DNA of 64,000 nucleotides. It comes from Agromyces sp. CF514. GTDB taxonomy: Bacteria; Actinomycetota; Actinomycetes; Actinomycetales; Microbacteriaceae. Position numbers and translations under genes: made by a program. Shown piece by piece: positions 1 through 64,000 of the stretch (positions within the stretch are counted from its first letter, which is position 1; every line of letters starts with the position of its first letter). The DNA lies in contig NZ_FOZD01000002.1 of assembly GCF_900113185.1 (NCBI RefSeq), forward strand, positions 124,001 through 188,000. The letters are read 5' to 3'. A model generated the notes under the pieces. It was not told the origin of the DNA. It did no database searches and saw only the letters and a program-made list of their open reading frames with translations.

Positions 1-65
1 GCGGCGGAGACGAGCGCGCCCGCCTGCACGTCGGGAGCCGGGGACTCGGGGGTCACGGCGCTCAT
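1..65 (-). CDS. Start of a protein coupled to the ECF ATPase, probably EcfT (partial)
   Basis: The first 22 residues begin MSAVTPESPAPDVQAG and run off the window edge. The ATG (65-63) overlaps the TGA stop of the upstream double ATPase (64-62) as ATGA, so the two are translationally coupled. In ECF transporter operons the gene after a fused double ATPase is normally the membrane T component (EcfT/CbiQ-like). That identity is inferred from position only; the visible N-terminus is a low-complexity soluble stretch with no diagnostic motif. Confidence 0.6.
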   Translation of the reverse strand, partial: MSAVTPESPAPDVQAGALVSA

Positions 66-1924
66 GCGGCGGCCCGATCGCGAGCGGGCAGCTGCGACAT
101 CCGGGTGACCGCATGCCATTCGGGGTGCCGGGCGAGCCCGCGCGTCGCACGTGCGAGGGGCGGATGCCGCAGTCCGGCCGCCTCGATCAGCGGGCCCGCG
201 AGCACCTCGGCCGTCGGGCCGACGCCGAGCAGGCGTCCGTCGCGCATGACGGCGACGTGCGTGGCGTGGTCGGCGACGAGCTGGAGGTCGTGGGTGACGA
301 CGAGCACGGTCGTGCCCTCGACGTTGAGCCCGCTCAGGATGTCGAGCAGCTCGGACGCGCGGGCGCGGTCCTGGCCGAACGTGGGCTCGTCGAGTGCGAG
401 CACCGGGGCTCCGGCGACGAGCGCGGTGCCGACCGAGAGCCGCCGTTTCTGCCCGCCCGAGAGCAGGAACGGGTGCCGGTCGCGGTGCTCGGCCAGGTCG
501 AAGCGGGCCAGCATGCGGTCGACCTCGATGCGCCGGGCCGCCTCGTCGACGCCCTGGAGCCGGAGCCCCAGCTCGAGCTCCTCGGCGACGGTGTGCGCGA
601 CGAACTGGTGCTCTGGGTTCTGGAACACGAAGCCGATCTGGCGTGCACGGGTGCGCGCGTCGGCGCGCGAGGGATCCATGCCGAGCACGTCGACGCTGCC
701 CTTCGGCGACGCGATGACGCCGGCGATGGCCTGCAGCAGCGTGGTCTTGCCCGCGCCGTTCGTGCCGACGATCGCGAGGAAGTCACCGGATGCCACGTCG
801 AGGTCGACCGCGTCGACGACCACCGGTCCGCGACGGCCGCCTCGGCGCACCGAGCAGTCGCGCACGGTGATCGCGGGCGCGGGCGCTGCCCCCGTGTTCC
901 CGGCCAGGGATCGCGCGGACGCGAATGGTCGCTCCACCGCGCCGGAAGCGGCCATTCGCGTCCGCGCGGGAGTGGCGGCGTCAGCGGTGAAGGTGGCGGG
1001 AGTGGACGGGGCGGCGGAGCCGAGGAGCGGTGCCGGCAGCACGTCGACGGCGTCGAGCGCGGCCCCGAGTTCGGCGGGGCTGAGCGGCAGCGGGTCGAGC
1101 ACGACGCCCGCCTCGCGCAGCCTCAGCGCGGCGAGCGTCGAGACGGGCAGCCACACGCCGAGTTCGAGCAACTGCTCGGCGCGGGTCCGCAGCACCTCGT
1201 GCGCCGGGCCGTCGATCACGAGGCGTCCGGCGGCGTCGAGCACGATCACGCGGTCGACGATGTCGACGGCGGCGTCGAGGTTGTGCTCGACGAGCACGAT
1301 CGCGTGGTCGCGCTCGCTCGCGAGGTCGCGGAGCACCGCGTAGACCTCGTCGATTCCGGCCGGGTCGAGGTTCGCGGTCGGTTCGTCGAGCACGAGCACG
1401 GGCGACGCGAGGGCCAGCGCGCACGCGATCGCGAGCCGCTGCCGCCCGCCGCCCGAGAGCACGTCGGGGTTGTCGGCGCGGCGCTCCCACAGGCCCACGA
1501 GTTTGAGCGCGCGCTCGGCGCGTTCGAGCACCTCGGATGCCGCGACGAGCTGGTTCTCGGGCCCGAAGCAGACCTCGTCGAGCAGGGTGCCCGTGACGAC
1601 CTGCGCGTCGGGGTCTTGGAAGACCATCGCGACGTGCTCGCTGAGCTCGGCGACCGTGTGCTCGGCGCTGTCGATCCCGGCGACGCGCACGGTTCCCTCG
1701 AGCGTGGCGGGCACGGCGTGCGGCACGAGGCCGTCGAGCGCGAGCGCGAGCGTCGACTTGCCGCATCCGGAGGGCCCGAGCAGCAGCACGACCTCGCCTG
1801 GGCGCACCTCGAACGAGACGCCGTCGGGCGTCGGCCGCGCGGCCTCGTCGTGGCGGATGCTCACGGCGTCGAGGGCGATGAGGGGGGCGGCGGTCACGTG
1901 GATCCCGGAGATCGGCCGGAGCAT
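62..1924 (-). CDS. Fused double ATP-binding subunit of an ECF-type ABC transporter
   Basis: About 620 residues with two complete ABC ATPase domains in one chain. Domain 1 has Walker A GPSGCGKST, a variant signature LSGGGRQRLA (G for the usual Q) and Walker B VLVLDEPTANLD. Domain 2 has Walker A GTNGAGKTT, signature LSGGQKRRLS and Walker B VLALDEPTFGQD. Tandem EcfA-like ATPases of this length drive energy-coupling-factor uptake systems for vitamins or metals together with an EcfT protein, whose gene probably follows at position 65. The two domains are joined by a ~70-residue Ala/Pro-rich linker. I chose ATG 1924; GTG 1897 is an alternative and neither has a clear Shine-Dalgarno. The frame stays open upstream to 2143, but that part crosses the promoter and the repeat and looks non-coding. 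A DtxR/IdeR-like site lies over the promoter, suggesting repression when iron is plentiful. The substrate is unknown. Confidence 0.87.
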   Translation of the reverse strand: MLRPISGIHVTAAPLIALDAVSIRHDEAARPTPDGVSFEVRPGEVVLLLGPSGCGKSTLALALDGLVPHAVPATLEGTVRVAGIDSAEHTVAELSEHVAMVFQDPDAQVVTGTLLDEVCFGPENQLVAASEVLERAERALKLVGLWERRADNPDVLSGGGRQRLAIACALALASPVLVLDEPTANLDPAGIDEVYAVLRDLASERDHAIVLVEHNLDAAVDIVDRVIVLDAAGRLVIDGPAHEVLRTRAEQLLELGVWLPVSTLAALRLREAGVVLDPLPLSPAELGAALDAVDVLPAPLLGSAAPSTPATFTADAATPARTRMAASGAVERPFASARSLAGNTGAAPAPAITVRDCSVRRGGRRGPVVVDAVDLDVASGDFLAIVGTNGAGKTTLLQAIAGVIASPKGSVDVLGMDPSRADARTRARQIGFVFQNPEHQFVAHTVAEELELGLRLQGVDEAARRIEVDRMLARFDLAEHRDRHPFLLSGGQKRRLSVGTALVAGAPVLALDEPTFGQDRARASELLDILSGLNVEGTTVLVVTHDLQLVADHATHVAVMRDGRLLGVGPTAEVLAGPLIEAAGLRHPPLARATRGLARHPEWHAVTRMSQLPARDRAAA

Positions 1925-1967
1925 CTGCGGGTCCGGGGCGGTGGGTTGGGCTCGCCGAGCGATCGGC

Positions 1968-1986
1968 TTAGGACAGCCTAACCTTT
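1968..1986 (-). promoter_or_regulatory. DtxR/IdeR-like iron box overlapping a -10 element
   Basis: On the minus strand the site reads AAAGGTTAGGCTGTCCTAA and matches the DtxR/IdeR consensus TTAGGTTAGGCTAACCTAA at 15 of 19 positions by my count. It contains TAGGCT (1980-1975), the -10 form used by many genes in this window, so a bound iron regulator would cover the promoter. The predicted start of transcription, near 1968, lies about 44 nt before the ATPase ATG. Confidence 0.65.
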
Positions 1987-1995
1987 GCCGTCGGA

Positions 1996-2045
1996 TGCCG
2001 CGACACCCGCCGGTCGAGGGTGCCGCGACATCCGCCGGTCGAGGG
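1996..2045. repeat. Two tandem copies of a 25-bp unit
   Basis: Positions 1996-2020 and 2021-2045 are the same 25-bp sequence differing at one base (C or T at unit position 11). The array lies between the end of the glycosyltransferase gene and the iron box, that is, where the -35 region of the ECF operon would be. Confidence 0.9.
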
Positions 2046-2048
2046 TGC

Positions 2049-3371
2049 CTACGCGACGGCCGCCCGGCGCGAAGCGTGCGCGAGCATCGCGGCTTCGAGC
2101 TCGGCCTCGATGAGACCGAAGGTGTCGTACTGGGCGATGGCATCGGCCAGGCCTCGGGCGCGAGCGGTGAACGCCGGGTCGGCGAGCACCCGGCCGACGG
2201 CGTCGCGGACGGCTTCGGCGGTCGGCGTTCCCGTCCGGAGGTTCACGCCGACGCCCGACCACTCCACGCGCATCGACACCTCGGGCTTGTCCTCGGTGTC
2301 GCCCGCGGCGACGAGCGGCACGCCGTGGCTCAGCGCGTACTGCGTGCCGCCGTATCCGGCGTTCGTGACGAAGACGTCGGTCTTCGGCATGAGCTGGTCG
2401 TACGGGAGGAACTCGGCTGCACGCGCGTTGGCGGGCAGTTCGCCGAGGTCGGCCACGGGGCATCCGCCGGTCGACACGACGACGAGCACGTCGTGGTCGG
2501 CGAGCGCGTCGAGCGTCGGCCGGATGAGCCGGTCGAGGTCCTTGTTGTCGATCGTGCCCTGCGTGACGTGCACGACCGGTCGCGATCCGTCGAGCTCGTG
2601 CCACCACTCGGGGAGGGGACCCGCGGCGGGAGCGGGCGGCAGCACGGTGCCGACGAAGCGCACGTTCTCGGAGAGGTCGCGGCGCGGCGGCTCGAAGTCC
2701 GACGGGCCGAGCTGCAGGAACCGCTCGTGCAGGCGCGAGAGGTCGAGCACGAACGACGGCAGGCTCGGGCGTCCGAGCTCGTGCAGCAGGTCGTTCGCCA
2801 GCTTCTGCGTCGAGCGGAACATGACGCGCTGCACGAGCACGTTGAGCACGCGGTTGCGCACCCGGCCGAGCGCGCCGGGCTTCGGCAGGAGCCCGAGGCC
2901 GTACGGCGCGACATCCGTGCTGGACTGGCTGAACGGAAGCACGCCGACGGCGATGATCGGGGGCAGGTCCGCACCGACCCCGCCCTGCCGGTCGAGCAGC
3001 AGCGGCAGCACCCCGGCGAACGCGGTCTCGACGAGGATCGCGTCGGGCGCGCACTCGTCGATGGCCGCCTCGACGGCGGCGAACTGGTCGGGCACGGTCT
3101 TCACGAAGATCGTCTGCACGTCGTACTGCAGCTTCGCGATGCCGTGGTGGCGGTCGCGGTCCGGCAGGTGCTCCTGCATGACGCGGTCGTCGTAGTCGGC
3201 GACCCCGCCCAGCGAGCGGTGGGTCGCGCCGGCGGCCTCGACCGCGGAGCGGAAGCGCGTACCGGTCAGCACGGTGACGGTGTGACCGCGCGACACGAGG
3301 TCGTGCGCGATGGCGATCATGGGGGAGACGTGCCCCTGGATGGGGTTGGAGCAGAGCAGGTAGTTCGACAT
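2049..3371 (-). CDS. GT1-like (MGT-type) glycosyltransferase
   Basis: 440 residues. The N-terminus, MSNYLLCSNPIQGHVSPMIA, is typical of UDP-glycosyltransferases of the GT1/MGT family, with the conserved GH in the first loop for acceptor binding. The C-terminal half carries the donor-binding region: a PYDQLMPKTDVFVTNAG stretch followed by GGTQYALSHGVPLVAAG, the bacterial version of the plant PSPG-like motif. Such enzymes move a sugar from a nucleotide donor to small hydrophobic acceptors such as macrolides, flavonoids or lipids. ATG 3371 was preferred because the family N-terminus starts exactly there, with a weak AAGAGAT site upstream; the frame extends to 3479 without similarity. It stands alone and is not coupled to the ECF operon, which has its own promoter. 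Acceptor and donor cannot be told from sequence. Confidence 0.85.
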   Translation of the reverse strand: MSNYLLCSNPIQGHVSPMIAIAHDLVSRGHTVTVLTGTRFRSAVEAAGATHRSLGGVADYDDRVMQEHLPDRDRHHGIAKLQYDVQTIFVKTVPDQFAAVEAAIDECAPDAILVETAFAGVLPLLLDRQGGVGADLPPIIAVGVLPFSQSSTDVAPYGLGLLPKPGALGRVRNRVLNVLVQRVMFRSTQKLANDLLHELGRPSLPSFVLDLSRLHERFLQLGPSDFEPPRRDLSENVRFVGTVLPPAPAAGPLPEWWHELDGSRPVVHVTQGTIDNKDLDRLIRPTLDALADHDVLVVVSTGGCPVADLGELPANARAAEFLPYDQLMPKTDVFVTNAGYGGTQYALSHGVPLVAAGDTEDKPEVSMRVEWSGVGVNLRTGTPTAEAVRDAVGRVLADPAFTARARGLADAIAQYDTFGLIEAELEAAMLAHASRRAAVA

Positions 3372-3492
3372 GTGGATCTCTTCGACGGATGCGGCGAACC
3401 GGGCGGATGCGTCCGGCGCATGCCGGTGAACACCCGGCACGAGGGGCGACGCTAGCCATGGGCGGATCTCGCCCGCCACCGATTCCCCACGA

Positions 3493-3534
3493 TCTCGGTG
3501 CTGGCACCCCGGCGAATCAGGGCAGGCACCGAGA
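3493..3534. other. Widely spaced 9-bp inverted repeat in a divergent intergenic region
   Basis: TCTCGGTGC (3493-3501) and its exact complement GCACCGAGA (3526-3534) are separated by 24 bp. The element lies between the divergently transcribed glycosyltransferase (from 3371) and hexapeptide gene (from 3635). It could be a regulator site shared by both or an RNA hairpin. Nothing else is recognisable in 3372-3634 apart from the ribosome binding site at 3624-3630. Confidence 0.5.
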
Positions 3535-3634
3535 AATGCCGCTCAGGCTGGCCCCACCGCGGGAATGCTCGGCTCATCTGCGGTGTTGTATCAATGTCCG
3601 GGTGCGGAAGACCTCGCATCCGAGGGAGGACAAC

Positions 3635-4051
3635 GTGGGAATCAGTTACGTCGAGTTCGAAGACGAAGCCGGGGTCCTGCGCCGCTACCGCAAGCACGCG
3701 AACGGCCGTGGCCTCGTCTCGACGACGGCGAAGGTCGATGCGAGCGCCTTCGTCGACCCGACGGCGTACGTCGATCCGGGAGCCGAGGTGCAGCGCGGCG
3801 CGCGCATCGAGCACGGCGGATGGGTCGAGGCCGGGGCGATCGTCGCCGAGCGCGCGGTCGTGGGCGTGAACGCCCGGATCGGCCAGCGCGCGGTCATCGG
3901 CCGCAGCGCCGTCGTCGGACCGTTCGCCCAGGTGGGCCGGGAGGCGCGCGTGCAGAACGCCGCCCGGGTGCCGCGCGAGTACGTCGTCGAGTCCGGTGCC
4001 GAGTTCGAGGCGTCCGGAGACGACCTGCGGCGGCTCGGCCTCGCGGCCTGA
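3635..4051 (+). CDS. Small left-handed beta-helix (hexapeptide repeat) protein
   Basis: 138 residues starting at GTG 3635 behind a strong GGGAGGA site (3624-3630). From residue ~28 to ~115 it is a run of hexapeptide repeats ([VIL]-G-x-x-[AV]-x), for example DPTAYVDPGAEV, GGWVEAGAIVAERA and RAVIGRSAVVGPFAQVG. This predicts a left-handed beta-helix as in bacterial transferase hexapeptide proteins and gamma-carbonic anhydrases, which act as trimers. No metal-binding histidine triad and no acetyltransferase domain is evident, so it may be a scaffold or an acyltransferase-like protein of unknown substrate. The frame is open upstream to 3389 but only the part from 3635 is family-like. It is monocistronic and ends at a two-sided terminator. 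Confidence 0.82.
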   Translation: MGISYVEFEDEAGVLRRYRKHANGRGLVSTTAKVDASAFVDPTAYVDPGAEVQRGARIEHGGWVEAGAIVAERAVVGVNARIGQRAVIGRSAVVGPFAQVGREARVQNAARVPREYVVESGAEFEASGDDLRRLGLAA

Positions 4052-4100
4052 CGCTCGGAGCCCCGTCGCCGATCCGCTCCACGACGGCGACCACGCGCGA

Positions 4101-4138
4101 ACGACGCCCGCTCGACCATCAGGTCGGGCGGGCGTCGT
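4101..4138. terminator. Two-way terminator hairpin
   Basis: A 17-bp stem (4101-4117 with 4122-4138, one G-T pair) closes a 4-nt ATCA loop. It lies between the convergent hexapeptide gene (ends 4051) and beta-helix lipoprotein gene (ends 4175) and is well placed to end transcription from both sides. There is no T-tract, as usual in this GC range. Confidence 0.85.
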
Positions 4139-4174
4139 CGTGCCGGAAGGCGCCGAGGCGGGAGCCGGAGCCGA

Positions 4175-5962
4175 TCAGCCGCGCGGCGGCTGCCCGCCGC
4201 CACCGCCCATGCCGCCGGAAACCTGCTCGCCGGCCACGCCCGACCCGACGGTCGACCCGTCCGCGGTGGCCGTGTAGGTCTCGCCGTCCACGAGATCGGG
4301 CGAGGAGACCACGATCGACTCGACCTGCTTGAACGTCTCGTAGGTCGCGACGACCGTGCCGTCGGAGGCGACGACCTGCAGCGTCGTTCCCGCTGCTGCC
4401 GTCGAGTCGAGCACGATCGCGACCGAGGCCTGCGCCGAGTCGCTGCCCGGTGCGACGAGCATGCCCGAGCTTCCGGCGGCCACGATGGTTCCGCCGGACA
4501 CGTCGAACGTGCCGTCCACGTCGAGCGCCCCGTTCATCTGCTCGGTCGGTCCGTCGACGACCACCTCGCCGCCCGTGACGGTCGCATCGCCGTTGACGTC
4601 GATGCCGTCGCCGTCGGAGTGCACGACCAGGGTGCCTCCCGAGATCGTGAGCGTGCGGCCCGACGAGCTCGACGACTGGGCGTAGGCGTCGGGTGAGCCG
4701 CCGCCCGTGCCGTCGGCACCGTCGGCCGCGTCCGCGCCGCCTGCGACGTTGACGCCGTCGTCGCTGCCCGAGACCTCGGTGTCGCCGCCGCTGATCGTGA
4801 TCGCGGCCGCTTCGAGGGCTTCGTACGACCGTGTCACGAGCACGGTGCCGCCCGACACGGTGAGCGCGACATCCGCGTGCACGCCGTCGTCGCCCGAGGC
4901 GAGGGTCACGTCGCCGCTCGCGAGGTGGGCCGTGTTGTCCGTGTGCAGCGCGTCGTCGGCGGCGTCGACGTCGATCGTGCCGCCGTCGACGACGACGTAC
5001 ACGTCGCCCTTCACGCCCTTCATCGAGGTCTCGTCGGATGCCGTAGCATCCGCTCCTCCACCCGCGGTGACGTCGAGCGTGCCGCCCCAGATCACGGCGT
5101 CGGTCGCCGCGTCGATGCCGTCGCCGCCCGACACGACCGTGACGTCTCCGCCCGCGATCGCGACGTAGCCGCGCTCGGCCTCTTCGGCGTTGTCGGCCTT
5201 GATGCCGTCGCCGCCCGCGGTCACGTCGATCGTGCCGCCCGTGATCATGACGAGGTCCTTGCCGCGGATGCCGTCATCGGCGGCGTCGACCGTCAGGTCG
5301 CCGCCCGCGATCGTGAGCGCATCGCTCGACGCGATGCCGTCGTTGCCGTTCCCGTGCACGGTGAGGGCTCCGGATCCCGAGATCACGAGGTCGGCGGCGC
5401 TCGCGAGTGCCGCATTCGCCGAGACGTCGTCGGCGTAGCCGGAGGCATCCGACAGTGTGTTCTCACTGCCCGCGGCCAGCACGAGCTGCACCTCGTCGGC
5501 GGCGACGATGTCGATCGCGGCGCCGTCGGCGTTCGCGATGTCGACGCCGTCGAGCACGATCGTCACGTCGGCGTCCGCCGCGTCGACGATGAGCTGCCCG
5601 GTGGTCGAGCCGCTCACCAGGTAGGTGCCCGCGGCCGTGATCGTGACGACGTCGCCGCTCACGGTCACGCCGTCGGCGGCGGTCGGGCTCGCCAGGTCGA
5701 TCGAGATCGCGGATGCCGCGTCGTAGCCCTCGATCGCGGTCGGCGCCTCCTCGTTGTCGGCCATGACCTCGGCCGCGCTCGCGCCGGGTGCGACGGCCGC
5801 TGCCTGCTCGAGGGTGACGGTCGAGTCGCCCGTCGACGCGGAGGTCTCGGCGTCGGCGGCGCCGGCGCAGCTCGCGAGCAGCAGTGTGCCGGTGAGGGCG
5901 AGCGGGGCGAGGCCGGCGGCGATGAACCGGGGGCGGCGGCGGGTGCGCTTCTCGGAGGTCAT
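4175..5962 (-). CDS. Secreted beta-helix lipoprotein (carbohydrate-binding domain / DUF4353-like)
   Basis: 595 residues. A basic N-terminus, hydrophobic stretch and lipobox LLASC give a lipidated Cys at residue 32, so the mature protein is probably anchored outside the membrane. Residues ~90-560 are built from degenerate repeats of the type [IV]SGG-x-[LV]-x-V-x-[AS]-x-DDGI-x-A, rich in Asp and Gly. These predict a parallel beta-helix, probably calcium-binding; this is the 'carbohydrate-binding domain-containing' family often found beside CotH or VTC proteins. The tail is Gly-rich. ATG 5962 overlaps the stop of the VTC gene (ATGA) and has an AAAGGA site 6 nt upstream, so it is the third gene of a coupled unit. 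The ligand is unknown; a role linked to polyphosphate or cell-surface sugar is inference. Confidence 0.85.
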   Translation of the reverse strand: MTSEKRTRRRPRFIAAGLAPLALTGTLLLASCAGAADAETSASTGDSTVTLEQAAAVAPGASAAEVMADNEEAPTAIEGYDAASAISIDLASPTAADGVTVSGDVVTITAAGTYLVSGSTTGQLIVDAADADVTIVLDGVDIANADGAAIDIVAADEVQLVLAAGSENTLSDASGYADDVSANAALASAADLVISGSGALTVHGNGNDGIASSDALTIAGGDLTVDAADDGIRGKDLVMITGGTIDVTAGGDGIKADNAEEAERGYVAIAGGDVTVVSGGDGIDAATDAVIWGGTLDVTAGGGADATASDETSMKGVKGDVYVVVDGGTIDVDAADDALHTDNTAHLASGDVTLASGDDGVHADVALTVSGGTVLVTRSYEALEAAAITISGGDTEVSGSDDGVNVAGGADAADGADGTGGGSPDAYAQSSSSSGRTLTISGGTLVVHSDGDGIDVNGDATVTGGEVVVDGPTEQMNGALDVDGTFDVSGGTIVAAGSSGMLVAPGSDSAQASVAIVLDSTAAAGTTLQVVASDGTVVATYETFKQVESIVVSSPDLVDGETYTATADGSTVGSGVAGEQVSGGMGGGGGQPPRG

Positions 5963-6852
5963 GAGGGGTCCTTTCGGGGAGTCGTGATCGTCGTGCGGCC
6001 GGCGAGAGCCGCAGCCGTGGGAGCCGCAGGCGAGTGCATCGCCTGCGCGAAGTGTGCGCGGAGCACGGGCGCCCACCGGTTGGCGGGCAGTCCGGGTCTG
6101 AGTGCCGCGAGGCCTGTGCCGAACTTCGAGACGGTCGTGGGCCGATGGCCGAGCGACCAGAGGGTGCGATCGATCGGTCCGGCGCTGCCGCCGGACTTCG
6201 TCTCGACGATGACCGAGCGAGGGGTCGAGAGGGTGCGGGCGTGCGCTCCGTGTTCGATCCACTCGAGGTCGACATCGATCGTCGCGCGGGTCCCGCCCGG
6301 AACGAGCAGGGTCGCGCGCCGGTACCGCGTGGTGAGCACGGGCACGAACGGCTCGTGCTCCGGCGGTCGGATGCCGGCCTCGCCGAGCGTGGCCGTCGCG
6401 TAGTCGAGGGCGTCGCCCTGCAGGCTCGTCGTGCCCGACGGGTCGATGGAGACGCGTTCCTTCACCGTGACGGCCCGGCCGCCCCTGGTCTTCACCTCGA
6501 GGAAGCTCGCGTCGGAGTCGACGTACGACCGCGTGCGGATCTTGTACCGCCGCCGTCGACCGTAGGCGGCCAGGTGGTAGCTCTCGAGGTCGCTCGTGTC
6601 GAAGTAGACCGAGTCGTAGCGGGCCGAACGGGTGCCGCCGATCTCGAGGGCGAGGGTTCCCCGCGGCAGGCGCTCCAGCAGCGAGGGCAGCGCGCTCGCC
6701 GGCAGCATGTACTTGCGGTCCACGCGGGTCAGCAGTTCGGCCGACGCGTTCAGCTCGTCGAGGGCGATCGGGTCGAGCGCGGCGATCGGTGCGAGGGCGA
6801 ACGCGGTGGCGGGGGGCTCGAGATGCGGTGTCCCTCGACCCGCGGGGATCAT
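5959..6852 (-). CDS. VTC-domain protein (polyphosphate polymerase-like)
   Basis: 297 residues. The VTC/triphosphate-tunnel features are in order: RVDRKYMLP near residue 45, YFDTSDLESY, the basic run GRRRRYKIRTRSY, FLEVKTRGG, VKERVSI, IDVDLEW and IVETKSG. In yeast Vtc4 such Lys/Arg/Glu residues line a tunnel that makes polyphosphate from ATP; bacterial homologues are poorly studied. There are no membrane segments, so this is a cytoplasmic catalytic subunit. ATG 6852 overlaps the stop of the DUF4956 gene, and its own stop overlaps the start of the lipoprotein gene, both as ATGA. The association of all three products is therefore likely. Catalytic activity is inferred from the family. Confidence 0.85.
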   Translation of the reverse strand: MIPAGRGTPHLEPPATAFALAPIAALDPIALDELNASAELLTRVDRKYMLPASALPSLLERLPRGTLALEIGGTRSARYDSVYFDTSDLESYHLAAYGRRRRYKIRTRSYVDSDASFLEVKTRGGRAVTVKERVSIDPSGTTSLQGDALDYATATLGEAGIRPPEHEPFVPVLTTRYRRATLLVPGGTRATIDVDLEWIEHGAHARTLSTPRSVIVETKSGGSAGPIDRTLWSLGHRPTTVSKFGTGLAALRPGLPANRWAPVLRAHFAQAMHSPAAPTAAALAGRTTITTPRKDPS

Positions 6853-7445
6853 GCGCCGACCGCCTCGTGTCGAAGCGCGGACTCGCGGCGCGGCACCCGA
6901 ACGCGGTCGAGCTCGTAGCGCACGTCGACCGTCGTGGTGTCGTTCACGAGGTCGAGCCGCTCGACGCGGAGCGCGCGCACCCGGGCGCCGAGCAGCGCCT
7001 CGAGTTGCTCCTGCAGTTCGGTCTCGTCGGCGATCGCGCGGTCGACCACGACGAGCTGCTGGCGGTACCGCTGCAGCACGCGGCCGTTGTCGACCGCGGC
7101 GAGCACGGCGACGACGAGCGCCATGAGCGCCGGAGCGGCCCAGCCGAGGGCGGCGCCGAGTCCGCCGATGAGGCCGAGGGCGAGCGCCGCGAAGTAGTAG
7201 GCGACCTCGTGCTGCTGGATCTCGCTCGAGCGCAGTCGGATGATCGAGAGCACGCCGAACAGGCCGAGCCCGAGTCCGGCACCGACCGCGGTCGACCCGA
7301 GCACGAGCGACACGGCGAGCACGCCGATGTTGACCGTCAGGTAGGCGACGAGCAGGTCGCGACGCCGGTGGCGCGGGAAGTACAGGCCGAACACCAGCGC
7401 GCCGACGGCGACCAGGTCGATGGCGAGCAGGAGGATGGGGTCCAT
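6849..7445 (-). CDS. DUF4956 membrane protein
   Basis: 198 residues from ATG 7445 with a CGGAGC site. Four hydrophobic segments lie at about residues 3-22, 31-52, 55-75 and 84-118, followed by a soluble C-terminal domain of ~80 residues ending in RVRVPRRESALR. The pattern LFGVLSIIRLRSSEI fits the DUF4956 family. These proteins regularly neighbour VTC-domain genes and probably supply the membrane part, comparable in role, not in sequence, to the membrane subunit of the yeast VTC complex. It is the first gene of the three-gene unit; a TTGACG hexamer at 7495-7490 on the minus strand may be part of its promoter, but I see no good -10. Confidence 0.83.
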   Translation of the reverse strand: MDPILLLAIDLVAVGALVFGLYFPRHRRRDLLVAYLTVNIGVLAVSLVLGSTAVGAGLGLGLFGVLSIIRLRSSEIQQHEVAYYFAALALGLIGGLGAALGWAAPALMALVVAVLAAVDNGRVLQRYRQQLVVVDRAIADETELQEQLEALLGARVRALRVERLDLVNDTTTVDVRYELDRVRVPRRESALRHEAVGA

Positions 7446-7531
7446 GTGGATGCTCCGAACGTTGTCGAGGCATCCCATTCCGTCAGGCGCGTCAAGCCGG
7501 CCGCTGTGGGCTTCCGATGGCCTTCCTATGC

Positions 7532-7560
7532 GTCACGGGCGCGTTCACTGAACGCGTGAC
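7532..7560 (-). terminator. Imperfect hairpin after the LLM oxidoreductase gene
   Basis: GCGTTC-ACT-GAACGC forms the inner stem and GTCAC/GTGAC the outer one, with a 4-nt bulge. It begins six bases after the LLM gene's stop on the minus strand, consistent with a terminator separating it from the DUF4956 operon. Confidence 0.55.
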
Positions 7561-7565
7561 ACGAC

Positions 7566-8612
7566 TCAGAACAGGCGTTCGGCGAGCAGCGCGAGGGTCT
7601 GCTCGCGGCCCGGCGAGGCATCCGTCGCCTCTGGCGCATATGCGCCCGAGATGGGCGAGATCATGACCTCGTCGATGCCGTGGCGCGTCGCGAGGGTGCG
7701 CAGTTCGGATGCCGCGGCATCCGCATCGCCGATGATCCAGCGTCGCTCCATGCCGGCGATGAGCTCCTCGACCATGGAGTCGGCGGGTGCGGCCTGGGCC
7801 TCTTCGACGGTCTCGAGCTCGCGCATCGGGCGGTTCGTGCGCAGGCGGGCCATGGCGCGCAGCTGCGGCAGCGCACGCGCCCGGGCCTCGTCTGCCGTGG
7901 GCGCGACCGAGGCGTTCGCGGTGAGGAAGGTCTCGGGCGTCGGGTGCGCCTCGCTCGGCCGGTACTCGGTGCGGTACAGCTCGAGCGCGCGCTCGAGCCC
8001 CTCGCCCGAGAAGTGGTTCGCGAACACGTAGGGCAGGCCGAGCGAGGCCGCGAGCTTCGCCGAGTAGTCGCTCGACCCGAGCAGCCACACCTGCGGCGTG
8101 CCGGTCGCGGCGGGCGTGGCCGTGATCGCGTACTCGCGCCCGCTCGTGAGGCGCAGCGTCGCGCCGTCGGGCGAGACGAGGCCGAGGATGTCGGCGATGT
8201 GATCGGGGAACCGGTCGACGTCGGCCGTCGGCCCCGAGATGCGCAGCAACTGCGTGATGACCGGGTCGCTGCCCGGTGCGCGGCCGAGGCCGAGGTCGAT
8301 GCGGCCAGGGGCGATGGCCTCGAGCGCGGCGAACTGCTCGGCGACGACGAACGGCGCGTGGTTCGGCAGCATGACCCCGCCGGACCCGACACGGATGCGT
8401 TCGGTCTGCGCGACCGTGGCCGCGATGAGCACGGGCGGGGTGGTCGAGGCCACCGACCGCATGTTGTGGTGCTCGGCGAACCAGTAGCGGGTGAACCCCA
8501 GCCGGTCGGCGAGCTTCGCCAGGCCGACGGATGCCGCGACGGCCCCCGCACTGGTCTGGCCGCTCCGCACGGGAACGAGGTCGAGCACGGACAGGCGCAG
8601 CGTTTCAGACAT
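7566..8612 (-). CDS. LLM-class flavin-dependent oxidoreductase, MsnO8-like
   Basis: 348 residues with the bacterial-luciferase-like fold. The N-terminus LRLSVLDLVPVRSG and the motif YWFAEHHNM near residue 45 are typical of the MsnO8-like subgroup, which uses reduced FMN; RIDLGLGRAPGSDP and PQVWLLGSSDYSA are further family stretches. The C-terminal half has the usual GDADAAASEL segment for the cofactor phosphate side. Members are often found as single genes with unknown substrate. ATG 8612 has no obvious ribosome binding site. It is divergent from the FAD oxidoreductase gene at 8922, so the two redox enzymes share a 309-bp control region. Confidence 0.88.
   Translation of the reverse strand: MSETLRLSVLDLVPVRSGQTSAGAVAASVGLAKLADRLGFTRYWFAEHHNMRSVASTTPPVLIAATVAQTERIRVGSGGVMLPNHAPFVVAEQFAALEAIAPGRIDLGLGRAPGSDPVITQLLRISGPTADVDRFPDHIADILGLVSPDGATLRLTSGREYAITATPAATGTPQVWLLGSSDYSAKLAASLGLPYVFANHFSGEGLERALELYRTEYRPSEAHPTPETFLTANASVAPTADEARARALPQLRAMARLRTNRPMRELETVEEAQAAPADSMVEELIAGMERRWIIGDADAAASELRTLATRHGIDEVMISPISGAYAPEATDASPGREQTLALLAERLF
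7707..7722. repeat. Full copy of the genome-wide palindrome GGATGCCGCGGCATCC
   Basis: Perfect 16-bp palindrome inside the LLM oxidoreductase gene, encoding part of the DAAAS sequence on the coding strand. Confidence 0.95.
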
Positions 8613-8921
8613 CGTCAAGGGCAACGGGCGGCGGGCTCCGGGTATTCCGGATGCCGCGGCATCCGCTCTCCCGTCAGGGTTCGCCAGAACCCGATCGTCG
8701 ACGAAACCGCTGATCAGGGGCGTGGCCGGGCGCTTGCGCGAGGCCTCCGTTCTTCGCGGGATAACCCTGAGCGGCTTGCAGGGATGCCACTGGCGCGCGC
8801 ACCTCGCCGTCGCCGTTGTATGGGTTCTGCGTTCGTGCGTGCCGATGGGATCCCCCGCGGCCGTCCGCCTCACCGAGTGGGGCCAGGGCCCGCGGCGCGT
8901 CCCCATCGAAAGGAACCACCA
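8613..8921. other. 309-bp divergent intergenic region
   Basis: Separates the LLM oxidoreductase (minus) and the BBE-like FAD oxidoreductase (plus). It holds one full GGATGCCGCGGCATCC palindrome (8649-8664) and the AAAGGA ribosome binding site (8909-8914). I see no convincing promoter hexamers and no conserved small ORF. Confidence 0.6.
8649..8664. repeat. Full copy of the palindrome GGATGCCGCGGCATCC
   Basis: Perfect 16-bp palindrome 37 bp upstream of the LLM oxidoreductase start, in non-coding DNA. Confidence 0.95.
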
Positions 8922-10490
8922 GTGAACACCCCCGTGTCCGGCGCCGCTTCGAGCGCCGACCGATCCGCACAGGACCTGCCCGTCTCGCCCGTCTCGCCGG
9001 TCTCGCCCGTCGTCGACGGCCCCGCCGCCCGCGTCACCGACTTGGCCTCGGTCCGCGCCCGCCACGAGCGCCCGGACTACATCGTGCCGACCAGTCGCGA
9101 GGAGGCGCTCGCCGCGTTCGCGACCCGCGTCGACGGGCGCGTGAGCCTTCCCGGCGATGCAGGCTGGGACGCCGATCGCCTCGCCTGGAACCTCGCCGTC
9201 GACCAGCGCCCCGCCGCCGTCGTGGTCGCGGCCAGCGCGGACGACGCCGTGAAGACCGTGCGCGTCGCGGCGGCCATGGGCCTCGGCGTCGCCGCCCAGT
9301 CGACCGGCCACAACGCCGGCCCCCTCGCCGCGCAGGCCGACTTCGATGACGTCGTGCTGCTGCGCATGCACGAGCTGCGCGGCGTCGAGATCGACGTCGA
9401 GGCGCGCATCGCCCGCATCCAGCCCGGCGCCCAGTGGGGCGACGTGGTCGCCGCCGCGACCCCGCACGGCCTGGCCGCGCTCGCCGGATCGTCGCACGAC
9501 GTCGGCGTCATGGGCTACACGCTCGGCGGCGGCGTGAGCTGGCTCGCCCGCTCGCACGGTCTCGCCGCGAACCAGGTTCTCGCCGCCGAGATCGTCACCG
9601 CCGACGGCGAGCTGCGCCGCATCGACGCCGAGCACGACGAAGACCTGTTCTGGGCGATCCGCGGGGGCGGCGGCGACTTCGGAGTCGTCACCGCGCTCGA
9701 GTTCCGCCTCTTCCCGATCACCGAGGTCGTCGCGGGCATGATGCTCTGGCCGCTGGAGGCCGCGGAGGACGTGCTGCAGGCCTGGGCCGCCTGGACCGGC
9801 GGGCTGCCCGACAGCGTGACCTCGACGGTGCGCGTGCTGCGCCTGCCCCCGCTGCCCGAGCTGCCCCCGTTCCTCGCCGGACGTTCGCTCGTCGTCGTCG
9901 AGGCCGTCTGCCAGGAGACCCCCGAGCGAGCGGCGCAGCTGCTCGCCCCGCTGCGCGCGCTGGCACCCGAGATCGACACCGTGCACCCGCAGTCCGTCGC
10001 CGAGCTGCTGCAGCTGCACATGGATCCGCCGGTGCCGACTCCCGGGCACGGCGACGGCATGATGCTCTCGGAGTTCTCGCCCGCGACCGTGCGTGCGTTC
10101 CTCGACGCCGTCGGGCCGGGTGCCGAGACGGCCCTGCTCTCAGCGGAGATCCGCCACCTGGGCGGCGCGGTCGACCCCGACGCGGCGCTCGCGCTGGCGG
10201 CCGAGCACGAGGTGCCCGTGCCGGGAGTGGTCTCGGGGTTCGACGCCCAGTACCTCGTGTACGCGGTCGGCATCCCGATGCCGGGCATCGGCGACGCCCT
10301 CGTGAAGTCGCTCGGGCGCCTGTTCTCGCGCATCGAGCCGTGGCGCGCCCCTGTGGAGTACCTGAATTTCGCCGAGCACGCCCGCTCTGCCGAGCAGCTC
10401 TGGGGCGATCGCGTGCACCGCCTGCGCGCGGTCAAGCTCGACGTCGACCCTCAGGGGCTGATCCGCTCGAACCACCCGGTCCGCCGCTGA
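8922..10490 (+). CDS. BBE-like FAD-binding oxidoreductase
   Basis: 522 residues from GTG 8922 with an AAAGGA site 8 nt upstream. After a Pro/Ser-rich leader of ~45 residues comes a FAD_binding_4 (PCMH-type) domain: GVAAQSTGHNAGPLA around the likely covalent-FAD His, then GDVVAAATPHGLAALAGSS, VGVMGYTLGGGVSWLAR and FWAIRGGGGDFGVVTALEF. The end, YLNFAEH followed by RAVKLDVDPQGLIRSNH, is the BBE C-terminal motif. Such enzymes oxidise sugars or alcohols such as oligosaccharide lactols or terpenoids, often using oxygen. The leader contains a short Pro-Val-Ser repeat (VSPVSPVSPV) and no signal peptide is clear. It is monocistronic, followed by a long hairpin. Confidence 0.88.
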   Translation: MNTPVSGAASSADRSAQDLPVSPVSPVSPVVDGPAARVTDLASVRARHERPDYIVPTSREEALAAFATRVDGRVSLPGDAGWDADRLAWNLAVDQRPAAVVVAASADDAVKTVRVAAAMGLGVAAQSTGHNAGPLAAQADFDDVVLLRMHELRGVEIDVEARIARIQPGAQWGDVVAAATPHGLAALAGSSHDVGVMGYTLGGGVSWLARSHGLAANQVLAAEIVTADGELRRIDAEHDEDLFWAIRGGGGDFGVVTALEFRLFPITEVVAGMMLWPLEAAEDVLQAWAAWTGGLPDSVTSTVRVLRLPPLPELPPFLAGRSLVVVEAVCQETPERAAQLLAPLRALAPEIDTVHPQSVAELLQLHMDPPVPTPGHGDGMMLSEFSPATVRAFLDAVGPGAETALLSAEIRHLGGAVDPDAALALAAEHEVPVPGVVSGFDAQYLVYAVGIPMPGIGDALVKSLGRLFSRIEPWRAPVEYLNFAEHARSAEQLWGDRVHRLRAVKLDVDPQGLIRSNHPVRR

Positions 10491-10496
10491 GCTCCC

Positions 10497-10563
10497 GAAC
10501 GGCGGATGCCGCGGCCGACACGCCCTCCCCCCGGCGGCGTGGCGGCCTCGGCATCCGCCGTTC
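10497..10563 (+). terminator. Long compound hairpin terminator
   Basis: A perfect 15-bp inverted repeat (10497-10511 with 10549-10563) encloses a second 6-bp stem CACGCC/GGCGTG (10519-10524 with 10536-10541). It starts 6 bp after the stop of the FAD oxidoreductase gene. The arms are built around the GGATGCC/GGCATCC half-sites of the recurring palindrome. Confidence 0.8.
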
Positions 10564-10742
10564 CGTTTGTCGCGGCGCGTCGCAGCGCGTCGGGTCGCAG
10601 CGCGTCGATGCTCGCGGGTCTCGAGGCCGTTCGCTCAGGGTCGGTTCGGGGGATTCCCCCAGTGACGTCGATCGAGCCGCGGAGTAACGTGGCGAGCCGG
10701 ACGGACCGGGGTGGGCCGATCCGGCAACGGATCGGGGGACCG

Positions 10743-12095
10743 ATGAGTCGACTCGGCGACAGGCTCGCGACGTTCGGCGGGGCGAGGCCCGATGCGCTCG
10801 CGCTCGCTCCGGGCCAGCGGCAGCGATACCTCGCGATGGGACTCGTGCTCATCGCCACCGCGGCGGTCTCGGCCGCCGCGGCGTCGTTCGCGCTCGCGAT
10901 GGCCCTGCGTGCGCCGGTGTGGGTCGCGATCGTCGTCGGCTTGTGCTGGGGCCTCGTGATCCTCGCCATCGACCGCATGCTCGTCGTCGGCATGCCGAGG
11001 CAGCCGAAGGCCCGGGCGAACGTCTGGCTCGCGCTGCCGCGCGTCGCGCTCGCCCTGGTGATCGGCGTGGTCGTCGCGACCCCGCTCACGCTCGCGGTCT
11101 TCGAGCGCGAGATCACCGCCGAGACCGAGGTGATGGCGCTCGAGGCGAAGCAGGCCTTCGAGGAGGAGCTCGCGGCCGACCCCCGCTACGACGAGATCCC
11201 GGCCCTCACCGCGAGCGTGGCCGCGCAGCGCGCGCTCATCGCCGACGGCGGGCGGGCCGCGCTCGAGGCGGACGCCGACTACGTCGCCGCGCAGGCCGCG
11301 ACGGCCGCGGCGCAGGCCGCCTACGACGAGGCGAACCGGGTCTGGCTCTCCGAGCTCGACGGCACGGGCGGCACCGGCATCGTCGGCGACGGGCCGATCA
11401 CGCAGTCGAAGAAGCTCGATCGCGACGGCAAGCTCGCGGCGCTCGAGGCCGCGAAAGCCGCCGAGGCCGATGCCAAGGCGCAGGCCGAAGCGCGCATCGA
11501 GTCGGGCTCGGTCGCGGCGGTCGCCCAGGCCGAGCAGACGCTCGACGAGGACAGCGCGAAGCTCGAGCGACTGACCGCGGCGCGCGACCTCGAGGCCGCC
11601 CGCTACGACGCGGCCGCCGACGAGAGCGACGGCATGCTCGCCCGCCTCGCCGCCCTCTGGCGCATCGGCGAGCGCAACGGCATGCTCGCATTCGCGCACC
11701 TCATGATCGCCCTGCTGTTCGTGTGCATCGAGCTCATGCCCGTGCTCACGAAGACGCTGCAGAACCTCATGGCGCCGACCGCCTACGACGAGGTCGCGAA
11801 GATCACCGACGACACGATCGTGGCAGCCGAGCGCGAACGCGCGGCCGAACGGCTCCGCAGCGCGCGCGACGAGTCCGCGCCGCGGCTCGATGTCGCCGAG
11901 TACCGTGCCAGCCTCCGCCGCGAGTCCGGTAGACGCGTCGCCGAGGCGTTCGTCGCCAGGCAGGAGGAGGCCGAGCTCGCCGCCGTCGACGAGTGGGCCG
12001 ACCAGCGGGCCCCGTTCATCGCGACGCGGGCCGTGCGCGAGTGGGAGCAGGAGTCCGACGGCGCCTCCGTGGCGTCCACGCCGAACCGAGCCTGA
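10743..12095 (+). CDS. DUF4407 membrane protein with a long coiled coil
   Basis: 450 residues from ATG 10743, with GGGGG 5 nt before it. Three hydrophobic segments lie at about residues 30-55, 57-76 and 95-116, and a fourth at ~318-340 (MLAFAHLMIALLFVCIELMP). Between the third and fourth is a ~190-residue Ala/Glu-rich coiled coil (KQAFEEEL, AAQAATAAAQAAYDEANR, LEAAKAAEADAKAQAEAR), which by this topology lies outside the membrane; after the fourth a charged cytoplasmic tail follows. This architecture is DUF4407. The function of the family is unknown. The downstream baeRF-like gene has its own promoter, so this is a single-gene unit. Confidence 0.82.
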   Translation: MSRLGDRLATFGGARPDALALAPGQRQRYLAMGLVLIATAAVSAAAASFALAMALRAPVWVAIVVGLCWGLVILAIDRMLVVGMPRQPKARANVWLALPRVALALVIGVVVATPLTLAVFEREITAETEVMALEAKQAFEEELAADPRYDEIPALTASVAAQRALIADGGRAALEADADYVAAQAATAAAQAAYDEANRVWLSELDGTGGTGIVGDGPITQSKKLDRDGKLAALEAAKAAEADAKAQAEARIESGSVAAVAQAEQTLDEDSAKLERLTAARDLEAARYDAAADESDGMLARLAALWRIGERNGMLAFAHLMIALLFVCIELMPVLTKTLQNLMAPTAYDEVAKITDDTIVAAERERAAERLRSARDESAPRLDVAEYRASLRRESGRRVAEAFVARQEEAELAAVDEWADQRAPFIATRAVREWEQESDGASVASTPNRA

Positions 12096-12101
12096 GCGCC
12101 A

Positions 12102-12129
12102 CGTCGCGCACTGGGGGTGTCGCGCGACG
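12102..12129 (+). terminator. Hairpin after the DUF4407 gene
   Basis: CGTCGCGC (12102-12109) pairs exactly with GCGCGACG (12122-12129) around a 12-nt loop, six bases after the stop codon. Confidence 0.65.
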
Positions 12130-12140
12130 GCCGCGCTTCA

Positions 12141-12146
12141 TAGGCT
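12141..12146 (+). promoter_or_regulatory. -10 element TAGGCT of the baeRF-like gene
   Basis: TAGGCT lies 47 bp before ATG 12194, implying a leader of about 40 nt that carries the GGAGGG ribosome binding site. This is one of the few units here with a normal leader. Confidence 0.5.
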
Positions 12147-12193
12147 GGGGTGTGCGACATCGTCGTCGCACGATTCCACGGGGGAGGGAACGA

Positions 12194-13372
12194 ATGACGG
12201 TCCATCACGAGCTGCCCACGAGCGCCGACTTCGCAACGCTGGCGGGTCCGCATCAGCCTGCGATCACCATCTACGCGTCGACGTCGCCGGTGGTGAACGA
12301 GCGCGAACGCGCCGAGGTCGCGGTCAAGAGCGCGTTCGACCACGCGATCGACCAGGTCAAGCAGGGCGGTGCCGCGGCATCCGAACTCGACGCGCTCCGA
12401 CGCGAGCGCGACGGCGTGCTGGGCGACTTCGCCCTCTGGGGCGGGCTCTCGCGATCGCTCGCGATCTTCGTCGCCCCGGGGTTCACCGAGGTGTTCGTGC
12501 TGCCGAACCGGCTCGACGACGCCTGGCATGTCGGCTCGCACTTCACGCTCGGCCAGCTGCTGCGGGCGCCCAGCCAAGATCAGGAGGCGTTCGCGCTCAC
12601 CCTCTCGTCGAACGAGTGGCACCTCTGGCATGCGACGCCCACCGCGCGCGCCGTGCACCTCGACACCGACCCGTCGCACCCGGCCAACCTAGAGGCCGCG
12701 ACCAACCGCGAACCCGGCGAGAACAGCCCGCGCGGCGGCCAGCACGGCGACCGCGGCGAGGTCGGAGACGAGCGGGGCAAGAAGCTCCTCGACATCTACG
12801 CCAAGCGCATCGCCGATGCGACCCGCCACGAGCTCGCCGCGGTCGACCCCGACTCGCACACGCCGCTGTTCGTGTTCGCGGCCGAACCCCTGCTCAGCGC
12901 GTTCCTCGATCGCGCCCGCAATCACCGCCGAGTGGTCGGGGTACCCGGATCCCCTGATCGGCTGGGAGCATCGGAGATCGACGCGGCCCTGCGCGAACAG
13001 CTCGCGCGGCTGAACGTCGCCGAGGCGTCGCAGGCGCTGGGCGCGCTCGCCGAGGGCACCGCGGGCAGGGTCGAACGCGACCTCGCGGCGATCGCCAGAC
13101 TGGCTGCCGACGGCGCGGTGGAGACGCTCTGGTTCGACTTCACGACGTCGGTCAACGGCACGCTCGACCGGTCGTCCGGCGCGGTCGAGTTCGCGGGCGC
13201 CAGCGGTGACGGCGAATCACTCGCCGACGGCACCCCCGCCGGCGACCTGCTGCCGCAGCTCGCGCTGCTCGTGCTCTCGAAGGGCGGGAAGGTCGTCACC
13301 GTGCGCGGCGACGACCTCGGCGAGGGGTGGAACGAGCCAGCCGTCGCGGAACTGCGGTTCGCGCTCGCCTGA
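12194..13372 (+). CDS. Probable baeRF-like protein (release-factor-eRF1-like fold)
   Basis: 392 residues from ATG 12194 with GGAGGG upstream. The opening ELPTSADFATLAGPHQPAITIYASTSP and the later block ARNHRRVVGVPGSPDRLGASEI resemble the bacterial archaeo-eukaryotic release factor (baeRF) families, which share the eRF1 domains and are suspected to act on ribosomes or tRNA. A middle section around residues 170-200 is a charged Gly/Asn-rich insert (NREPGENSPRGGQHGDRGE). The C-terminus LLPQLALLVLSKGGKVVTVR looks like the last alpha/beta domain, where eRF1 relatives end with a Rossmann-like fold. No GGQ peptide-release motif is in the expected place. Assignment is by remembered family pattern and needs a profile search; the protein is conserved-looking either way. 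Confidence 0.6.
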   Translation: MTVHHELPTSADFATLAGPHQPAITIYASTSPVVNERERAEVAVKSAFDHAIDQVKQGGAAASELDALRRERDGVLGDFALWGGLSRSLAIFVAPGFTEVFVLPNRLDDAWHVGSHFTLGQLLRAPSQDQEAFALTLSSNEWHLWHATPTARAVHLDTDPSHPANLEAATNREPGENSPRGGQHGDRGEVGDERGKKLLDIYAKRIADATRHELAAVDPDSHTPLFVFAAEPLLSAFLDRARNHRRVVGVPGSPDRLGASEIDAALREQLARLNVAEASQALGALAEGTAGRVERDLAAIARLAADGAVETLWFDFTTSVNGTLDRSSGAVEFAGASGDGESLADGTPAGDLLPQLALLVLSKGGKVVTVRGDDLGEGWNEPAVAELRFALA

Positions 13373-13412
13373 ACGGGCTCGCTCCGGGCCGGCTCGTGGG
13401 CCGATTCATGAA

Positions 13413-13443
13413 CCGGCTCGTGAGCCCGCTCGCTACGAGCCGG
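13413..13443. terminator. 9-bp hairpin between convergent genes
   Basis: CCGGCTCGT (13413-13421) pairs with ACGAGCCGG (13435-13443) around a 13-nt loop. A second direct copy of the left arm lies at 13389-13397. The element straddles the 3' end of the minus-strand gene that ends at 13433. Confidence 0.6.
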
Positions 13444-13825
13444 TGACGGATGCCGCGGCGGGCCGCCGCGCGGCATCCGCCCGGCCCTGCTCCGCGAACC
13501 GGTCGAACTCGACCACCGGAATCGCGAACGGCTCGCGCCACGAGAACCGCACGACGATCTCGGTCGCCCGCTCGTCTTCGATGATCGCCTCGACGGCCGT
13601 GTCGACGAGCACGCGACCGCGCCCGCGCGGGACGCTCTCGCGCAGCTCGAGCCAGAGGCTCTCGGGATGCGGCACGACGCCCGGATTCGTCGAGACGAGG
13701 GCGAGCTCCCATCCCGCAGACGGGCAGAGGCCGAAGCCCGAGACGCGGATCACCCGTCCGACGCTGCTCGTGAAGGCGGTGGCGGTGAAGTCCTCGGCGG
13801 AGAATTCGCAGTGAAGGTCGCTCAT
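13433..13825 (-). CDS. Hypothetical protein, 130 aa
   Basis: I do not recognise this family. It is a soluble protein, rich in beta-type sequence (FTSSVGRVIRVSGFGLC, GRGRVLVDTAVEAIIEDERA, EIVVRFSWREPFAIPVVEF) with an Ala/Arg-rich tail. ATG 13825 was chosen because TATCGT (13838-13833) ends 7 nt before it with no ribosome binding site, the leaderless arrangement common in this window; the frame upstream to 14032 would overlap the promoter of the divergent gene. It shares its promoter region with the F420-type oxidoreductase at 13953. The composition and codon use match the neighbours. Confidence 0.7.
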   Translation of the reverse strand: MSDLHCEFSAEDFTATAFTSSVGRVIRVSGFGLCPSAGWELALVSTNPGVVPHPESLWLELRESVPRGRGRVLVDTAVEAIIEDERATEIVVRFSWREPFAIPVVEFDRFAEQGRADAARRPAAASVTGS

Positions 13826-13832
13826 CTCGGGC

Positions 13833-13838
13833 ACGATA
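13833..13838 (-). promoter_or_regulatory. -10 TATCGT of a leaderless gene
   Basis: Ends 7 nt before ATG 13825 on the minus strand. Confidence 0.5.
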
Positions 13839-13939
13839 CGCACGGGCAGCGGCCCCGGCATCAGGGCCAGCGCTGAGAGCCGAGGGGCGCTCGGTGCGAG
13901 CGATGCGCCCGAGGCATCCGCTGTCCGTCGGAGGCCCCA

Positions 13940-13945
13940 TAGGCT
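13940..13945 (+). promoter_or_regulatory. -10 TAGGCT of a leaderless gene
   Basis: Ends 7 nt before ATG 13953, with no Shine-Dalgarno in between. Confidence 0.65.
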
Positions 13946-13952
13946 GGCTCGC

Positions 13953-14954
13953 ATGCGTTTCGGAATGTTCATCCCCCAGGGCTGGCGCCACGACCTCGTC
14001 GACATCGACCCGGCCGAGCACTGGCAGACCATGCACGACCTCGCCGCGCACGCCGACGCGGCCGACTCCGGCTGGGAGTCGATCTGGGTCTACGACCACT
14101 TCCACACCGTGCCGGTGCCGAGCGAGACCGAGGCCACCCACGAGGCGTGGACCCTCATGGCGGCCTTCGCCGCGTCGACCTCGCGCGTGCGCCTCGGCCA
14201 GATGTGCACGTGCGTCGCCTACCGCAACCCCGCCTACCTCGCGAAGGTCGCCGCGACCGTCGACCTCATCTCGGGCGGTCGCACCGAGATGGGCATCGGC
14301 GCCGGATGGTACGAGCACGAGTGGCTCGGCTACGGCTACGGGTTCCCCGACGCGCCCGCACGTCTCCGCGCCCTGCGCGAGGGCGTCGAGGTCATGCACC
14401 AGGCGTGGACCACCGGCAGCGCCACCCTCGACGGCGAGTTCTGGCAGATCGATGGGGCCGTCGTGCAGCCGAAGCCGCTGCAGGCCGGCGGCATCCCGAT
14501 GTGGATCGCCGGCGGCGGCGAGAAGGTCACGCTGAAGATCGCGGCGAAGTACGCGAGCTACACGAACTTCAACGGCGGCGCCGAGGTCTTCACCCAGAAG
14601 AGCGAGATCCTGCGCGGGCACGCCGACAAGCTCGGTCGCGACTTCGATGCGATCGTGCGGTCGTCGAACTTCAACACGATCGTCGGCACGGATGCCTCCG
14701 ACGTCGAGCGCCGACTCGCGGCCGTCGAGGCGCGCGTGGCGCCGTACCTCGGTGCGGCAGGCACAGAGCGGTACCTCGCAGGCTTCCACTCCGACGAGTC
14801 GCTCGTCGGCACGGTCGCCGAGGTCGTCGCGAAGCTCGAGGATCGGCGTGATCGCGGACTCGGCTACGCGATCCACTACTTCCCCGAGGTCGCCTACGAC
14901 CGCAGCGGGCTCGAGCTGTTCGAGTCCGAGGTCATCCCGGCGCTCGCCGACTAG
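13953..14954 (+). CDS. LLM-class F420-dependent oxidoreductase
   Basis: 333 residues. MRFGMFIPQGWRHDL at the start, WESIWVYDHFHTVP near residue 50, VRLGQMCTCVAYRNPAYLAK and DLISGGRTEMGIGAGWYEHE are the standard blocks of F420-dependent luciferase-like oxidoreductases; PMWIAGGGEKVTLKIAAKYA forms the F420 phosphate site. The Asp-His pair in VYDHFH fits the F420 rather than FMN branch. These enzymes reduce or oxidise small organic substrates using deazaflavin, common in actinobacteria. The message is probably leaderless: TAGGCT ends 7 nt before the ATG. It is a single gene, convergent with the glutaredoxin gene. Confidence 0.88.
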   Translation: MRFGMFIPQGWRHDLVDIDPAEHWQTMHDLAAHADAADSGWESIWVYDHFHTVPVPSETEATHEAWTLMAAFAASTSRVRLGQMCTCVAYRNPAYLAKVAATVDLISGGRTEMGIGAGWYEHEWLGYGYGFPDAPARLRALREGVEVMHQAWTTGSATLDGEFWQIDGAVVQPKPLQAGGIPMWIAGGGEKVTLKIAAKYASYTNFNGGAEVFTQKSEILRGHADKLGRDFDAIVRSSNFNTIVGTDASDVERRLAAVEARVAPYLGAAGTERYLAGFHSDESLVGTVAEVVAKLEDRRDRGLGYAIHYFPEVAYDRSGLELFESEVIPALAD

Positions 14955-14974
14955 CGCGCGCTCCACACGTTTCG

Positions 14975-14987
14975 CATTCGGTGAATG
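14975..14987. other. Palindrome CATTCGGTGAATG
   Basis: A 6-bp inverted repeat around one central base, 21 bp after the oxidoreductase stop. It resembles the core of the longer palindrome at 15048-15072. Confidence 0.5.
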
Positions 14988-15047
14988 TCGGATGCTGCGG
15001 TGGGCGCGCCGACCGGATGCTGGCGCGCGCGGCGTGTCGCGCGGGGG

Positions 15048-15072
15048 CTCCGACATTCGCCGAATGTCGGAG
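15048..15072. terminator. 25-bp palindrome between convergent genes
   Basis: A perfect 12-bp inverted repeat with a single central base; its core is ACATTCGCCGAATGT. It lies in the 220-bp gap between the F420 oxidoreductase (ends 14954) and glutaredoxin (ends 15175). With practically no loop it fits a cruciform or a dimeric-regulator site as well as a terminator. The rest of the gap holds nothing I can name. Confidence 0.5.
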
Positions 15073-15174
15073 GCTCCGCGGCGGCGCGCTCCGAAGCGGC
15101 GGACCGAGCCGGTCGAACTCGGCGAGCGGCGCCGAGCAGTCGAGCGGCCCGCGCGGCGGGTCGACCCGGTCGAG

Positions 15175-15450
15175 CTAGGCGGCGACGGCCTCGTCGAGCT
15201 TGGCGCCGAGCTCGGCGTCGGTCGGCTCGGTGAAGTGCGTGCCGTCGGGGAACACGACCACGGGGATCTGGGTGCGGCCCGAGATCGCCTTGGCGCGGTC
15301 GGCGCCGTCGAGCTCGACCTCGAGGTCGACGTACTCGTAGTCGACGCCGCGGGCGTCGAGCAGCGCCTTCGAACGGCGGCAGTCGATGCACCATTCGGCG
15401 CCGTACATCGTGATGCGGGCAGGGTACAGGTCAGAGGAGGGGGAGGTCAT
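15175..15450 (-). CDS. Glutaredoxin-family protein (mycoredoxin-like)
   Basis: 91 residues. The thioredoxin fold begins ARITMYGAEWCIDCRRSKALL with a CIDC active site, followed by the cis-Pro stretch SGRTQIPVVVFPDGTHFTEP. Actinobacteria lack glutathione; proteins of this type (mycoredoxin) reduce mixed disulfides with mycothiol, or act as NrdH-like donors. The WCxDC form fits the mycoredoxin-like branch, though the second residue differs from the usual CGYC. ATG 15450 is supported by TATGTT (15462-15457) 6 nt upstream, giving a leaderless transcript. Confidence 0.86.
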   Translation of the reverse strand: MTSPSSDLYPARITMYGAEWCIDCRRSKALLDARGVDYEYVDLEVELDGADRAKAISGRTQIPVVVFPDGTHFTEPTDAELGAKLDEAVAA

Positions 15451-15456
15451 GACATG

Positions 15457-15462
15457 AACATA
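15457..15462 (-). promoter_or_regulatory. -10 TATGTT of the glutaredoxin gene
   Basis: Ends 6 nt before ATG 15450; no ribosome binding site. Confidence 0.5.
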
Positions 15463-15601
15463 CGCAATACGGCTGGGTGGTATTCCCAGCAAGGGTTCGG
15501 CTCGGCCGCTGCGGAGGAACATCGCACGAGGGGAGGCCTCCCTCGGCGACATCCCACCTCCCTTCATGCGGATCTCCTCCGCTCCGGGCTGGATCGTCCG
15601 A

Positions 15602-15683
15602 ACGGTGGCTGATGGGCGCCACGGTGGCTGATGGGCGGCACGGTGGATGGGCGGCACGGTGGCTGGATGGGCGGCACGGTGGC
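15602..15683. repeat. Tandem repeat of a 16-20-bp unit, four copies plus a partial
   Basis: Units at 15602-15620, 15621-15639, 15640-15655 and 15656-15675, then 8 bp of a fifth, all variants of ACGGTGGCTGATGGGCGGC. The array runs straight into the -10 box of the DUF1905 gene and covers its -35 region. The rest of the 15451-15694 gap has a near-palindrome at 15527-15545 (CGAGGGGAGGCCTCCCTCG, 1-nt bulge) and no gene. Confidence 0.9.
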
Positions 15684-15688
15684 AGACT
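15683..15688 (+). promoter_or_regulatory. -10 CAGACT of the DUF1905 gene
   Basis: Ends 6 nt before ATG 15695 and directly abuts the tandem-repeat array. Confidence 0.5.
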
Positions 15689-15694
15689 CGCCGC

Positions 15695-16123
15695 ATGCGA
15701 TTCGAGACGACGATGTCCCAGACGGGCAACAACACGGGCATCGAGGTGCCGTCCGACGTGATCGAGGCCCTCGGCGCCGGGCGCAAGCCGCCGGTGGTCG
15801 TCACGGTCAACGGCTACGAGTACCGCAGCACGGTCGCCGTGATGGGCGGGCGGTACATGATCTCGTTCAGCTCCGACAAGCGCGCCGCGACCGGAATCCA
15901 GGGCGGTGACCCGATCGTGGTCGACCTCGAGGTCGACACGGCGCCGCGCACCGTCGAGGTTCCGGCTGACCTGGCCGATGCGCTCGATGCGGCGGGTGCA
16001 CGTGCCGCGTTCGACGCGCTGTCGCCGAGCGCGCGCAAGGCGCATGTGACGAACGTCGAGTCGGCGAAGGCTCCCGAGACGCGTCAGCGCAGGCTCGAGT
16101 CGATCGTCGCCAAGCTGGCCTGA
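15695..16123 (+). CDS. DUF1905 / YdeI-like protein
   Basis: 142 residues starting MRFETTMSQTGNNTGIEVP, the usual DUF1905 opening, with PPVVVTVNGYEYRSTVAVMGGRYMI forming its small beta-barrel. The second half, FDALSPSARKAHVTNVESAK followed by RLESIVAKLA, is the YdeI/OmpD-associated helical motif. The family is widespread and its biochemical role is unknown. ATG 15695 rather than the upstream in-frame ATG at 15647: the latter lies within the tandem repeat, whereas 15695 has a -10 box 6 nt upstream. The gene is leaderless and followed by another repeat array. Confidence 0.85.
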   Translation: MRFETTMSQTGNNTGIEVPSDVIEALGAGRKPPVVVTVNGYEYRSTVAVMGGRYMISFSSDKRAATGIQGGDPIVVDLEVDTAPRTVEVPADLADALDAAGARAAFDALSPSARKAHVTNVESAKAPETRQRRLESIVAKLA

Positions 16124-16177
16124 CGAGCGGATACCGCGAGCATCCTCCGACGCGCAAGGCGCGAGTCGAGCTGAGCG

Positions 16178-16281
16178 TGCCGCGCCGCGCGAGACGCGCC
16201 GTGCCGCGCCGCGCGAGACGCGCCGTGCGGCGCCACGACGCGAGCGCGAGACGCGCCGTGCCGTGCCGCGCGAGACGCGCC
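16178..16281. repeat. Tandem array of about four 23-33-bp units
   Basis: Units at 16178-16201 and 16202-16225 are identical (24 bp); 16226-16258 is a longer variant and 16259-16281 a near copy. All contain GCGCGAGACGCGCC, whose inverted repeats can fold. The array fills the gap between the convergent DUF1905 gene and the nuclease-helicase gene (ends 16292) and may act as its terminator. Confidence 0.88.
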
Positions 16282-16291
16282 CGGACGCGCC

Positions 16292-19200
16292 TCAGGCCAC
16301 CGGCCTGAGCACCGAGTTGCCCGCCGCGCGCTCGCGGTCGGCTCCGACGAGTCGCACGAACGCGCTGAGCTGGGCTACCCCGGCCGGGGTGTGCGGCAGC
16401 GTCTCGAGCAGTGCAGGTGAGTAGAGCAGGTACGCCGCCCACTTCGCACGGGAGATCGCGACGTTGAGCCGATTCTTCAGCAGCAGGAACTCGATGCCCC
16501 TGGGGGCTGCAGCGGCGCTCGAGGCCGCGAGCGAGACGATCGCGATCGCGGCCTCCTGGCCCTGGAACTTGTCGACCGTGCCGACGGGGACGTCGGGGAA
16601 CCCGGCGTCGTCGAGTACGGCCCGCACGAGCGTGAGCTGCGCGTTGTAGGGCGTGACCACGATGATGTCGCGTTGTTCGAGCGGGCGGCCGGCCGCGGCA
16701 TCCGGATCAGTCGGATCGACCCAGGCGAGCCCGAACAGCCTCTCGACGTGCGCGACGACGGCGTCGGCCTCTTCAGCGGATGCGACCGTGTTGCCCTCGT
16801 GCACGATCGGCACCGGCAGGAGACCCGGATGCACGCCGTCGAGCGAGCGGGTCTCGGCGACCTCGTGCGAGTGCAGCTCGCCCTCGTACGACAGGCGCGA
16901 GACGGGGGCGGCGACGGCCGGGTGCATGCGGCGGCTCTCGGCGAGGAAGAATCCGTACTCGGCGGGCAGCACGTCGTGGCCGTCGGCGATCCACCCGAGG
17001 GCCGACGTGTCGACGGGCTCGAGGTGGATGCCCTGGCTCACCTGCGGCAACTGCTGCGGGTCGCCGAGCAGCAGCAAGTTGCGGCCCGCGACCGACGCGG
17101 CGATCGTCGAGGCGAGCGAGAACTGGCCGGCCTCGTCGATGACGACCAGGTCGAGCGATCCGCGGGGCACGCGGTCGGCGTTGGCGAAGTCCCAGGCGGT
17201 GCCGCCGACCACGAAGCCGGTGGTGGCATGGGCCTCGGCGAACTGCGCGAGCCCGTTGCGCCGCTTGTCGAGCACCGTGTAGGCGTGGTCGCCGGGATCG
17301 GACTCGTCTTTGGGCGCCTTACCGACGAGGTCGGGTGCGAGGCCCGCACGGATCGTGGCGTCGAGCACGTTCTCGACGACGGCGTGGGACTGCGCGACGA
17401 CGCCGACCTTCCAGGCGTGCTGCGAGACGAGGGCCGCGATGACATGCGATGCGACGTAGGTCTTGCCGGTGCCGGGAGGTCCTTGCACGGCGAGGTACGA
17501 GTCGTCGAGCCGCTGCAGCTCGGCCGTGACGGCGGCGACGTAGTCGGGGTGCGCCGAGTGCGAGGATTCGGCGCCGAGGCCGAGCCCGTCGCGCGTTCGC
17601 GGCGCCGTGCGGCGCAGGATGTCGACGGCCGGGTTCTTCGGCCAGCGCGGCTGGCTGCGGGCGACGTGCTGGGCCCAGTCGGCGATGGCGGTCTTCTGCC
17701 GACCGGCGTGCGGCGGCGGCCCGGGCACGATCGCGACGGGGAGCGTCGACCAGAGATCGCCGGCCACGGCGCGCTCTTCGACGACGACGCCGTCGTCGAG
17801 CACGTCGACGACCACGACGGAGTTCGGGGTGCGGGCGCCCGGCCGACCGGCCTTCTTCGCGAACGGCGCGGGGGAGTCGTACAGCGCGAAGACCCCGCCG
17901 CCGATCGAGAAGCGCGAGCCGGGGCCGATGCGACCACGGAGGCGCACCCTGCGCCGGTCGACCTGCTGCCCGTCTTCACGGAACCAGGGCTGCGCGACTC
18001 CGGATGCCGCGGGGTCGACGACGAGCACGTCGCGCTGCTCCTCCCAGGCCTCGAGCGGCTGCTCGAGGCGGAAGAAGTGCGCCCACCAGAAGCTCTTGGC
18101 CTCGCGGTCGTGGTAGTCGATCGCGGCCGCGGCGAGGGCGAGCGCCGTGCGGTCGGCGTCTCTCGAGGGGTCGTCGCGCGGTCCGGCGAGTTGCTGCAGG
18201 TACAGGGCGACGGGCGACGGCTCGTACACGCGGCCCTCGGCCTTCGCAGCCTCGACGAGCTGCGAGTCGGGCACCGACTGCACGCCGGCCGCGCGTGCGA
18301 GGCCGAGCAGCCAGTCGCGCAGTCGCAGCGTCGACACGCAGTCGTAGCGGTTGTAGTCGGCGAGGTCGTCGAGCACGAACTGCGCGGCCGCGTCGCCTGA
18401 GAGCCCGGTGTCGGGATCGACGGCGGCGCCCGTCGCCGCGAGCTGACGCGCTCGCACGTACTCGAGGATCGAGTCGCCGCCCGACTTGACCTCGGCCTCG
18501 CGCAGCTCGGTGCCCATGTACAGCGGCTCGAGCTTCTTGATCGAGTACGAGCGGCTGCCGACGCGGACCGCGCGCTTGACGATCGGGTACAGGTCGACGA
18601 ACACGCCGTCGGAGAGGAGCTGGTCGACCTCGGCCTCGCGCACGCCGTGGCGGGCGGCGATCGAGAGCAGGTGCGCCTTCTCGTAGTTCGCGTAGTGGTA
18701 GATGTGCAGGTTCGGGTGCGCGGCGCGGCGCGCGGCCACGAGATCGAGGAACCGCTCGAGCGCGATCTTCTCGTCGGCGAAGCTGTGCGCCCACAGGGCG
18801 GTGAACTGCTCGTCGACGTCGACCATGCCGAACAGGTAGTCGATGCCCCACTCGCGTGCGGGGCCCTCGGTGTAGAGCGGGTCGCCCTCGAAGTCGAAGA
18901 ACAGGTCGCCCGCATCGGGCTCGGGGATCGCCGCGAGCGCCGACGGCTCGCGCAGCGCGACGGGCGGAGGCAGCGGCGGGGCTTCGGGCGTGCGCGTGCC
19001 CGCGGCGTCGGCCGCCTGCAGTGCCGCCTCGGCCTCGAGCTGCAGACGAGCCTGCAGCCGCAGGTTGGCGAGGGTCGCGTCGAGCACGCCCGGCACCGGG
19101 GCGCCGGATGCCGCGAGCTCGTCGATCGTCGTGATGCCGGCCTCGGCGAGGGGCAGGCGCTGCGTCACGCGGAGTCCGGCGACGAGCAGCACGTCGCGGT

Positions 19201-19894
19201 GCGCCTGCACCTCGAGGTCGCAGGTGGCGCAACGGCCGTCGAGCCCGTAGCGGGGGTCGCCCCATGCGACGGGACCGGTGTCGGCCTGCCGCTCGGCGAT
19301 GATGCGCTCGAGCCGCTCTCGGCGCAGCCGGTAGACGGGCGCGATGTCGTCGAGGCGATGGGTGCTCGTGGTGCCGTCGCCCAGCAGGAGCTCGACGGTG
19401 TCGGCGCAGGGCACGCCGATGCGGTCGAGCTGCTCGGCGTAGGCGGCGAGCTGGAGCAGGGCCGTGACCTTGGCTCGGCGGGCGAGCTTGCTGTCCTGCA
19501 CCAGGTAGCGGCCGTCGGGTTGCCGCACGATGAAGTCGGCGAAGCCGATGAAGCCGTCGTCGGCGAAGGTGGCCTGGAACACGACGGGCGCCCCGGCCGC
19601 GAAGGCGGCGTTGGTCGCCTCGACCGCGGCGGCGACGGCGGCCGCGTCGCGCACCGAGGGGCGCTCGATCTCGACGACGCCGGCTCCGAACTGCTCGCGG
19701 TACCGCTCGAGCACGCGCTCCTCGTGCGCGTCGCCCATGCGCCCGGAGCGCTCGAGCATCGCGTCTTCGGGGTCGGGCACGGCCTCGATGCGGCCGAGCT
19801 TGGCGTCGAGCGCGCGCAGGAACGCGAACTCGCACTCGGACGCCTTCTTCAGGTCGCTCGCGCTCGTGACCACCGTGCCGTCGACCAGGTACAT
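16292..19894 (-). CDS. TM0106-type RecB-like nuclease fused to an SF1 helicase
   Basis: 1200 residues. Residues ~1-190: PD-(D/E)XK nuclease with GFADFIV...YLVQDSKLARR as the catalytic D-xK core, followed by the cysteine pair GRCATCDLE. Residues ~330-530: RNase H-like domain (LFFDFEGDPLY, HIYHYANYEK, VDLYPIV, DYNRYDCVSTLRLRDWL). Residues ~800-1190: Dna2/UPF1-like helicase with Walker A QGPPGTGKT, DEAG (VVIDEAGQFSLAS), GDPQQLPQVSQG, VDKFQGQEA and NRLNVAISRAKWA. Similar TM0106-family proteins are thought to act in nucleic-acid repair. The N-terminal CEFAF and the CxxC could hold an iron-sulfur cluster, as in AddB-like nucleases. An AAGGGAG site precedes ATG 19894. It is monocistronic, with no toxin or defence neighbour. 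Confidence 0.88.
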   Translation of the reverse strand: MYLVDGTVVTSASDLKKASECEFAFLRALDAKLGRIEAVPDPEDAMLERSGRMGDAHEERVLERYREQFGAGVVEIERPSVRDAAAVAAAVEATNAAFAAGAPVVFQATFADDGFIGFADFIVRQPDGRYLVQDSKLARRAKVTALLQLAAYAEQLDRIGVPCADTVELLLGDGTTSTHRLDDIAPVYRLRRERLERIIAERQADTGPVAWGDPRYGLDGRCATCDLEVQAHRDVLLVAGLRVTQRLPLAEAGITTIDELAASGAPVPGVLDATLANLRLQARLQLEAEAALQAADAAGTRTPEAPPLPPPVALREPSALAAIPEPDAGDLFFDFEGDPLYTEGPAREWGIDYLFGMVDVDEQFTALWAHSFADEKIALERFLDLVAARRAAHPNLHIYHYANYEKAHLLSIAARHGVREAEVDQLLSDGVFVDLYPIVKRAVRVGSRSYSIKKLEPLYMGTELREAEVKSGGDSILEYVRARQLAATGAAVDPDTGLSGDAAAQFVLDDLADYNRYDCVSTLRLRDWLLGLARAAGVQSVPDSQLVEAAKAEGRVYEPSPVALYLQQLAGPRDDPSRDADRTALALAAAAIDYHDREAKSFWWAHFFRLEQPLEAWEEQRDVLVVDPAASGVAQPWFREDGQQVDRRRVRLRGRIGPGSRFSIGGGVFALYDSPAPFAKKAGRPGARTPNSVVVVDVLDDGVVVEERAVAGDLWSTLPVAIVPGPPPHAGRQKTAIADWAQHVARSQPRWPKNPAVDILRRTAPRTRDGLGLGAESSHSAHPDYVAAVTAELQRLDDSYLAVQGPPGTGKTYVASHVIAALVSQHAWKVGVVAQSHAVVENVLDATIRAGLAPDLVGKAPKDESDPGDHAYTVLDKRRNGLAQFAEAHATTGFVVGGTAWDFANADRVPRGSLDLVVIDEAGQFSLASTIAASVAGRNLLLLGDPQQLPQVSQGIHLEPVDTSALGWIADGHDVLPAEYGFFLAESRRMHPAVAAPVSRLSYEGELHSHEVAETRSLDGVHPGLLPVPIVHEGNTVASAEEADAVVAHVERLFGLAWVDPTDPDAAAGRPLEQRDIIVVTPYNAQLTLVRAVLDDAGFPDVPVGTVDKFQGQEAAIAIVSLAASSAAAAPRGIEFLLLKNRLNVAISRAKWAAYLLYSPALLETLPHTPAGVAQLSAFVRLVGADRERAAGNSVLRPVA

Positions 19895-19976
19895 CGGGCT
19901 CCCTTCGACCGTGCTGCCGTGCTCTCACGGTAGCCGCGGCATCCGACATCGCGTCAGGGCCCCGAAGGGGTGCAGG

Positions 19977-20993
19977 TCAGCGCGCGACGACGACCTTGCC
20001 GATGCTCCTGCCCGACGCGACGATCGCGTGCGCCTCACGCAGGCCCGCGGCATCCAGCCCCGAGATCTCGTGCGTGAGCGTGGTGACCAGCGTGCCGTCG
20101 TCGAACAGGTCGGCCGCCGCGTTCAGCAGGTCGTGCTGGCCGACCATGTCGGGCGTCTCGTAGACGCCGCGCGTGAACATCGACTCCCACAGCCACGCGA
20201 TGCTCTTGCCCTTCAGCACCCGCAGGTCCATGTCGGGGTCCTCGTCGATCGCGACAATGCTGCCGAACGGCCGCACGATCTCGGCGAAGAGCGGCACGCG
20301 GCCGGTCGTCGAAGGCGTGAAGACCCGGTCGACGCCGCCGGGCGCGAGCTCGAGCACGGATGCCGCGAGGTCGCCGTGGTGGTCGACGACATGGTGCGCG
20401 CCCATGCGCCGCGACCAGTCCTGCGTCTCGGGTCGGGACGCCGTCGTGATGACGGTCACGCCGGTGAGCTGCCTGGCGAGCTGGGTGAGGATCGAGCCGA
20501 CCCCGCCCGCGCCCGCGAGGGCGAGCAGGGTGCCGGTGCTGTCGGCGCGCAGGCCGAACCGGTCGAACAGCGACTCCCACGCGGTGATGGTCGTGAGGGG
20601 CATGGCGGCCGCCTCGGCCATCGAGAGCGTCGACGGCTTGCGGCCGACGAGGCGCTCGTCGACGGCGTGGAACTCGGCGTTCGTGCCCTGACGGGTGATG
20701 ACGCCCGCGTGGAAGACCTCGTCGCCCGGCGCGAAGAGCGACACCTCGGAGCCGACGGCGACGACCGTGCCGGCCGCGTCGTAGCCGAGCACGAACGGCG
20801 GCGCATCGGCCGCCCGGCGACCGCGGGTCTTCACGTCGACGGGGTTCACCGACACGGCTGCGACCTCGACGAGCACGTCGCGCGGGCGCAGTTCGGGCAG
20901 CGGCAGCTCGACGTCGAGGAGCGCGCGCTCGTCGTCGAGCGGCACCGATCCGGTCGCGGCGACGGCGTGCATGGTCTTCGGCAGCGAGGTCAT
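19977..20993 (-). CDS. Quinone-oxidoreductase-like MDR protein (zinc-type ADH family)
   Basis: 338 residues of the medium-chain dehydrogenase/reductase superfamily. N-terminal GroES-like part: LRPRDVLVEVAAVSVNPVD, GYDAAGTVVAVG, FAPGDEVFHAG. NADPH-binding Rossmann part: LLALAGAGGVGSILTQLARQL (GxGGVG). The zinc ligands of classical alcohol dehydrogenases are absent, placing it with the zinc-type/ZADH-like quinone reductases. ATG 20993 follows the TetR stop by 2 nt, so it is the second gene of that operon and probably the response target: reduction of a quinone or other electrophile. The ligand is unknown. Confidence 0.87.
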   Translation of the reverse strand: MTSLPKTMHAVAATGSVPLDDERALLDVELPLPELRPRDVLVEVAAVSVNPVDVKTRGRRAADAPPFVLGYDAAGTVVAVGSEVSLFAPGDEVFHAGVITRQGTNAEFHAVDERLVGRKPSTLSMAEAAAMPLTTITAWESLFDRFGLRADSTGTLLALAGAGGVGSILTQLARQLTGVTVITTASRPETQDWSRRMGAHHVVDHHGDLAASVLELAPGGVDRVFTPSTTGRVPLFAEIVRPFGSIVAIDEDPDMDLRVLKGKSIAWLWESMFTRGVYETPDMVGQHDLLNAAADLFDDGTLVTTLTHEISGLDAAGLREAHAIVASGRSIGKVVVAR

Positions 20994-20995
20994 GC

Positions 20996-21649
20996 TCAAG
21001 CCAACCCCGGGGCCGTCGCCGGGTATTCCCTCGTGAGCGCGCCGCGGGCGAGGCCGAGCAGCCCCTCGACGGCGGTGCCGATCATGGATCCGCGGCGGCC
21101 GGAGTCGCCCCAGCGCACGAGGGCCTGCGCGTTCAGGCCGTCGATCATGCCGAGGGTCTGCCAGGCGACACCCGCGGGGTCGTCGGTGGTGAATTCGCCC
21201 GCCGCGACGCCCGCCTCGACGATGCCCTGGATGACGGCCTGCCAGTCGTCCATCTCGTCGCGCACGGCGGCGCCGAGCACGTCGTTGCGCCGGCCCATGG
21301 CCCATGCCTCGACCCAGACCGTCGTCACGTCGTCGCGCGTGCCGTCGAGGAGGGTCTCGAGCAGCATGGCGAGCTGCTCGCGGGGGCTCGCGAGGGCGAG
21401 CACGAGGGCGCCGACCTCGTGGAGCTCGGCGGAGACGACGGCCCGGAAGGTGCGGGCGACGAGGGCGTCCATGTTGGGTTCGTAGTGGGCGACGAGGGCC
21501 GGGGCCACGTCGATGCGAGCGGCGACGCTGCGCAGGGTGACCGCGTACAGGCCCTGCTCGAGGGCGACGGATGCCGCGGCATCCGCGATCTCGGCCGATC
21601 GTTCGGCCGGGGTCTTGCGGGCGGCCTTCTTGCGGACCGGTCTTGACAT
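20996..21649 (-). CDS. TetR-family repressor
   Basis: 217 residues. HTH at ~16-60: AERSAEIADAAASVALEQG then VTLRSVAARIDVAPALVAHYE, the standard TetR second helix-turn-helix. C-terminal ligand domain with an all-helical pattern, ending GLLGLARGALTREYPAT. ATG 21649 has a GAGGT site 7 nt upstream. It is divergent from the NCS1 permease - agmatine deiminase - amidase operon, and a palindromic operator lies between them (21684-21699). It may therefore control both its own operon with the quinone reductase and the agmatine operon. It resembles BetI-type regulators by length and C-terminal pattern only. Confidence 0.88.
   Translation of the reverse strand: MSRPVRKKAARKTPAERSAEIADAAASVALEQGLYAVTLRSVAARIDVAPALVAHYEPNMDALVARTFRAVVSAELHEVGALVLALASPREQLAMLLETLLDGTRDDVTTVWVEAWAMGRRNDVLGAAVRDEMDDWQAVIQGIVEAGVAAGEFTTDDPAGVAWQTLGMIDGLNAQALVRWGDSGRRGSMIGTAVEGLLGLARGALTREYPATAPGLA
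21569..21584. repeat. Full copy of the palindrome GGATGCCGCGGCATCC
   Basis: Perfect copy inside the TetR gene, encoding the DAAAS-like stretch AADAAASVA on the minus strand. Confidence 0.95.
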
Positions 21650-21683
21650 GGTGACCTCGTGTGGGTAGCGTCGCTGCAACTTG

Positions 21684-21699
21684 TTGATCGTGTGATCAA
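21684..21699. promoter_or_regulatory. Palindromic operator between TetR and permease genes
   Basis: TTGATC-GTGT-GATCAA is a perfect 6-bp inverted repeat with a 4-bp centre, unusually AT-rich for this DNA. It lies 34 bp before the TetR start and 57 bp before the permease start, the expected position for a TetR dimer controlling both promoters. Confidence 0.7.
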
Positions 21700-21755
21700 T
21701 AGTAGATCGTGTCCCCGATCCTGTCGAGAGATCGACGAGCAGAGAGTCCTCAACG

Positions 21756-23345
21756 ATGAGCAACACCACCCCCGCGACCCCGGATGCCGCAACGACGCCG
21801 CACCCTCGCGTCGCGCCGCCCGGAGCGGACCCCGCCGCCGTGCACGGCGCACCCGCTGCCGCATCCGACCTCGGGCCCGCGGCCGACCGCGCCGGCCATG
21901 TCGAGACGCACGGCGCCGACTTCATCCCCCAGTCCGAGCGCCACGGCAGGCCCCGCGAGCTGTTCTGGGTCTGGATGTCGGCCAACGTCATCTACCTGTA
22001 CTTCGTCGTCGGCGGCGTGCTCATGCTGCTCGGCCTGCCGCTCTGGGAGGCGCTGCTGGTCACCGTGCTCGGCAACCTCTGGTGGGCGGCCGTGGGCCTG
22101 CTCGCGATCAGCGGTCCGGCCTCGGGCACGCCGAGCGTCGCGATCATGCGCGCCATGTTCGGCATCCGCGGCAGCCGAGTGTTCGGCGCCGGGCTCGGCG
22201 TGGCCATCGGCATCTTCTACGAGATCATCAACATCGCGTTCGCCACGCTCGCGGCCCTCGCGCTCGTCGTGCAGATCGGCATCGTGCTGCCCGCGGGCGC
22301 GGAGTGGGGCGTGCTCGTCGTCGTCGCCGCGCTCAGCTTCGTGATCGGCATCTACGGCCACGCCACGATCCTGAAGCTCGCGCCGTACTTCTCGGCCGCG
22401 CTCGCCGTGGTCTTCATCGTGCTCGCCGTCTTCGTGTTCGGCGCGGCCGACTACACCTACGCGCCCGCACCGCTCGAGCCCGGCGAGCACTGGGCGATGC
22501 TGCTGCTCGGCTTCGCGATCGTCGCGTCGAGCCCGCTCTCGTGGGGCACCGGAGCCGACTACGCGCGCTACCTGCCGAGCGACGTCTCGAAGACGAAGGT
22601 CGCGGTCTGGACCGCGCTCGGCGGCTTCATCCCCGCGATCGTCATCGGCACGCTCGGCGTCATCGCCGGCACCGCGATCGACATGACCGACCCGCAGTTG
22701 ACGATCTCCGAGATCGTGCCGGGCTGGTTCACGCCGGTGTTCCTCGCGATGATCGTGCTCTCGAGCATCACCAACAACGTGCTCGTCGCGTACTCGACCG
22801 GCCTCTACGCGCAGGGCCTCGGGTTCCGGATGCCGCGGGCGCTCACCGTCGTCGTGACGGGCCTGGCCGCGACCGCGGCGGCGGCCTGGCTGCTGTTCAT
22901 CGCCCCGAGCTTCCTCGACGCGCTGAACTCCTCGCTCGAACTCGCCGTCACAGTGCTCGGACCGCTCGTCGCCGTGTACGCGGTCGACATCGTGCTGCGC
23001 CGCAACCGGTACGACGGCCTCGCCCTCACCGACGAACGTCGCGGCAGCCCGTTCTGGTACCGCGGCGGCGTCTTCTGGCCCGGCGTGATCGCCGTGGTCG
23101 GCGCGATGACGGTCGCCGTGCTCTCGGCCAACACGACGCTCTACGTCGGCCCGATCGCGACCGCGCTCGGCGGCGCCGACCTCTCGGCGATCGTCGGCCC
23201 GCTGCTCGCCGGCGGCCTGTACGCCGTGCTCTGGCTGACCACGAATCCCTATCGCGACCCGGCGAAGCGCCCGGCCGCGGCATCCGCTGTCATCATCGAA
23301 ACGGATGCCGCGGCATCCGACCGAACCGAAGGAGCCCTCGCATGA
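21756..23345 (+). CDS. NCS1-family purine/cytosine permease-like transporter
   Basis: 529 residues, 12 predicted membrane segments between ~75 and ~510. The family stretches are ELFWVWMSANVIYLYFVVGG, GTPSVAIMRAMFGIRGSRV and SPLSWGTGADYARYLP, the last typical of NCS1 nucleobase/allantoin/hydantoin carriers. The N-terminus is a long Ala/Pro-rich cytoplasmic tail. The stop codon overlaps the start of agmatine deiminase (ATGA), so the pair is co-translated. The real substrate is unclear: context suggests agmatine, its carbamoyl product or another guanidino/amide compound rather than a nucleobase. It is controlled from the operator at 21684. Confidence 0.87.
   Translation: MSNTTPATPDAATTPHPRVAPPGADPAAVHGAPAAASDLGPAADRAGHVETHGADFIPQSERHGRPRELFWVWMSANVIYLYFVVGGVLMLLGLPLWEALLVTVLGNLWWAAVGLLAISGPASGTPSVAIMRAMFGIRGSRVFGAGLGVAIGIFYEIINIAFATLAALALVVQIGIVLPAGAEWGVLVVVAALSFVIGIYGHATILKLAPYFSAALAVVFIVLAVFVFGAADYTYAPAPLEPGEHWAMLLLGFAIVASSPLSWGTGADYARYLPSDVSKTKVAVWTALGGFIPAIVIGTLGVIAGTAIDMTDPQLTISEIVPGWFTPVFLAMIVLSSITNNVLVAYSTGLYAQGLGFRMPRALTVVVTGLAATAAAAWLLFIAPSFLDALNSSLELAVTVLGPLVAVYAVDIVLRRNRYDGLALTDERRGSPFWYRGGVFWPGVIAVVGAMTVAVLSANTTLYVGPIATALGGADLSAIVGPLLAGGLYAVLWLTTNPYRDPAKRPAAASAVIIETDAAASDRTEGALA
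23303..23318. repeat. Full copy of the palindrome GGATGCCGCGGCATCC
   Basis: Perfect copy near the 3' end of the permease gene, encoding TDAAASD; a further half-site CCGCGGCATCC lies ~20 bp before it. Confidence 0.95.
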
Positions 23346-24376
23346 CCTGGCGCATGCCCGCAGAGACCGCACGGCACGAGCGCACGTGGATGGCGTTCCC
23401 GACCGCCGGGACCACGCTCGGCGAGTCCGCCGCCGACCACGAGGAGGCCTACACGGCGTGGACCGCCGTCGCGCACGCGGTCGCCGAGTTCGAGCCGGTG
23501 ACGATGCTCGTCGACCCGGCCGAGCGCGAGCGCGCCGCGCAGCGGCTCGGCAGCGGCATCACCCAGGTCGAGGCGCCCGTCGACGAGTACTGGATGCGCG
23601 ACCACGGCCCCACCTTCGTGGTCGACGACGAGCGCCCCGGCGTGCTCGGCGCGGTCGACTGGATCTTCAACGGCTGGGGCGACCACGAGTGGTCGGAGTG
23701 GCGCAAGTCGGCCGAGCACGCCCGCATCATCGCCGAGCTCGTCGGCGCCGAGCTGGTGTCGAGCGTGCTCGTGAACGAGGGCGGCGGCATCCACGTCGAC
23801 GGCGAGGGCACCGTGCTCCTCACCGAGACCGTGCAGCTCGACCCGCGACGCAACCCCTACGCGGACCGCGCACGCGTCGAGGCCGAGATGGCCCGCACCA
23901 TCGGCGCGACGAAGGCCGTCTGGCTGCCCCGCGGCCTCACGCGCGACTACGACGACTTCGGCACGAGCGGGCACGTCGACATCGTCGCGACGCTCGCCTC
24001 GCCCGGTCGCATGCTCCTGCACCGCCAGGACTCGCCCGCGCACCCCGACTTCGAGGTGACGCGCGACCTGCGCGCACTGCTCTCGCAGGAGACGGATGCC
24101 GCGGGCCGCACGTTCGAGATCCTCGACCTGCCCGCGCCCGCCGAGATCCGCGACGACGAGGGCTTCGTCGACTGGAGCTACGTGAACCACCTCGTCGTGA
24201 ACGGCGGCGTCATCGCGTGCGGCTTCGGCGACGAGCGAGCGGATGCCGCGGCGCGCGACATCCTCGAGGCGGCCTACCCGGGCCGCAAGGCCGTGACGGT
24301 CGACGCTCGGCCGCTCTTCGCCCGCGGCGGCGGCATCCACTGCATCACGCAGCAGCAGCCGGCGGTGGCTCGATGA
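23342..24376 (+). CDS. aguA: Agmatine deiminase (peptidyl-arginine deiminase family)
   Basis: 344 residues. EYWMRDHGPTFVVD near residue 85 and VNEGGGIHVDGEG near 140 are the guanidino-binding blocks, and GGGIHCITQQQP at the end holds the catalytic Cys at about residue 334. The family hydrolyses agmatine to N-carbamoylputrescine and ammonia. TSGHVDIVA (~residue 220) carries the catalytic His. ATG 23342 overlaps the permease stop as ATGA and GAAGGAG lies upstream; its own stop overlaps the amidase start the same way. The three genes form a tight operon. Length matches the family (~345-370). Confidence 0.92.
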   Translation: MTWRMPAETARHERTWMAFPTAGTTLGESAADHEEAYTAWTAVAHAVAEFEPVTMLVDPAERERAAQRLGSGITQVEAPVDEYWMRDHGPTFVVDDERPGVLGAVDWIFNGWGDHEWSEWRKSAEHARIIAELVGAELVSSVLVNEGGGIHVDGEGTVLLTETVQLDPRRNPYADRARVEAEMARTIGATKAVWLPRGLTRDYDDFGTSGHVDIVATLASPGRMLLHRQDSPAHPDFEVTRDLRALLSQETDAAGRTFEILDLPAPAEIRDDEGFVDWSYVNHLVVNGGVIACGFGDERADAAARDILEAAYPGRKAVTVDARPLFARGGGIHCITQQQPAVAR

Positions 24377-26118
24377 GCGACGGTTCGGAAGCCGGCACGG
24401 TGACGCTCGGGATCGACGTCGTCGAGGCATCGATCGCCGACCTGCGCGCAGCGCTCGAGTCGGGCCGCGTCACCTCGGTCGGGCTGCTCGACGCGTACCT
24501 CGCGCGCATCGACGCGTACGACGGGTCCTCGACCGCGACGGCGCTGAACGCCGTCGTCGTGCGAAACCCCGAAGCGCGCGCCGACGCGGAGGCCTCCGAC
24601 GCACGCCGGGCGCGGGGCGAAGCGCTCGGCCCGCTCGACGGCATCCCGTACACCGCGAAGGACAGCTACCTGGCCCGCGGCCTCACGGCGGCCGCCGGCT
24701 CGCCCGCGTTCGAGCACCTGGTCGCCCAGCGCGACGCGTTCACGATCGAGCGCCTGCGCGCGGCGGGCGCCGTGCTCATCGGCCTCACGAACATGCCGCC
24801 CATGGCGAACGGCGGCATGCAGCGTGGCGTCTACGGACGCGCCGAGTCGCCGTACAACGCCGAGTACCTCACGGCGGCGTTCGGGTCGGGATCCTCGAAC
24901 GGCTCCGGAACCGCGACGGCCGCCTCGTTCGCGGCGTTCGGCCTCGGCGAGGAGACCTGGTCGTCGGGCCGAGCGCCCGCCTCGAACAACGCGCTCTGCG
25001 CCTACACGCCCTCGCGCGGCGTCATCTCGGTGCGCGGCAACTGGCCGCTCGTGCCGACCATGGACGTCGTCGTGCCGCACACGCGCACCATGGCCGACCT
25101 GCTCGAGGTGCTCGACGTGATCGTGGCCGACGACGCCGACACCCGGGGCGACTTCTGGCGGGTGCAGCCGTGGGTGCCGATCCCGCGCTCCTCCGAGGTG
25201 CGCCCGGAGTCGTATGTCGGGCTCGAACCCGCGGACCTCGCGGGCAAGCGATTCGGCGTGCCGCGCATGTACGTCAACGCCGACCCCGAGGCCGGCACCG
25301 CCGAGCCCGGTCGGGGGCCCGGCATCGGCGGATCCACCGGGCAGCGCATCGACACCCGCGTCTCGGTGATCGACCTGTGGGAGGCCGCGCGCCGCGACCT
25401 CGAGGCCGCGGGCGCCGAGGTCGTGCTCGTCGACTTCCCGGTCGTGTCGAACTACGAGGGCGACCGCATCGGCGCACCGACGATCGACACGCGCGGACTC
25501 GTCTCGCCCGAGTACCTGCGCCGCGAGATCGTCGACCTCTCGGCGTGGTCGTGGAACGACTTCCTCGCGGCGAACGGCGACCCCGCCCTCGACACGCTCG
25601 CGGGCGTCGACGGCGCGGCGATCTTCCCGCAGCCCGAGGGCGCGCTGCCCGATCGCTACTTCGGCTTCGAGGACGACGTGGTGACGTATCCCACCTGGGT
25701 GCGCGAGCACCCCGATGCGACGCTCGCCGACATGCCCGAGCTCGAGCAGGGCCTCCGCGGCCTCGAGGAGACGCGCCGCGTCGACCTCGAGCAGTGGATG
25801 GACGGGCTCGGCCTCGACGCCGTCGTCTTCCCGGCCTCGGCCGACGTCGGCCCCGCCGACATGGACGTGAACGAGGCCTCGGCCGACCTCGGCTGGCGCA
25901 ACGGCGTCTGGGTCGCCAACGGCAACCTCGTGCCGCGCCACCTCGGCATCCCGACGGTCACGGTGCCGATGGGCACGATGGCCGACATCGGCATGCCGGT
26001 CGGCCTCACGTTCGCGGGCCGTGCATACGACGACACGGCGCTCCTGCGCCTGGCCGCCGCCTTCGAGGCGACCGGCTCGCGCCGCACCGAGCCGACGCGC
26101 ACGCCGCGGCTCGGCTGA
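24373..26118 (+). CDS. Amidase-signature enzyme
   Basis: 581 residues of the amidase signature family: Lys 96 in IPYTAKDSY, Ser 174 in GSGSSNGSG and nucleophile Ser 198 in EETWSSGRAPASN, spaced as in fatty-acid amide hydrolase (24 between the serines). The stretch GIPTVTVPMG is the usual C-terminal block. In a normal agmatine route the second step is N-carbamoylputrescine amidohydrolase, a nitrilase-type enzyme; none is here. This amidase overlaps aguA by ATGA and may take that step or act on another amide imported by the permease. Length is above average (~470-500) because of an insert around residues 290-340. Confidence 0.85.
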   Translation: MSDGSEAGTVTLGIDVVEASIADLRAALESGRVTSVGLLDAYLARIDAYDGSSTATALNAVVVRNPEARADAEASDARRARGEALGPLDGIPYTAKDSYLARGLTAAAGSPAFEHLVAQRDAFTIERLRAAGAVLIGLTNMPPMANGGMQRGVYGRAESPYNAEYLTAAFGSGSSNGSGTATAASFAAFGLGEETWSSGRAPASNNALCAYTPSRGVISVRGNWPLVPTMDVVVPHTRTMADLLEVLDVIVADDADTRGDFWRVQPWVPIPRSSEVRPESYVGLEPADLAGKRFGVPRMYVNADPEAGTAEPGRGPGIGGSTGQRIDTRVSVIDLWEAARRDLEAAGAEVVLVDFPVVSNYEGDRIGAPTIDTRGLVSPEYLRREIVDLSAWSWNDFLAANGDPALDTLAGVDGAAIFPQPEGALPDRYFGFEDDVVTYPTWVREHPDATLADMPELEQGLRGLEETRRVDLEQWMDGLGLDAVVFPASADVGPADMDVNEASADLGWRNGVWVANGNLVPRHLGIPTVTVPMGTMADIGMPVGLTFAGRAYDDTALLRLAAAFEATGSRRTEPTRTPRLG

Positions 26119-26138
26119 GCCGCGGCATCCGCTCACGA

Positions 26139-26177
26139 CGAGGGGGAAGGGCATCCGGGCGATGCGCTTCCCCCTCG
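26139..26177 (+). terminator. Strong hairpin terminator of the agmatine operon
   Basis: 17-bp stem (26139-26155 with 26161-26177, one mismatch) and a 5-nt CGGGC loop, 20 bp after the amidase stop. Confidence 0.85.
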
Positions 26178-26217
26178 GCGCATTTCTGACGCTCGGCGGT
26201 CGGCCTGCGGCCTCGAC

Positions 26218-26223
26218 TAGCAT
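26218..26223 (+). promoter_or_regulatory. -10 TAGCAT of the S4-protein gene
   Basis: Ends 6 nt before ATG 26230. Confidence 0.55.
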
Positions 26224-26229
26224 TCGGGG

Positions 26230-26457
26230 ATGACGAATCCTGGCTCGGTCGAAGACGTATCGATCGGCGGCGAGATGATCCGCCTCGGGCAGTTCCTGAA
26301 GTTCGCCGGGCTCCTCGACTCCGGCGGCGAGGTCAAGGAGGTCATCGCCGAGGGCATGGTGACCGTGAACGGCGAGGTCGACCTGCGGCGCGGGCGCCAG
26401 CTGCACGACGGCGACGTCGTCGAGTTCGAGGGGCACCGTCGGCGCGTCCGCCCATGA
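26230..26457 (+). CDS. S4-domain RNA-binding protein (YbcJ-like)
   Basis: 75 residues that are a single S4 domain: IRLGQFLKFAGLLDSGGEVKEVI, then GMVTVNGEVDLRRGRQLHDGDVVEF. Such small S4 proteins (YbcJ/YaaA-like) bind structured RNA or the ribosome. The gene is probably leaderless. It is convergent with the molybdenum oxidoreductase gene, with 20 bp between the stops and no visible terminator there. Confidence 0.9.
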   Translation: MTNPGSVEDVSIGGEMIRLGQFLKFAGLLDSGGEVKEVIAEGMVTVNGEVDLRRGRQLHDGDVVEFEGHRRRVRP

Positions 26458-26477
26458 GGTGAGGATGCGTGCGGCCG

Positions 26478-28091
26478 TCAGCCCACGTTCACGTCGCGGG
26501 AGTGCAGGCCGGTGGCACCGTCGGGCACGACGCCCTGCTGCTTCGACGTCTGCACCTCGCCGTCGGCGCCCGTGGCGCGCACGCGGAGCGTGTGCGAGCC
26601 CGAGGTCGCCTGCCATTCGAAGCGCCACTGCACCCACGTGTCCGCCGAGATCGGGGTGGCGAGCGTCGCGGCCTGCCACGGGCCGTCGTCGACCTGCACG
26701 TCGACCGCGGCGACGCCGACGTGCTGGTGCCAGGCGACCCCTGCCACGACCACGGGACCGGCCGAGAGGCCCTGGCCAGAGCGGGGCACGTCGATGCGGG
26801 ACTGCAGCTTGATCGGGCCGCGCTCGCTCCAGCCGCGGTCGGTCCAGTAGGCGGATGCCGCGTCGAACCTGGTGACCTCGAGCTCGGTCACCCACTTCGT
26901 CGCCGACACGTAGCCGTAGAGCCCGGGCACGACCATGCGCACCGGGAACCCGTGCTCGGAGGGCAGCGGCTCGCCGTTCATGCCGACGGCGAGGATCGCG
27001 TTGCGGTCGTCCTGCAGCACCTCGAGCGGCGTCGACGCCGTGAACCCGTCGATGCTGCGCGAGAGCACCATGTCGGCGTCCGCACCCGGAACCGCGCGCG
27101 CGAGCAGTTCGCGGATCGGGTAGCCGAGCCAGACCGCATTGCCGATGAGGCCGCCGCCGACCTCGTTCGACACGCAGGCGAGCGTCGTGACCGATTCCTC
27201 GAGCGGCAGCGCCAGCAGTTCGTCCCAGGTGAGCACGACCTCGTGCTCGACGTCGCCGTGGATCCGCAGGCTCCAGTCCGCGGGCTCGACGGCCGGCACG
27301 GCGAGCGCCGTGTCGATGCGGTAGAACTGCGCGTTCGGGGTCACGACCGGCGTCAGGCCGTCGAGGCCGAGTTCCGCTCCAGCCGGTATCGGGGCCGTGT
27401 TCACCGCGGCCGGTAACCGGATCGCCTGGCGCACGGCCGTCACCGCGCGGGATCCGGCCTGCAGGGCGTAACCCCCGATGGCGGCGAGGGCGCCGATCGC
27501 GGCGGCTCCGCCCGCCCAGACGAGGAAACGCCTGCGGTCGATCGGGGCCGGGGCCGGGGACGGAGACGCTGCATCCTTTCGCCCATCGCTCGACGCCGGC
27601 ACCGCGGCATCCGCTCGCGCTGCCGAAACCGAGCCCGGCAGCCGCTGCACGAGCAGCCGCAGCGTCACGACGCCCGCGACGGCGGCGAGGGCGGCGGGCG
27701 CGAACGCGAGCATCGACGCGTTCGCGCGGGTCATCGCGGCGAGTACCCCGACTCCGCCGAGCACCCAGAAGAACACTTGCCCCCACGGCGGTCTGCGAGC
27801 CTCGAGCACGCCGGCTCCCGCCGCGACGGCGAGCAGCACGATGGCGATGCCGACGAGCAGCGCGGCCTTGTCGGCGGTGCCGAACAGGGCGATCGCGGCA
27901 TCCTTGGCCCAAGGCGGCGCGAGGTCGATGAGCAGCGAGCCGACGACAGCGAACGGGCTCGACGCCGGCGCGAGCAGTGCGGCGGCGAGTTCGCCGACGC
28001 CCGCGGCCGCGATCACGGATGCCACGCCCGCGCTCGCGGGCAGCACCCACCGTGTCACCGCGCCCTCGGTGCGAACCTCCGTCTTCGGCAT
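26478..28091 (-). CDS. Membrane-anchored molybdopterin oxidoreductase (sulfite-oxidase-like)
   Basis: 537 residues. The first ~140 contain about five hydrophobic segments; after a Pro/Ala linker comes a twin-arginine-like motif DRRRFLVWAGGAAAIG near residue 185 and a further helix, so the catalytic part probably lies outside. The oxidoreductase domain (~220-450) contains TLACVSNEVGG with the molybdenum-binding Cys at 306, plus GEPLPSEHGFPVRMVVPGLYG and ATKWVTELEV. The C-terminal ~100 residues (DDGPWQAATLA) are the Mo-co dimerisation domain, as in sulfite oxidases. Natural substrate and electron acceptor are unknown. It is divergent from the UvrA-like gene. Confidence 0.88.
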   Translation of the reverse strand: MPKTEVRTEGAVTRWVLPASAGVASVIAAAGVGELAAALLAPASSPFAVVGSLLIDLAPPWAKDAAIALFGTADKAALLVGIAIVLLAVAAGAGVLEARRPPWGQVFFWVLGGVGVLAAMTRANASMLAFAPAALAAVAGVVTLRLLVQRLPGSVSAARADAAVPASSDGRKDAASPSPAPAPIDRRRFLVWAGGAAAIGALAAIGGYALQAGSRAVTAVRQAIRLPAAVNTAPIPAGAELGLDGLTPVVTPNAQFYRIDTALAVPAVEPADWSLRIHGDVEHEVVLTWDELLALPLEESVTTLACVSNEVGGGLIGNAVWLGYPIRELLARAVPGADADMVLSRSIDGFTASTPLEVLQDDRNAILAVGMNGEPLPSEHGFPVRMVVPGLYGYVSATKWVTELEVTRFDAASAYWTDRGWSERGPIKLQSRIDVPRSGQGLSAGPVVVAGVAWHQHVGVAAVDVQVDDGPWQAATLATPISADTWVQWRFEWQATSGSHTLRVRATGADGEVQTSKQQGVVPDGATGLHSRDVNVG

Positions 28092-28171
28092 GCGCACAGC
28101 GTACGCGCGCGGCCTGAGCGCAACGCTGGCGTCGCGTGTGCCGCGCCGATGCGGATGTCGGCGGCGACTGC

Positions 28172-28177
28172 CAGAAT
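28172..28177 (+). promoter_or_regulatory. -10 CAGAAT of the UvrA-like gene
   Basis: Ends 8 nt before ATG 28186; no ribosome binding site. Confidence 0.4.
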
Positions 28178-28185
28178 CGGATCCC

Positions 28186-30462
<2,277 letters not shown>

Positions 30463-30551
30463 GCGTTCCCCACACTCACCCCGTCAGCGCTCGATTCACA
30501 GCTGGAAATCAGTTCGATCTGCTCTTCAAGCGGGGCTCTCCCGCATCGGCG

Positions 30552-30557
30552 TAGCGT
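30552..30557 (+). promoter_or_regulatory. -10 TAGCGT of the SDR gene
   Basis: Ends 7 nt before ATG 30565. Confidence 0.6.
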
Positions 30558-30564
30558 CGATGAC

Positions 30565-31365
30565 ATGAGCAGAACGTATGTCATCACCGGCGCCGGATCG
30601 GGCATCGGAGCGGCCGCTGCGGCCCTCCTCGCCGAGCGCGGCGACCGGGTCATCGGCGTCGACCTCAAGGGCGCCGACATCACCGCAGACCTGTCCACCG
30701 CCGAGGGGCGAACGGCGGCCGCAGCGGCGGTCGTCGAGGCTTCCGGCGGCGCCGTCGACGCCGTCATCGCGGCAGCCGGCATCTCGGCGCCCATCCCGTT
30801 GACGGTCGCCGTGAACTTCTTCGGCGTCACCGAGTTCCTCGACGCGCTGGCGCCGACCCTGGCGGCATCCGATGCACCTCGCATCGCCGTCGTCAGCTCG
30901 ATGGCGAGCCTGCAGCCGAACTCGCCCGAGCTCGTCGACGCCCTGCTGGCGGGAGACGAGGCGAAGGCGCTCGAGATCGGCGGGTCGCTCGCCGAGCAGG
31001 GCCCAGAGGTCGGATACCTCAACTACCCGTCGTCGAAGCGCGCACTCAGCCGTTGGGTGCGCCGCGAGTCGATCGCGCCTCGGTACGCCGGTGCGGGCAT
31101 CCCCGTGAACGCGGTTGCCCCCGGCACCGTCGTGACGCCGATGACCGCTCCGCTGCTCGCGACCGAAGAGGGCCGGGCCATGGTCGATGCGGCCGTGCCG
31201 ATGCCGCTCAACGGGCATTCCGACGCGGTCGTCATCGCGCGCCTGCTCGCCTGGCTCACGAGCGAGGAGAACACGCACGTCACGGGCCAGACGATCTACG
31301 TCGACGGCGGCGCCGACGCGACGCTTCGCGGCGACGACATCTGGAGCGCGCTCGACCGCGGCTGA
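30565..31365 (+). CDS. Short-chain dehydrogenase/reductase
   Basis: 266 residues. TGAGSGIG at 8-15 binds NAD(P); GVDLKGADITADLS gives Asp at the end of beta-2, favouring NAD. The catalytic triad is Ser 112, Tyr 154 and Lys 158 (YPSSK). GTVVTPMTAPL and the C-terminal YVDGGADATL are typical. The sequence resembles 3-alpha-hydroxysteroid dehydrogenase-like SDRs. It is a single leaderless gene with a terminator directly after it. Confidence 0.9.
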   Translation: MSRTYVITGAGSGIGAAAAALLAERGDRVIGVDLKGADITADLSTAEGRTAAAAAVVEASGGAVDAVIAAAGISAPIPLTVAVNFFGVTEFLDALAPTLAASDAPRIAVVSSMASLQPNSPELVDALLAGDEAKALEIGGSLAEQGPEVGYLNYPSSKRALSRWVRRESIAPRYAGAGIPVNAVAPGTVVTPMTAPLLATEEGRAMVDAAVPMPLNGHSDAVVIARLLAWLTSEENTHVTGQTIYVDGGADATLRGDDIWSALDRG

Positions 31366-31397
31366 TCCCGGCCACGATCACCGACCCGGCCACGATC

Positions 31398-31441
31398 ACG
31401 CCGGGCCCTGCCGCTCTCCCCGAGCGGTCGAGGCCCGGCGT
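31398..31441. terminator. Compound hairpin between convergent genes
   Basis: ACGCCGGGCC (31398-31407) pairs with GGCCCGGCGT (31432-31441); inside, CCGCTC and GAGCGG form a second stem. It lies between the SDR gene (ends 31365) and hydrolase gene (ends 31448). Confidence 0.8.
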
Positions 31442-31447
31442 CGGCGT

Positions 31448-32197
31448 TCAGGCGGGCGCGTTCGCGCGCATGAAGGTGACGACGGATGCCGCGAGCGAGG
31501 CTCCGATGTCGTGGGCGGTTCGCTTGCGCCCCTTGATCTCGAACGAGTGGTTGGCGTCGTCGATCCACTCGAGCCCGACCGTGCTTCCGCCCGCACGGAG
31601 GCGCGCGACGAGGTCGTCGAGCTGCTCGTTCGGCGCGGCGAACGGATCGTTGCGACCCTGGAGGAACAGCATCGGCGCGGCCACGTCGGGCAGGTGCTCG
31701 TCGCGCGCCTTCTCGGGGCGTCCGGGCGGATGCAACGGGTAGCCGAGGAAGGCGAGGCCGGCCGCGGGCAGCCCCTCGGCGACGGCCATCGACGCCATGC
31801 GCCCGCCGAACGACTTGCCAGAGGCCCAGATCGGCTCGTCGGGCGCTCCGGCTTCGACGGCTCGGGCGCGGGCGAACTCGTACGCCGCCCGCCAGGTCGC
31901 GATCGCGACCGGAGGGCGATCGGGGAACTTGCGCCCCGCCTCGCGGTACGGGAAGTCGAAGCGCAGGGTCGCGACGCCCTGCGCCTGCACGGCCGAGCAG
32001 AATCCCGCGAGGAACGGATGCTCCATGCCGGTGCCCGCGCCGTGTGCGACGACGAGCGTGGCCCAGGCGCCGTCGGGTCGCGAGAAGAGCCCGGCGACCG
32101 ACCCGACGCCGCCGACCAGGCCCGCGGAGTCGGCTGCGGGCGAGCCCGCGGCATCCGCTGCTCCGGTGAAGTCGATGCGCACGGCTCGATCGGTCAT
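31448..32197 (-). CDS. Alpha/beta hydrolase (KANL3/Tex30-like)
   Basis: 249 residues. Alpha/beta-hydrolase landmarks: VAHGAGTGMEHPF as the oxyanion region, nucleophile Ser in GKSFGG (~residue 128), Asp in LFLQGRNDPF and His in DDANHSF. The GxSxG variant GKSFG and the opening pattern match the dienelactone-hydrolase-like KANL3/Tex30 family, whose substrates are unknown. ATG 32197 overlaps the stop of the DUF2207-like gene as ATGA, so the two are made together. Confidence 0.87.
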   Translation of the reverse strand: MTDRAVRIDFTGAADAAGSPAADSAGLVGGVGSVAGLFSRPDGAWATLVVAHGAGTGMEHPFLAGFCSAVQAQGVATLRFDFPYREAGRKFPDRPPVAIATWRAAYEFARARAVEAGAPDEPIWASGKSFGGRMASMAVAEGLPAAGLAFLGYPLHPPGRPEKARDEHLPDVAAPMLFLQGRNDPFAAPNEQLDDLVARLRAGGSTVGLEWIDDANHSFEIKGRKRTAHDIGASLAASVVTFMRANAPA

Positions 32198-33315
32198 TCG
32201 AGGATCCTGAACAGGTCGCCGAGGCCGTCGGCGAGGTCGATCACGGTGCCCTTCGCATCGACGAGGTCGCCGAGGTCCATCGCGAGCCTCGGCGCGTGCG
32301 CGACGAGGAGCTCGAGCGAGTCGAGGTGCAGGGCGAGTTCGGCGGCTTCGGCGGTGCCGTCGACCAGCTCGCCGACCGCATCTCGGTTCGTGCCGCGCAG
32401 CGTGCCGAGATCGAGCTGCAGCGCCGCGATCCATGCCCGCTCGAGGCCGAACAGCACGGCGTAGGGCAGAAGCCGCTCGTGCAGGTGGAAACGAGCCCGG
32501 GCACCGGATGCCGCGGGGGCGCCGGGCGCGGTGGCGGTCGGGTTCGAGGCATCCGCCGTCTGCGGCACGGGCACGAGTCGGGCGCCGGCCGGCGACTGGA
32601 GCACGCGGAGGCGGTCGGCCTCGGCGAGCTCGAGGTACTGGCGCAAACCGTCGAGGTGCTCGCGGGGTCCGTGCGACGGCGGCAGGAACCGGCGCCACGA
32701 GGCGGGCGTCACGATGATCGTGGCGATCGTCACGGCGAGGGCGGCGACGGTCGCGATGAGGGCCGGCCAGTCCGCCGAGCCGAGTGCCGCGACGATGAAC
32801 AGCCCCTCGACGAGCATGCCGAGGTAGGCGAGCACGGTGAGGGTCGTGCCCGGCCACGACATGCGTGCCCCGGCCACGAGCCCGGCGCGGGCCAGCGCGT
32901 AGTGTGCGCCGCGCACCACGGCCTTCAGGCGGGATGCCAGTGCGCGCCGATCCGACGAGAACCGGCGCAGGCGCTCGCCGGTGTGCTCGGGGCCGAAGAT
33001 CGCCTCGAGCACGGCGTACTCGTCATCGGTGAAGACGACGCCGGGCTGGAGTTCGACGCCGATCGGCGCGCGCTTCGTCGTGTTCGCGAGGATGCGGATG
33101 CGTCTCGACACCGCCAGGTCGACGAGCACCGCCGCCGCGGCGCGCCGATCGGCCTCGAGGAGCAGCGCGTCGTGCAGCACCGAGGCGCCCCGGGCACGGG
33201 TGTACTGCACGACGGGGGAGTGCACGCGCTGCCGCGACGCGAAGCGTGCGACGACTCCGAGAGCGAAGATGACCAGCGCCGGGGCGATGGCGAACACGAT
33301 GACGGTGGCGAGCAC
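32194..33315 (-). CDS. DUF2207-like membrane protein
   Basis: 373 residues from GTG 33315. A hydrophobic segment at ~4-24, then a soluble domain that resembles the C-terminal region of DUF2207 proteins (VVQYTRARGASVLHDALLLE, IRILANTTKRAPIGVELQP, TDDEYAVLEAIFG, RRFSSDRRALASRLKAVV), two more hydrophobic segments at ~155-200 (LTVLAYLGMLVEGLFIVAAL, ALIATVAALAVTIATIIV), then YLELAEADRLRVLQSP and a C-terminal helical domain. DUF2207 proteins usually have an extra N-terminal extracellular domain that is missing here. Function unknown. The message is leaderless: TAGACT ends 6 nt before the GTG. Confidence 0.75.
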   Translation of the reverse strand: MLATVIVFAIAPALVIFALGVVARFASRQRVHSPVVQYTRARGASVLHDALLLEADRRAAAAVLVDLAVSRRIRILANTTKRAPIGVELQPGVVFTDDEYAVLEAIFGPEHTGERLRRFSSDRRALASRLKAVVRGAHYALARAGLVAGARMSWPGTTLTVLAYLGMLVEGLFIVAALGSADWPALIATVAALAVTIATIIVTPASWRRFLPPSHGPREHLDGLRQYLELAEADRLRVLQSPAGARLVPVPQTADASNPTATAPGAPAASGARARFHLHERLLPYAVLFGLERAWIAALQLDLGTLRGTNRDAVGELVDGTAEAAELALHLDSLELLVAHAPRLAMDLGDLVDAKGTVIDLADGLGDLFRILE

Positions 33316-33321
33316 GCGCCC

Positions 33322-33327
33322 AGTCTA
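33322..33327 (-). promoter_or_regulatory. -10 TAGACT that includes the upstream gene's TAG stop
   Basis: Minus-strand TAGACT (33327-33322) starts with the TAG stop codon of the double hydrolase gene and ends 6 nt before GTG 33315. Confidence 0.6.
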
Positions 33328-34956
33328 GGGATCGGCGCGGACGCCCCGCGGAAGGGCATCTTCCTGCGTCCGCGTGTGACGGGCGAGCGCGGCGACGGCG
33401 TCGATGACCGCGCGATGCGCTGCCGGCGACCCCGTGAGCCGGAAATGCCCGGCTGCGGGCACGATCACATTGGTCGCGCCGGCGAGCGCGCTGCCCTCGG
33501 TCACGTGGGCGTCGAGCGTGCCGAAGATCGAGACGATGCGCGCGTTCACGGCGGCATCGCGCTGGAGTTCGAGGATCGTGGCATCGGTCGGGAGGAAGGC
33601 CCGCATGCTCGGATCGAGGAACCATCGTGCGCGCGCCGAACCCGAGAACGGCGCGGCGAGCGTCGCGGCGCCCTGCACGTCGAGCAGGTCGGCGCCATCG
33701 GCACCGAACGGCCCGGTTCCCCGTTCGAGGTCGGTCAGGAGGTGCTTGCCGATCAGTCCGCCCTTGCTGTGGGCGACGATCACGCGGCCGGCCGGCGGCG
33801 CAGGCACGCGCGCGAGCGCTCGTTGCAGCCTGCGCGACGTCTCGGGCACCGGCCGACGGTTCATGCCGAGGCCGTGCACGATCGTGATGCGGTGCCCCGC
33901 CTCGTTCAGCGCCTCGGCGAGGTTGGTGAGGAAGCTCCAGTGCTCGTGCACGCCCGGCACGAGCACCACGTCGGGCAGGGCCGGATCGCCGTCGCGCCAC
34001 TTCGCGGGCGGGTCGCCCGCGACGAGCTGGGCGAGGCGCCAGCGGATGCCGTACCCGTAGTCGCGCAGCACCCAGCCGATGCGCGTCGTGGTGCTGCCGC
34101 CGAGCGACCACGACAGGGCGAGCCGTCGTTCGTGCGGGGCGAGCACCCGCCCCGTCGCATCCCCGCGGGCGTGCGCGGCGATGAGGGCGCCGAGCGGGCC
34201 GGCATGGCGGGCGACGACCTCGTGTCCGCGGCCGGGCACCTCGGCGTACCGCGCGTGCGGCGCCAGCGATGCGACCGCCTGCGCCCAGGCGCGCGGCACG
34301 ACCCGGTCGTCCTCACCGCGGATCACGAGCACCTCGGCGCGCACGTGGGGCAGCACGAGCTCCATCCGGTGATCGAGCATGGGGCGCAGGTTCGCGAGCA
34401 CCCATGGCAGGCCCGCCTCGGCGTAGGCGCGCGCGCCGCGAGCGAGAGCGACCGGGTCGACGACGGCGACGTCCTGCAGGAGGCGCGCGGTCTGGCGGGC
34501 CAGGGTCCGTTCGCGGGGGTTCACCGACGGGTCGACGAGCACGATCCGGTCGACGAGTTGCGGATGCCGCGCCGCGAGGTCTGCCACGACCTGCGCGCCT
34601 GCGGAGTGGCCGACGAGCACGGGCGAGGGGCCGCCTCCGAAGCCCTCGTGCTCGAGGAGTTCGGCGAGCAGGTCCGCGGTCTCCGCGATCGAGAGCGGTC
34701 GCGACGGTTCGGGCGCGTCGCCGAACCCCGGCAGGTCGAGGGCGAGCACCCGTCCGCTCGTCGAGAGCCGTTCGGCGAGGTCGCCCCAGTACTCCGCCGC
34801 CATGCCGAGGCCGTGCACGAGCACGAACGCCCGCTCGGACTCCGGACCGCCCTCGAGCCGGCCGGCGGGCGCTGCCCGCGGGGGATGCTCCGAGGCACGC
34901 GACGTCTCATGGACGACGATCGTGCGATCGCCGCGGCGGAACGCGCGTGCGGGCAT
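33325..34956 (-). CDS. Two alpha/beta hydrolase domains in one chain
   Basis: 543 residues. Domain 1 (~40-265): FVLVHGLGMAAEYWGDLAERL, LDLPGFGDAPEP, nucleophile in VLVGHSAGAQVVADLA (~115), Asp in LVIRGEDDRVVP, His in VPGRGHEVVARH. Domain 2 (~315-530): VVLVPGVHEHWSFLTNLAEAL, nucleophile in VIVAHSKGGLIGKHLL (~405), with IVPAAGHFRLTG near the end supplying His. Both triads seem complete. Tandem esterase-like domains are unusual; the second resembles triacylglycerol-lipase-type proteins. Leaderless (TAGGCT 34968-34963). No substrate can be named. Confidence 0.85.
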   Translation of the reverse strand: MPARAFRRGDRTIVVHETSRASEHPPRAAPAGRLEGGPESERAFVLVHGLGMAAEYWGDLAERLSTSGRVLALDLPGFGDAPEPSRPLSIAETADLLAELLEHEGFGGGPSPVLVGHSAGAQVVADLAARHPQLVDRIVLVDPSVNPRERTLARQTARLLQDVAVVDPVALARGARAYAEAGLPWVLANLRPMLDHRMELVLPHVRAEVLVIRGEDDRVVPRAWAQAVASLAPHARYAEVPGRGHEVVARHAGPLGALIAAHARGDATGRVLAPHERRLALSWSLGGSTTTRIGWVLRDYGYGIRWRLAQLVAGDPPAKWRDGDPALPDVVLVPGVHEHWSFLTNLAEALNEAGHRITIVHGLGMNRRPVPETSRRLQRALARVPAPPAGRVIVAHSKGGLIGKHLLTDLERGTGPFGADGADLLDVQGAATLAAPFSGSARARWFLDPSMRAFLPTDATILELQRDAAVNARIVSIFGTLDAHVTEGSALAGATNVIVPAAGHFRLTGSPAAHRAVIDAVAALARHTRTQEDALPRGVRADP

Positions 34957-34962
34957 TCCCGC

Positions 34963-34968
34963 AGCCTA
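34963..34968 (-). promoter_or_regulatory. -10 TAGGCT that includes the upstream gene's TAG stop
   Basis: Minus-strand TAGGCT (34968-34963) begins with the TAG stop codon of the TspO-like gene and ends 6 nt before ATG 34956. Confidence 0.65.
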
Positions 34969-35892
34969 CCCGCGCGGTCTCAGCGGGTGCCCGCGCATCG
35001 CGACGACGCGCATCGCCACGGTTGCGAGCACGACGGCCACGACCGCGATGATCGCCGCGACCCCCGTGACGACCGAGGCCGGCTCGTCGGTGAGGCGGGC
35101 GACCGCGATCCAGGCGAGGCCCCAGCACAGCGAGAGCGCAGGGGCCAGGCGTCCGTGGTCCCAGACGGCGAGGCCGATGCCCAGGAGTCCGCCGACCGTG
35201 ACGAGGCCGACCGCCCAGGTCTCGGGAGGCAGGCCGAAGCCGTCGAACCCTGCCGCGACGAGCACCGCGGCGATGTTCGCGATGGTCGCGACGCACACCC
35301 ATCCGAGGTAGAGGCCGATCGTGCCGTCCGTCACGAGCGCATCATTGGTGCTCCCGGGGCGCAGGCTCAGCGTGATCCGGAAGGCCATGACGAGCACGAC
35401 CAGCAGAGCGACGATGATCGGCACGCTGAGCCACAGCAGGTCGAACTGGATGCTGAGGATCCATGCGGCGTTCAGCAGCAGCGAGGCCGAGACCCACGGG
35501 CCGAGCCGGCGATGCCGTTCGGCCGTGCGCTGCGCCGGCAGGAACTGCCACACCGCGTAGGCGAGCAGGCCGAAGTAGATGAGCGACCAGACGGCGAACG
35601 CGCCGCCGCCGGGCGCCACCAGCGTCGCGTCGGCGGCGAGGGCGCCGCCCGCGGCATCCTGCACGCGCTGCCCGCCGGCCGCGCCCGATCCGATGAACGA
35701 GCCGACGACGGCGATCACTGCGCTGACCGCGACGGCGAGCTGCCGGATCAGGTCGCCCCGGCCCGTCTGGTCCGCGGCGTCGTGCTGCGGCCCGCCGTGC
35801 GGCGCACCGCGCTGCGGGGCGCCGTGGCTCCGGGCATCGCCGTCGTGCAGGTCGGCGCCCGGCGCATGGTCCGTGTGTTCGCGATTCGTCAT
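34966..35892 (-). CDS. TspO/MBR-like tryptophan-rich membrane protein
   Basis: 308 residues. A His/Gly-rich tail of ~45 residues is followed by about eight hydrophobic segments, among them VWSLIYFGLLAYAVWQFLP, LGPWVSASLLLNAAWILSIQ and IGLYLGWVCVATIANIAAVLVA, which are TspO/MBR-like; it exceeds the usual 5-TM TspO (~160 aa), as is common in actinobacterial 'tryptophan-rich sensory protein' members. Role unknown, possibly tetrapyrrole or stress related in the true TspO family. ATG 35892 has a CAGGAGC site; TAGGGT (35944-35939) may be its -10. The 5' flank (35893-36017) holds no gene. Confidence 0.8.
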   Translation of the reverse strand: MTNREHTDHAPGADLHDGDARSHGAPQRGAPHGGPQHDAADQTGRGDLIRQLAVAVSAVIAVVGSFIGSGAAGGQRVQDAAGGALAADATLVAPGGGAFAVWSLIYFGLLAYAVWQFLPAQRTAERHRRLGPWVSASLLLNAAWILSIQFDLLWLSVPIIVALLVVLVMAFRITLSLRPGSTNDALVTDGTIGLYLGWVCVATIANIAAVLVAAGFDGFGLPPETWAVGLVTVGGLLGIGLAVWDHGRLAPALSLCWGLAWIAVARLTDEPASVVTGVAAIIAVVAVVLATVAMRVVAMRGHPLRPRG

Positions 35893-36017
35893 CGTCGCTC
35901 CTGCCGTCGTCGTCGTGGGATCCCGGTCGGATATCCCCACCCTAGGCAGACGACCGTCGACGGGCTCCGAACACCGCGATGACTCGCAGGGGTTGACAGG
36001 CGCACCCGCGACCTGCG

Positions 36018-38978
36018 TCACCAGCCTTCGGTGAGCACCCGGTCGAGCATCGCGACGAAGTAGTCGGCGGATTCGTCGTCGAGGCAGAGCGGCGGCTTGG
36101 TCTTCAGCACGTTCTGATGGTCGCCGGTCGGCTGCATGATCACCCCGAGCTCGAGCAACCGGTCGCAGATCGCGGCGGTCTCGGCGGTCGCCGGCTCGAG
36201 GGTCTCCCGGTCGCGCACGAACTCGACGCCGAGGTACAGGCCGAGACCGTGCACGGCTCCGATGAGCGGATGCCGCGCGGCGAGCCCTTCGAGACGCTGC
36301 TTGAGTCGCGTGCCCACGTCGAGCGCGTTGCGCTGCAGGCCCTCGTCGCGGAACGCGTCGAGCACCGCGAGGCCGGCGACGCTCGATGCGGGGCTGCCGC
36401 CCGTCGACGAGAAGAAGTAGCCCTGGGTGCGGAACCGCGCCGCGATCTCGCGCGTCGTGATGACCGCGCCGAGCGGGTAGCCGTTGCCGGCCGCCTTGGC
36501 CACGGCGATGATGTCGGGCACGACGCCCTGCTGCTCGAAACCCCAGAACCAGTGCCCGAGTCGTCCGAAGCCGGCCTGCACCTCGTCGGCGATCGCGAGG
36601 CCGCCGGCGGCGCGCACGGCCGCGTACACCTCGGCGAGGTAGTCGTCGGGCAGCGGGATGCCGCCGGCGTTGCCGAAGAACGTCTCGGCGATGAAGGCGG
36701 CGGGTGCCCGCCCGTCGGCGGCGAGCCCGGCGATCACGGCCGCGGCCTCCGGCGCGTAGCGCGCGGCATCCGCCCCACGATGCACCCCGCGGAACGGGTT
36801 CGGTGCATCGACCCCGTGCACCCAGTCGGGCCGGGTCGCGAGCGCGTTCGGGTTGTCGGCGACCGAGGTGCTCACGGCATCGGAGGCGTAGGTCCAGCCG
36901 TGGTACGCCTCGAGGATCGCGACGATATCGCGTCGTCCGGTCGCGGCGAGGGCCACGCGGATCGCGAGGTCGGCCGCCTCGGAGCCCGAGTTCACGAGGA
37001 ACACGGTGTCGAGCGGGTCGGGCGCGAGGGCCGCGAGGCGTTCGGCGTACTCGACGACCGCGCCGTAGTGGAAGCGGGAGTTCGTGTTCAGCCGGCGCAG
37101 CTGCCGGTTCACCGCGTCGGCGACGCCCACGTGCCCGTGCCCGAGCGGCGTCACGTTGTTCACCATGTCGAGGTAGGTGCGCCCCTCGACATCGACGAGG
37201 TGTTCGCGCCACCCGCGCTCGATGCGCGGCGGGGCGTCGTAATAGTGCTCCTGCACCTCGGCGAAGCTCGCGTCGCGGCGGGCGAGGAGCGCGGCGGCGT
37301 CGGGCTCCGTGCCGGCCGCCCCGGCGCCCGTCGAGGAAGGCAGGCGAGCGGATGTCGCGAGCCCGAGCATCGGCGCGGGGTCGAGCGTCTGCGCGAGCCA
37401 CCCTCCGGCGTACTCGGGGCGAACGAGGTGCGGCACGGCCGGTCCGTGGGCGCGCTCGAGGCGGATGCGGACGCGCGTTCGGGCCGGAAGCCCGTCGGCG
37501 ATCGGCTGGTCGGGTCTGCCCGGGCCCGGAACCTCGACGACCAGGCGCGTGTCGGAGGACCGCGTTTCGACCACCTCGAGGATCGGCGCCTCGGCGAACC
37601 ACACGTCGACGCCCGTCGGGATCGTGGCGGCCGAGTCGGCCGACCGGATGCGGCTCTCGGTGAGGCGGGGCGTCGCACGCGGAAGCCAGGCCGCGGGCGC
37701 GCCGGCGTCGAGCGCCGCGAGCGCGAGGCGCTCCTCGAGCTCGGGGTCGAGCCACGCTCCGGCGTCGACCGCGTCGGACTCGGGGGAGACATCGAGCCGC
37801 ACGGCCGCCGAGGTGTCGAGGCCGGGCAACTGGACTCCGAACGTGCCCGTCGCGGCCGCGCGTGCCGCACGTTCGACGCCGAGCTCGGCCGCGATCACCG
37901 CGGTCATGACCTCACTCGGCACCGACACGGCCTGCTCGAAGATGCGCCACTCGCGCTCGATGCCGTCGGCGGCATATGCGTTCTCGCCGCCGTCGAGCAT
38001 CACCTGGTGCTCGCCGCTCACGACGAGCACCGCGCCGCGCACGACGACGAGCGGCCAGATCGCCGCGACCTCGGCGGCCGAGAGCGGCCGCAGTGCGTGG
38101 AACGCGCGGATCGCGGGCAGCACCGAGACGGGCTCGGCGCCCGCGTGGTGCAGCACCGACGAGACGGTGATCGCGAGCTCGGCGACCGCCCACGAGCGGG
38201 TCACATCGCCGAAGTCGATGAGGCCGTCGGGCAGGCCGCCGCCCGCTTTCCCGTCGACCGCGCGCACGACGTTGTCGTCGGTCAGATCGAGGTGCACGGC
38301 CTGCATCGGCAGGTCGCCCGCGAGGGCGGCGACCGTGGTCCAGGCGGCCGCCGCGGCATCCGTCACCCGGGCGCGCCGGTCGGCATCCGGGTGGTGCGGG
38401 GCGAGCAGGTCGACCACGCGGTCGGCGAAACGCGGGTCCCACTGCAACGCGCGATCGAGGCCGTCGTGCTCGAAGTCGGCGAGGGCGAGGCTCACGTGCG
38501 CGGCGAGCTCGCCCATGCGGGCGATCGCATACGGCGAGAGGTATGCGTCGCCGTGCAGGGTTCCGCCGTCGAGGAATTCGATGAGGCGGATGCTGAGCGG
38601 CCCCTCGCTCGTGTCGGCGACGATCGAGCGCGGACGGCCCGCGGCATCCGTCGTCGTGGTCGCGATGCGGAGCGTCGGGGCGTGCGCCGCGATGCGCGTC
38701 GCGGCGACGTCTTGAGCGGCGAGCTCGGTCGCGGTGAACGCCGGGTTCGTGACCTTCACGACGCCCATCGGGCGCTTCGCCGAGTTCGAGCCCCCCACGG
38801 TGGGAACGCGCACCGCGAGGAAGTTCTGGTCCTGCTGGCTGCCGAGCGACCGCACCTCGACGTCGAGGCCCCAGTGCGTGCGCAGGAGCGCGACGACCTC
38901 TTCGGCCGGCAGGTTCGGGGCGGGCAGCTCGCCCGCCCCGAAGAAGTCGAACCCGAGGGGGCGGTGCTGGTCGGTCAT
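36018..38978 (-). CDS. Kinase-like (APH) domain fused to class III aminotransferase
   Basis: 986 residues. Residues ~25-370: aminoglycoside-phosphotransferase-like kinase with HLDLTDDNVV (His 229, Asp 231) and DFGD (255-258). Residues ~380-560: a beta-rich linker where related long proteins carry an M23/LytM-like domain; here the sequence ATIPTGVDVWFAEAPIL lacks the metal-binding His. Residues ~570-986: class III PLP enzyme with VNSGSEAADLAIR, EAYHGWTYASD, ADEVQAGFGRLG and Lys 828 in AVAKAAGNGYPLG. The aminotransferase part resembles ethanolamine-phosphate phospho-lyase (AGXT2L1-like). A kinase that phosphorylates an amino alcohol and a lyase that removes the phosphate would fit one pathway; this is inference. 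TGATG overlap couples it to the FUSC-type gene. Confidence 0.87.
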   Translation of the reverse strand: MTDQHRPLGFDFFGAGELPAPNLPAEEVVALLRTHWGLDVEVRSLGSQQDQNFLAVRVPTVGGSNSAKRPMGVVKVTNPAFTATELAAQDVAATRIAAHAPTLRIATTTTDAAGRPRSIVADTSEGPLSIRLIEFLDGGTLHGDAYLSPYAIARMGELAAHVSLALADFEHDGLDRALQWDPRFADRVVDLLAPHHPDADRRARVTDAAAAAWTTVAALAGDLPMQAVHLDLTDDNVVRAVDGKAGGGLPDGLIDFGDVTRSWAVAELAITVSSVLHHAGAEPVSVLPAIRAFHALRPLSAAEVAAIWPLVVVRGAVLVVSGEHQVMLDGGENAYAADGIEREWRIFEQAVSVPSEVMTAVIAAELGVERAARAAATGTFGVQLPGLDTSAAVRLDVSPESDAVDAGAWLDPELEERLALAALDAGAPAAWLPRATPRLTESRIRSADSAATIPTGVDVWFAEAPILEVVETRSSDTRLVVEVPGPGRPDQPIADGLPARTRVRIRLERAHGPAVPHLVRPEYAGGWLAQTLDPAPMLGLATSARLPSSTGAGAAGTEPDAAALLARRDASFAEVQEHYYDAPPRIERGWREHLVDVEGRTYLDMVNNVTPLGHGHVGVADAVNRQLRRLNTNSRFHYGAVVEYAERLAALAPDPLDTVFLVNSGSEAADLAIRVALAATGRRDIVAILEAYHGWTYASDAVSTSVADNPNALATRPDWVHGVDAPNPFRGVHRGADAARYAPEAAAVIAGLAADGRAPAAFIAETFFGNAGGIPLPDDYLAEVYAAVRAAGGLAIADEVQAGFGRLGHWFWGFEQQGVVPDIIAVAKAAGNGYPLGAVITTREIAARFRTQGYFFSSTGGSPASSVAGLAVLDAFRDEGLQRNALDVGTRLKQRLEGLAARHPLIGAVHGLGLYLGVEFVRDRETLEPATAETAAICDRLLELGVIMQPTGDHQNVLKTKPPLCLDDESADYFVAMLDRVLTEGW

Positions 38979-40009
38979 CAGGATTCGGCTCCGAGTTCTT
39001 CGCGGATGCGTCGCAGGTCTTCCATCAGCGATCCGATGAGGATCCAGTGCGACGAGGTCGGGGGGTGCACGACGAGCGCCGAGGTGAGCGCGGGCACGGT
39101 CGAGGTCATGGGTTCGGGTTCGGGCTGGGCCACGCGCGCGGCCAGCCGGATGTCGTGGGCGACCCGGTGCAGCTGCTCGGCGATCGCCTTGACCGTCGGC
39201 TCGTCGTGCAGCGACGCGTCGTAGTGGTCGGCGAACGCACGGGTCATGCCGATGAGCTGCGTCACGATCGGGCCGAGCTGGTCGAGCAGTTCGCGCAGCT
39301 GGGCGAGCTCCTCGCGATGCGCCGACCGGCGCGGGTTCAGCGTGAGCGACTCGGTGCCAGCGGCGATCGCCGCGTCGGCCGCCTCGCGCATCGGCCGCAG
39401 CAGGCGCGCCTCGATCATGAGCGCCTCGATGTCGGCGCGCGTCTGCTTGGTCTCGAGGGCCCGAGCGAGACGATCGGCGGATGCCGCGAGCTCGCCGCCG
39501 AGCAGGGCGGCCTCGCGCCTCGCCGGGGCGATCGCCACGGGCGGCACGATCGCCGCGTTCACGATGATGCCGATCGCGGCGCCGATGAGGGTCTCGAGCA
39601 CCCGGTCGAGCGCGTAGTTGGGGGTCGAGGCGCCGAGCGCGAGCGTCAGCATGGCCGAGATCGCGACCTGGTTGCCGGTGGCGGGGCTCACCTTCAGCAC
39701 CCACGCGATCGCCATCGCCACGAGCACGGCGACGAGCACGATCCACGAGCTGTCGCCGAACGCGAAGGCCAGCGACGAGGCCACGATGACGCCGAGCAGC
39801 ACGCCGATCGAACGCTCGATGCCCTTGCCGAGCGACTGGTTCACGCTCGGCTGCACGACCAGCAGGGCGGCGATGGCCGCGAACACGGGCAGCTGCGCCG
39901 GGATCAGGGCGCCCGCGATGAGCCACGCGGCGATCGTCGCGACCGAGGTCTTCAGGACCTGGAGCACCGGTAGGCGCTTGGACGTCCGCAGGTTGTCGAG
40001 GACGGCCAT
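38978..40009 (-). CDS. FUSC-family (aromatic acid exporter-like) membrane protein
   Basis: 343 residues. About six hydrophobic segments in the first ~160 residues (VATIAAWLIAGALIPAQLPV, FAAIAALLVVQPSVNQSLGKG, VLLGVIVASSLAFAFG, IVLVAVLVAMAIAWVL, VAISAMLTLALGA, ETLIGAAIGIIVNAAI), then a long cytoplasmic helical domain. The motif QPSVNQSLGKGIERSIGVLLG is typical of FUSC/ArAE proteins, which export aromatic acids in other bacteria. ATG 40009 was chosen because the family starts there, after the stop of the NAD(P)-binding gene (4 bp gap). The order NAD(P)-binding gene - FUSC - kinase/aminotransferase is a three-gene operon. Confidence 0.85.
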   Translation of the reverse strand: MAVLDNLRTSKRLPVLQVLKTSVATIAAWLIAGALIPAQLPVFAAIAALLVVQPSVNQSLGKGIERSIGVLLGVIVASSLAFAFGDSSWIVLVAVLVAMAIAWVLKVSPATGNQVAISAMLTLALGASTPNYALDRVLETLIGAAIGIIVNAAIVPPVAIAPARREAALLGGELAASADRLARALETKQTRADIEALMIEARLLRPMREAADAAIAAGTESLTLNPRRSAHREELAQLRELLDQLGPIVTQLIGMTRAFADHYDASLHDEPTVKAIAEQLHRVAHDIRLAARVAQPEPEPMTSTVPALTSALVVHPPTSSHWILIGSLMEDLRRIREELGAES

Positions 40010-40013
40010 CGGC

Positions 40014-40673
40014 TCAGGCGGGATCGGGCAGTGCGGCGAGGGCGCCCGCGATCGGCAGTCCGCCCTCGGTGAGCTCGAACTGCCGGCGTGAGGCCGCCCC
40101 CGTCGTGAGCACCGCGGCGACGGTCGCCGCGACATCCGCCCGACTGATCGAGCCCCGCGGCAGCGTCGTGTCGGCCACGACGAACCCCGTTGCGGGCGTG
40201 TCGGTCAGGGCCCCAGGCCGCACGATCGTGAAGTCGAGGCCGCTCGCGCGCACCGCGGCGTCGGCCTCGCTCTTGGCCCGCAGGTAGATCTGGAACACGT
40301 CGTCGGATGCCGCGTCGAAGTCGTCGGCGCGCATCGCCGAGATGACGACGATGCGGGGCACGCCCGCGACCTTCGCGGCATCGGCGAGGAGGATCGCCCC
40401 GTCGCGGTCGACCGTGAGCTTGCGCTCGGCGGTGCTGCCCGGCCCGGCTCCCGCCGCGAAGACCACCGCGTCGGCGCCCGCGAGGACCGCGGCGACCTCG
40501 TCGACGGAGGCCGCCTCGAGGTCGAGCACGACCGCGGCCGCACCGGCCGCCTCGACGTCGGCCGCGTGGGCGGGGTTGCGGATGAGCGCGACGGGGTCGT
40601 GCCCGTCGTCGGCGAGCAGCCGCTCGAGGATGAGGGCGATCTTGCCGTGACCTCCGGCGATGACGACGCGCAT
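40014..40673 (-). CDS. NAD(P)-binding atypical SDR (YwnB/HSCARG-like)
   Basis: 219 residues. MRVVIAGGHGKIALILERLL is the atypical-SDR glycine motif (GGHGKIA), followed by RNPAHAADVEAAGAAAVVLDLE, ADAVVFAAGAG, IVVISAMRADD and DFTIVRPGALTDTPATG. The Tyr-xxx-Lys motif is replaced by YLRAKSEADAAV. Such proteins bind NADPH and act as flavin reductases or redox sensors. ATG 40673 was preferred over TTG 40685. First gene of the operon with FUSC and kinase-aminotransferase. Confidence 0.86.
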   Translation of the reverse strand: MRVVIAGGHGKIALILERLLADDGHDPVALIRNPAHAADVEAAGAAAVVLDLEAASVDEVAAVLAGADAVVFAAGAGPGSTAERKLTVDRDGAILLADAAKVAGVPRIVVISAMRADDFDAASDDVFQIYLRAKSEADAAVRASGLDFTIVRPGALTDTPATGFVVADTTLPRGSISRADVAATVAAVLTTGAASRRQFELTEGGLPIAGALAALPDPA

Positions 40674-40739
40674 GCCACCAGTCAACGCGGATGCCGACCG
40701 GGGCGCAACCGCACCCGCCGTGGAGGGCCGCCGTGCTGC

Positions 40740-40807
40740 GTCACGCGAGCGGCGCCGTCACGCGAGCGGCGCCGTCACGCGAGCGGCGCCGTCAGCCGAG
40801 CGGCGCC
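40740..40807. repeat. Four tandem 17-bp units
   Basis: GTCACGCGAGCGGCGCC at 40740-40756, 40757-40773 and 40774-40790, plus a variant (GTCAGCCGAGCGGCGCC) at 40791-40807 that overlaps the last codons and stop of the ThiD-TenA gene. The array fills the gap between that gene and the operon starting at 40673. Confidence 0.93.
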
Positions 40808-42432
40808 GCGAAGAACGCGAGCTCGTGCCCGGCCGATGCCCGGAACGCGCGACGCATGGCCTCGCGACGTTCGGGCGTCGCCGCGGCCGCCTCGCGGGTC
40901 ACGAGCGCGATCGCCTCGCGCGTCGCGCCCGCGAAGGCCGGGTCGGCGTAGGTCTCGAGCCACGACGCGTACGGATGCTCGGGGTCGAGGGCCCGCTGCC
41001 CGAACTCCCCGGCCGCGAGGCGTTCGCCGAGGTCGACGTAGATCCAGAAGCACGGCAGCACCGCCGCGGCGAGCACGGCGTAGTCGCCGCGAGCGCCCGT
41101 CGCGAGCAGGTGGTCGAGGTACGCCGTCGTCGTGGGGTCGGGCTCGGCGGTGAACGTCTCGGCCTCGAGCCAGCCGGTGTGCAGTTCGAGCTCGCCCACG
41201 AGGGACCCGTGCGCGGACTGCGCCCAGAACGCCTGGCCCGCGGCATCCGGAGCCAGTCGCGACGCCTCGGCGAGCACGCGCGCGTAGTCGCGCAGGTACA
41301 GGGCGTCCTGCGCGAGGTACCCGAGGAACGGCTCGCGTTCGAGCGTGCCGTCGGCGAGGGCGCGGATGAACGGCAGGTCGTCGATCGCCGCACGCACGTC
41401 GGCGATGCCGCTCCACCACTCGGCTTCGATCTCTGCGGGCGTCGGCGCGGTGCGCAGGCCACCACGGGCCCACAGGCCGGCGAAGTGGCTCACGGGGCCG
41501 TGTCCGCCGCCGACCTCGAGCGCTTCGCCGTGCCGCAGCGACTCGCGCAGCCAGCGGCGGGCCTCGGTCACCGCCGCCGTCCAGTCGCCGAGCTCGGCCT
41601 GCAGGGTCGCGATCGCCGACGAGAGCGAGCATCCGGTGCCGTGCGTCGCGGTGGTCGCGATGCGCTCGCCCGCGAACTCCACGACGGTGGCGGATGCCGC
41701 GTGCACGAGCGCGTCGGGTGCCTCCGCGCCCGACAGGTGCCCGCCCTTCGCGAGCACGCGCGCACCGGTCGCCGCCGAGAGCGCCTCGGCCTGTGCGATC
41801 GCCTCGGCCCAGGTCGCCGCAGGGCCGACGGGCGGGGAAGCCGGCGCGGATGCCCGCGCACCCGTTGCGGCGTCGCCTGCGGCAGCGGTCGCGAGCACCG
41901 CGAGCTCGAGCAGATTCGGCGTGATGAGGTCGGCGAGCGGCAGCAGGTCGCGCAGCGCCCGTTCGGCGTCGGGGGCGAGCAGGCGGTCGCCGCTCGTCGC
42001 GACCATCACGGGATCGAGCACGACCACGCGCGGGCGCGTGCGCCGCAGCCAGTCGGCGACCACGCCGATCACCTCGGCGTTCGCGAGCATGCCGATCTTC
42101 ACGGCGTCGACCGCGATGTCGTCGGAGATCGCGTCGAGCTGCTCGGCGAGGAACTGCGACGGCGGCACGTGCACGCTGCGCACCCCGCGGGTGTTCTGCG
42201 CGGTCAACGCGGTGATCGCCGACATGCCGTAGCCGCCGATCGCTGCGATCGACTTCAGGTCGGCCTGCACGCCGGCGCCGCCCGACGGGTCGCTGCCCGC
42301 GATGCTGAGAACGCGGGGCACCCGCCGGGTCGGCGCGCTGGAATCCCGGTGCCGTGCCGGGTTCGCGGCCGTGCGGGACTCCGGCGAGAGAACGGGATTC
42401 TCCCGCGGGACGGCCGACGCTCCCGCGATCAT
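40792..42432 (-). CDS. thiD: ThiD-TenA fusion: HMP-P kinase and aminopyrimidine aminohydrolase/thiaminase II
   Basis: 546 residues. ThiD part (~40-320): VLSIAGSDPSGGAGVQADLKS, GGYGMSAITALTAQN, VKIGMLANAEVI, VLDPVMVATSGDRLL, VLAKGGHL and THGTGCSLSSAIA (anion hole). It phosphorylates hydroxymethylpyrimidine to HMP-PP. TenA part (~330-546): DLPFIRALADGTLEREPFLGY, DALYLRDYARVLA, HTGWLEAETFTAEPDPTTTAY, and LPCFWIYVDLGE with the likely nucleophile Cys, which releases HMP from degraded thiamine. ATG 42432 overlaps the ThiE stop (ATGA). The fusion links synthesis with salvage. Residues 1-38 are an Arg/Ala-rich leader. The gene's 3' end runs into a tandem-repeat array. Confidence 0.93.
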   Translation of the reverse strand: MIAGASAVPRENPVLSPESRTAANPARHRDSSAPTRRVPRVLSIAGSDPSGGAGVQADLKSIAAIGGYGMSAITALTAQNTRGVRSVHVPPSQFLAEQLDAISDDIAVDAVKIGMLANAEVIGVVADWLRRTRPRVVVLDPVMVATSGDRLLAPDAERALRDLLPLADLITPNLLELAVLATAAAGDAATGARASAPASPPVGPAATWAEAIAQAEALSAATGARVLAKGGHLSGAEAPDALVHAASATVVEFAGERIATTATHGTGCSLSSAIATLQAELGDWTAAVTEARRWLRESLRHGEALEVGGGHGPVSHFAGLWARGGLRTAPTPAEIEAEWWSGIADVRAAIDDLPFIRALADGTLEREPFLGYLAQDALYLRDYARVLAEASRLAPDAAGQAFWAQSAHGSLVGELELHTGWLEAETFTAEPDPTTTAYLDHLLATGARGDYAVLAAAVLPCFWIYVDLGERLAAGEFGQRALDPEHPYASWLETYADPAFAGATREAIALVTREAAAATPERREAMRRAFRASAGHELAFFAAPLG

Positions 42433-43127
42433 CGGGCACCCCACGCGGCGACGAAGGCAGCGGCCGCATCGCGCGGTGAGGGTGCGGCGCAGATCGCCGA
42501 CACCACGGCGACGCCCGCCGCCCCCGACTCACGGAGTGCCGCGACATCCGCCAGCGTGATGCCGCCGATCGCGACGCAGGGCAGCTCGGCGTCGGCGGCG
42601 AACCGTGCGAACCCGTCGACGCCGATCGCCGGCGGATGGTCGGCCTTCGTCGTCGTGGGGCGGATCACGCCGACGCCGAGGTAGTCGACCTCGCGACGCG
42701 CCTGACGTCGGAGCCTCGCGAGATGCTCGGGCGAGTTGGCGGTGAGGCCGATGATCGCGTCGTCGCCGAGCAGGTCGCGGGCGGCGGATGCCGCGGCGTC
42801 GCCCTGTCCGACGTGCACGCCGTCGACCGGCAGGCCCCGCTCGCGTGCGGCGAGCGCGACGTCGACGCGGTCGTTCACGAGCAGCGCGGCCCGCCCGTCG
42901 ATCGCGGCGGAGAGCGCCTCGAGCTGACGCAGCAGGTCGTCGATGGAGGCCGCCTTGTCGCGCAGCTGCACCGCGCGCACGCCGCCGTCGACCGCCTCCG
43001 CGACGACCGACGCGACGCCGCGCGGGCCGCAGAGCGCGGCATCCGTCACGAGGTAGACCGACAGGTCGAGGGACCGACGGGCCCCGTCGGCAGCGCGACC
43101 GGTCGTCGATGTCGGGTGCGCGCTCAT
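42429..43127 (-). CDS. thiE: Thiamine-phosphate synthase
   Basis: 232 residues. [92 protein letters not shown] and [28 protein letters not shown] are the full set of ThiE blocks; the TTTK loop binds pyrophosphate. It joins HMP-PP and thiazole phosphate to thiamine phosphate. ATG 43127 overlaps the ThiM stop, ATGA. The first ~18 residues are a short extension. Confidence 0.95.
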
Positions 43128-44098
43128 GCGTTCACCGGCTCGGAGGCGAGGTCGACGGATGCCGCGGCATCCGTCACCGTGATGCTCGCCCGCGCGAGCA
43201 CCTGGTCGGGCGTGACGAGCGCGAGCGCGTCGAGGAACGCCGGGGCGAACGAGCCCGGACCGGCGGAACGCGCCGCGGCGAGCTCGGCGGCGACCGTGTA
43301 GACGACGGTCGCCGCGACGGTCGCGACGAAGGGGTCGGCGAGCAGGGCGTCGTCGGCTCCCGGTCGCGCGGCGTCGGCCGTGCCGGCCGTGCCCGTCGAG
43401 CCGGATGCTCCGGGCTGGGCCGATGCATCGGCCGCGCCGCGGCTCGCGGCCAGGAAGGCGGCCGTCACAGCCCCGAGCGCGCAGCCGCCGCCCGTGATGC
43501 GGGTGAGCAGGGCGTCGCCGTTCGCGATGCGCGCCGTGCGGTGCCCGTCGGTGATGAGGTCGACCGGGCCGGACACCGCGACGACCGAGCCGTGCGCGAG
43601 GGCGAGCGAGGTCGCGGCGTCGGCCGCGGCATCCGTGCTGTCGGCGGCGTCGACCCCGCGCCCGCCGGCCCCGGCACCCGCCAGCGCGATGATCTCGCTC
43701 GCGTTGCCGCGGATCGCGGTCGGTCCGGCTGCCACGAGCTCGTGCGCGAGCGCCGTGCGCACGGGCAGTGCGCCGATCGCGACCGGGTCGAGCACCCAGG
43801 GCGTGCCGGCGACGGATGCCGCGGCCACCGCCTCGCGCGCGGCGTCGCGCTGCTCCTCGGCGGGCGTGCCGAGGTTCACGAGCAGGCCGCCCGCGATGCC
43901 GGCGAACATTCCGGACTCCTCGCGGATGTCGACCATCGCGGGCGCCGCGCCGATCGCGAGCAGTGCGTTCGCGGTGAAGTTGGTGACTACGGCGTTCGTG
44001 ATGCAGTGCACGAGCGGCGGATGCTCGCGCAACCGGTCGAGCAGGGCGGCGCTCGCCGTGGTGAGGTGGGCAGGGTCGATACGCAGACGTTCGCTCAC
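43124..44098 (-). CDS. thiM: Hydroxyethylthiazole kinase
   Basis: 324 residues from GTG 44098. [42 protein letters not shown]-like [48 protein letters not shown] and [25 protein letters not shown] are the ThiM blocks, the last with the catalytic Cys. It phosphorylates salvaged thiazole alcohol. Two Ala/Gly/Ser-rich inserts (around 145-165 and 220-250) make it longer than usual (~265). It is the first gene after the TPP riboswitch, whose end overlaps its ribosome binding site. Confidence 0.94.
43157..43172. repeat. Full copy of the palindrome GGATGCCGCGGCATCC
   Basis: Perfect copy near the 3' end of thiM, encoding TDAAASVDL. Confidence 0.95.
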
Positions 44099-44195
44099 GC
44101 GACATCCCTTCGCTAGTCCGAACTAGATCAGGTTCGACGGGTGTGTTCTCAGCCGCGCTCGCCCCGGTCGGAGCAGGTGCGGCACCCCGTGTCAC
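44099..44195 (-). promoter_or_regulatory. TPP riboswitch
   Basis: On the minus strand: CGGGGTGC, then GGCTGAGAACACACCCG, GAACCTGATCTAG and CGAAGGGATG, the standard THI-box order. P1 is formed by GTGACA (44195-44190) and TGTCGC (44104-44099, one G-U), the latter ending at the base before the thiM GTG. The ribosome binding site AAGGGA (44110-44105) is part of the aptamer, so TPP binding should block translation of thiM directly. Confidence 0.95.
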
Positions 44196-44203
44196 TGCCC
44201 GCC

Positions 44204-44209
44204 AGCCTA
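44204..44209 (-). promoter_or_regulatory. -10 TAGGCT of the thi operon
   Basis: Minus-strand TAGGCT (44209-44204) places the transcription start near 44197, right at the 5' edge of the TPP aptamer, leaving no room for an extra leader. Confidence 0.65.
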
Positions 44210-44584
44210 GCCCCGGCCGCGGTGCACGGGGCACGGGGCCGGTCGCCGACGGTCGTGCCGCGTGGCACCCCAGTTCGGGGTGCGCCTTCGGTCGGGGTCT
44301 GGTGGTTCGGTGCGCCTCGGGCTAGCTTGCTCGGAACGACCCGCCGGGTGGGCGGTCCGTCGCCGGACGATCTCCGAATGCGCCGGGCTGCACCGTGACG
44401 TTCCTCCACGGGCCCGGCGGGTCCGTCACGTCCTCCGCGCGCCATCTCTCACACCGCCGCGCGGACGCAGAAGGTCGCGATGCGAGCGTGGAAGCGACCA
44501 TATGGGTCCGCGCGATGGCGTGCGATCGGCGGATGCCGCGCCGCGGCGTGGCGAGGAAGTTGCGGGCAGTGGCAGGCTGGCCGT
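44210..44584. other. 375-bp intergenic region between thi operon and AraC gene
   Basis: Holds a 7-bp hairpin GCACCCC/GGGGTGC (44265-44271 with 44277-44283) of unknown role and the -10 of the AraC gene at its end. Short open frames are present but show no family pattern or ribosome binding sites. Confidence 0.5.
44573..44578 (+). promoter_or_regulatory. -10 CAGGCT of the AraC gene
   Basis: Ends 6 nt before ATG 44585; TTGCGG about 14 bp upstream is a poor -35. Confidence 0.45.
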
Positions 44585-45574
44585 ATGAACGCGCAAGCCG
44601 ACGCCGATCGCACCATGCGGGCCAAGCGCCCGCACCGAGTCGCGGTGCTCGTGCTCGAGGGCGCGAAGCCGCTCGACGTCGGCATCCCGGCGCAGATCTT
44701 CACGACCCGCGCGTCGATGCCGTACGAGGTGCGCGTGTGTGGCGCGGCGCCCGGGCCGGTGACCGGCGGTGACGGGCTCTCGTACCACGTGGCCGACGGG
44801 CTCGAGGCGTTCGAGTGGGCCGAGACGATCTTCATCCCGGGATACCGGCATCCGGATGTCGAGCCGCCGCCGGCCGCGGTCGTCGAAGCACTCCGGGCCG
44901 CGTACGAGCGCGGTGCGCGGCTCGCCGCGATCTCGACGGGGGCGTTCGCGCTCGCGGCCACCGGGCTGCTCGACGGACGCCGCGCCACGACGCACTGGCA
45001 CTACACGAAGGCGCTCGCCACGCGGCATCCGCTCGTGCAGGTCGACGAGAACGTGCTGTTCGTCGACGAGGGCCGCGTGCTGACCTCGGCGGGTGCGGCG
45101 TCCGGCATCGACCTCTGCCTGCACCTCGTGCGCCGCGACCACGGCGTCGCGCTGTCGAACCACGTCGCCCGCAGGCTCGTGGCGGCGCCGTACCGCAGCG
45201 GCGGCCAGGCGCAGTACGTGCCGCGTGCGCTGCCCGACGACCTCGGCGAGCTGTTCGCCGCGACGAGGCACTGGGCGCTCGAACGCATCGAGGAGCCCCT
45301 GACGCTCGCCGACCTGGCGCGCAACGCGAACGTGTCGACCCGCACGTTCTCGCGTCGGTTCGTCGAGGACACCGGGTACACGCCCATGCAGTGGATCCTG
45401 CGGGCGCGCGTCGACCTCGCGCGCGAGCTGCTCGAGCGCACCGACCTCGGCGTCGAGCAGATCGCGGCGCGCGTCGGGCTCGGCACGGGCGCGAACCTGC
45501 GACTGCACTTCCACCGCGTGCTCGGCACGTCGCCGATCGAGTACCGCCACACGTTCCGCTCGCCGGTCGAGTAG
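44585..45574 (+). CDS. GATase1-like AraC-family regulator (FtrA-type)
   Basis: 329 residues. Residues ~20-190: DJ-1/PfpI-like domain (RVAVLVLEGAKPLDVGIPAQIF, ETIFIPGY, GARLAAISTGAFALAATGLLDGR, TTHWHYTKALATRHP, LTSAGAASGIDLCLHLV); the usual nucleophile Cys before GAF is Thr here (ISTGAF), so it is a sensor, not an enzyme. Residues ~235-325: AraC HTH pair (LADLARNANVSTRTFSRRFV and IAARVGLGTGANLRLHFHRVL). Such regulators activate catabolic or detoxification genes. Leaderless. Its target is not evident; the next gene has its own operator. Confidence 0.9.
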   Translation: MNAQADADRTMRAKRPHRVAVLVLEGAKPLDVGIPAQIFTTRASMPYEVRVCGAAPGPVTGGDGLSYHVADGLEAFEWAETIFIPGYRHPDVEPPPAAVVEALRAAYERGARLAAISTGAFALAATGLLDGRRATTHWHYTKALATRHPLVQVDENVLFVDEGRVLTSAGAASGIDLCLHLVRRDHGVALSNHVARRLVAAPYRSGGQAQYVPRALPDDLGELFAATRHWALERIEEPLTLADLARNANVSTRTFSRRFVEDTGYTPMQWILRARVDLARELLERTDLGVEQIAARVGLGTGANLRLHFHRVLGTSPIEYRHTFRSPVE

Positions 45575-45656
45575 GGGCCTGCCGCGGTCGGTCCGACGGG
45601 CCTCGAGCCGCTTCGCTCGTCGATGGACGGAACCCTCTTCCGCTCGCCATGCAGTG

Positions 45657-45676
45657 CTTACTAACATGTCAGTAAG
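45657..45676. promoter_or_regulatory. 20-bp near-perfect palindrome, TetR/MarR-type operator
   Basis: CTTACTAACATGTCAGTAAG is symmetrical at 18 of 20 positions (ACATGT at the centre, CTTACT/AGTAAG outside) and very AT-rich for this DNA. It ends 32 bp before the GNAT start, over the expected promoter. No TetR or MarR gene is adjacent. Confidence 0.75.
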
Positions 45677-45708
45677 TTTCTTGACGACGAGAGCCGGAGG
45701 CGCCCCGC

Positions 45709-46728
45709 ATGGCAGCGATGCACATCGAGGAGTTCGCCGACGCGCACGCCTCCGACCTGGCCGACCTGCTGACCGAGTCGTTCGGCACGCCGATCGACGC
45801 CGAGGGACTCCTCGCCGCGTTGGCCGGGCTTCCGGCGCGCGATGGCATGACGGCCGACGCCGCCGGCCTCGCGACCGGCGAGGGCAGCCGCCACCTCATC
45901 GCGCGCGAGGCCCAGGGCGTGACGGCACGCGCCCTCGTCTGGCGCACGGGGCTGGCGCGACCGGGCGACGTCTTCAGCGACATCCGGGCGGCCGACGGCG
46001 AACGCGGCCGGGAGGCGCTCGCACTCGTGCTCGCCGACCAGGTGTCCTGGCTCGCGCTGGTGGGCGGTGCACGCCTGCGCACGACGGTCGACGACCACGA
46101 GCGCGATCGCCACGACCTCCTCATCGGGGCGGGATTCCGCGAGGAGGCGCATGTGGTCGCGGGCGAGCGCGCGCTCGCGCGCACGTCGGCGATCGGGGTG
46201 CCGGTGCCTGCGGCCCCGACCGTGCCGCCGCCGCACGGGGTCGAGCTCGACACCTACGACCGCATCGAGCGCGACGGCGATCCGCAGTGCATCCGGTACG
46301 TGCAGCGCGCCCTGCACGCCCTCGTCGTCGCGACGCTGGTCGACAATCCGGGCCACGTCGAAGCCGTCCCCGACTTCGACGACTGGCGTCGCGAGGTCTT
46401 CGATGCCGATGCGTTCCGCGCCGAGTGGCTGGTGCTCGCGTTCGAGGCGGATCGGCTCGTCGGCCTCAGCCACGCGGTGGCCGACGGCGACCCCGACCGG
46501 GCCTACCTGGAGTACACCGGCGTGGCCCGCGACATCCGCGGCCGTGGGATCGCGGCGGCGATGAAGTCCCGACTCGATCGCGAGCTCGTGGCCGACGGCG
46601 TGCGCATCCTCACGACGGAGTGGGCCGAGTCCAACGCGCCGATCGCGCATCTCAACGCTCGAGCCGGGTACGCCATCGTCGGCGGGCATCGCCGGCTCGT
46701 GCTCGACGTGCTGGCCCCGGCGTCCTGA
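45709..46728 (+). CDS. GNAT N-acetyltransferase, probably two GNAT domains
   Basis: 339 residues. The C-terminal domain is clear: VLAFEADRLVGLSHAVADG, AYLEYTGVARDIRGRGIAAAMKSRL with the acetyl-CoA loop RGRGIA (~285), and TEWAESNAPIAHLNARAGYAI. The first ~160 residues have weaker GNAT-like character with HLIAREAQGVTARALVW and DDHERDRHDLLIGAGFREEAH. The mycothiol synthase family has such a tandem layout, but this is not MshD-like at the ends I can check. A GGAGG site lies upstream. The operator at 45657 implies inducible expression. Confidence 0.8.
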   Translation: MAAMHIEEFADAHASDLADLLTESFGTPIDAEGLLAALAGLPARDGMTADAAGLATGEGSRHLIAREAQGVTARALVWRTGLARPGDVFSDIRAADGERGREALALVLADQVSWLALVGGARLRTTVDDHERDRHDLLIGAGFREEAHVVAGERALARTSAIGVPVPAAPTVPPPHGVELDTYDRIERDGDPQCIRYVQRALHALVVATLVDNPGHVEAVPDFDDWRREVFDADAFRAEWLVLAFEADRLVGLSHAVADGDPDRAYLEYTGVARDIRGRGIAAAMKSRLDRELVADGVRILTTEWAESNAPIAHLNARAGYAIVGGHRRLVLDVLAPAS

Positions 46729-46831
46729 CGTCGAGGTCCTGACGTCGGTGCGGCCCCTGCGGAGGCGGGCGGAATCCCGGGCGATCCGAGCCGGCACGCC
46801 AACCGAATTGTGGTTTGCTGCAACAAAAGAC

Positions 46832-46861
46832 TTGCGCGCGGCGCGGGGCATCACGTACTCT
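46832..46861 (+). promoter_or_regulatory. Promoter of LacI gene A
   Basis: TTGCGC (46832-46837), 18-bp spacer, TACTCT (46856-46861). The operator 46875-46888 then falls just inside the transcript. Confidence 0.45.
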
Positions 46862-46874
46862 CACTCTCACGTCG

Positions 46875-46888
46875 TCGAAGCGCTTCGA
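46875..46888. promoter_or_regulatory. LacI-type operator TCGAAGCGCTTCGA, copy 1
   Basis: Perfect 14-bp palindrome upstream of the LacI gene itself; the same core occurs once more, before the sugar-binding protein gene. Confidence 0.85.
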
Positions 46889-46946
46889 ATCCGTCGAATC
46901 CTGACACCGCTCCGACGAACCGAGGGGTCCAAAGGGGGGTACCGAG

Positions 46947-47993
46947 ATGGCGACGATCAGTGATGTGGCCAAGGTTGCAGGCGTCTCCATTTCGACCGTC
47001 TCCTACGCCCTCTCGGGCAAGCGCACGATCGCCGCCTCGACCCGCCAGCGCATCGAGGCCGCCATTCGCGAGCTCGACTACGAGCCCAACGCCGGCGCTC
47101 GCATGCTCGCCGGCACGACGACGAACATCCTCGCGCTCTCTGCGCCTATCCACACCGACGGGCACCTGCCGACGCACATGCGATTCGTCACCGCGGTCGT
47201 CGACACGGCGCGCAGGCACGACTACGACGTGCTGCTGCTCGCCACCGACGACGACGTCTCCGGAATCCGCCGGGTCGCCGCGTCCTCGCTCGTCGACGGC
47301 GTCGTGGCCATGGGCGTCAAGGCCCATGATGAGCGCGTCGACATCGTGCGCCGCGCGAAGCTGCCCGCGGCGTTCATCGGCATCCCCGGCGTGGTCGGCG
47401 AGCCCGGAGGATCGGGCGACGGCGACCTGGGCGAGGGCGTCGCGTGCGTCGACCTCGACTTCGAGCACGCGGGTCGGCTCGCCGTCGAGACGCTCGCAGA
47501 GGCCGGGCATCGCTCGATCGGGGTCGTCGGCCACCCGCCGACCTACCTCGAGCGGGGCACCGGCTTCGTGCAGCGGTTCAACGCCGGGCTCGAAGCCGAG
47601 GCGGCGGCCCGTGGCATCCGCCTCACCGTCGTGTCGCCGACGCTCGCGCGCGGCGCCGCCGAGCGGGCCTTCGACGAACTGCTCGAGGTGTCGCCCGAGC
47701 TCACCGCCGTGGTCTTCCACTGCAACGAGCCGGTCGTCGAGGCGGTGCTGCGCCGGGTGCGCGAGCGCGGCCTCGACGTGCCGCGCGACCTGTCCCTGTT
47801 CGCCGCGTGCGCGAGCTACGACACGTCGCACCTCGTGATCCCACTCAGTTGCATTCCCCTGCCACTCGACCTGATGTGCCGCATCGCGGTCGAGTCGGCC
47901 CTGCGCCAGGTGCGCGGGGCAGACGCCCTCGGCGTCGAACTCATCACCCCCGTCACCGAGCATCGCGGATCGGTCGCACGACCGCGGCTCTGA
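46947..47993 (+). CDS. LacI-family regulator of cluster A
   Basis: 348 residues. HTH and hinge at 1-60: TISDVAKVAGVSISTVSYAL, SGKRTIAASTRQRI and YEPNAGARMLAG. The effector domain follows (DVLLLATDDDVSGIRRVAAS, DGVVAMGVKAHDERVDIV, AGHRSIGVVGHPPTY, TAVVFHCNEPVVEAVL). AAGGGGGG lies upstream of the ATG. Two copies of TCGAAGCGCTTCGA, before its own gene and before the sugar-binding protein gene, mark it as an autoregulated repressor of the ABC/GH31 operon; the inducer is probably a xyloside released by the GH31 enzyme. Confidence 0.93.
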   Translation: MATISDVAKVAGVSISTVSYALSGKRTIAASTRQRIEAAIRELDYEPNAGARMLAGTTTNILALSAPIHTDGHLPTHMRFVTAVVDTARRHDYDVLLLATDDDVSGIRRVAASSLVDGVVAMGVKAHDERVDIVRRAKLPAAFIGIPGVVGEPGGSGDGDLGEGVACVDLDFEHAGRLAVETLAEAGHRSIGVVGHPPTYLERGTGFVQRFNAGLEAEAAARGIRLTVVSPTLARGAAERAFDELLEVSPELTAVVFHCNEPVVEAVLRRVRERGLDVPRDLSLFAACASYDTSHLVIPLSCIPLPLDLMCRIAVESALRQVRGADALGVELITPVTEHRGSVARPRL

Positions 47994-48049
47994 GACATCC
48001 GCTTCACGAAATCCAATCGAACCGAACGACCGAGTCGAACGCTGCGCAT

Positions 48050-48067
48050 CGTCGAAGCGCTTCGACG
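48050..48067. promoter_or_regulatory. LacI-type operator, copy 2 (18-bp palindrome)
   Basis: CGTCGAAGCGCTTCGACG, perfect and longer than copy 1, 61 bp before the sugar-binding protein start. Confidence 0.88.
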
Positions 48068-48128
48068 GTTCTTCGCACGAGCACCACCACACCCCACACC
48101 AAGCTGCACCCACGAGAGGAAACGCACC

Positions 48129-49421
48129 ATGGGAATCACCAAGCGCGGCATCGGCGCCGTCGCAGCACTGGCCGCGACGGCCGCACTGCTCACCGGCTGC
48201 TCGACGGGCGGCGGGTCCGACCCGAACACCCTGAAGCTCTGGCACTTCGAGGGCACCGACAGCGATGTCGGCATCGCCTGGAACAAGGCCATCGAGATCT
48301 TCGAGGAGGAGACCGGCGCCACCGTCGAGTACGAGGACAAGAGCTTCGAGCAGATCCGCTCGACCGCCAGCCAGGTGCTCAACTCCAACGAGGCCCCGGA
48401 TGTCATGGAGTCGCCCAAGGGCAACGCCACCGCCGGCCTCCTCGCGAGCCAGGGCCTGCTCGCCGACATCACCGACGCCGTCGAGGAGTACGGCTGGGAC
48501 GACCTGCTCGCCCCGTCGCTGCAGACCACGGCCAAGTACTCCGACGAGGGCATCATGGGCTCGGGCCCCTGGTACGGCGTGCCGAACTACGGCGAGTACG
48601 TCACCGTCTACTACAACAAGACCGCCTTCGACGAGAAGGGTCTCGCCGAACCCACGACGTACGCCGAGTTCGAGGAGATCCTCGACGCGTTCGCGAAGGA
48701 CGGCACGACGCCCCTCGCGCAGGCCGGCGCCGAGTACCCCCTCGGACAGCTCTTCTACCAGCTCGCCCTGTCGAAGGCCGACCGCCAGTTCGTGAACGAC
48801 TACCAGCTCTACGAGAACCCCGTCGACTGGCAGGGGCCCGAGCTGACCTACGCCGCCGACAAGATCGTCGAGTACGTCGACAACGGCTGGATCTCGAAGG
48901 ACTCCACCGGCCTCAAGGCCGAGGACATGGGCGTCGGCTTCATGAGCGGCGAGTACCCGATGATGGTGTCGGGCTCCTGGTGGGCCGGCCGCGTCATCAA
49001 CGAGGCCACGACCTTCGAGTGGGACACGTTCGCGTTCCCCGAGTCGCAGCTCGTGCCCGGCTCGTCGGGCAACATCTGGGTCGTGCCCGAGAACGCGGCC
49101 AACAAGGACCTCGCCTACAAGTTCATCGACATCACGATGCGCCCCGAGATCCAGGCGCTGATCGGGAACAACGGCTCGATCCCGGTCGCGGCCGACCCCG
49201 CCGACATCACCGATGAGAAGTCCGCCGCGCTCATCACCGAGTTCAACGAGGTCGTCGCCGCCGACGGGCTCGCGTTCTACCCCGACTGGCCCACGCCGAA
49301 CTTCTACGACCAGCTCGTCGGAGCCCTGCAGGAACTCGTGAACGGCACCCTGACGCCCGAGCAGACGCTCGAGCAGCTCGGCACCGACTACGAGGACGGC
49401 GTCGCCGACATCATCGGCTGA
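48129..49421 (+). CDS. Sugar-binding lipoprotein of ABC transporter A
   Basis: 430 residues, SBP_bac_1 family. Signal peptide with lipobox LLTGC, Cys 24. Then LKLWHFEGTDSDVGIAWNKA, a typical N-terminal fold; PDVMESPKGNATAGLLASQG, GVPNYGEYVTVYYNKTAFDE and GEYPMMVSGSWWAGRV are family blocks with Trp/Tyr residues suited to stacking on sugars. GAGAGGAAA precedes the ATG. It is followed by a stem-loop and two permease genes; the operator at 48050 controls it. Ligand probably an oligosaccharide with alpha-xylosyl ends, judged from the GH31 gene downstream. Confidence 0.92.
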   Translation: MGITKRGIGAVAALAATAALLTGCSTGGGSDPNTLKLWHFEGTDSDVGIAWNKAIEIFEEETGATVEYEDKSFEQIRSTASQVLNSNEAPDVMESPKGNATAGLLASQGLLADITDAVEEYGWDDLLAPSLQTTAKYSDEGIMGSGPWYGVPNYGEYVTVYYNKTAFDEKGLAEPTTYAEFEEILDAFAKDGTTPLAQAGAEYPLGQLFYQLALSKADRQFVNDYQLYENPVDWQGPELTYAADKIVEYVDNGWISKDSTGLKAEDMGVGFMSGEYPMMVSGSWWAGRVINEATTFEWDTFAFPESQLVPGSSGNIWVVPENAANKDLAYKFIDITMRPEIQALIGNNGSIPVAADPADITDEKSAALITEFNEVVAADGLAFYPDWPTPNFYDQLVGALQELVNGTLTPEQTLEQLGTDYEDGVADIIG

Positions 49422-49438
49422 CCCGCTCACGCCCCCGA

Positions 49439-49483
49439 CCGGCGGGCGTCGTCGATCCGGACACGACGCCCGACGCCCGCCGG
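49439..49483 (+). terminator. Stem-loop between binding-protein and permease genes
   Basis: CCGGCGGGCGTCG (49439-49451) pairs with CGACGCCCGCCGG (49471-49483) around 19 nt. A competing right arm, ACGACGCCCG at 49463-49472, gives a shorter stem. This location is typical of elements that raise binding-protein mRNA relative to permease mRNA. Confidence 0.75.
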
Positions 49484-49569
49484 CCGGGAGGCACCGGCCG
49501 AACCGCGTGACGGTTCAGCCAGCGCTCCACCGAAAGCTCCCACCGAGCTCTCCATCGAAAGGAACCATC

Positions 49570-50532
49570 GTGGTCTCCACCCTCGCCGCGCGACCTCGTG
49601 GGTCGCGGCGCACCGACGGCATGAGTGCCATCTCGGGCGTGCGATCCAGCGGGTTCTGGTTCTTCCTGATCCCGGGCCTGCTGCTGTTCACGTTCATCAT
49701 CCTGATTCCGCTCGTCTGGAACGTGTACCTCAGCTTCACCGACTGGCGGGGCGTCCGCCCGCCCGAGTTCATCGGCCTCGAGAACTGGATCGAGCTGTTC
49801 CAGGACCAGAAGTTCTGGGCCTCGTTCCGCAACTCGCTCTCGATGATCGTCGCCATGGTGATCATCCCGACGCTGCTCGGACTCGTGCTCGCCGCCCTGC
49901 TCTTCGATGTCATCGGCCGCAAATTCGGCGGTCGCCTCGCCAGCTTCCTGCGCGCCACCTACTACCTGCCGCAGATCCTGCCGGTCGCCATCGCGGCGAT
50001 CGTCATCGGCTGGATCCTCCGCCCCGAGAACGGCGCGCTGAACACCATGCTCGAGACCGTCGGTCTCGGTGCTCTCCAGCACAACTGGCTCGGCAGCCCC
50101 GACACGGCGATGCTCTCGATCATGGCCGTCATGGTCTGGGTGCAGATCGGCTACCCCGTTGTCATCTTCATGGCCGCCCTGCAGCGCGTCGACCCCGAGC
50201 TCTACGAGGCCGCCGAGCTCGACGGCGCCGGCTGGTTCCAGCGGTTCCGCTACATCACGGTGTCGGCGATCCGCCCCGAGATCTTCGTGGTGACGCTGAC
50301 CTGCACGATCGCCGCCCTCAAGGTGTTCGGCCCCATCTACGCCCTGACCGGCGGCGGGCCGGGCACGGCCACGATCGTGCCGAGCTACTACTCGTACATC
50401 CAGTTCTTCCAGAGCCAGCAGGTCGGCTACGGCGCCACGATCGCGACGGCGCTGACCGTCGTCGTGGTGCTCGTCGCGATCGGGTTCATCCGACTGCAGG
50501 CCCGCGTCGAACGACAGGAGGGTGAGCGCTGA
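49570..50532 (+). CDS. Sugar ABC permease 1, transporter A
   Basis: 320 residues from GTG 49570 with AAAGGA 8 nt upstream; the in-frame ATG at 49507 has no ribosome binding site. Six membrane segments beginning GFWFFLIPGLLLFTFIILIPL. The EAA loop is EAAELDGAGWFQRFRYITVSAI (~200). MalF/UgpA type. The TGA stop overlaps the ATG of permease 2 (TGATG). Confidence 0.92.
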   Translation: MVSTLAARPRGSRRTDGMSAISGVRSSGFWFFLIPGLLLFTFIILIPLVWNVYLSFTDWRGVRPPEFIGLENWIELFQDQKFWASFRNSLSMIVAMVIIPTLLGLVLAALLFDVIGRKFGGRLASFLRATYYLPQILPVAIAAIVIGWILRPENGALNTMLETVGLGALQHNWLGSPDTAMLSIMAVMVWVQIGYPVVIFMAALQRVDPELYEAAELDGAGWFQRFRYITVSAIRPEIFVVTLTCTIAALKVFGPIYALTGGGPGTATIVPSYYSYIQFFQSQQVGYGATIATALTVVVVLVAIGFIRLQARVERQEGER

Positions 50533-51536
50533 TGTCGCACACCGAAGCCACTGCCCCGCGGGACACCGCACCCGCACCCCTCACGCCGCTGTCGGCCTCC
50601 GGCGCCGGCGGGGTGCCGCTCGTCGGCGCCGACCTGATCGAGTCGGGTCGCGACCGAGGCTCGCGCCGCGGCATCCGTCGCTCGAAGCCTCCGCGCGACC
50701 GCTCGCCGCAGACGAAGAAGACCGCGAAGGACTGGGTGTGGCTCGGGCTCGCGATCCTGTTCGGCCTGCTCGTCGCGGTGCCGTTCATCCTCATCCTGAT
50801 CAACTCGTTCAAGTCGCCCGAGGACTACAACACGTCGGGCCCGCTCATGCTGCCGAAGGAGCTCTACTTCGACGGCCTCGTGAACTTCTGGACCCGCGTC
50901 GACTTTCCGCAGAAGCTCTGGAACAGCTTCATCATCTCGGGCTCGGTCGCCGTGCTCGCGGTCGCCCTCTCGGTGTTGAACGCGTACGCGCTCGGCATCG
51001 GGCGCGTGAAGTACCGCACCTGGATCCTGCTGCTGTTCCTGCTCGCCGACCTCATTCCGCAGGAGGCGCTGCTCTACCCGCTGTACTACATGTTCAAGGC
51101 GGTGGGCCTCTACGATACGCAGCTCGCGATCATCATCATCTTCACGGTGATCCAGGCGGCGTTCGGCACCTACCTGCTCTCGAGCGTGTTCGGCACGTTC
51201 CCGAAGGAGGTGCTCGAGGCGGCCGCGCTCGACGGAGCCGGCAAGCTGCGCACCCTGATCAAGGTCGTGCTGCCGATCAGCAAGGGCACGCTCTCGGTGC
51301 TGCTCATCTTCTTCTTCATCTGGACGTGGAACGAGTTCCTCATCCCGCTGACGTTCCTGATCTCCAACGACAACCAGACCGTTCCGGTGGCGATCACGAC
51401 GCTGCAGGGCGACCGGCTCATGGACGTCACGACGACGAGCGCCTCGGCGCTGCTCGGCGTGATCCCCACGCTGATCTTCTTCCTCATCTTCCAGCGCACG
51501 CTCACGCGCGGCATCACCGCGGGCGCGGTCAAGTAA
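50532..51536 (+). CDS. Sugar ABC permease 2, transporter A
   Basis: 334 residues, MalG/UgpE type. A ~65-residue Arg/Pro/Ser-rich tail precedes six membrane segments starting VWLGLAILFGLLVAVPFIL. The EAA loop is EAAALDGAGKLRTLIKVVLP and the end TLTRGITAGAVK is typical. AGGAGGG upstream. With permease 1 it forms the channel; no ATPase gene is in the cluster, so it must share one (MsmK/UgpC-like) from elsewhere. Confidence 0.92.
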   Translation: MSHTEATAPRDTAPAPLTPLSASGAGGVPLVGADLIESGRDRGSRRGIRRSKPPRDRSPQTKKTAKDWVWLGLAILFGLLVAVPFILILINSFKSPEDYNTSGPLMLPKELYFDGLVNFWTRVDFPQKLWNSFIISGSVAVLAVALSVLNAYALGIGRVKYRTWILLLFLLADLIPQEALLYPLYYMFKAVGLYDTQLAIIIIFTVIQAAFGTYLLSSVFGTFPKEVLEAAALDGAGKLRTLIKVVLPISKGTLSVLLIFFFIWTWNEFLIPLTFLISNDNQTVPVAITTLQGDRLMDVTTTSASALLGVIPTLIFFLIFQRTLTRGITAGAVK

Positions 51537-51585
51537 CGAAGCGGATGCCGCAGCTGCGGCCCGCGCGAAAGGAACACCCACTCGC

Positions 51586-53850
51586 ATGAAGTTCACCGAC
51601 GGGTTCTGGCAGATCAGGCCGGGCATCGAACCGTTGTACGGCCGGGAGGCCTACGACATCTGGGTCGACGGGGATCACCGGCTGCAGGTCTTCGCGACGA
51701 CGGGCGTCGTCGCCAAGCGCGGCGACACCCTGAACCGACCGCTGCTGACCGTGACGCTCTCGTCGCCGCTGCCCGACGTGATCGGCGTGCGCGTCGAGCA
51801 CCACGCGGGCGGGCCGAGGCCGCAGGGCTTCGACCTCGTCGGCGCGCAGGACGGGCAGGGCGTGGTCGTGGTCGACGAGACCGGCGGCCTGCTCACCTCG
51901 GGGCGACTGTCGGTGCGCGTGGCGCCCGGCGCCCCGTTCGGGCTCGCGTTCGAGGTCGACGGCCGCACGATCGTGACCGCCGGCGACAAGTCGATCGCGA
52001 ACATGCGCGTGCGGCCCGACGCCCAGCTCGACGGCGTGCCCGTCGGCAACGCCCGCGAGGGCACGGCGCGCGCCGCTGCATCCGCCTACACGTTGCAGCA
52101 GCTCTCGCTCGGCGTGGGCGAGCTCGTCTACGGGCTCGGTGAGCGCTTCGGGCCGCTCGTGAAGAACGGGCAGACGGTCGACATCTGGAACGCCGACGGC
52201 GGCACCTCGTCGGAGCAGGCCTACAAGAACGTGCCGTTCTACCTGACGAACCGCGGCTACGGAGTGCTCGTGAACGACACGGGGCACGTGTCGTACGAGA
52301 TCGGCTCCGAGGCGGTCGAGCGCGTGCAGTTCTCGGTGCCGGGCGAGAGCCTCGAGTACTTCGTGATCTACGGCGGCACCCCGGCGGGCGTGCTCGAGCG
52401 CTACACCGAGCTCGTCGGAAAGCCCGCCCGGGTTCCGGCCTGGTCGTACGGCCTCTGGCTGTCGACCTCGTTCACGACCGACTACGACGAGGCGACCGTG
52501 AACCGGTTCGTCGACGAGATGGCCGCGCGCGAGCTGCCCGTGAGCGTGTTCCACTTCGACTGCTTCTGGATGCGCGAGTTCAACTGGACCGACTTCGAGT
52601 GGGACCCGCGCACGTTCCCCGACCCCGAGGGCATGCTCGCGCGCCTGCGCGACAAGGGCCTGCGGGTCTGCGTCTGGCTGAACCCCTACATCGGGCAGCG
52701 TTCGAAGCTGTTCGCCGAGGCGGCCGAGCGCGGGTACCTCGTGAAGCGGCCCGACGGCTCGGTGTGGCAGTGGGACCTCTGGCAGGCGGGCATGGGCCTC
52801 GTCGACTTCACCAACCCCGAGGCCACCCGCTGGTACCAGGACCACCTGCGCGCGCTCGTCGCGCAGGGCGTGGACTGCTTCAAGACCGACTTCGGCGAGC
52901 GGATCCCGCTCGAGGTCGAGTACTTCGACGGCTCGGCCCCCGACCGCATGCACAATCGCTACACGCAGCTCTACAACGAGGCCGTGTTCGAGGTGCTCGA
53001 GCAGGAACGAGGCCAGGGCGAGGCGGTCGTGTTCGCGCGTTCGGCGACGACCGGCGGTCAGCGCCTGCCCGTGCACTGGGGCGGCGACTCGACCTCGACG
53101 TACGAGTCGATGGCCGAGACCCTGCGAGGGGGCCTCTCGCTCGCGTACTCGGGCTTCGCCTTCTGGAGCCACGACATCGGCGGCTTCGAGGGCACTCCGG
53201 ATGCCGGCGTGTTCAAGCGCTGGGTCGCGTTCGGCCTGCTCGGCACGCACTCGCGCTTCCACGGGTCGGGGTCGTACCGGGTGCCGTGGGCCTTCGACGA
53301 GGAGGCCGTCGAGGTCACGCGGATCTTCACGAAGCTGAAGCTCTCGCTCATGCCGTACCTGTATCAGCAGGGCCTCGACGCGTCGGCGAGCGGCGTGCCG
53401 GTCATGCGGCCGATGGCGCTGGAGTTCCCGGGCGACCCGGGCGCCGCGTACCTCGACCGGCAGTACATGCTCGGCTCGTCGCTGCTCGTGGCGCCGGTGT
53501 TCTCGGAGTCGGGCGAGGTCGAGTTCTACCTGCCCGCGGGCCGCTGGACGAACTGGTGGACGGGTGAGGTCGTCGCCTCGCACGGCGCCTGGCGTCGAGA
53601 GGTGCACGGATTCGACACCGTGCCGCTGTACGTGCGCGAGGGTGCCGTGCTGCCGATCGGCGCTCGCGTCGACCAGCCCGAGTACGACTACTTCGACGGG
53701 CTCGAGCTGCGCGTGTTCCCCGGGGCGACGGATGCCTCGGGCGCGACGGTGACGGCACCCGACGGGCGGTCGGCACGGTTCGCCGTGTCGGGGGAGGCCG
53801 TCACCGCCGAGGGCGACGCCGGCGATGGCTGGGGGGCCACGTTCGTGTGA
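51586..53850 (+). CDS. yicI: GH31 alpha-xylosidase, YicI-like
   Basis: 754 residues. MKFTDGFWQIRPGIEPLYG opens as in YicI. Nucleophile Asp 435 in CFKTDFGERIP and acid/base Asp 501 in HWGGDSTSTY have the same 66-residue spacing as in YicI. FHFDCFWMREFNWTDFEWD near 325 is the alpha-xylosidase substrate loop. No signal peptide, so it works in the cytoplasm on imported sugars such as isoprimeverose from xyloglucan. It lies 49 bp after permease 2 (AAAGGA present) and ends the operon at a UUCG-loop terminator. Confidence 0.93.
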   Translation: MKFTDGFWQIRPGIEPLYGREAYDIWVDGDHRLQVFATTGVVAKRGDTLNRPLLTVTLSSPLPDVIGVRVEHHAGGPRPQGFDLVGAQDGQGVVVVDETGGLLTSGRLSVRVAPGAPFGLAFEVDGRTIVTAGDKSIANMRVRPDAQLDGVPVGNAREGTARAAASAYTLQQLSLGVGELVYGLGERFGPLVKNGQTVDIWNADGGTSSEQAYKNVPFYLTNRGYGVLVNDTGHVSYEIGSEAVERVQFSVPGESLEYFVIYGGTPAGVLERYTELVGKPARVPAWSYGLWLSTSFTTDYDEATVNRFVDEMAARELPVSVFHFDCFWMREFNWTDFEWDPRTFPDPEGMLARLRDKGLRVCVWLNPYIGQRSKLFAEAAERGYLVKRPDGSVWQWDLWQAGMGLVDFTNPEATRWYQDHLRALVAQGVDCFKTDFGERIPLEVEYFDGSAPDRMHNRYTQLYNEAVFEVLEQERGQGEAVVFARSATTGGQRLPVHWGGDSTSTYESMAETLRGGLSLAYSGFAFWSHDIGGFEGTPDAGVFKRWVAFGLLGTHSRFHGSGSYRVPWAFDEEAVEVTRIFTKLKLSLMPYLYQQGLDASASGVPVMRPMALEFPGDPGAAYLDRQYMLGSSLLVAPVFSESGEVEFYLPAGRWTNWWTGEVVASHGAWRREVHGFDTVPLYVREGAVLPIGARVDQPEYDYFDGLELRVFPGATDASGATVTAPDGRSARFAVSGEAVTAEGDAGDGWGATFV

Positions 53851-53869
53851 TCGCCTCGTCGGCGGGTGC

Positions 53870-53901
53870 GGGCGTCCGGCGGCTTCGGCTGCCGGGCGCC
53901 C
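53870..53901. terminator. Hairpin with TTCG tetraloop
   Basis: 14-bp stem (53870-53883 with 53888-53901, two G-T pairs) closed by a TTCG loop, between convergent GH31 gene (ends 53850) and LacI gene B (ends 53939). Confidence 0.85.
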
Positions 53902-53938
53902 GTTCGTGCGTGACGTACCGCTTCGCGCCGCAGCGGCG

Positions 53939-54967
53939 TCAGCGACGCTCGATCGTCGACCCGCGGATCACGAGCCGCACGGGCAGGTGGTGCACGCCGC
54001 GGTCGGGCTCGCCGCCGTCGATCGCGTCGAAGATGCGCATGGCCGCGGTGCGGCCGAGTTGCTGGAGGTTGGCGTCGATGCTCGTGAGCTCGGGCCGGGA
54101 GTTGAGCGCGAGCACCTCCCAGTTGTCGTAGCCGATGACGGAGACGTCTTCGGGCACGCTCTTGCCGAGGTCGCGCAACGTGTCGATGACGCCTCGCGCG
54201 ATCTGGTCGGAGCCGGCGACGATGCCGTCGATGTCGGGGTGCTGGGCGAGCAGCATGCCGGCGGCGGCGCGGCCCCAGTGCTCGCTCCAGCTCGACATCA
54301 TGACGTCGCCGACGAGCTCGAGCCCGGCCTCGGCGAGTGCCGCCCGAACGCCGATCGCGCGATCCTGGGCGGCCGCGTACTCGGGTTCGCCCGTGATGTG
54401 CGCGATGCGGCGTCGGCCGGTGGAGAGCAGGTGCTCGACCGCGAGGCGCCCGCCCGCGACGTTGTCGGGCGTGACCGACACGTCGGCCGGGTCATCCGAC
54501 GGGGCATAGGCGTAGACGACGGGAACCGGGAGCCCCTGGCCCAGCGAGGGGCGGGGGTCGGTCTGCCGCCCCACGACGATGATGCCGTCGACCCGGCGGT
54601 TGAGCAGGGCCTTCAGGTGGTGCTGCTCGCGGATGGTGTCGCCGCGCGCGTCGCAGAGGAACACGTTGATCTGCCCCGCGCCGAACGCGTCTTCGGCGCC
54701 CATCAGGATCGGGATCACGAAGCGGCCCTCGAGGTCGCTCGTGAGCAGGCCCACGGTGCCGGTGCGGCCCGCGATGAGGCTGCGGGCGAGCGAGTTCGGC
54801 GTGAACGAGAGCTGCTCGGCGGCGTCGATCACTCGCTGGCGCGTGGCCGGGGCGACCTGGTCGCGGCCGTTGATGGCCTTCGAGGCGGTGGCGAGCGAGA
54901 CGCCGGCCATGCGCGCGACGTCGTTGAGCGTCGCGGCCTTCTGGCCCCCCGCACCGCTGCGTGCCAT
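53939..54967 (-). CDS. LacI-family regulator of cluster B
   Basis: 342 residues. HTH and hinge: ATLNDVARMAGVSLATASKAI, NGRDQVAPATRQRVID, FTPNSLARSLIAGRTGTVG. Effector domain with VGLLTSDLEGRFVIPILMGAED, DGIIVVGRQTDP, DIDGIVAGSDQIARGV and SVIGYDNWEVLAL. GAGGAGG lies upstream of ATG 54967; its own -10 is TAGCGT on the minus strand (54992-54987). Divergent from the cluster B operon, whose promoter holds the palindrome CCGAAAGGCCTTTCGG. Confidence 0.93.
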   Translation of the reverse strand: MARSGAGGQKAATLNDVARMAGVSLATASKAINGRDQVAPATRQRVIDAAEQLSFTPNSLARSLIAGRTGTVGLLTSDLEGRFVIPILMGAEDAFGAGQINVFLCDARGDTIREQHHLKALLNRRVDGIIVVGRQTDPRPSLGQGLPVPVVYAYAPSDDPADVSVTPDNVAGGRLAVEHLLSTGRRRIAHITGEPEYAAAQDRAIGVRAALAEAGLELVGDVMMSSWSEHWGRAAAGMLLAQHPDIDGIVAGSDQIARGVIDTLRDLGKSVPEDVSVIGYDNWEVLALNSRPELTSIDANLQQLGRTAAMRIFDAIDGGEPDRGVHHLPVRLVIRGSTIERR

Positions 54968-55005
54968 GTTCGCCTCCTCGACTGAAACGCTACCGGTCAT
55001 CGCTC

Positions 55006-55052
55006 TTGACGGCCGGGAGATTCACACTGTAGCGTGCCGAAAGGCCTTTCGG
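55006..55052 (+). promoter_or_regulatory. Promoter and operator of the cluster B operon
   Basis: -35 TTGACG (55006-55011), 18-bp spacer, -10 TAGCGT (55030-55035). CCGAAAGGCCTTTCGG (55037-55052), a perfect 16-bp palindrome of LacI type, covers the transcription start. The divergent LacI gene has its own TAGCGT -10 at 54992-54987, so both promoters share the 165-bp gap. Confidence 0.85.
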
Positions 55053-55132
55053 GAATTTCGGAAAGCCCGCACCAGCACCCACATTCCCGGGCGCCTCTGG
55101 CGCCTTCTCAACGATGAGCAAGGAGTACACGG

Positions 55133-56431
55133 ATGAGATCACGCAATCGCCGGATGACGCGGGTCGGGGCTCTGCTCGCGGCCGGTGCCCTCACGATCGG
55201 GCTGGCCGCCTGCTCCGGCGGCGACAGCGGCGGCGGAGGCTCGAGCCTCGCCGATGCGGGCGCCGAGGGCGTCGATGACGGCACCACGCTCACGCTCTGG
55301 ACCCGTGCGCCGCTCGAGAAGCAGGCCAACCTGCTCGTCGACGCCTACAACGAGAGCCACGAGAACCAGGTCGAGCTCACGGTCGTGCCGAACGACGACT
55401 ACGTCGCGAAGGTGGGTGCCGCTGCGGGCTCGAACGGACTGCCCGACCTGTTCGCGGCCGACATCGTCTACGTGCCGAACTGGGTGAAGCAGGGCCTCTT
55501 CCAGGACATCACGGCGAACATCGACGGCTTCGACTTCAAGGACTCGATCAACCAGGGCCACCTTTCGGCCGGCACGCTCGACGACAAGGAGTACGTGCTC
55601 CCGTTCGTGCTCGACCTCTCGATGCTGTTCTGGAACAAGGACCTCGCGACCGAGGCCGGCCTCGACGCAGAGGCAGGCCCCGCGAACCTCGCGGAGTTCG
55701 CCGAGTGGGCCAAGGCCATCCAGGGCCTGGACAAGCCCGACACCTACGGCACCGCGACGGGCCTCAACTGCGGCGGATGCCTCGTCTTCACATGGTTCCC
55801 GAGCGTGTGGGCCGACGGCGAAGAGGTTATGAACCCCGAGGGCACCGAGTCGCTGCTCGCGAGCGACACCTCGAAGGAGATCTACTCGACCTGGAAGGAC
55901 CTCTGGGACTCGGGCGCCGTGCTCCCGTCGTCGAAGGACGAGGCGGGCCCGACCTGGACCGCTGCGTTCACCGAGGGCAAGGTCGGCATCATGCCGTACC
56001 CGGCTACGCTGCTCAGCTCGACCCCGTTCGACGTGGGCGTCTCGGGTCTCGTCGGCCCCGAGGGCGGCGCGTCGACGTTCGTCGGCGGTGACGGGATCGG
56101 CGTCTCGAAGGATTCGAAGAAGGCCGCGCAGGCGTGGAACTTCCTCAGCTGGATGATGAGCGAGGACGCCCAGGTCGGCGTGCTCGCGAAGGACAACGAC
56201 GTGGTCTCGCGCTCCGACCTCGCCGACAACGAGTACTCGCAGAAGGACCCGCGCCTGATCACGATCAACGAGGTCGCCGGTCAGGGCGACACCCCGGTCG
56301 CGATCAACTTCCAGCAGGCGTTCAACGCGCCGAACAGCCCGTGGCTGACGATGGTCCGCAACGCCGTGCTCGGCGACGCCTCGACGATCGACGCCGACAA
56401 CGACGAGATCACGGCGGTGCTCTCGCAGTGA
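55133..56431 (+). CDS. Sugar-binding lipoprotein of ABC transporter B
   Basis: 432 residues. Lipobox LAACS, Cys 27, then a Gly/Ser linker. TTLTLWTRAPLEKQANLLVDAY, NGLPDLFAADIVYVPNWVKQG, LSMLFWNKDLATEAG, GEEVMNPEG and GKVGIMPYPATLLSS are SBP_bac_1 blocks. AAGGAG precedes the ATG. The stop overlaps the GTG of the first permease (GTGA). Probable ligand: an arabinofuranosyl oligosaccharide, from the GH127 gene. Confidence 0.92.
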   Translation: MRSRNRRMTRVGALLAAGALTIGLAACSGGDSGGGGSSLADAGAEGVDDGTTLTLWTRAPLEKQANLLVDAYNESHENQVELTVVPNDDYVAKVGAAAGSNGLPDLFAADIVYVPNWVKQGLFQDITANIDGFDFKDSINQGHLSAGTLDDKEYVLPFVLDLSMLFWNKDLATEAGLDAEAGPANLAEFAEWAKAIQGLDKPDTYGTATGLNCGGCLVFTWFPSVWADGEEVMNPEGTESLLASDTSKEIYSTWKDLWDSGAVLPSSKDEAGPTWTAAFTEGKVGIMPYPATLLSSTPFDVGVSGLVGPEGGASTFVGGDGIGVSKDSKKAAQAWNFLSWMMSEDAQVGVLAKDNDVVSRSDLADNEYSQKDPRLITINEVAGQGDTPVAINFQQAFNAPNSPWLTMVRNAVLGDASTIDADNDEITAVLSQ

Positions 56432-57330
56432 GCACCGCCCTCCGCGGCGCCGGGCGGGTCTCGCCCGCTCGGCGCCGCCGCGCACTGACCGGCTGGCTCT
56501 TCGCCCTGCCGACGGCACTGTTCGTGCTGCTGCTCTTCGGCCTGCCGCTCGCGCTCGTGCTGCAGATGTCGGCGAGCGACTGGCCGCTGCTCGGCGGCAA
56601 CCAGGGCTGGAACCTGCCGCAGAACTACGTCGACGCGGCCGACAACCGGTTCTTCCTCGACTCGGTCTGGTTCACGCTGAAGTACACCGTGCTCACCACG
56701 GTGATCCTGCTCGCGCTGAGCCTCGGACTCGCCATGCTCGTGCAGGAGTCGACGCGCTGGAAGGGGCTGCTGCGCACCTCGTTCCTCGTACCGAGCGCCC
56801 TGGGCCTGGCATCCGCATCGCTGCTCTTCTACGTGATCTACTCGCCCATCGCCGGGCCCTTCGCCGGGCTGATGAAGTCGTGGGGGTTCACGTTCCTCGG
56901 CACGCCCGACGGTGCGCTTTGGTCGACGATCTTCCTTATTGTGTGGCGGTACGCGGGCTTCTACATGCTGCTCATGCTCGTGGGCCTGCAGGGCATCCCA
57001 GACGACGTCTACGAGGCCGCGCGCATCGATGGTGCGTCGCGCTGGCAGACCTTCCGCAGCGTCACGATCCCGCTGCTGCGGCCCACGCTCGCGCTCACGA
57101 CGGTGCTCTGCGTCACGGGCTCGCTGCTCGCGTTCGAACAGTTCTACATCCTCACCAAGGGCGGACCCGACAATTCGACCATCACGGTCGTGCAGCTCAT
57201 CTACGGCATCGCGTTCCAGGGTCAGAACGACCTCGGCGTCGCCGGCGCCCTCTCGGTGATCGTGCTGCTCGCGCTCGTCGTGATCAACATCGCGCAGATC
57301 CGCGCATTCGGGAAGAAGGCGGAAGACTGA
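56428..57330 (+). CDS. Sugar ABC permease 1, transporter B
   Basis: 300 residues from GTG 56428, overlapping the binding-protein stop. Six membrane segments from GWLFALPTALFVLLLFGLPLA. EAA loop: EAARIDGASRWQTFRSVTIPLL (~200). FILTKGGP-like YILTKGGPDNST follows, as in MalF-type permeases. The stop overlaps permease 2 (TGATG). Confidence 0.92.
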   Translation: MSTALRGAGRVSPARRRRALTGWLFALPTALFVLLLFGLPLALVLQMSASDWPLLGGNQGWNLPQNYVDAADNRFFLDSVWFTLKYTVLTTVILLALSLGLAMLVQESTRWKGLLRTSFLVPSALGLASASLLFYVIYSPIAGPFAGLMKSWGFTFLGTPDGALWSTIFLIVWRYAGFYMLLMLVGLQGIPDDVYEAARIDGASRWQTFRSVTIPLLRPTLALTTVLCVTGSLLAFEQFYILTKGGPDNSTITVVQLIYGIAFQGQNDLGVAGALSVIVLLALVVINIAQIRAFGKKAED

Positions 57331-58304
57331 TGTCGACGACCATGCCGCGCCGCTCGCGCGATCCGCTCGCGGGCGTGCCGCCCACCGACTCGACCATCGC
57401 GATCACCGCACCGAACCACCGCGTGGCGCGTGGCGCCAGGGGTGCTGGCGGTGGCGCGACCGGGCGACGCACGCCTCCGACCTCGTTCGCGGGCATCGCA
57501 ATGCGCACCCCCTACTGGGTGCTCACGGCCGGCCTCGCGCTGCTGTTCCTCTACCCGCTCATCTGGACCGCGATCTCGTCGGTCTCCCCGCTCGCGGGCA
57601 CGAACCAGACCGACGGCTGGGGGTTCGGCAACTACGTCACGCTCGCGAACTACCAGGCGGGCATCTGGGTCTACCTGCTGAACTCGACGTTCGTGTCGCT
57701 GCTGACCGTGCTGCTCACGCTCGCGGTGTCGCTCCTCGGCGGCTACGCGTTCGCGCGGTTCTCGTTCCCGGGCAAGGACCTGCTGTTCCTGTCGACGCTC
57801 GCGATCCTGATGGTGCCGTATGCGACGCTGCTGATTCCGCTGTACGTGCTGCTGAACTCGGTGGGCCTGTCGAACTCGCTCGTGGGCGTCGCGCTCGTGC
57901 TCACGATGTTCCAGCTCCCGTTCTCGATGTTCATGATGCGCATCTCGTTCGAGTCGGTTCCGCGCGAGCTCGACGAGGCCGCGATGGTCGACGGATGCTC
58001 CGCCTGGACCATGCTCTGGAAGGTGCTCGTTCCTGCGGTGAAGCCCGGGCTCATCACGGTCGGCCTGTTCGCGTTCCTCGCGGCGTGGAACGACTTCATG
58101 GCCCCGCTGATCCTCATCAACGACTCGAACCGCATGACGCTGCCGCTCGCGATCTCGAACCTCCGCGGCCAGGTGCAGGGCGTCGTCGACTACGGCGCCA
58201 CCGAGGCCGGCGTGGTCGTGCTCGCGCTGCCGTGCATCCTGCTGTTCCTCATTCTCCAACGCCACTACGTGCGCGGCTTCATGTCGGGCGCCTTCAAGGG
58301 ATGA
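57330..58304 (+). CDS. Sugar ABC permease 2, transporter B
   Basis: 324 residues. A ~60-residue Arg/Gly-rich tail, then six membrane segments starting PYWVLTAGLALLFLYPLIW. EAA loop: DEAAMVDGCSAWTMLWKVLVP. The end HYVRGFMSGAFKG is MalG-typical. GGAAGAC upstream and a TGATG overlap with permease 1. No ATPase follows. Confidence 0.92.
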   Translation: MSTTMPRRSRDPLAGVPPTDSTIAITAPNHRVARGARGAGGGATGRRTPPTSFAGIAMRTPYWVLTAGLALLFLYPLIWTAISSVSPLAGTNQTDGWGFGNYVTLANYQAGIWVYLLNSTFVSLLTVLLTLAVSLLGGYAFARFSFPGKDLLFLSTLAILMVPYATLLIPLYVLLNSVGLSNSLVGVALVLTMFQLPFSMFMMRISFESVPRELDEAAMVDGCSAWTMLWKVLVPAVKPGLITVGLFAFLAAWNDFMAPLILINDSNRMTLPLAISNLRGQVQGVVDYGATEAGVVVLALPCILLFLILQRHYVRGFMSGAFKG

Positions 58305-58306
58305 CC

Positions 58307-60301
58307 ATGACCACTGCGCCCATCACCTCCGCCACCGCTCCGGCCACTGCCACCGCCACGGCGCATGCCGTGCCCGTCTCGCCGTCGAGGGGTGCGCTGC
58401 GCCCGCTCGGCCTCGACGAGGTGCGCATCACGGGCGGCCTCTGGGCCGAGCGCCAGCGCGTGAACGGCACGGCGACGCTCGACCACATCGAGGGCTGGCT
58501 CGAACGCGAGGGCTGGTTGGCCAACTACGACCTCGCCGTCGCGGGCGTGCTGCCCGAGGGGCGTCGCGGCCGGGAGTTCAGCGACTCCGAGGTCTACAAG
58601 TACCTCGAGGCGCTGTCGTGGGAGATCGGGCGGCTGCAGGCCGAGGCGGATGCCGCGGGCCGGCGTGCAACGGACGGCGGAGCGGATGCCGCGGCATCCG
58701 TCGCCCGTCTCGAAGCCCGCCTGCGCGCGATCGTCGCCAGGGTCGCCGCTGCGCAGGAGCCCGACGGCTACCTGAACACGCGGTTCGGCCGGCCGGGGCA
58801 GGAGCCGCGCTGGAGCGACCTCGAGTGGGGGCACGAGCTGTACTGCCTCGGGCACCTGTTCCAGGCGGCGGTCGCCCGCGTGCGCACGCGGCCCGATGCC
58901 GACGACGGCCTCGTCGAGGTCGCGCGTCGTGCCGCCGACCTCGTGTGCGAGGTGTTCGGCGAGGGCAGCGACGAGCGCATCTGCGGGCACGCCGAGGTCG
59001 AGGTGGGCCTGGCCGAGCTGGGTCGCGCGCTGGGGGAACCGCGGTACCTCGACCAGGCCCGCCTCTTCGTCGAGCGCCACGGTCGGGGAACGCTCGCCGA
59101 CATCGAGTGGGGCCGCTCGTACTACCAGGACGACGTGGCCGTGCGCGAGGCCGAGGCCCTGCGCGGACACTCGGTGCGGGCGAACTACCTGGCCGCAGGG
59201 GCGACCGACGTCGCCATCGAGACGGGCGACCGAGAGCTCTTCGCCGCACTCGACCGGCAGTGGGCGCGCACGCGCGAGCGCCGCACCTACGTCACGGGCG
59301 GGCAGGGCTCGCACCACCAGGACGAGGCGTTCGGCGAGGACTGGGAGCTGCCGAGCGACCGCGCCTATTCGGAGACCTGCGCGGGCGTGGCATCCGTCAT
59401 GTTCAGTTGGCGCCTGCTGCTCGCGAACGGCGAGGCGAAGTACGCCGACCTGATCGAGCGCACGCTCTTCAACGTGATCGAGACGTCGCCGGATGCCTCG
59501 GGCACCGCGTTCTACTACGCGAACACGTTGCACCAGCGCGTGCCGGGCGCGCCCGCCGACCCCGACGTCGTGTCGCCCCGTGCGCACTCGTCGCTGCGGG
59601 CTCCCTGGTTCGACGTGTCGTGCTGCCCGCCGAACACGGCGCGCACCTTCGCGAGCCTCGCCGCGTACCTCGCGACGGCGGATGCCGCGGGCGTGCAGCT
59701 GCACCAGTACGCGCCGTCGGTCGTGCGCACCGTGCTCGAAGGCGGTCGGGATGCGGCGTTCGAGGTCGAGACGTCGTACCCGCGCTCGGGCTCGGTCGTC
59801 ATGCGGATGCTCGAGGACTCGGCCGAGCCGTGGCAGCTCTCGCTGCGCGTGCCGGCGTGGGCGGCGGGCGCGGCGCTGACGCTGCGTCCCGCCGACGACG
59901 GGCCGACGCAGGAGTGGTCGGCGGCACCCGGCATGGTCTCGGTGTCGCGGGCCTGGCGCGTGGGCGACGAGGTCGTGCTCGACCTGCCGACCGATCCTCG
60001 GTTCGTCGCGCCCGACTCCCGGGTCGACGCGGTGCGCGGATGCCTCGTGGTCGAGCGCGGGCCCGAGGTGTTCGCCCTCGAGTCGGTCGACCTCGACGGA
60101 ACGCCGCTCGCGGCATCCGACTTCGCCGACCTGCGCGTGGATGCGTCGGTTGCGCCGGTCGACGGGGCATCGGGTGCGGGCGTCGTCGTGCGACTGGTCG
60201 ATGCGCGAACGGATGCCGCGGCCGACGTGCCCCTCGTGCCGTACCACGCGTGGGCGGAGCGGGGTCCGTCGACCATGCGCGTCTGGATCCCGTCCCGCTG
60301 A
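58307..60301 (+). CDS. GH127 beta-L-arabinofuranosidase
   Basis: 664 residues. The GH127 zinc and catalytic cluster is complete: Glu 340 (HHQDE), Glu 356 and Cys 358 (YSETCAG), Cys 439 and Cys 440 (SCCPPN), which match E322, E338, C340, C417 and C418 of HypBA1 in spacing. ITGGLWAERQRVN and DGYLNTRF are further blocks. No signal peptide: it acts inside the cell on imported beta-L-arabinofuranosyl sugars such as those of hydroxyproline-rich glycoproteins. ATG 58307 has AAGGGA 5 nt upstream; ATG 58301, overlapping the permease stop, is the alternative. An Ala/Thr-rich N-terminus of ~28 residues precedes the domain. Confidence 0.92.
   Translation: MTTAPITSATAPATATATAHAVPVSPSRGALRPLGLDEVRITGGLWAERQRVNGTATLDHIEGWLEREGWLANYDLAVAGVLPEGRRGREFSDSEVYKYLEALSWEIGRLQAEADAAGRRATDGGADAAASVARLEARLRAIVARVAAAQEPDGYLNTRFGRPGQEPRWSDLEWGHELYCLGHLFQAAVARVRTRPDADDGLVEVARRAADLVCEVFGEGSDERICGHAEVEVGLAELGRALGEPRYLDQARLFVERHGRGTLADIEWGRSYYQDDVAVREAEALRGHSVRANYLAAGATDVAIETGDRELFAALDRQWARTRERRTYVTGGQGSHHQDEAFGEDWELPSDRAYSETCAGVASVMFSWRLLLANGEAKYADLIERTLFNVIETSPDASGTAFYYANTLHQRVPGAPADPDVVSPRAHSSLRAPWFDVSCCPPNTARTFASLAAYLATADAAGVQLHQYAPSVVRTVLEGGRDAAFEVETSYPRSGSVVMRMLEDSAEPWQLSLRVPAWAAGAALTLRPADDGPTQEWSAAPGMVSVSRAWRVGDEVVLDLPTDPRFVAPDSRVDAVRGCLVVERGPEVFALESVDLDGTPLAASDFADLRVDASVAPVDGASGAGVVVRLVDARTDAAADVPLVPYHAWAERGPSTMRVWIPSR
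58684..58699. repeat. Full copy of the palindrome GGATGCCGCGGCATCC
   Basis: Perfect copy inside the GH127 gene, encoding ADAAASVAR; it falls in a loop insert relative to the family. Confidence 0.95.
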
Positions 60302-60311
60302 TCGGGCTCCC

Positions 60312-60374
60312 GATCGTTCGGTCGGTCGTGGTCGCGAACATCCGTGTGAACCGGCCGGAAGCGACCGAACGATC
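60312..60374. terminator. 13-bp inverted repeat between convergent genes
   Basis: GATCGTTCGGTCG (60312-60324) and its exact complement CGACCGAACGATC (60362-60374) enclose 37 bp. It lies between GH127 (ends 60301) and the MerR gene (ends 60423), probably a two-way terminator, though the loop is large. Confidence 0.65.
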
Positions 60375-60422
60375 ACTCCTGGATCGATGGCGGCGTCGCG
60401 CCTCGCGCGAACGCCCGTCGCG

Positions 60423-60842
60423 TCAGCCCGCAGCGGGTGCGTGCGCGAGGGTGACTTCGCGCTCGTGTTCGGCCTCCGACAGCACCGCGGCGTGCTCGGT
60501 GCGCGCGAGGTAGTCGCGGATCGTGTCGCGGCTCCGGGTGAGGCACGCGATGCGCGCCTCGATGCCGACGAGCTCGGCCGCGAGCTTCTCGGCGACGTCG
60601 CGCGGGCAGCTCGGGCGGGCCTCGGCCGCGGCATCCTCGAGGCCCATGAGCTCCTTCACGAGCTTGGTGGTGACGCCCGACTGCACGAGGCTCGCGATGC
60701 GCTGCACTCGCTCGACGTCGCTCTCGTCGTAGTCGCGGTAGCCGTTGGCGCCGCGCTCGGAGGTGAGCAGCTCCTGCTGCTCGTAGTACCGCACGAGGCG
60801 CGTCGACACGCCCGCCCGGGTCGCGACTTCTCCGATGCGCAT
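60423..60842 (-). CDS. MerR-family regulator
   Basis: 139 residues. MRIGEVATRAGVSTRLVRYYEQQ is the classic MerR winged helix start, followed by NGYRDYDESDVERVQRI and a dimerisation helix. The effector part is short and contains a single Cys (RPSCPRDVAEKL) and another in ARIACLTRSR, not a metal-binding pair as in MerR/CueR. GGAGG lies upstream of ATG 60842. It is divergent from the MFS gene and a palindrome within that gene's promoter spacer is its likely site. Confidence 0.92.
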   Translation of the reverse strand: MRIGEVATRAGVSTRLVRYYEQQELLTSERGANGYRDYDESDVERVQRIASLVQSGVTTKLVKELMGLEDAAAEARPSCPRDVAEKLAAELVGIEARIACLTRSRDTIRDYLARTEHAAVLSEAEHEREVTLAHAPAAG

Positions 60843-60871
60843 GATCCTCCGAACCGAGTTCGCCAGGTCGC

Positions 60872-60903
60872 TTGACCTTGACATTGATGTCAAAGTTTAG
60901 CGT
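60872..60903 (+). promoter_or_regulatory. MerR-type promoter with a 20-bp spacer
   Basis: -35 TTGACC (60872-60877) and -10 TAGCGT (60898-60903) are 20 bp apart instead of 17-18. Most of the spacer is the perfect palindrome TTGACATTGATGTCAA (60878-60893). This is the layout that MerR proteins activate by untwisting DNA. The MFS ATG lies 6 nt after the -10. Confidence 0.9.
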
Positions 60904-60909
60904 CGAAGC

Positions 60910-62175
60910 ATGAACGACACCACGACCCTCTCGAGGCGGTCCCGGGCCGGCCGGGCACCGGCATCCGCCCTGCCCTGGCCGGCCCTCATCGTGCTCGGCG
61001 CCGCGACGTTCGTCATGGTCACCGCCGAGATGCTGCCGACGGCGGTGCTGCCGCAGATGTCCGCGGGGCTCGGCGTGAGCGCGGCGCAGACCGGCCTGCT
61101 CGTCTCGATCTGGGCCGGCGTGGTCGTCGTCGGGAGCCTGCCGCTCGTGCGGCTCACCCGCCGTCTCGACCGGCGCACGGTCGTCGTCTGGAGCCTCGTC
61201 GCGCTCGCTCTGTCGGCCGTGGCGACCGCGCTCGCGCCCTTCTACGCGCTCGTCGTGGCGGCTCGCATCGTCGGGGCGCTCGCGGTCGGCCTGCTCTGGG
61301 CGACGACGAACGCGCTCACGGCCGACCTCGTCGACGACCGCGACCTCGCGCGCGGCGTCGCGGTCGTGCTCGGCGGCGCGACGCTGGGCATGGTGATCGG
61401 CACGCCGCTCGCGAACCTCGTCGCGCAGGGAGTGGGCTGGCGGGCGACCTTCGCGGGGCTCGCCGTCGCGACGCTCGTGGCCGCCGTGGCCGTGCGGTGG
61501 GTGGTGCGCCCGGCAGCGCGCGCGACGACGGCGACCGCGTCGGGGGTGACGGATGCCGCGGCGCGGCCGGCGGGGCGGGCACGCCGGGCACGCGGCATCC
61601 GCCCGATGCTCGCCGTGGTCGCCCTCGTCGGGCTGCTCCTCGTCGGCCACTACGGCGTGTACACGTTCATCACCCGGATGCTCGCCGCCGCCGCCGACCC
61701 GCTGCCCGGCGGCGTCGGCACCCTGCTGCTCGTGTTCGGACTCGCCTCGGCCGGCGGCGTCGCGCTCGCCGGACGCTTCGGCGCCCGCACCGAACGCGCA
61801 CTCGTGATCGCGGCCGTCGCGACCGGGCTCGCGCTCGCGGCACTGGCCCTCGTCGGTGGGAGCCCGGTGCTCGGCGTGGTCGTCGTCGTGGTGTGGGGCG
61901 TGGCCTCGGGCGCCGTGCCTCCGCTCGCGCAGACGCTCATGCTGCGCCTCGCGGGTGCCGAGCACCGCGACCTGGCGGGCGCGCTGATCCCCGTCGTGTT
62001 CAACCTCGGCATCGCGGTCGGGGCGGCCGTCGCGTCGGGGCTGGTCGATGCGTCGGGCGTCGCCTCGCTTCCCGCGTTCGGGGCGACGGTCGTGGCGGCA
62101 TCCGTCGTCGGCCTGCTGCTCGCGTTCGGTCGTGGTCGTGGTCGCGCGGCTGCGACGAAGGGCGCCCGCGCCTAA
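60910..62175 (+). CDS. MFS transporter, DHA1-type exporter
   Basis: 421 residues, 12 membrane segments. LPTAVLPQMSAGLGVSAAQTG and RLTRRLDRRTVVVWSLV (motif A) belong to DHA1 drug or sugar exporters of the AraJ/YdhP kind. A ~30-residue basic loop lies in the middle between segments 6 and 7. It is driven by the MerR-type promoter upstream and is leaderless. Its stop overlaps the stop of the convergent GNAT gene by 3 bases of shared sequence (62172-62175). The exported compound is probably the MerR inducer. Confidence 0.9.
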   Translation: MNDTTTLSRRSRAGRAPASALPWPALIVLGAATFVMVTAEMLPTAVLPQMSAGLGVSAAQTGLLVSIWAGVVVVGSLPLVRLTRRLDRRTVVVWSLVALALSAVATALAPFYALVVAARIVGALAVGLLWATTNALTADLVDDRDLARGVAVVLGGATLGMVIGTPLANLVAQGVGWRATFAGLAVATLVAAVAVRWVVRPAARATTATASGVTDAAARPAGRARRARGIRPMLAVVALVGLLLVGHYGVYTFITRMLAAAADPLPGGVGTLLLVFGLASAGGVALAGRFGARTERALVIAAVATGLALAALALVGGSPVLGVVVVVVWGVASGAVPPLAQTLMLRLAGAEHRDLAGALIPVVFNLGIAVGAAVASGLVDASGVASLPAFGATVVAASVVGLLLAFGRGRGRAAATKGARA

Positions 62176-62684
62176 AGATCCAGCACGTACCAGAGGATGT
62201 CGCCGTGCTCGTCAGCGGTCGTGCGGTCGTGGCGGAACCCGAGCTTGTCGAGCACGCGCTGCGAGGCCGTGTTCGAGGGCCGCGTGGTCGACCGGAGCCT
62301 GGCGCGACCGGTCGCCCTCGCCGCAGTGACGACCGCGTCGGCGGCCTCGGTCGCGTAGCCGTGCCCGTGCGCGCTGCGCAGCAGTTCGTAGGCGATCTCG
62401 GGCTCGTCGAGGTTCGTTCGGCCGACGACGAGGCCGCAGTACCCGAGGAACTCGTCGGTTCCCCGCACCCGCAGCGTGAGCAGGTGGATGCCGCGTTCCG
62501 GCGCGCGCTCGCGTGCATCGCGGATCTCGGCGCGTGCCTCGTCTAGCGTGGGCGGCTCGTCGCCGCGCTCGCCGACGAGGGCGCGGTATCCGGCGGCGTC
62601 GGACTCCTCCCAGAGTTGAAGCCTCAGCCGTTCGGTCTCGAGCGAGAAGGGCAGGGGGCCGTATGGCTTCGTCAGGCGGGTCAT
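62172..62684 (-). CDS. GNAT N-acetyltransferase (RimJ/RimL-like)
   Basis: 170 residues. FSLETERLRLQLWEESDAAGYRAL at the start, EFLGYCGLVVG, EPEIAYELLRSAHGHGYATEA with acetyl-CoA loop HGHGYA, and NTASQRVLDKLGF are the blocks of RimJ/RimL-type acetyltransferases. ATG 62684 is preceded 7 nt upstream by TAGCCT, so leaderless. Substrate unknown; it may modify a protein N-terminus or a small amine. Confidence 0.9.
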   Translation of the reverse strand: MTRLTKPYGPLPFSLETERLRLQLWEESDAAGYRALVGERGDEPPTLDEARAEIRDARERAPERGIHLLTLRVRGTDEFLGYCGLVVGRTNLDEPEIAYELLRSAHGHGYATEAADAVVTAARATGRARLRSTTRPSNTASQRVLDKLGFRHDRTTADEHGDILWYVLDL

Positions 62685-62691
62685 CGCATTC

Positions 62692-62697
62692 AGGCTA
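62692..62697 (-). promoter_or_regulatory. -10 TAGCCT of the GNAT gene
   Basis: Minus strand, ends 7 nt before ATG 62684. Confidence 0.55.
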
Positions 62698-62812
62698 ACG
62701 GGGCGGGGTTCCGAGACGTGGCGCGATCCTTTCGTGCAATGGCGTTCAGGCCACTTCCGCGAACCGACGGACGCGCGCATGGTTGAGGAGTATCCACGAA
62801 AGGACCCCACGC

Positions 62813-63808
62813 ATGACCCGCATCGCGATCAACGGCTTCGGACGCATCGGACGCAACGTCGTCCGCGCACTCATCGAGCGCGACGCCGACCTCGAGCTCG
62901 TCGCCGTCAACGACCTGACGTCCCCGGCCGAGCTCGCGCGCCTGCTCAAGTACGACACCGCCGGCGGCCGCTTCGGTCGCTCCGTCGAGGTCGACGGCGA
63001 CGTGCTCGTCATCGACGGCCGCCGCGTGAAGGTGCTCGCCGAGCGCGACCCCGCGAAGCTCCCCTGGGACGAGCTCGGCGTCGACCTCGTGCTCGAGTCG
63101 ACCGGCCGCTTCACCGACGCCGAGGCCGCGAAGGCGCACATCACCGCGGGCGCCAAGAAGGTGCTCGTCTCGGCTCCCGCCAAGGGCGCAGACTCCACGC
63201 TCGTCTACGGCGTGAACACCGACGCCTACAACCCCGAGACCGACGTCATCGTGTCGAACGCCTCGTGCACCACGAACGCGCTCGCGCCGCTCGCGAAGGT
63301 GCTCGACGACCTCGCCGGCATCGAGCACGGCTTCATGACGACCGTGCACGCCTACACGCAGGACCAGAACCTGCAGGACGCCCCCCACTCCGACCCGCGC
63401 CGCGCACGCGCCGCCGCCGAGAACATCGTCCCGTCGTCGACCGGTGCGGCGAAGGCCATCGGCCTCGTGCTCCCGAACCTCGACGGCAAGCTCTCGGGCG
63501 ACGCCATGCGCGTGCCGATCCCCGTGGGCTCGATCGTCGAGCTCAACGCGACCGTCGCCAAGGACGTCACGCGCGACGAGGTGCTCGCCGCCTACCGGGC
63601 CGCCGCCGAGGGACCGCTGCTCGGCGTGCTCGAGTACTCCGACGAGCCGCTCGTGTCGAGCGACATCGTCGGCAACCCGCACTCGTCGATCTTCGACTCC
63701 GAGCTCACGCGCGTCGACGGCAAGCACGTCAAGGTCGTCGCCTGGTACGACAACGAGTGGGGCTTCTCGAACCGCGTGATCGACTCGCTCACGCTGCTCG
63801 GGGCCTGA
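62813..63808 (+). CDS. gap: Type I glyceraldehyde-3-phosphate dehydrogenase
   Basis: 331 residues. [20 protein letters not shown] binds NAD; Asp 34 in VNDLTSP after beta-2 favours NAD. Active-site Cys 152 in SNASCTTN; His in [31 protein letters not shown] and [11 protein letters not shown] complete the family. It is the glycolytic enzyme making 1,3-bisphosphoglycerate. ATG 62813 has AAAGGA upstream. It is a single gene here, not linked to pgk/tpi within the window, and ends at a strong terminator. Confidence 0.96.
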
Positions 63809-63844
63809 CACCCAGGCCGATCGCCTGATCGGCCGCACCCGGCT

Positions 63845-63880
63845 CCGAAGGGCCCTCCGTCGACGCGGAGGGCCCTTCGG
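63845..63880. terminator. Perfect 15-bp terminator hairpin
   Basis: CCGAAGGGCCCTCCG (63845-63859) and CGGAGGGCCCTTCGG (63866-63880) with loop TCGACG, between gap and the convergent membrane-protein gene. Confidence 0.9.
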
Positions 63881-63893
63881 CATGTCCGGCGGG

Positions 63894-64000
63894 TCAGGCA
63901 GTCGCCGCGACCGGCCGCGCGAGCGCCGCACCCGCGATCGCGAGCGCTGCGGCGACGATCATCAGAGCCGCCACGGGCCACCAGTGCCCGGTGGCCGAGA
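63894..64000 (-). CDS. C-terminal end of a membrane protein (partial)
   Basis: The last 35 residues (SATGHWWPVAALMIVAAALA and so on to PVAATA) end at TGA 63896-63894. The stretch is one hydrophobic segment with a short tail. The family cannot be told from this piece. Confidence 0.6.
   Translation of the reverse strand, partial: SATGHWWPVAALMIVAAALAIAGAALARPVAATA

Follow-up and report, generated by a model that had tools for sequence, protein, structure and literature searches.

A DUF4956–VTC gene pair with an exchangeable surface-protein gene in Agromyces sp. CF514: a possible membrane-bound polyphosphate synthase

In streptococci and clostridia, genes for a CotH kinase, a polyphosphate polymerase and a DUF4956 protein adjoin pelDEADAFG; bifidobacteria have a similar group (PMC7112168). 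This CotH form was published as an accessory of the Pel locus in 2020 and 2025, together with the statement that the trio is absent outside Pel loci (PMC7112168, PMC12345266). In Streptococcus intermedius, SIR_1592–1594 were deleted one by one. The deletions of SIR_1592 and SIR_1594 (CotH) changed the Pel level and aggregation, no loss of aggregation was reported for the deletion of SIR_1593 (the polymerase), and a section heading of the 2025 paper states that SIR_1591–1594 are not required for Pel production (PMC12345266). SIR_1592 was read there as an MgtC protein with an ACT domain, and the name DUF4956 was not used. We infer that SIR_1592 is a DUF4956 protein and that SIR_1592–1594 are the same three genes as the CotH form of the trio. 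The founding Cthe_2159 protein is reported to bind cellulosic and acidic glycans (summarized in PMC6712302). R264A/R266A/E426N is a published impaired variant of Vtc4 (PMC9911596).

The window, a stretch of 64,000 nucleotides from Agromyces sp. CF514, contains a trio of this kind. The host is a soil-type actinobacterium. A preliminary description of this DNA had reported a DUF4956 membrane protein, a VTC enzyme and a lipoprotein joined by an ATGA overlap at each junction; all three genes matched their Pfam families on the minus strand, and both overlaps are present.

6849–7445, minus strand: DUF4956 gene, 198 aa (PF16316, E 9e-61, Pfam)
5959–6852, minus strand: VTC-domain gene, 297 aa (PF09359, E 1.2e-22, Pfam)
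4175–5962, minus strand: Cthe_2159-family lipoprotein gene, 595 aa (PF14262, E 3e-85, Pfam)
6849–6852, minus strand: ATGA stop/start overlap from DUF4956 to VTC (sequence)
5959–5962, minus strand: ATGA stop/start overlap from VTC to the lipoprotein (sequence)
5867–5962, minus strand: signal peptide and lipobox LASC with lipid-anchor Cys32 (translation, hydrophobic stretch 12–30)
7514–7530, minus strand: direct repeat CATAGG-N5-CATCGG with an 11-bp period, candidate activator site upstream of DUF4956
7503–7508, minus strand: third, weaker repeat unit CACAGC

Each of the three families has one gene in the host genome, and all are at this locus; the two stretches matched for Cthe_2159 belong to one frame and were counted as one gene. 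A consensus scan of positions 4000–7700 found no promoter or terminator. The overlaps had been taken as a sign of a stoichiometric complex. However, they show co-translation rather than stoichiometry, and only the DUF4956/VTC overlap is conserved. With gene starts estimated in the relatives, this junction was in the same register in 77 of the 78 named loci that have both genes (52 ATGA, 20 GTGA, 4 CTGA and 1 TTGA, hence 73 with ATG, GTG or TTG) and out of register in one. The VTC/third-gene overlap is not general. It was found in 19 of the 69 scored loci, a set that includes loci with the third gene upstream of VTC. We tentatively favor the reading that the unit is a membrane-bound VTC-type polyphosphate synthase with a dedicated outer-surface partner.

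The genome samples come from one phylum and consist of related genomes, the window's own included. Among 396 genomes of the phylum, all 41 that bear VTC also have DUF4956, and the two are adjacent at 43 of 44 VTC places; in these counts, a VTC match split into pieces was entered once, one second piece of CotH was not counted, and neither were additional or weak Cthe_2159 stretches. Co-occurrence of VTC with DUF4956 (p 8e-54) and with Cthe_2159 (p 2e-20) is far above chance by Fisher tests on these related genomes, with kinship ignored. A third partner lies nearby at 41 of the 44 places, namely Cthe_2159 at 17, a CotH kinase at 23 and both at 1. The third position is exchangeable, with the CotH kinase replacing the Cthe_2159 protein in other genomes. 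In control searches, a laboratory strain of Corynebacterium glutamicum gave matches to VTC, DUF4956 and CotH. The trio recurs in many genera, an outcome on which the preliminary description had staked its proposal. Of the three-gene unit proposed there, the DUF4956–VTC pair stands, but the lipoprotein is not a fixed third gene, because CotH is found instead elsewhere.

The 80 named loci were the best of 514 detected with DUF4956 and thus favor close relatives; among them, 72 of 78 VTC loci have Cthe_2159 or CotH. In five of the six VTC-only loci, no alternative third gene was evident to a crude gene caller used without a family scan. The same caller recognized VTC itself in only 35 of the 80 loci. 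Apart from a family in 15 loci that resembles an antisense shadow frame, it found no further neighbor family in more than 11, and the idea of an additional conserved neighbor was discarded. Matches to DUF4956 on plasmids were limited to two partial ones. The single VTC place without DUF4956 in the 396 genomes and two of the 80 named loci that carry DUF4956 and CotH without VTC count against the preferred reading. In one genome, a single reading frame encodes VTC, a membrane helix (304–322) and CotH. This frame, together with the gene coupling and the signal sequences, supports the membrane machine proposed earlier, with its partner on the outside; however, the frame could represent two genes with a lost stop codon.

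The model of the VTC protein has a mean pLDDT of 89, and its top 13 fold matches in the PDB are all Vtc chains (TM-score about 0.5), with Vtc4 ranked first. A profile of 38 relatives found 3g3q as the best PDB match (E 3.7e-25), and all 10 matches with E up to 1 were Vtc chains. The alignment contains 38 of 41 fetched proteins, omitting the near-duplicate L022, L023 with a stop, and the fused L037, and has 21 invariant columns. Yeast Vtc4 is identical at 18 of these (R196, K200, S239, Y241, D243, R264, R266, Y268, E279, K281, K294, R361, R373, D377, E426, K428, S457 and K458). The counterparts of R264, R266 and E426, the residues mutated to kill Vtc4, are invariant in all 38 proteins, as are those of K200, K281, R361, R373 and K458, which we take to be tunnel residues of Vtc4. 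The tunnel residues, on which the VTC proposal had been made to depend, are kept in the alignment. The VTC protein likely synthesizes polyphosphate. Against the preferred reading, three of the 21 invariant columns (G73, K104 and T191) differ in Vtc4, and the non-catalytic Vtc2 and Vtc3 are likewise among the matches by profile and by fold.

The fold search also returned ygiF, AtTTM3 and thiamine triphosphatase at weaker E-values, as would be expected if the protein were a tripolyphosphatase or another tunnel enzyme of the CYTH kind and not a polymerase. We regard this as highly improbable, since Vtc4 came first by both profile and fold, the profile search contained no CYTH chain up to an E of 1, and the counterparts of E426 and K458 are invariant. 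Only the VTC domain was matched in the window protein by Pfam, with no SPX domain, and hydropathy gave no membrane helix. An ordinary polyphosphate kinase (PF02503, E 7.2e-65) is encoded elsewhere in the host genome; therefore, the VTC unit would serve a special purpose and not storage. The literature searched contained no report of a bacterial VTC protein making polyphosphate or passing it through a membrane, which counts against the preferred reading.

The AlphaFold model of the DUF4956 protein (mean pLDDT 72, pTM 0.49) has helices at residues 3–25, 29–51, 55–72, 78–95 and 103–119 followed by an E-H-E-E segment, corresponding to five predicted membrane helices and a C-terminal beta-alpha-beta-beta domain. 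The positive-inside rule suggests an N-out/C-in topology. Tyr22, Arg70, Arg72 and Gly91 are invariant in 38 proteins, and the clade of the window carries RHRRR at 25–29. The 38-protein alignment matched 33 MgtC proteins by hhalign with a probability of 97.0 and an E of 8e-11 over 193 columns, against an E of 0.24 for the reversed control. The second DUF4956 clade alone gave 98.1 and 1e-13, whereas the clade of the window alone gave only 67.7 and 5e-5, and only 2.9 against three MgtC proteins. Single MgtC proteins scored 47.8, 32.0 and 23.4, compared with a best score of 23.0 among 55 multi-helix decoys. By these profile comparisons, DUF4956 is a remote relative of MgtC, and the relationship covers the membrane core and the C-terminal ACT-like domain. 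Below an E of 0.001, the model fold matched no PDB entry, and the profile search against PDB sequences gave no Vtc1 and one weak match (E 0.22) to a designed protein. Because these matches are lacking and the helices are modeled at moderate confidence, a DUF4956 channel is a guess.

The MgtC relationship, stated also for SIR_1592 (PMC12345266), is consistent with a sensor of phosphate, ATP or Mg homeostasis. In such a sensor, DUF4956 would act on the ATP/phosphate balance, as proposed for MgtC, while its ACT-like domain would sense a small molecule, VTC would be an ATP sink, and the outer protein would report ions or glycans. The upstream repeats may also fit a sensor. CATAGG-type 11-bp repeats are found upstream in 28 of 47 Cthe_2159-type loci, and at least two repeat units precede DUF4956 in 34 of 81 loci, compared with fewer than one expected from shuffles that keep base composition only. 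Direct repeats of 11 bp are presumably the kind read by OmpR/PhoB-type activators, and that of the window is a candidate binding site for one. Elsewhere in the 4.3-Mb host genome there is no strict match, so the repeats were rejected as a regulon mark; the motif is absent from the papers listed in our literature search. For a sensor, an outer kinase or beta-helix that can be exchanged would be superfluous, and we know of no VTC partners of MgtC proteins. We consider the sensor distinctly unlikely.

The third protein is very acidic, with 68 Asp and 21 Glu against 10 Lys/Arg after residue 30. Its residues 87–304 (218 residues) match PDB entries 4peu and 4phb (E 4.9e-39), and Asp208, Asp214, Asp229, Arg233, Asp252, Glu381, Asp401, Asp402 and Asn405 are present in 49 of 49 proteins, including that of the window. 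With the PF14262 beta-helix and the conserved acidic residues, it belongs to the Cthe_2159 family. Of 47 same-strand relatives, 32 begin with a lipobox-like sequence by a permissive pattern scan. The beta-helix lipoprotein probably binds calcium. However, a polyanion would be an unexpected ligand for an acidic beta-helix unless metal ions bridge the two, which weighs against the preferred reading.

The Pel-associated groups (PMC7112168) and the effects of the SIR_1592 and CotH deletions on Pel level and aggregation (PMC12345266) point instead to an exopolysaccharide or adhesion module. Here, the outer protein would bind or modify a surface glycan, and VTC/DUF4956 would couple the phosphate or ATP supply to it; CotH may act by phosphorylating proteins or glycans of the surface, and polyphosphate itself would not have to be exported. 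In locus L135, the unit is followed by a GT2/HEAT cassette, and a similar order is tabulated for C. perfringens (PMC2879425). One frame of L123 joins GT2, GtrA and DUF4956, L176 has GT4 and Wzy genes, and GH11, GH3, GH9 and CBM6 are among the neighbors of CotH-type loci. However, the four scanned neighbors in the window are a luciferase-like monooxygenase, a UDPGT-like glycosyltransferase, a hexapeptide protein and an FAD-binding protein, with no Pel gene among these four, and no neighbor family is widespread among the 80 named loci. The heading on Pel production in the 2025 paper (PMC12345266) and the strictly kept VTC active site, which a glycan module leaves unexplained, also speak against it. 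We judge it somewhat unlikely. Pel genes as flanks of CotH-type loci were rejected: no Pel family was among the 25 of 86 families listed for 53 neighbor proteins (50 of 100 listed for CotH-type named loci and 3 of L135), and none was among 20 neighbors tabulated in full, 10 of which overlap the 50. The printed statement that the trio exists only in Pel loci is called into question.

In the preferred reading of a polyphosphate synthase, the VTC tunnel would transfer gamma-phosphates from ATP to an elongating phosphate chain on the inner side of the membrane. DUF4956 would hold VTC at the membrane, with docking or sensing as the likely role of its ACT-like C-terminal domain. Either the chain or a signal arising from its synthesis might cross the membrane at a DUF4956 oligomer; the invariant R-x-R (Arg70 and Arg72) and the clade-specific RHRRR would lie at the cytosolic mouth of this oligomer. 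Outside, the third protein would receive the chain or signal. The window lipoprotein could anchor a Ca-polyphosphate or acidic-glycan layer, with the CotH kinase acting instead in other genomes. Because many Cthe_2159-type loci have the 11-bp repeats upstream, a regulator reading them may switch the unit on. The SIR_1593 deletion without a reported loss of aggregation (PMC12345266) counts against this mechanism. A bolder and unlikely version is a phosphoryl line, in which VTC polyphosphate would be threaded out through an MgtC-like DUF4956 pore to feed CotH or the Ca-binding lipoprotein. If so, exported polyphosphate would be the phosphoryl donor for the CotH kinase where there is no ATP, the beta-helix lipoprotein would capture polyphosphate in a surface Ca-polyphosphate layer, and CotH and Cthe_2159 would serve a single pump as alternative outlets.

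The unit combines a conserved polyphosphate-polymerase active site with an MgtC-like membrane protein and an exchangeable surface protein, and with this composition it may connect intracellular phosphate chemistry with the cell surface. It bears on the phosphate supply to secreted kinases, the role of bacterial VTC proteins beside polyphosphate kinase and the role of MgtC-type proteins, three questions made testable by a compact three-gene unit in a harmless actinobacterium.

The preliminary description had regarded the system as undescribed, but CotH, polymerase and DUF4956 had already been reported as a Pel accessory (PMC7112168, PMC12345266). The CotH form is therefore already described, and the Cthe_2159 form is a third-gene variant of the trio; the literature searched contained no paper naming Cthe_2159 together with VTC or DUF4956. 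The window shares with the Pel accessory group VTC and DUF4956 side by side and an exported third protein. It differs in that the third protein is a Cthe_2159 lipoprotein, none of the four scanned neighbors belongs to pelDEADAFG, and the host genome gave no match when searched for CotH. Cthe_2159 of Clostridium thermocellum (4peu, 4phb) is of the same beta-helix family; however, the window protein is lipid-anchored, exceeds the crystallized chain in length and is encoded together with VTC and DUF4956. MgtC aligns with DUF4956 over the membrane core and C-terminal domain, whereas their aligned identity is 13% and DUF4956 is a separate Pfam family with its own invariant residues. The yeast VTC complex (Vtc4/Vtc3/Vtc1) has in common with the window the tunnel domain, the active-site residues and an enzyme tied to a membrane part. 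In contrast to the eukaryotic complex, with its SPX domain and fused or Vtc1-type helices, the window VTC protein has neither SPX nor fused membrane helices by our searches, its membrane partner resembles MgtC and gave no sequence match to Vtc1, and the far side of the membrane would be the cell exterior.

The sequence and the Pfam matches bore out the preliminary description of a three-gene unit with ATGA at both junctions. Two ATGA overlaps join the DUF4956, VTC and lipoprotein genes, and the Pfam matches of all three proteins are well over the cut-off.

7445 to 4175, minus strand: three-gene unit, DUF4956 membrane protein (198 aa), then VTC tunnel enzyme (297 aa), then Cthe_2159-family lipoprotein (595 aa)

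An NCBIfam scan of the three proteins gave only matches far under the cut-offs. The genome has one gene of each family, each at this locus. The closest named locus, among the best 80 of 514 found with DUF4956, is that of Agromyces terreus (DUF4956 identity of 85%). The unit is real and conserved, and it is probably one machine. Two further elements were noticed by eye. A perfect palindrome (7540–7556, CGCGTTC-ACT-GAACGCG) between the luciferase-like and DUF4956 genes is a possible operator or a possible terminator without a T run. A long G+C-rich inverted repeat (4101–4138, ACGACGCCCGC...GCGGGCGTCGT), also without a T run, lies directly downstream of the lipoprotein gene; the terminator scan did not pick it up, and it is perhaps the transcript end.

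The trio does co-occur in other genomes. In the phylum set of 396 genomes, which includes the window's own and was used for all four families, VTC was found in 41 genomes, DUF4956 in 43, Cthe_2159 in 22, and CotH in 30. DUF4956 is present in all 41 VTC genomes, and it occurs without VTC in two, G300 (below the cut-off) and G330. At 43 of the 44 VTC places it lies no more than 1.2 kb from VTC and on the same strand, the exception being one place in G231. When both strands are searched to a distance of 6 kb, 18 of these places have Cthe_2159 nearby and 24 have CotH, including one with both; the three places with neither are all on contigs of fragmented assemblies. Because two of these three genomes have CotH on a different contig, Cthe_2159 or CotH is present in 40 of the 41 genomes with VTC. 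Of the 14 control genomes, three have VTC, namely Bacteroides ihuae, Corynebacterium glutamicum, and Methanosarcina acetivorans, and DUF4956 is confined to these three as well; Cthe_2159 occurs in B. ihuae only, and CotH in C. glutamicum, M. acetivorans, and Bacillus subtilis. A set of 30 near genomes, counting that of the window, has VTC in 11; DUF4956 adjoins it in all 11, and the short flanks available contained Cthe_2159 in nine and CotH in none. In one genome (G126:C1:191830-193102; L023, L174), VTC and DUF4956 are each broken by an in-frame stop, which is either a decaying copy or an assembly error.

VTC is present in 78 of the 80 named loci, and the other two have DUF4956 and CotH without it. 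The third gene is Cthe_2159 in 47, CotH in 24, both in one, and neither in six, among them L102, whose contig is 3.1 kb long. The overlap of DUF4956 with VTC persists at nearly all named loci, and that between VTC and the third gene does not. With a crude gene caller, no further neighbour family exceeded 11 of the 80 loci except one at 15, whose members all overlie the unit in antisense and look like a shadow frame.

The VTC protein retains the tunnel residues expected of it. Across 38 VTC proteins of two gene-order clades (38 of 41 fetched loci), 21 columns are invariant, and 18 of them are identical in yeast Vtc4, including K200, R264, R266, K281, R361, R373, E426, and K458; the other three columns, G73, K104, and T191, differ. 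We take K200, K281, R361, R373, and K458 of Vtc4 to be tunnel residues. The predicted model (pLDDT 89) matches Vtc4 as its top fold, and all PDB chains found by the profile are Vtc proteins, including the non-catalytic Vtc2 and Vtc3. An impaired form of Vtc4, R264A/R266A/E426N, was used for a cryo-EM structure (PMC9911596). An active site kept this strictly speaks for polyphosphate-type chemistry at the membrane. The host genome also encodes a polyphosphate kinase (PF02503); therefore, VTC is not an obvious enzyme for bulk storage.

The DUF4956 protein was modeled with five helices followed by a C-terminal beta-alpha-beta-beta domain (mean pLDDT 72, pTM 0.49; soluble domain 83–92). Y22, R70, R72, and G91 are invariant over both clades, and, if RHRRR (25–29) is inside, we infer a cytosolic position for R70 and R72, at that end of helix 3. 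In profile comparisons, the 38-protein alignment matched three MgtC proteins (E 3.6e-7) and a set of 33 (E 8e-11; reversed control 0.24). Against the 33, the second clade alone gave E 1e-13 and the window's clade a weaker E 5e-5; against the three only, the window's clade had a probability of 2.9. The scores of individual MgtC sequences were 47.8, 32.0, and 23.4, the weakest of which hardly exceeds the best of 55 multi-helix decoys (23.0). An MgtC domain has already been stated for SIR_1592 of Streptococcus intermedius (PMC12345266). We take SIR_1592 to be a DUF4956 protein, and the link found here is thus a confirmation. In an Acidimicrobiales locus (L123:4109-5962), GT2, GtrA, and DUF4956 share one 618-aa frame, with VTC, CotH, and, on the opposite strand, Cthe_2159 as neighbours.

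Cthe_2159 is reportedly the subject of a study by Close et al. Its relatives have an acidic character (median −12 per 100 residues), and D208, D214, D229, R233, D252, E381, D401, D402, and N405 are found in 49 of 49 proteins. All 27 CotH partners keep D224 and W264, and 26 of them keep D265 (numbering of the first CotH sequence). A permissive scan of the same-strand genes (one Cthe_2159 and three CotH genes lie on the opposite strand) gave signal-like N-termini in 43 of 47 Cthe_2159 and 24 of 24 CotH proteins. That one exported partner is regularly encoded with the unit speaks for use of the product of the unit's chemistry outside the cell or at its surface; a chain may or may not pass through the membrane. 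In L125 (4513–6882, minus strand), one 790-aa frame contains VTC (29–232), a hydrophobic helix (304–322) with a lipobox-like AAGC after it, and CotH (427–769). This layout reads as enzyme inside and kinase outside, and the frame may have arisen by genuine fusion or through loss of a stop codon.

CATAGG-like hexamers with 11-bp spacing occur upstream of DUF4956, with at least two units in 34 of 81 regions (the window plus the 80 named loci) and three or four in 11; 0.2 regions with at least two units are expected from shuffled sequences and about 0.6 from random pieces of the same loci. Repeats of this form, 11-bp direct repeats, are usual for OmpR/PhoB-type regulators. The window repeats at 7514–7530 are the sole strict match in the 4.3-Mb genome. 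Among the named loci, such repeats are associated with the Cthe_2159 type: they accompany 28 of 47 Cthe_2159-type, one of 26 CotH-type, and four of six VTC-only loci (p 1e-6 for Cthe_2159-type versus CotH-type, with kinship between loci ignored). Three Salinibacterium loci (L059, L060, and L062) have VTC-DUF4956 and the repeats without nearby Cthe_2159 or CotH, unlike Salinibacterium L066, where Cthe_2159 is present. RsgI-like anti-sigma proteins directly adjoin the CotH-type unit at L171:11937-12785 and L173:11511-12575, where control by outside polysaccharide may be exerted.

In the literature searched, three papers name DUF4956 and seven name Cthe_2159. No paper combining "VTC domain" or "DUF4956" with "Cthe_2159" was found there, and no study of a prokaryotic VTC enzyme was recognisable among the matches listed. 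CotH, polyphosphate polymerase, DUF4956, and DUF4832 are described next to Pel genes in one report (PMC7112168). Another (PMC12345266) states that the three-gene order was not found outside Pel loci; no Pel family was found among the neighbour families listed for the window and the named loci sampled. Among these neighbours are glycosyltransferases, a GT2/HEAT cassette, anti-sigma proteins of the RsgI-like kind, hydrolases of cellulase type, transporters, and regulators. The second report also describes single deletions in S. intermedius of SIR_1592 (with MgtC and ACT domains), the polymerase gene SIR_1593, and the CotH gene SIR_1594. In sputum medium, aggregation fell by more than half when either SIR_1592 or SIR_1594 was lost, and the Pel level rose without SIR_1592 and fell without SIR_1594; no comparable effect is given in its accessible sections for SIR_1593, and a section heading states that SIR_1591-1594 are not required for Pel production (PMC12345266). 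The published polymerase-gene deletion cautions against taking the polymerase as the whole story. At L135:108-4935, VTC-DUF4956-CotH is followed by a 754-aa protein without a Pfam match, a protein with HEAT repeats, and a GT2 resembling chitin synthase, a cassette that recurs in L174, though incompletely. The L135 order resembles that tabulated for NELoc-2 of C. perfringens (PMC2879425).
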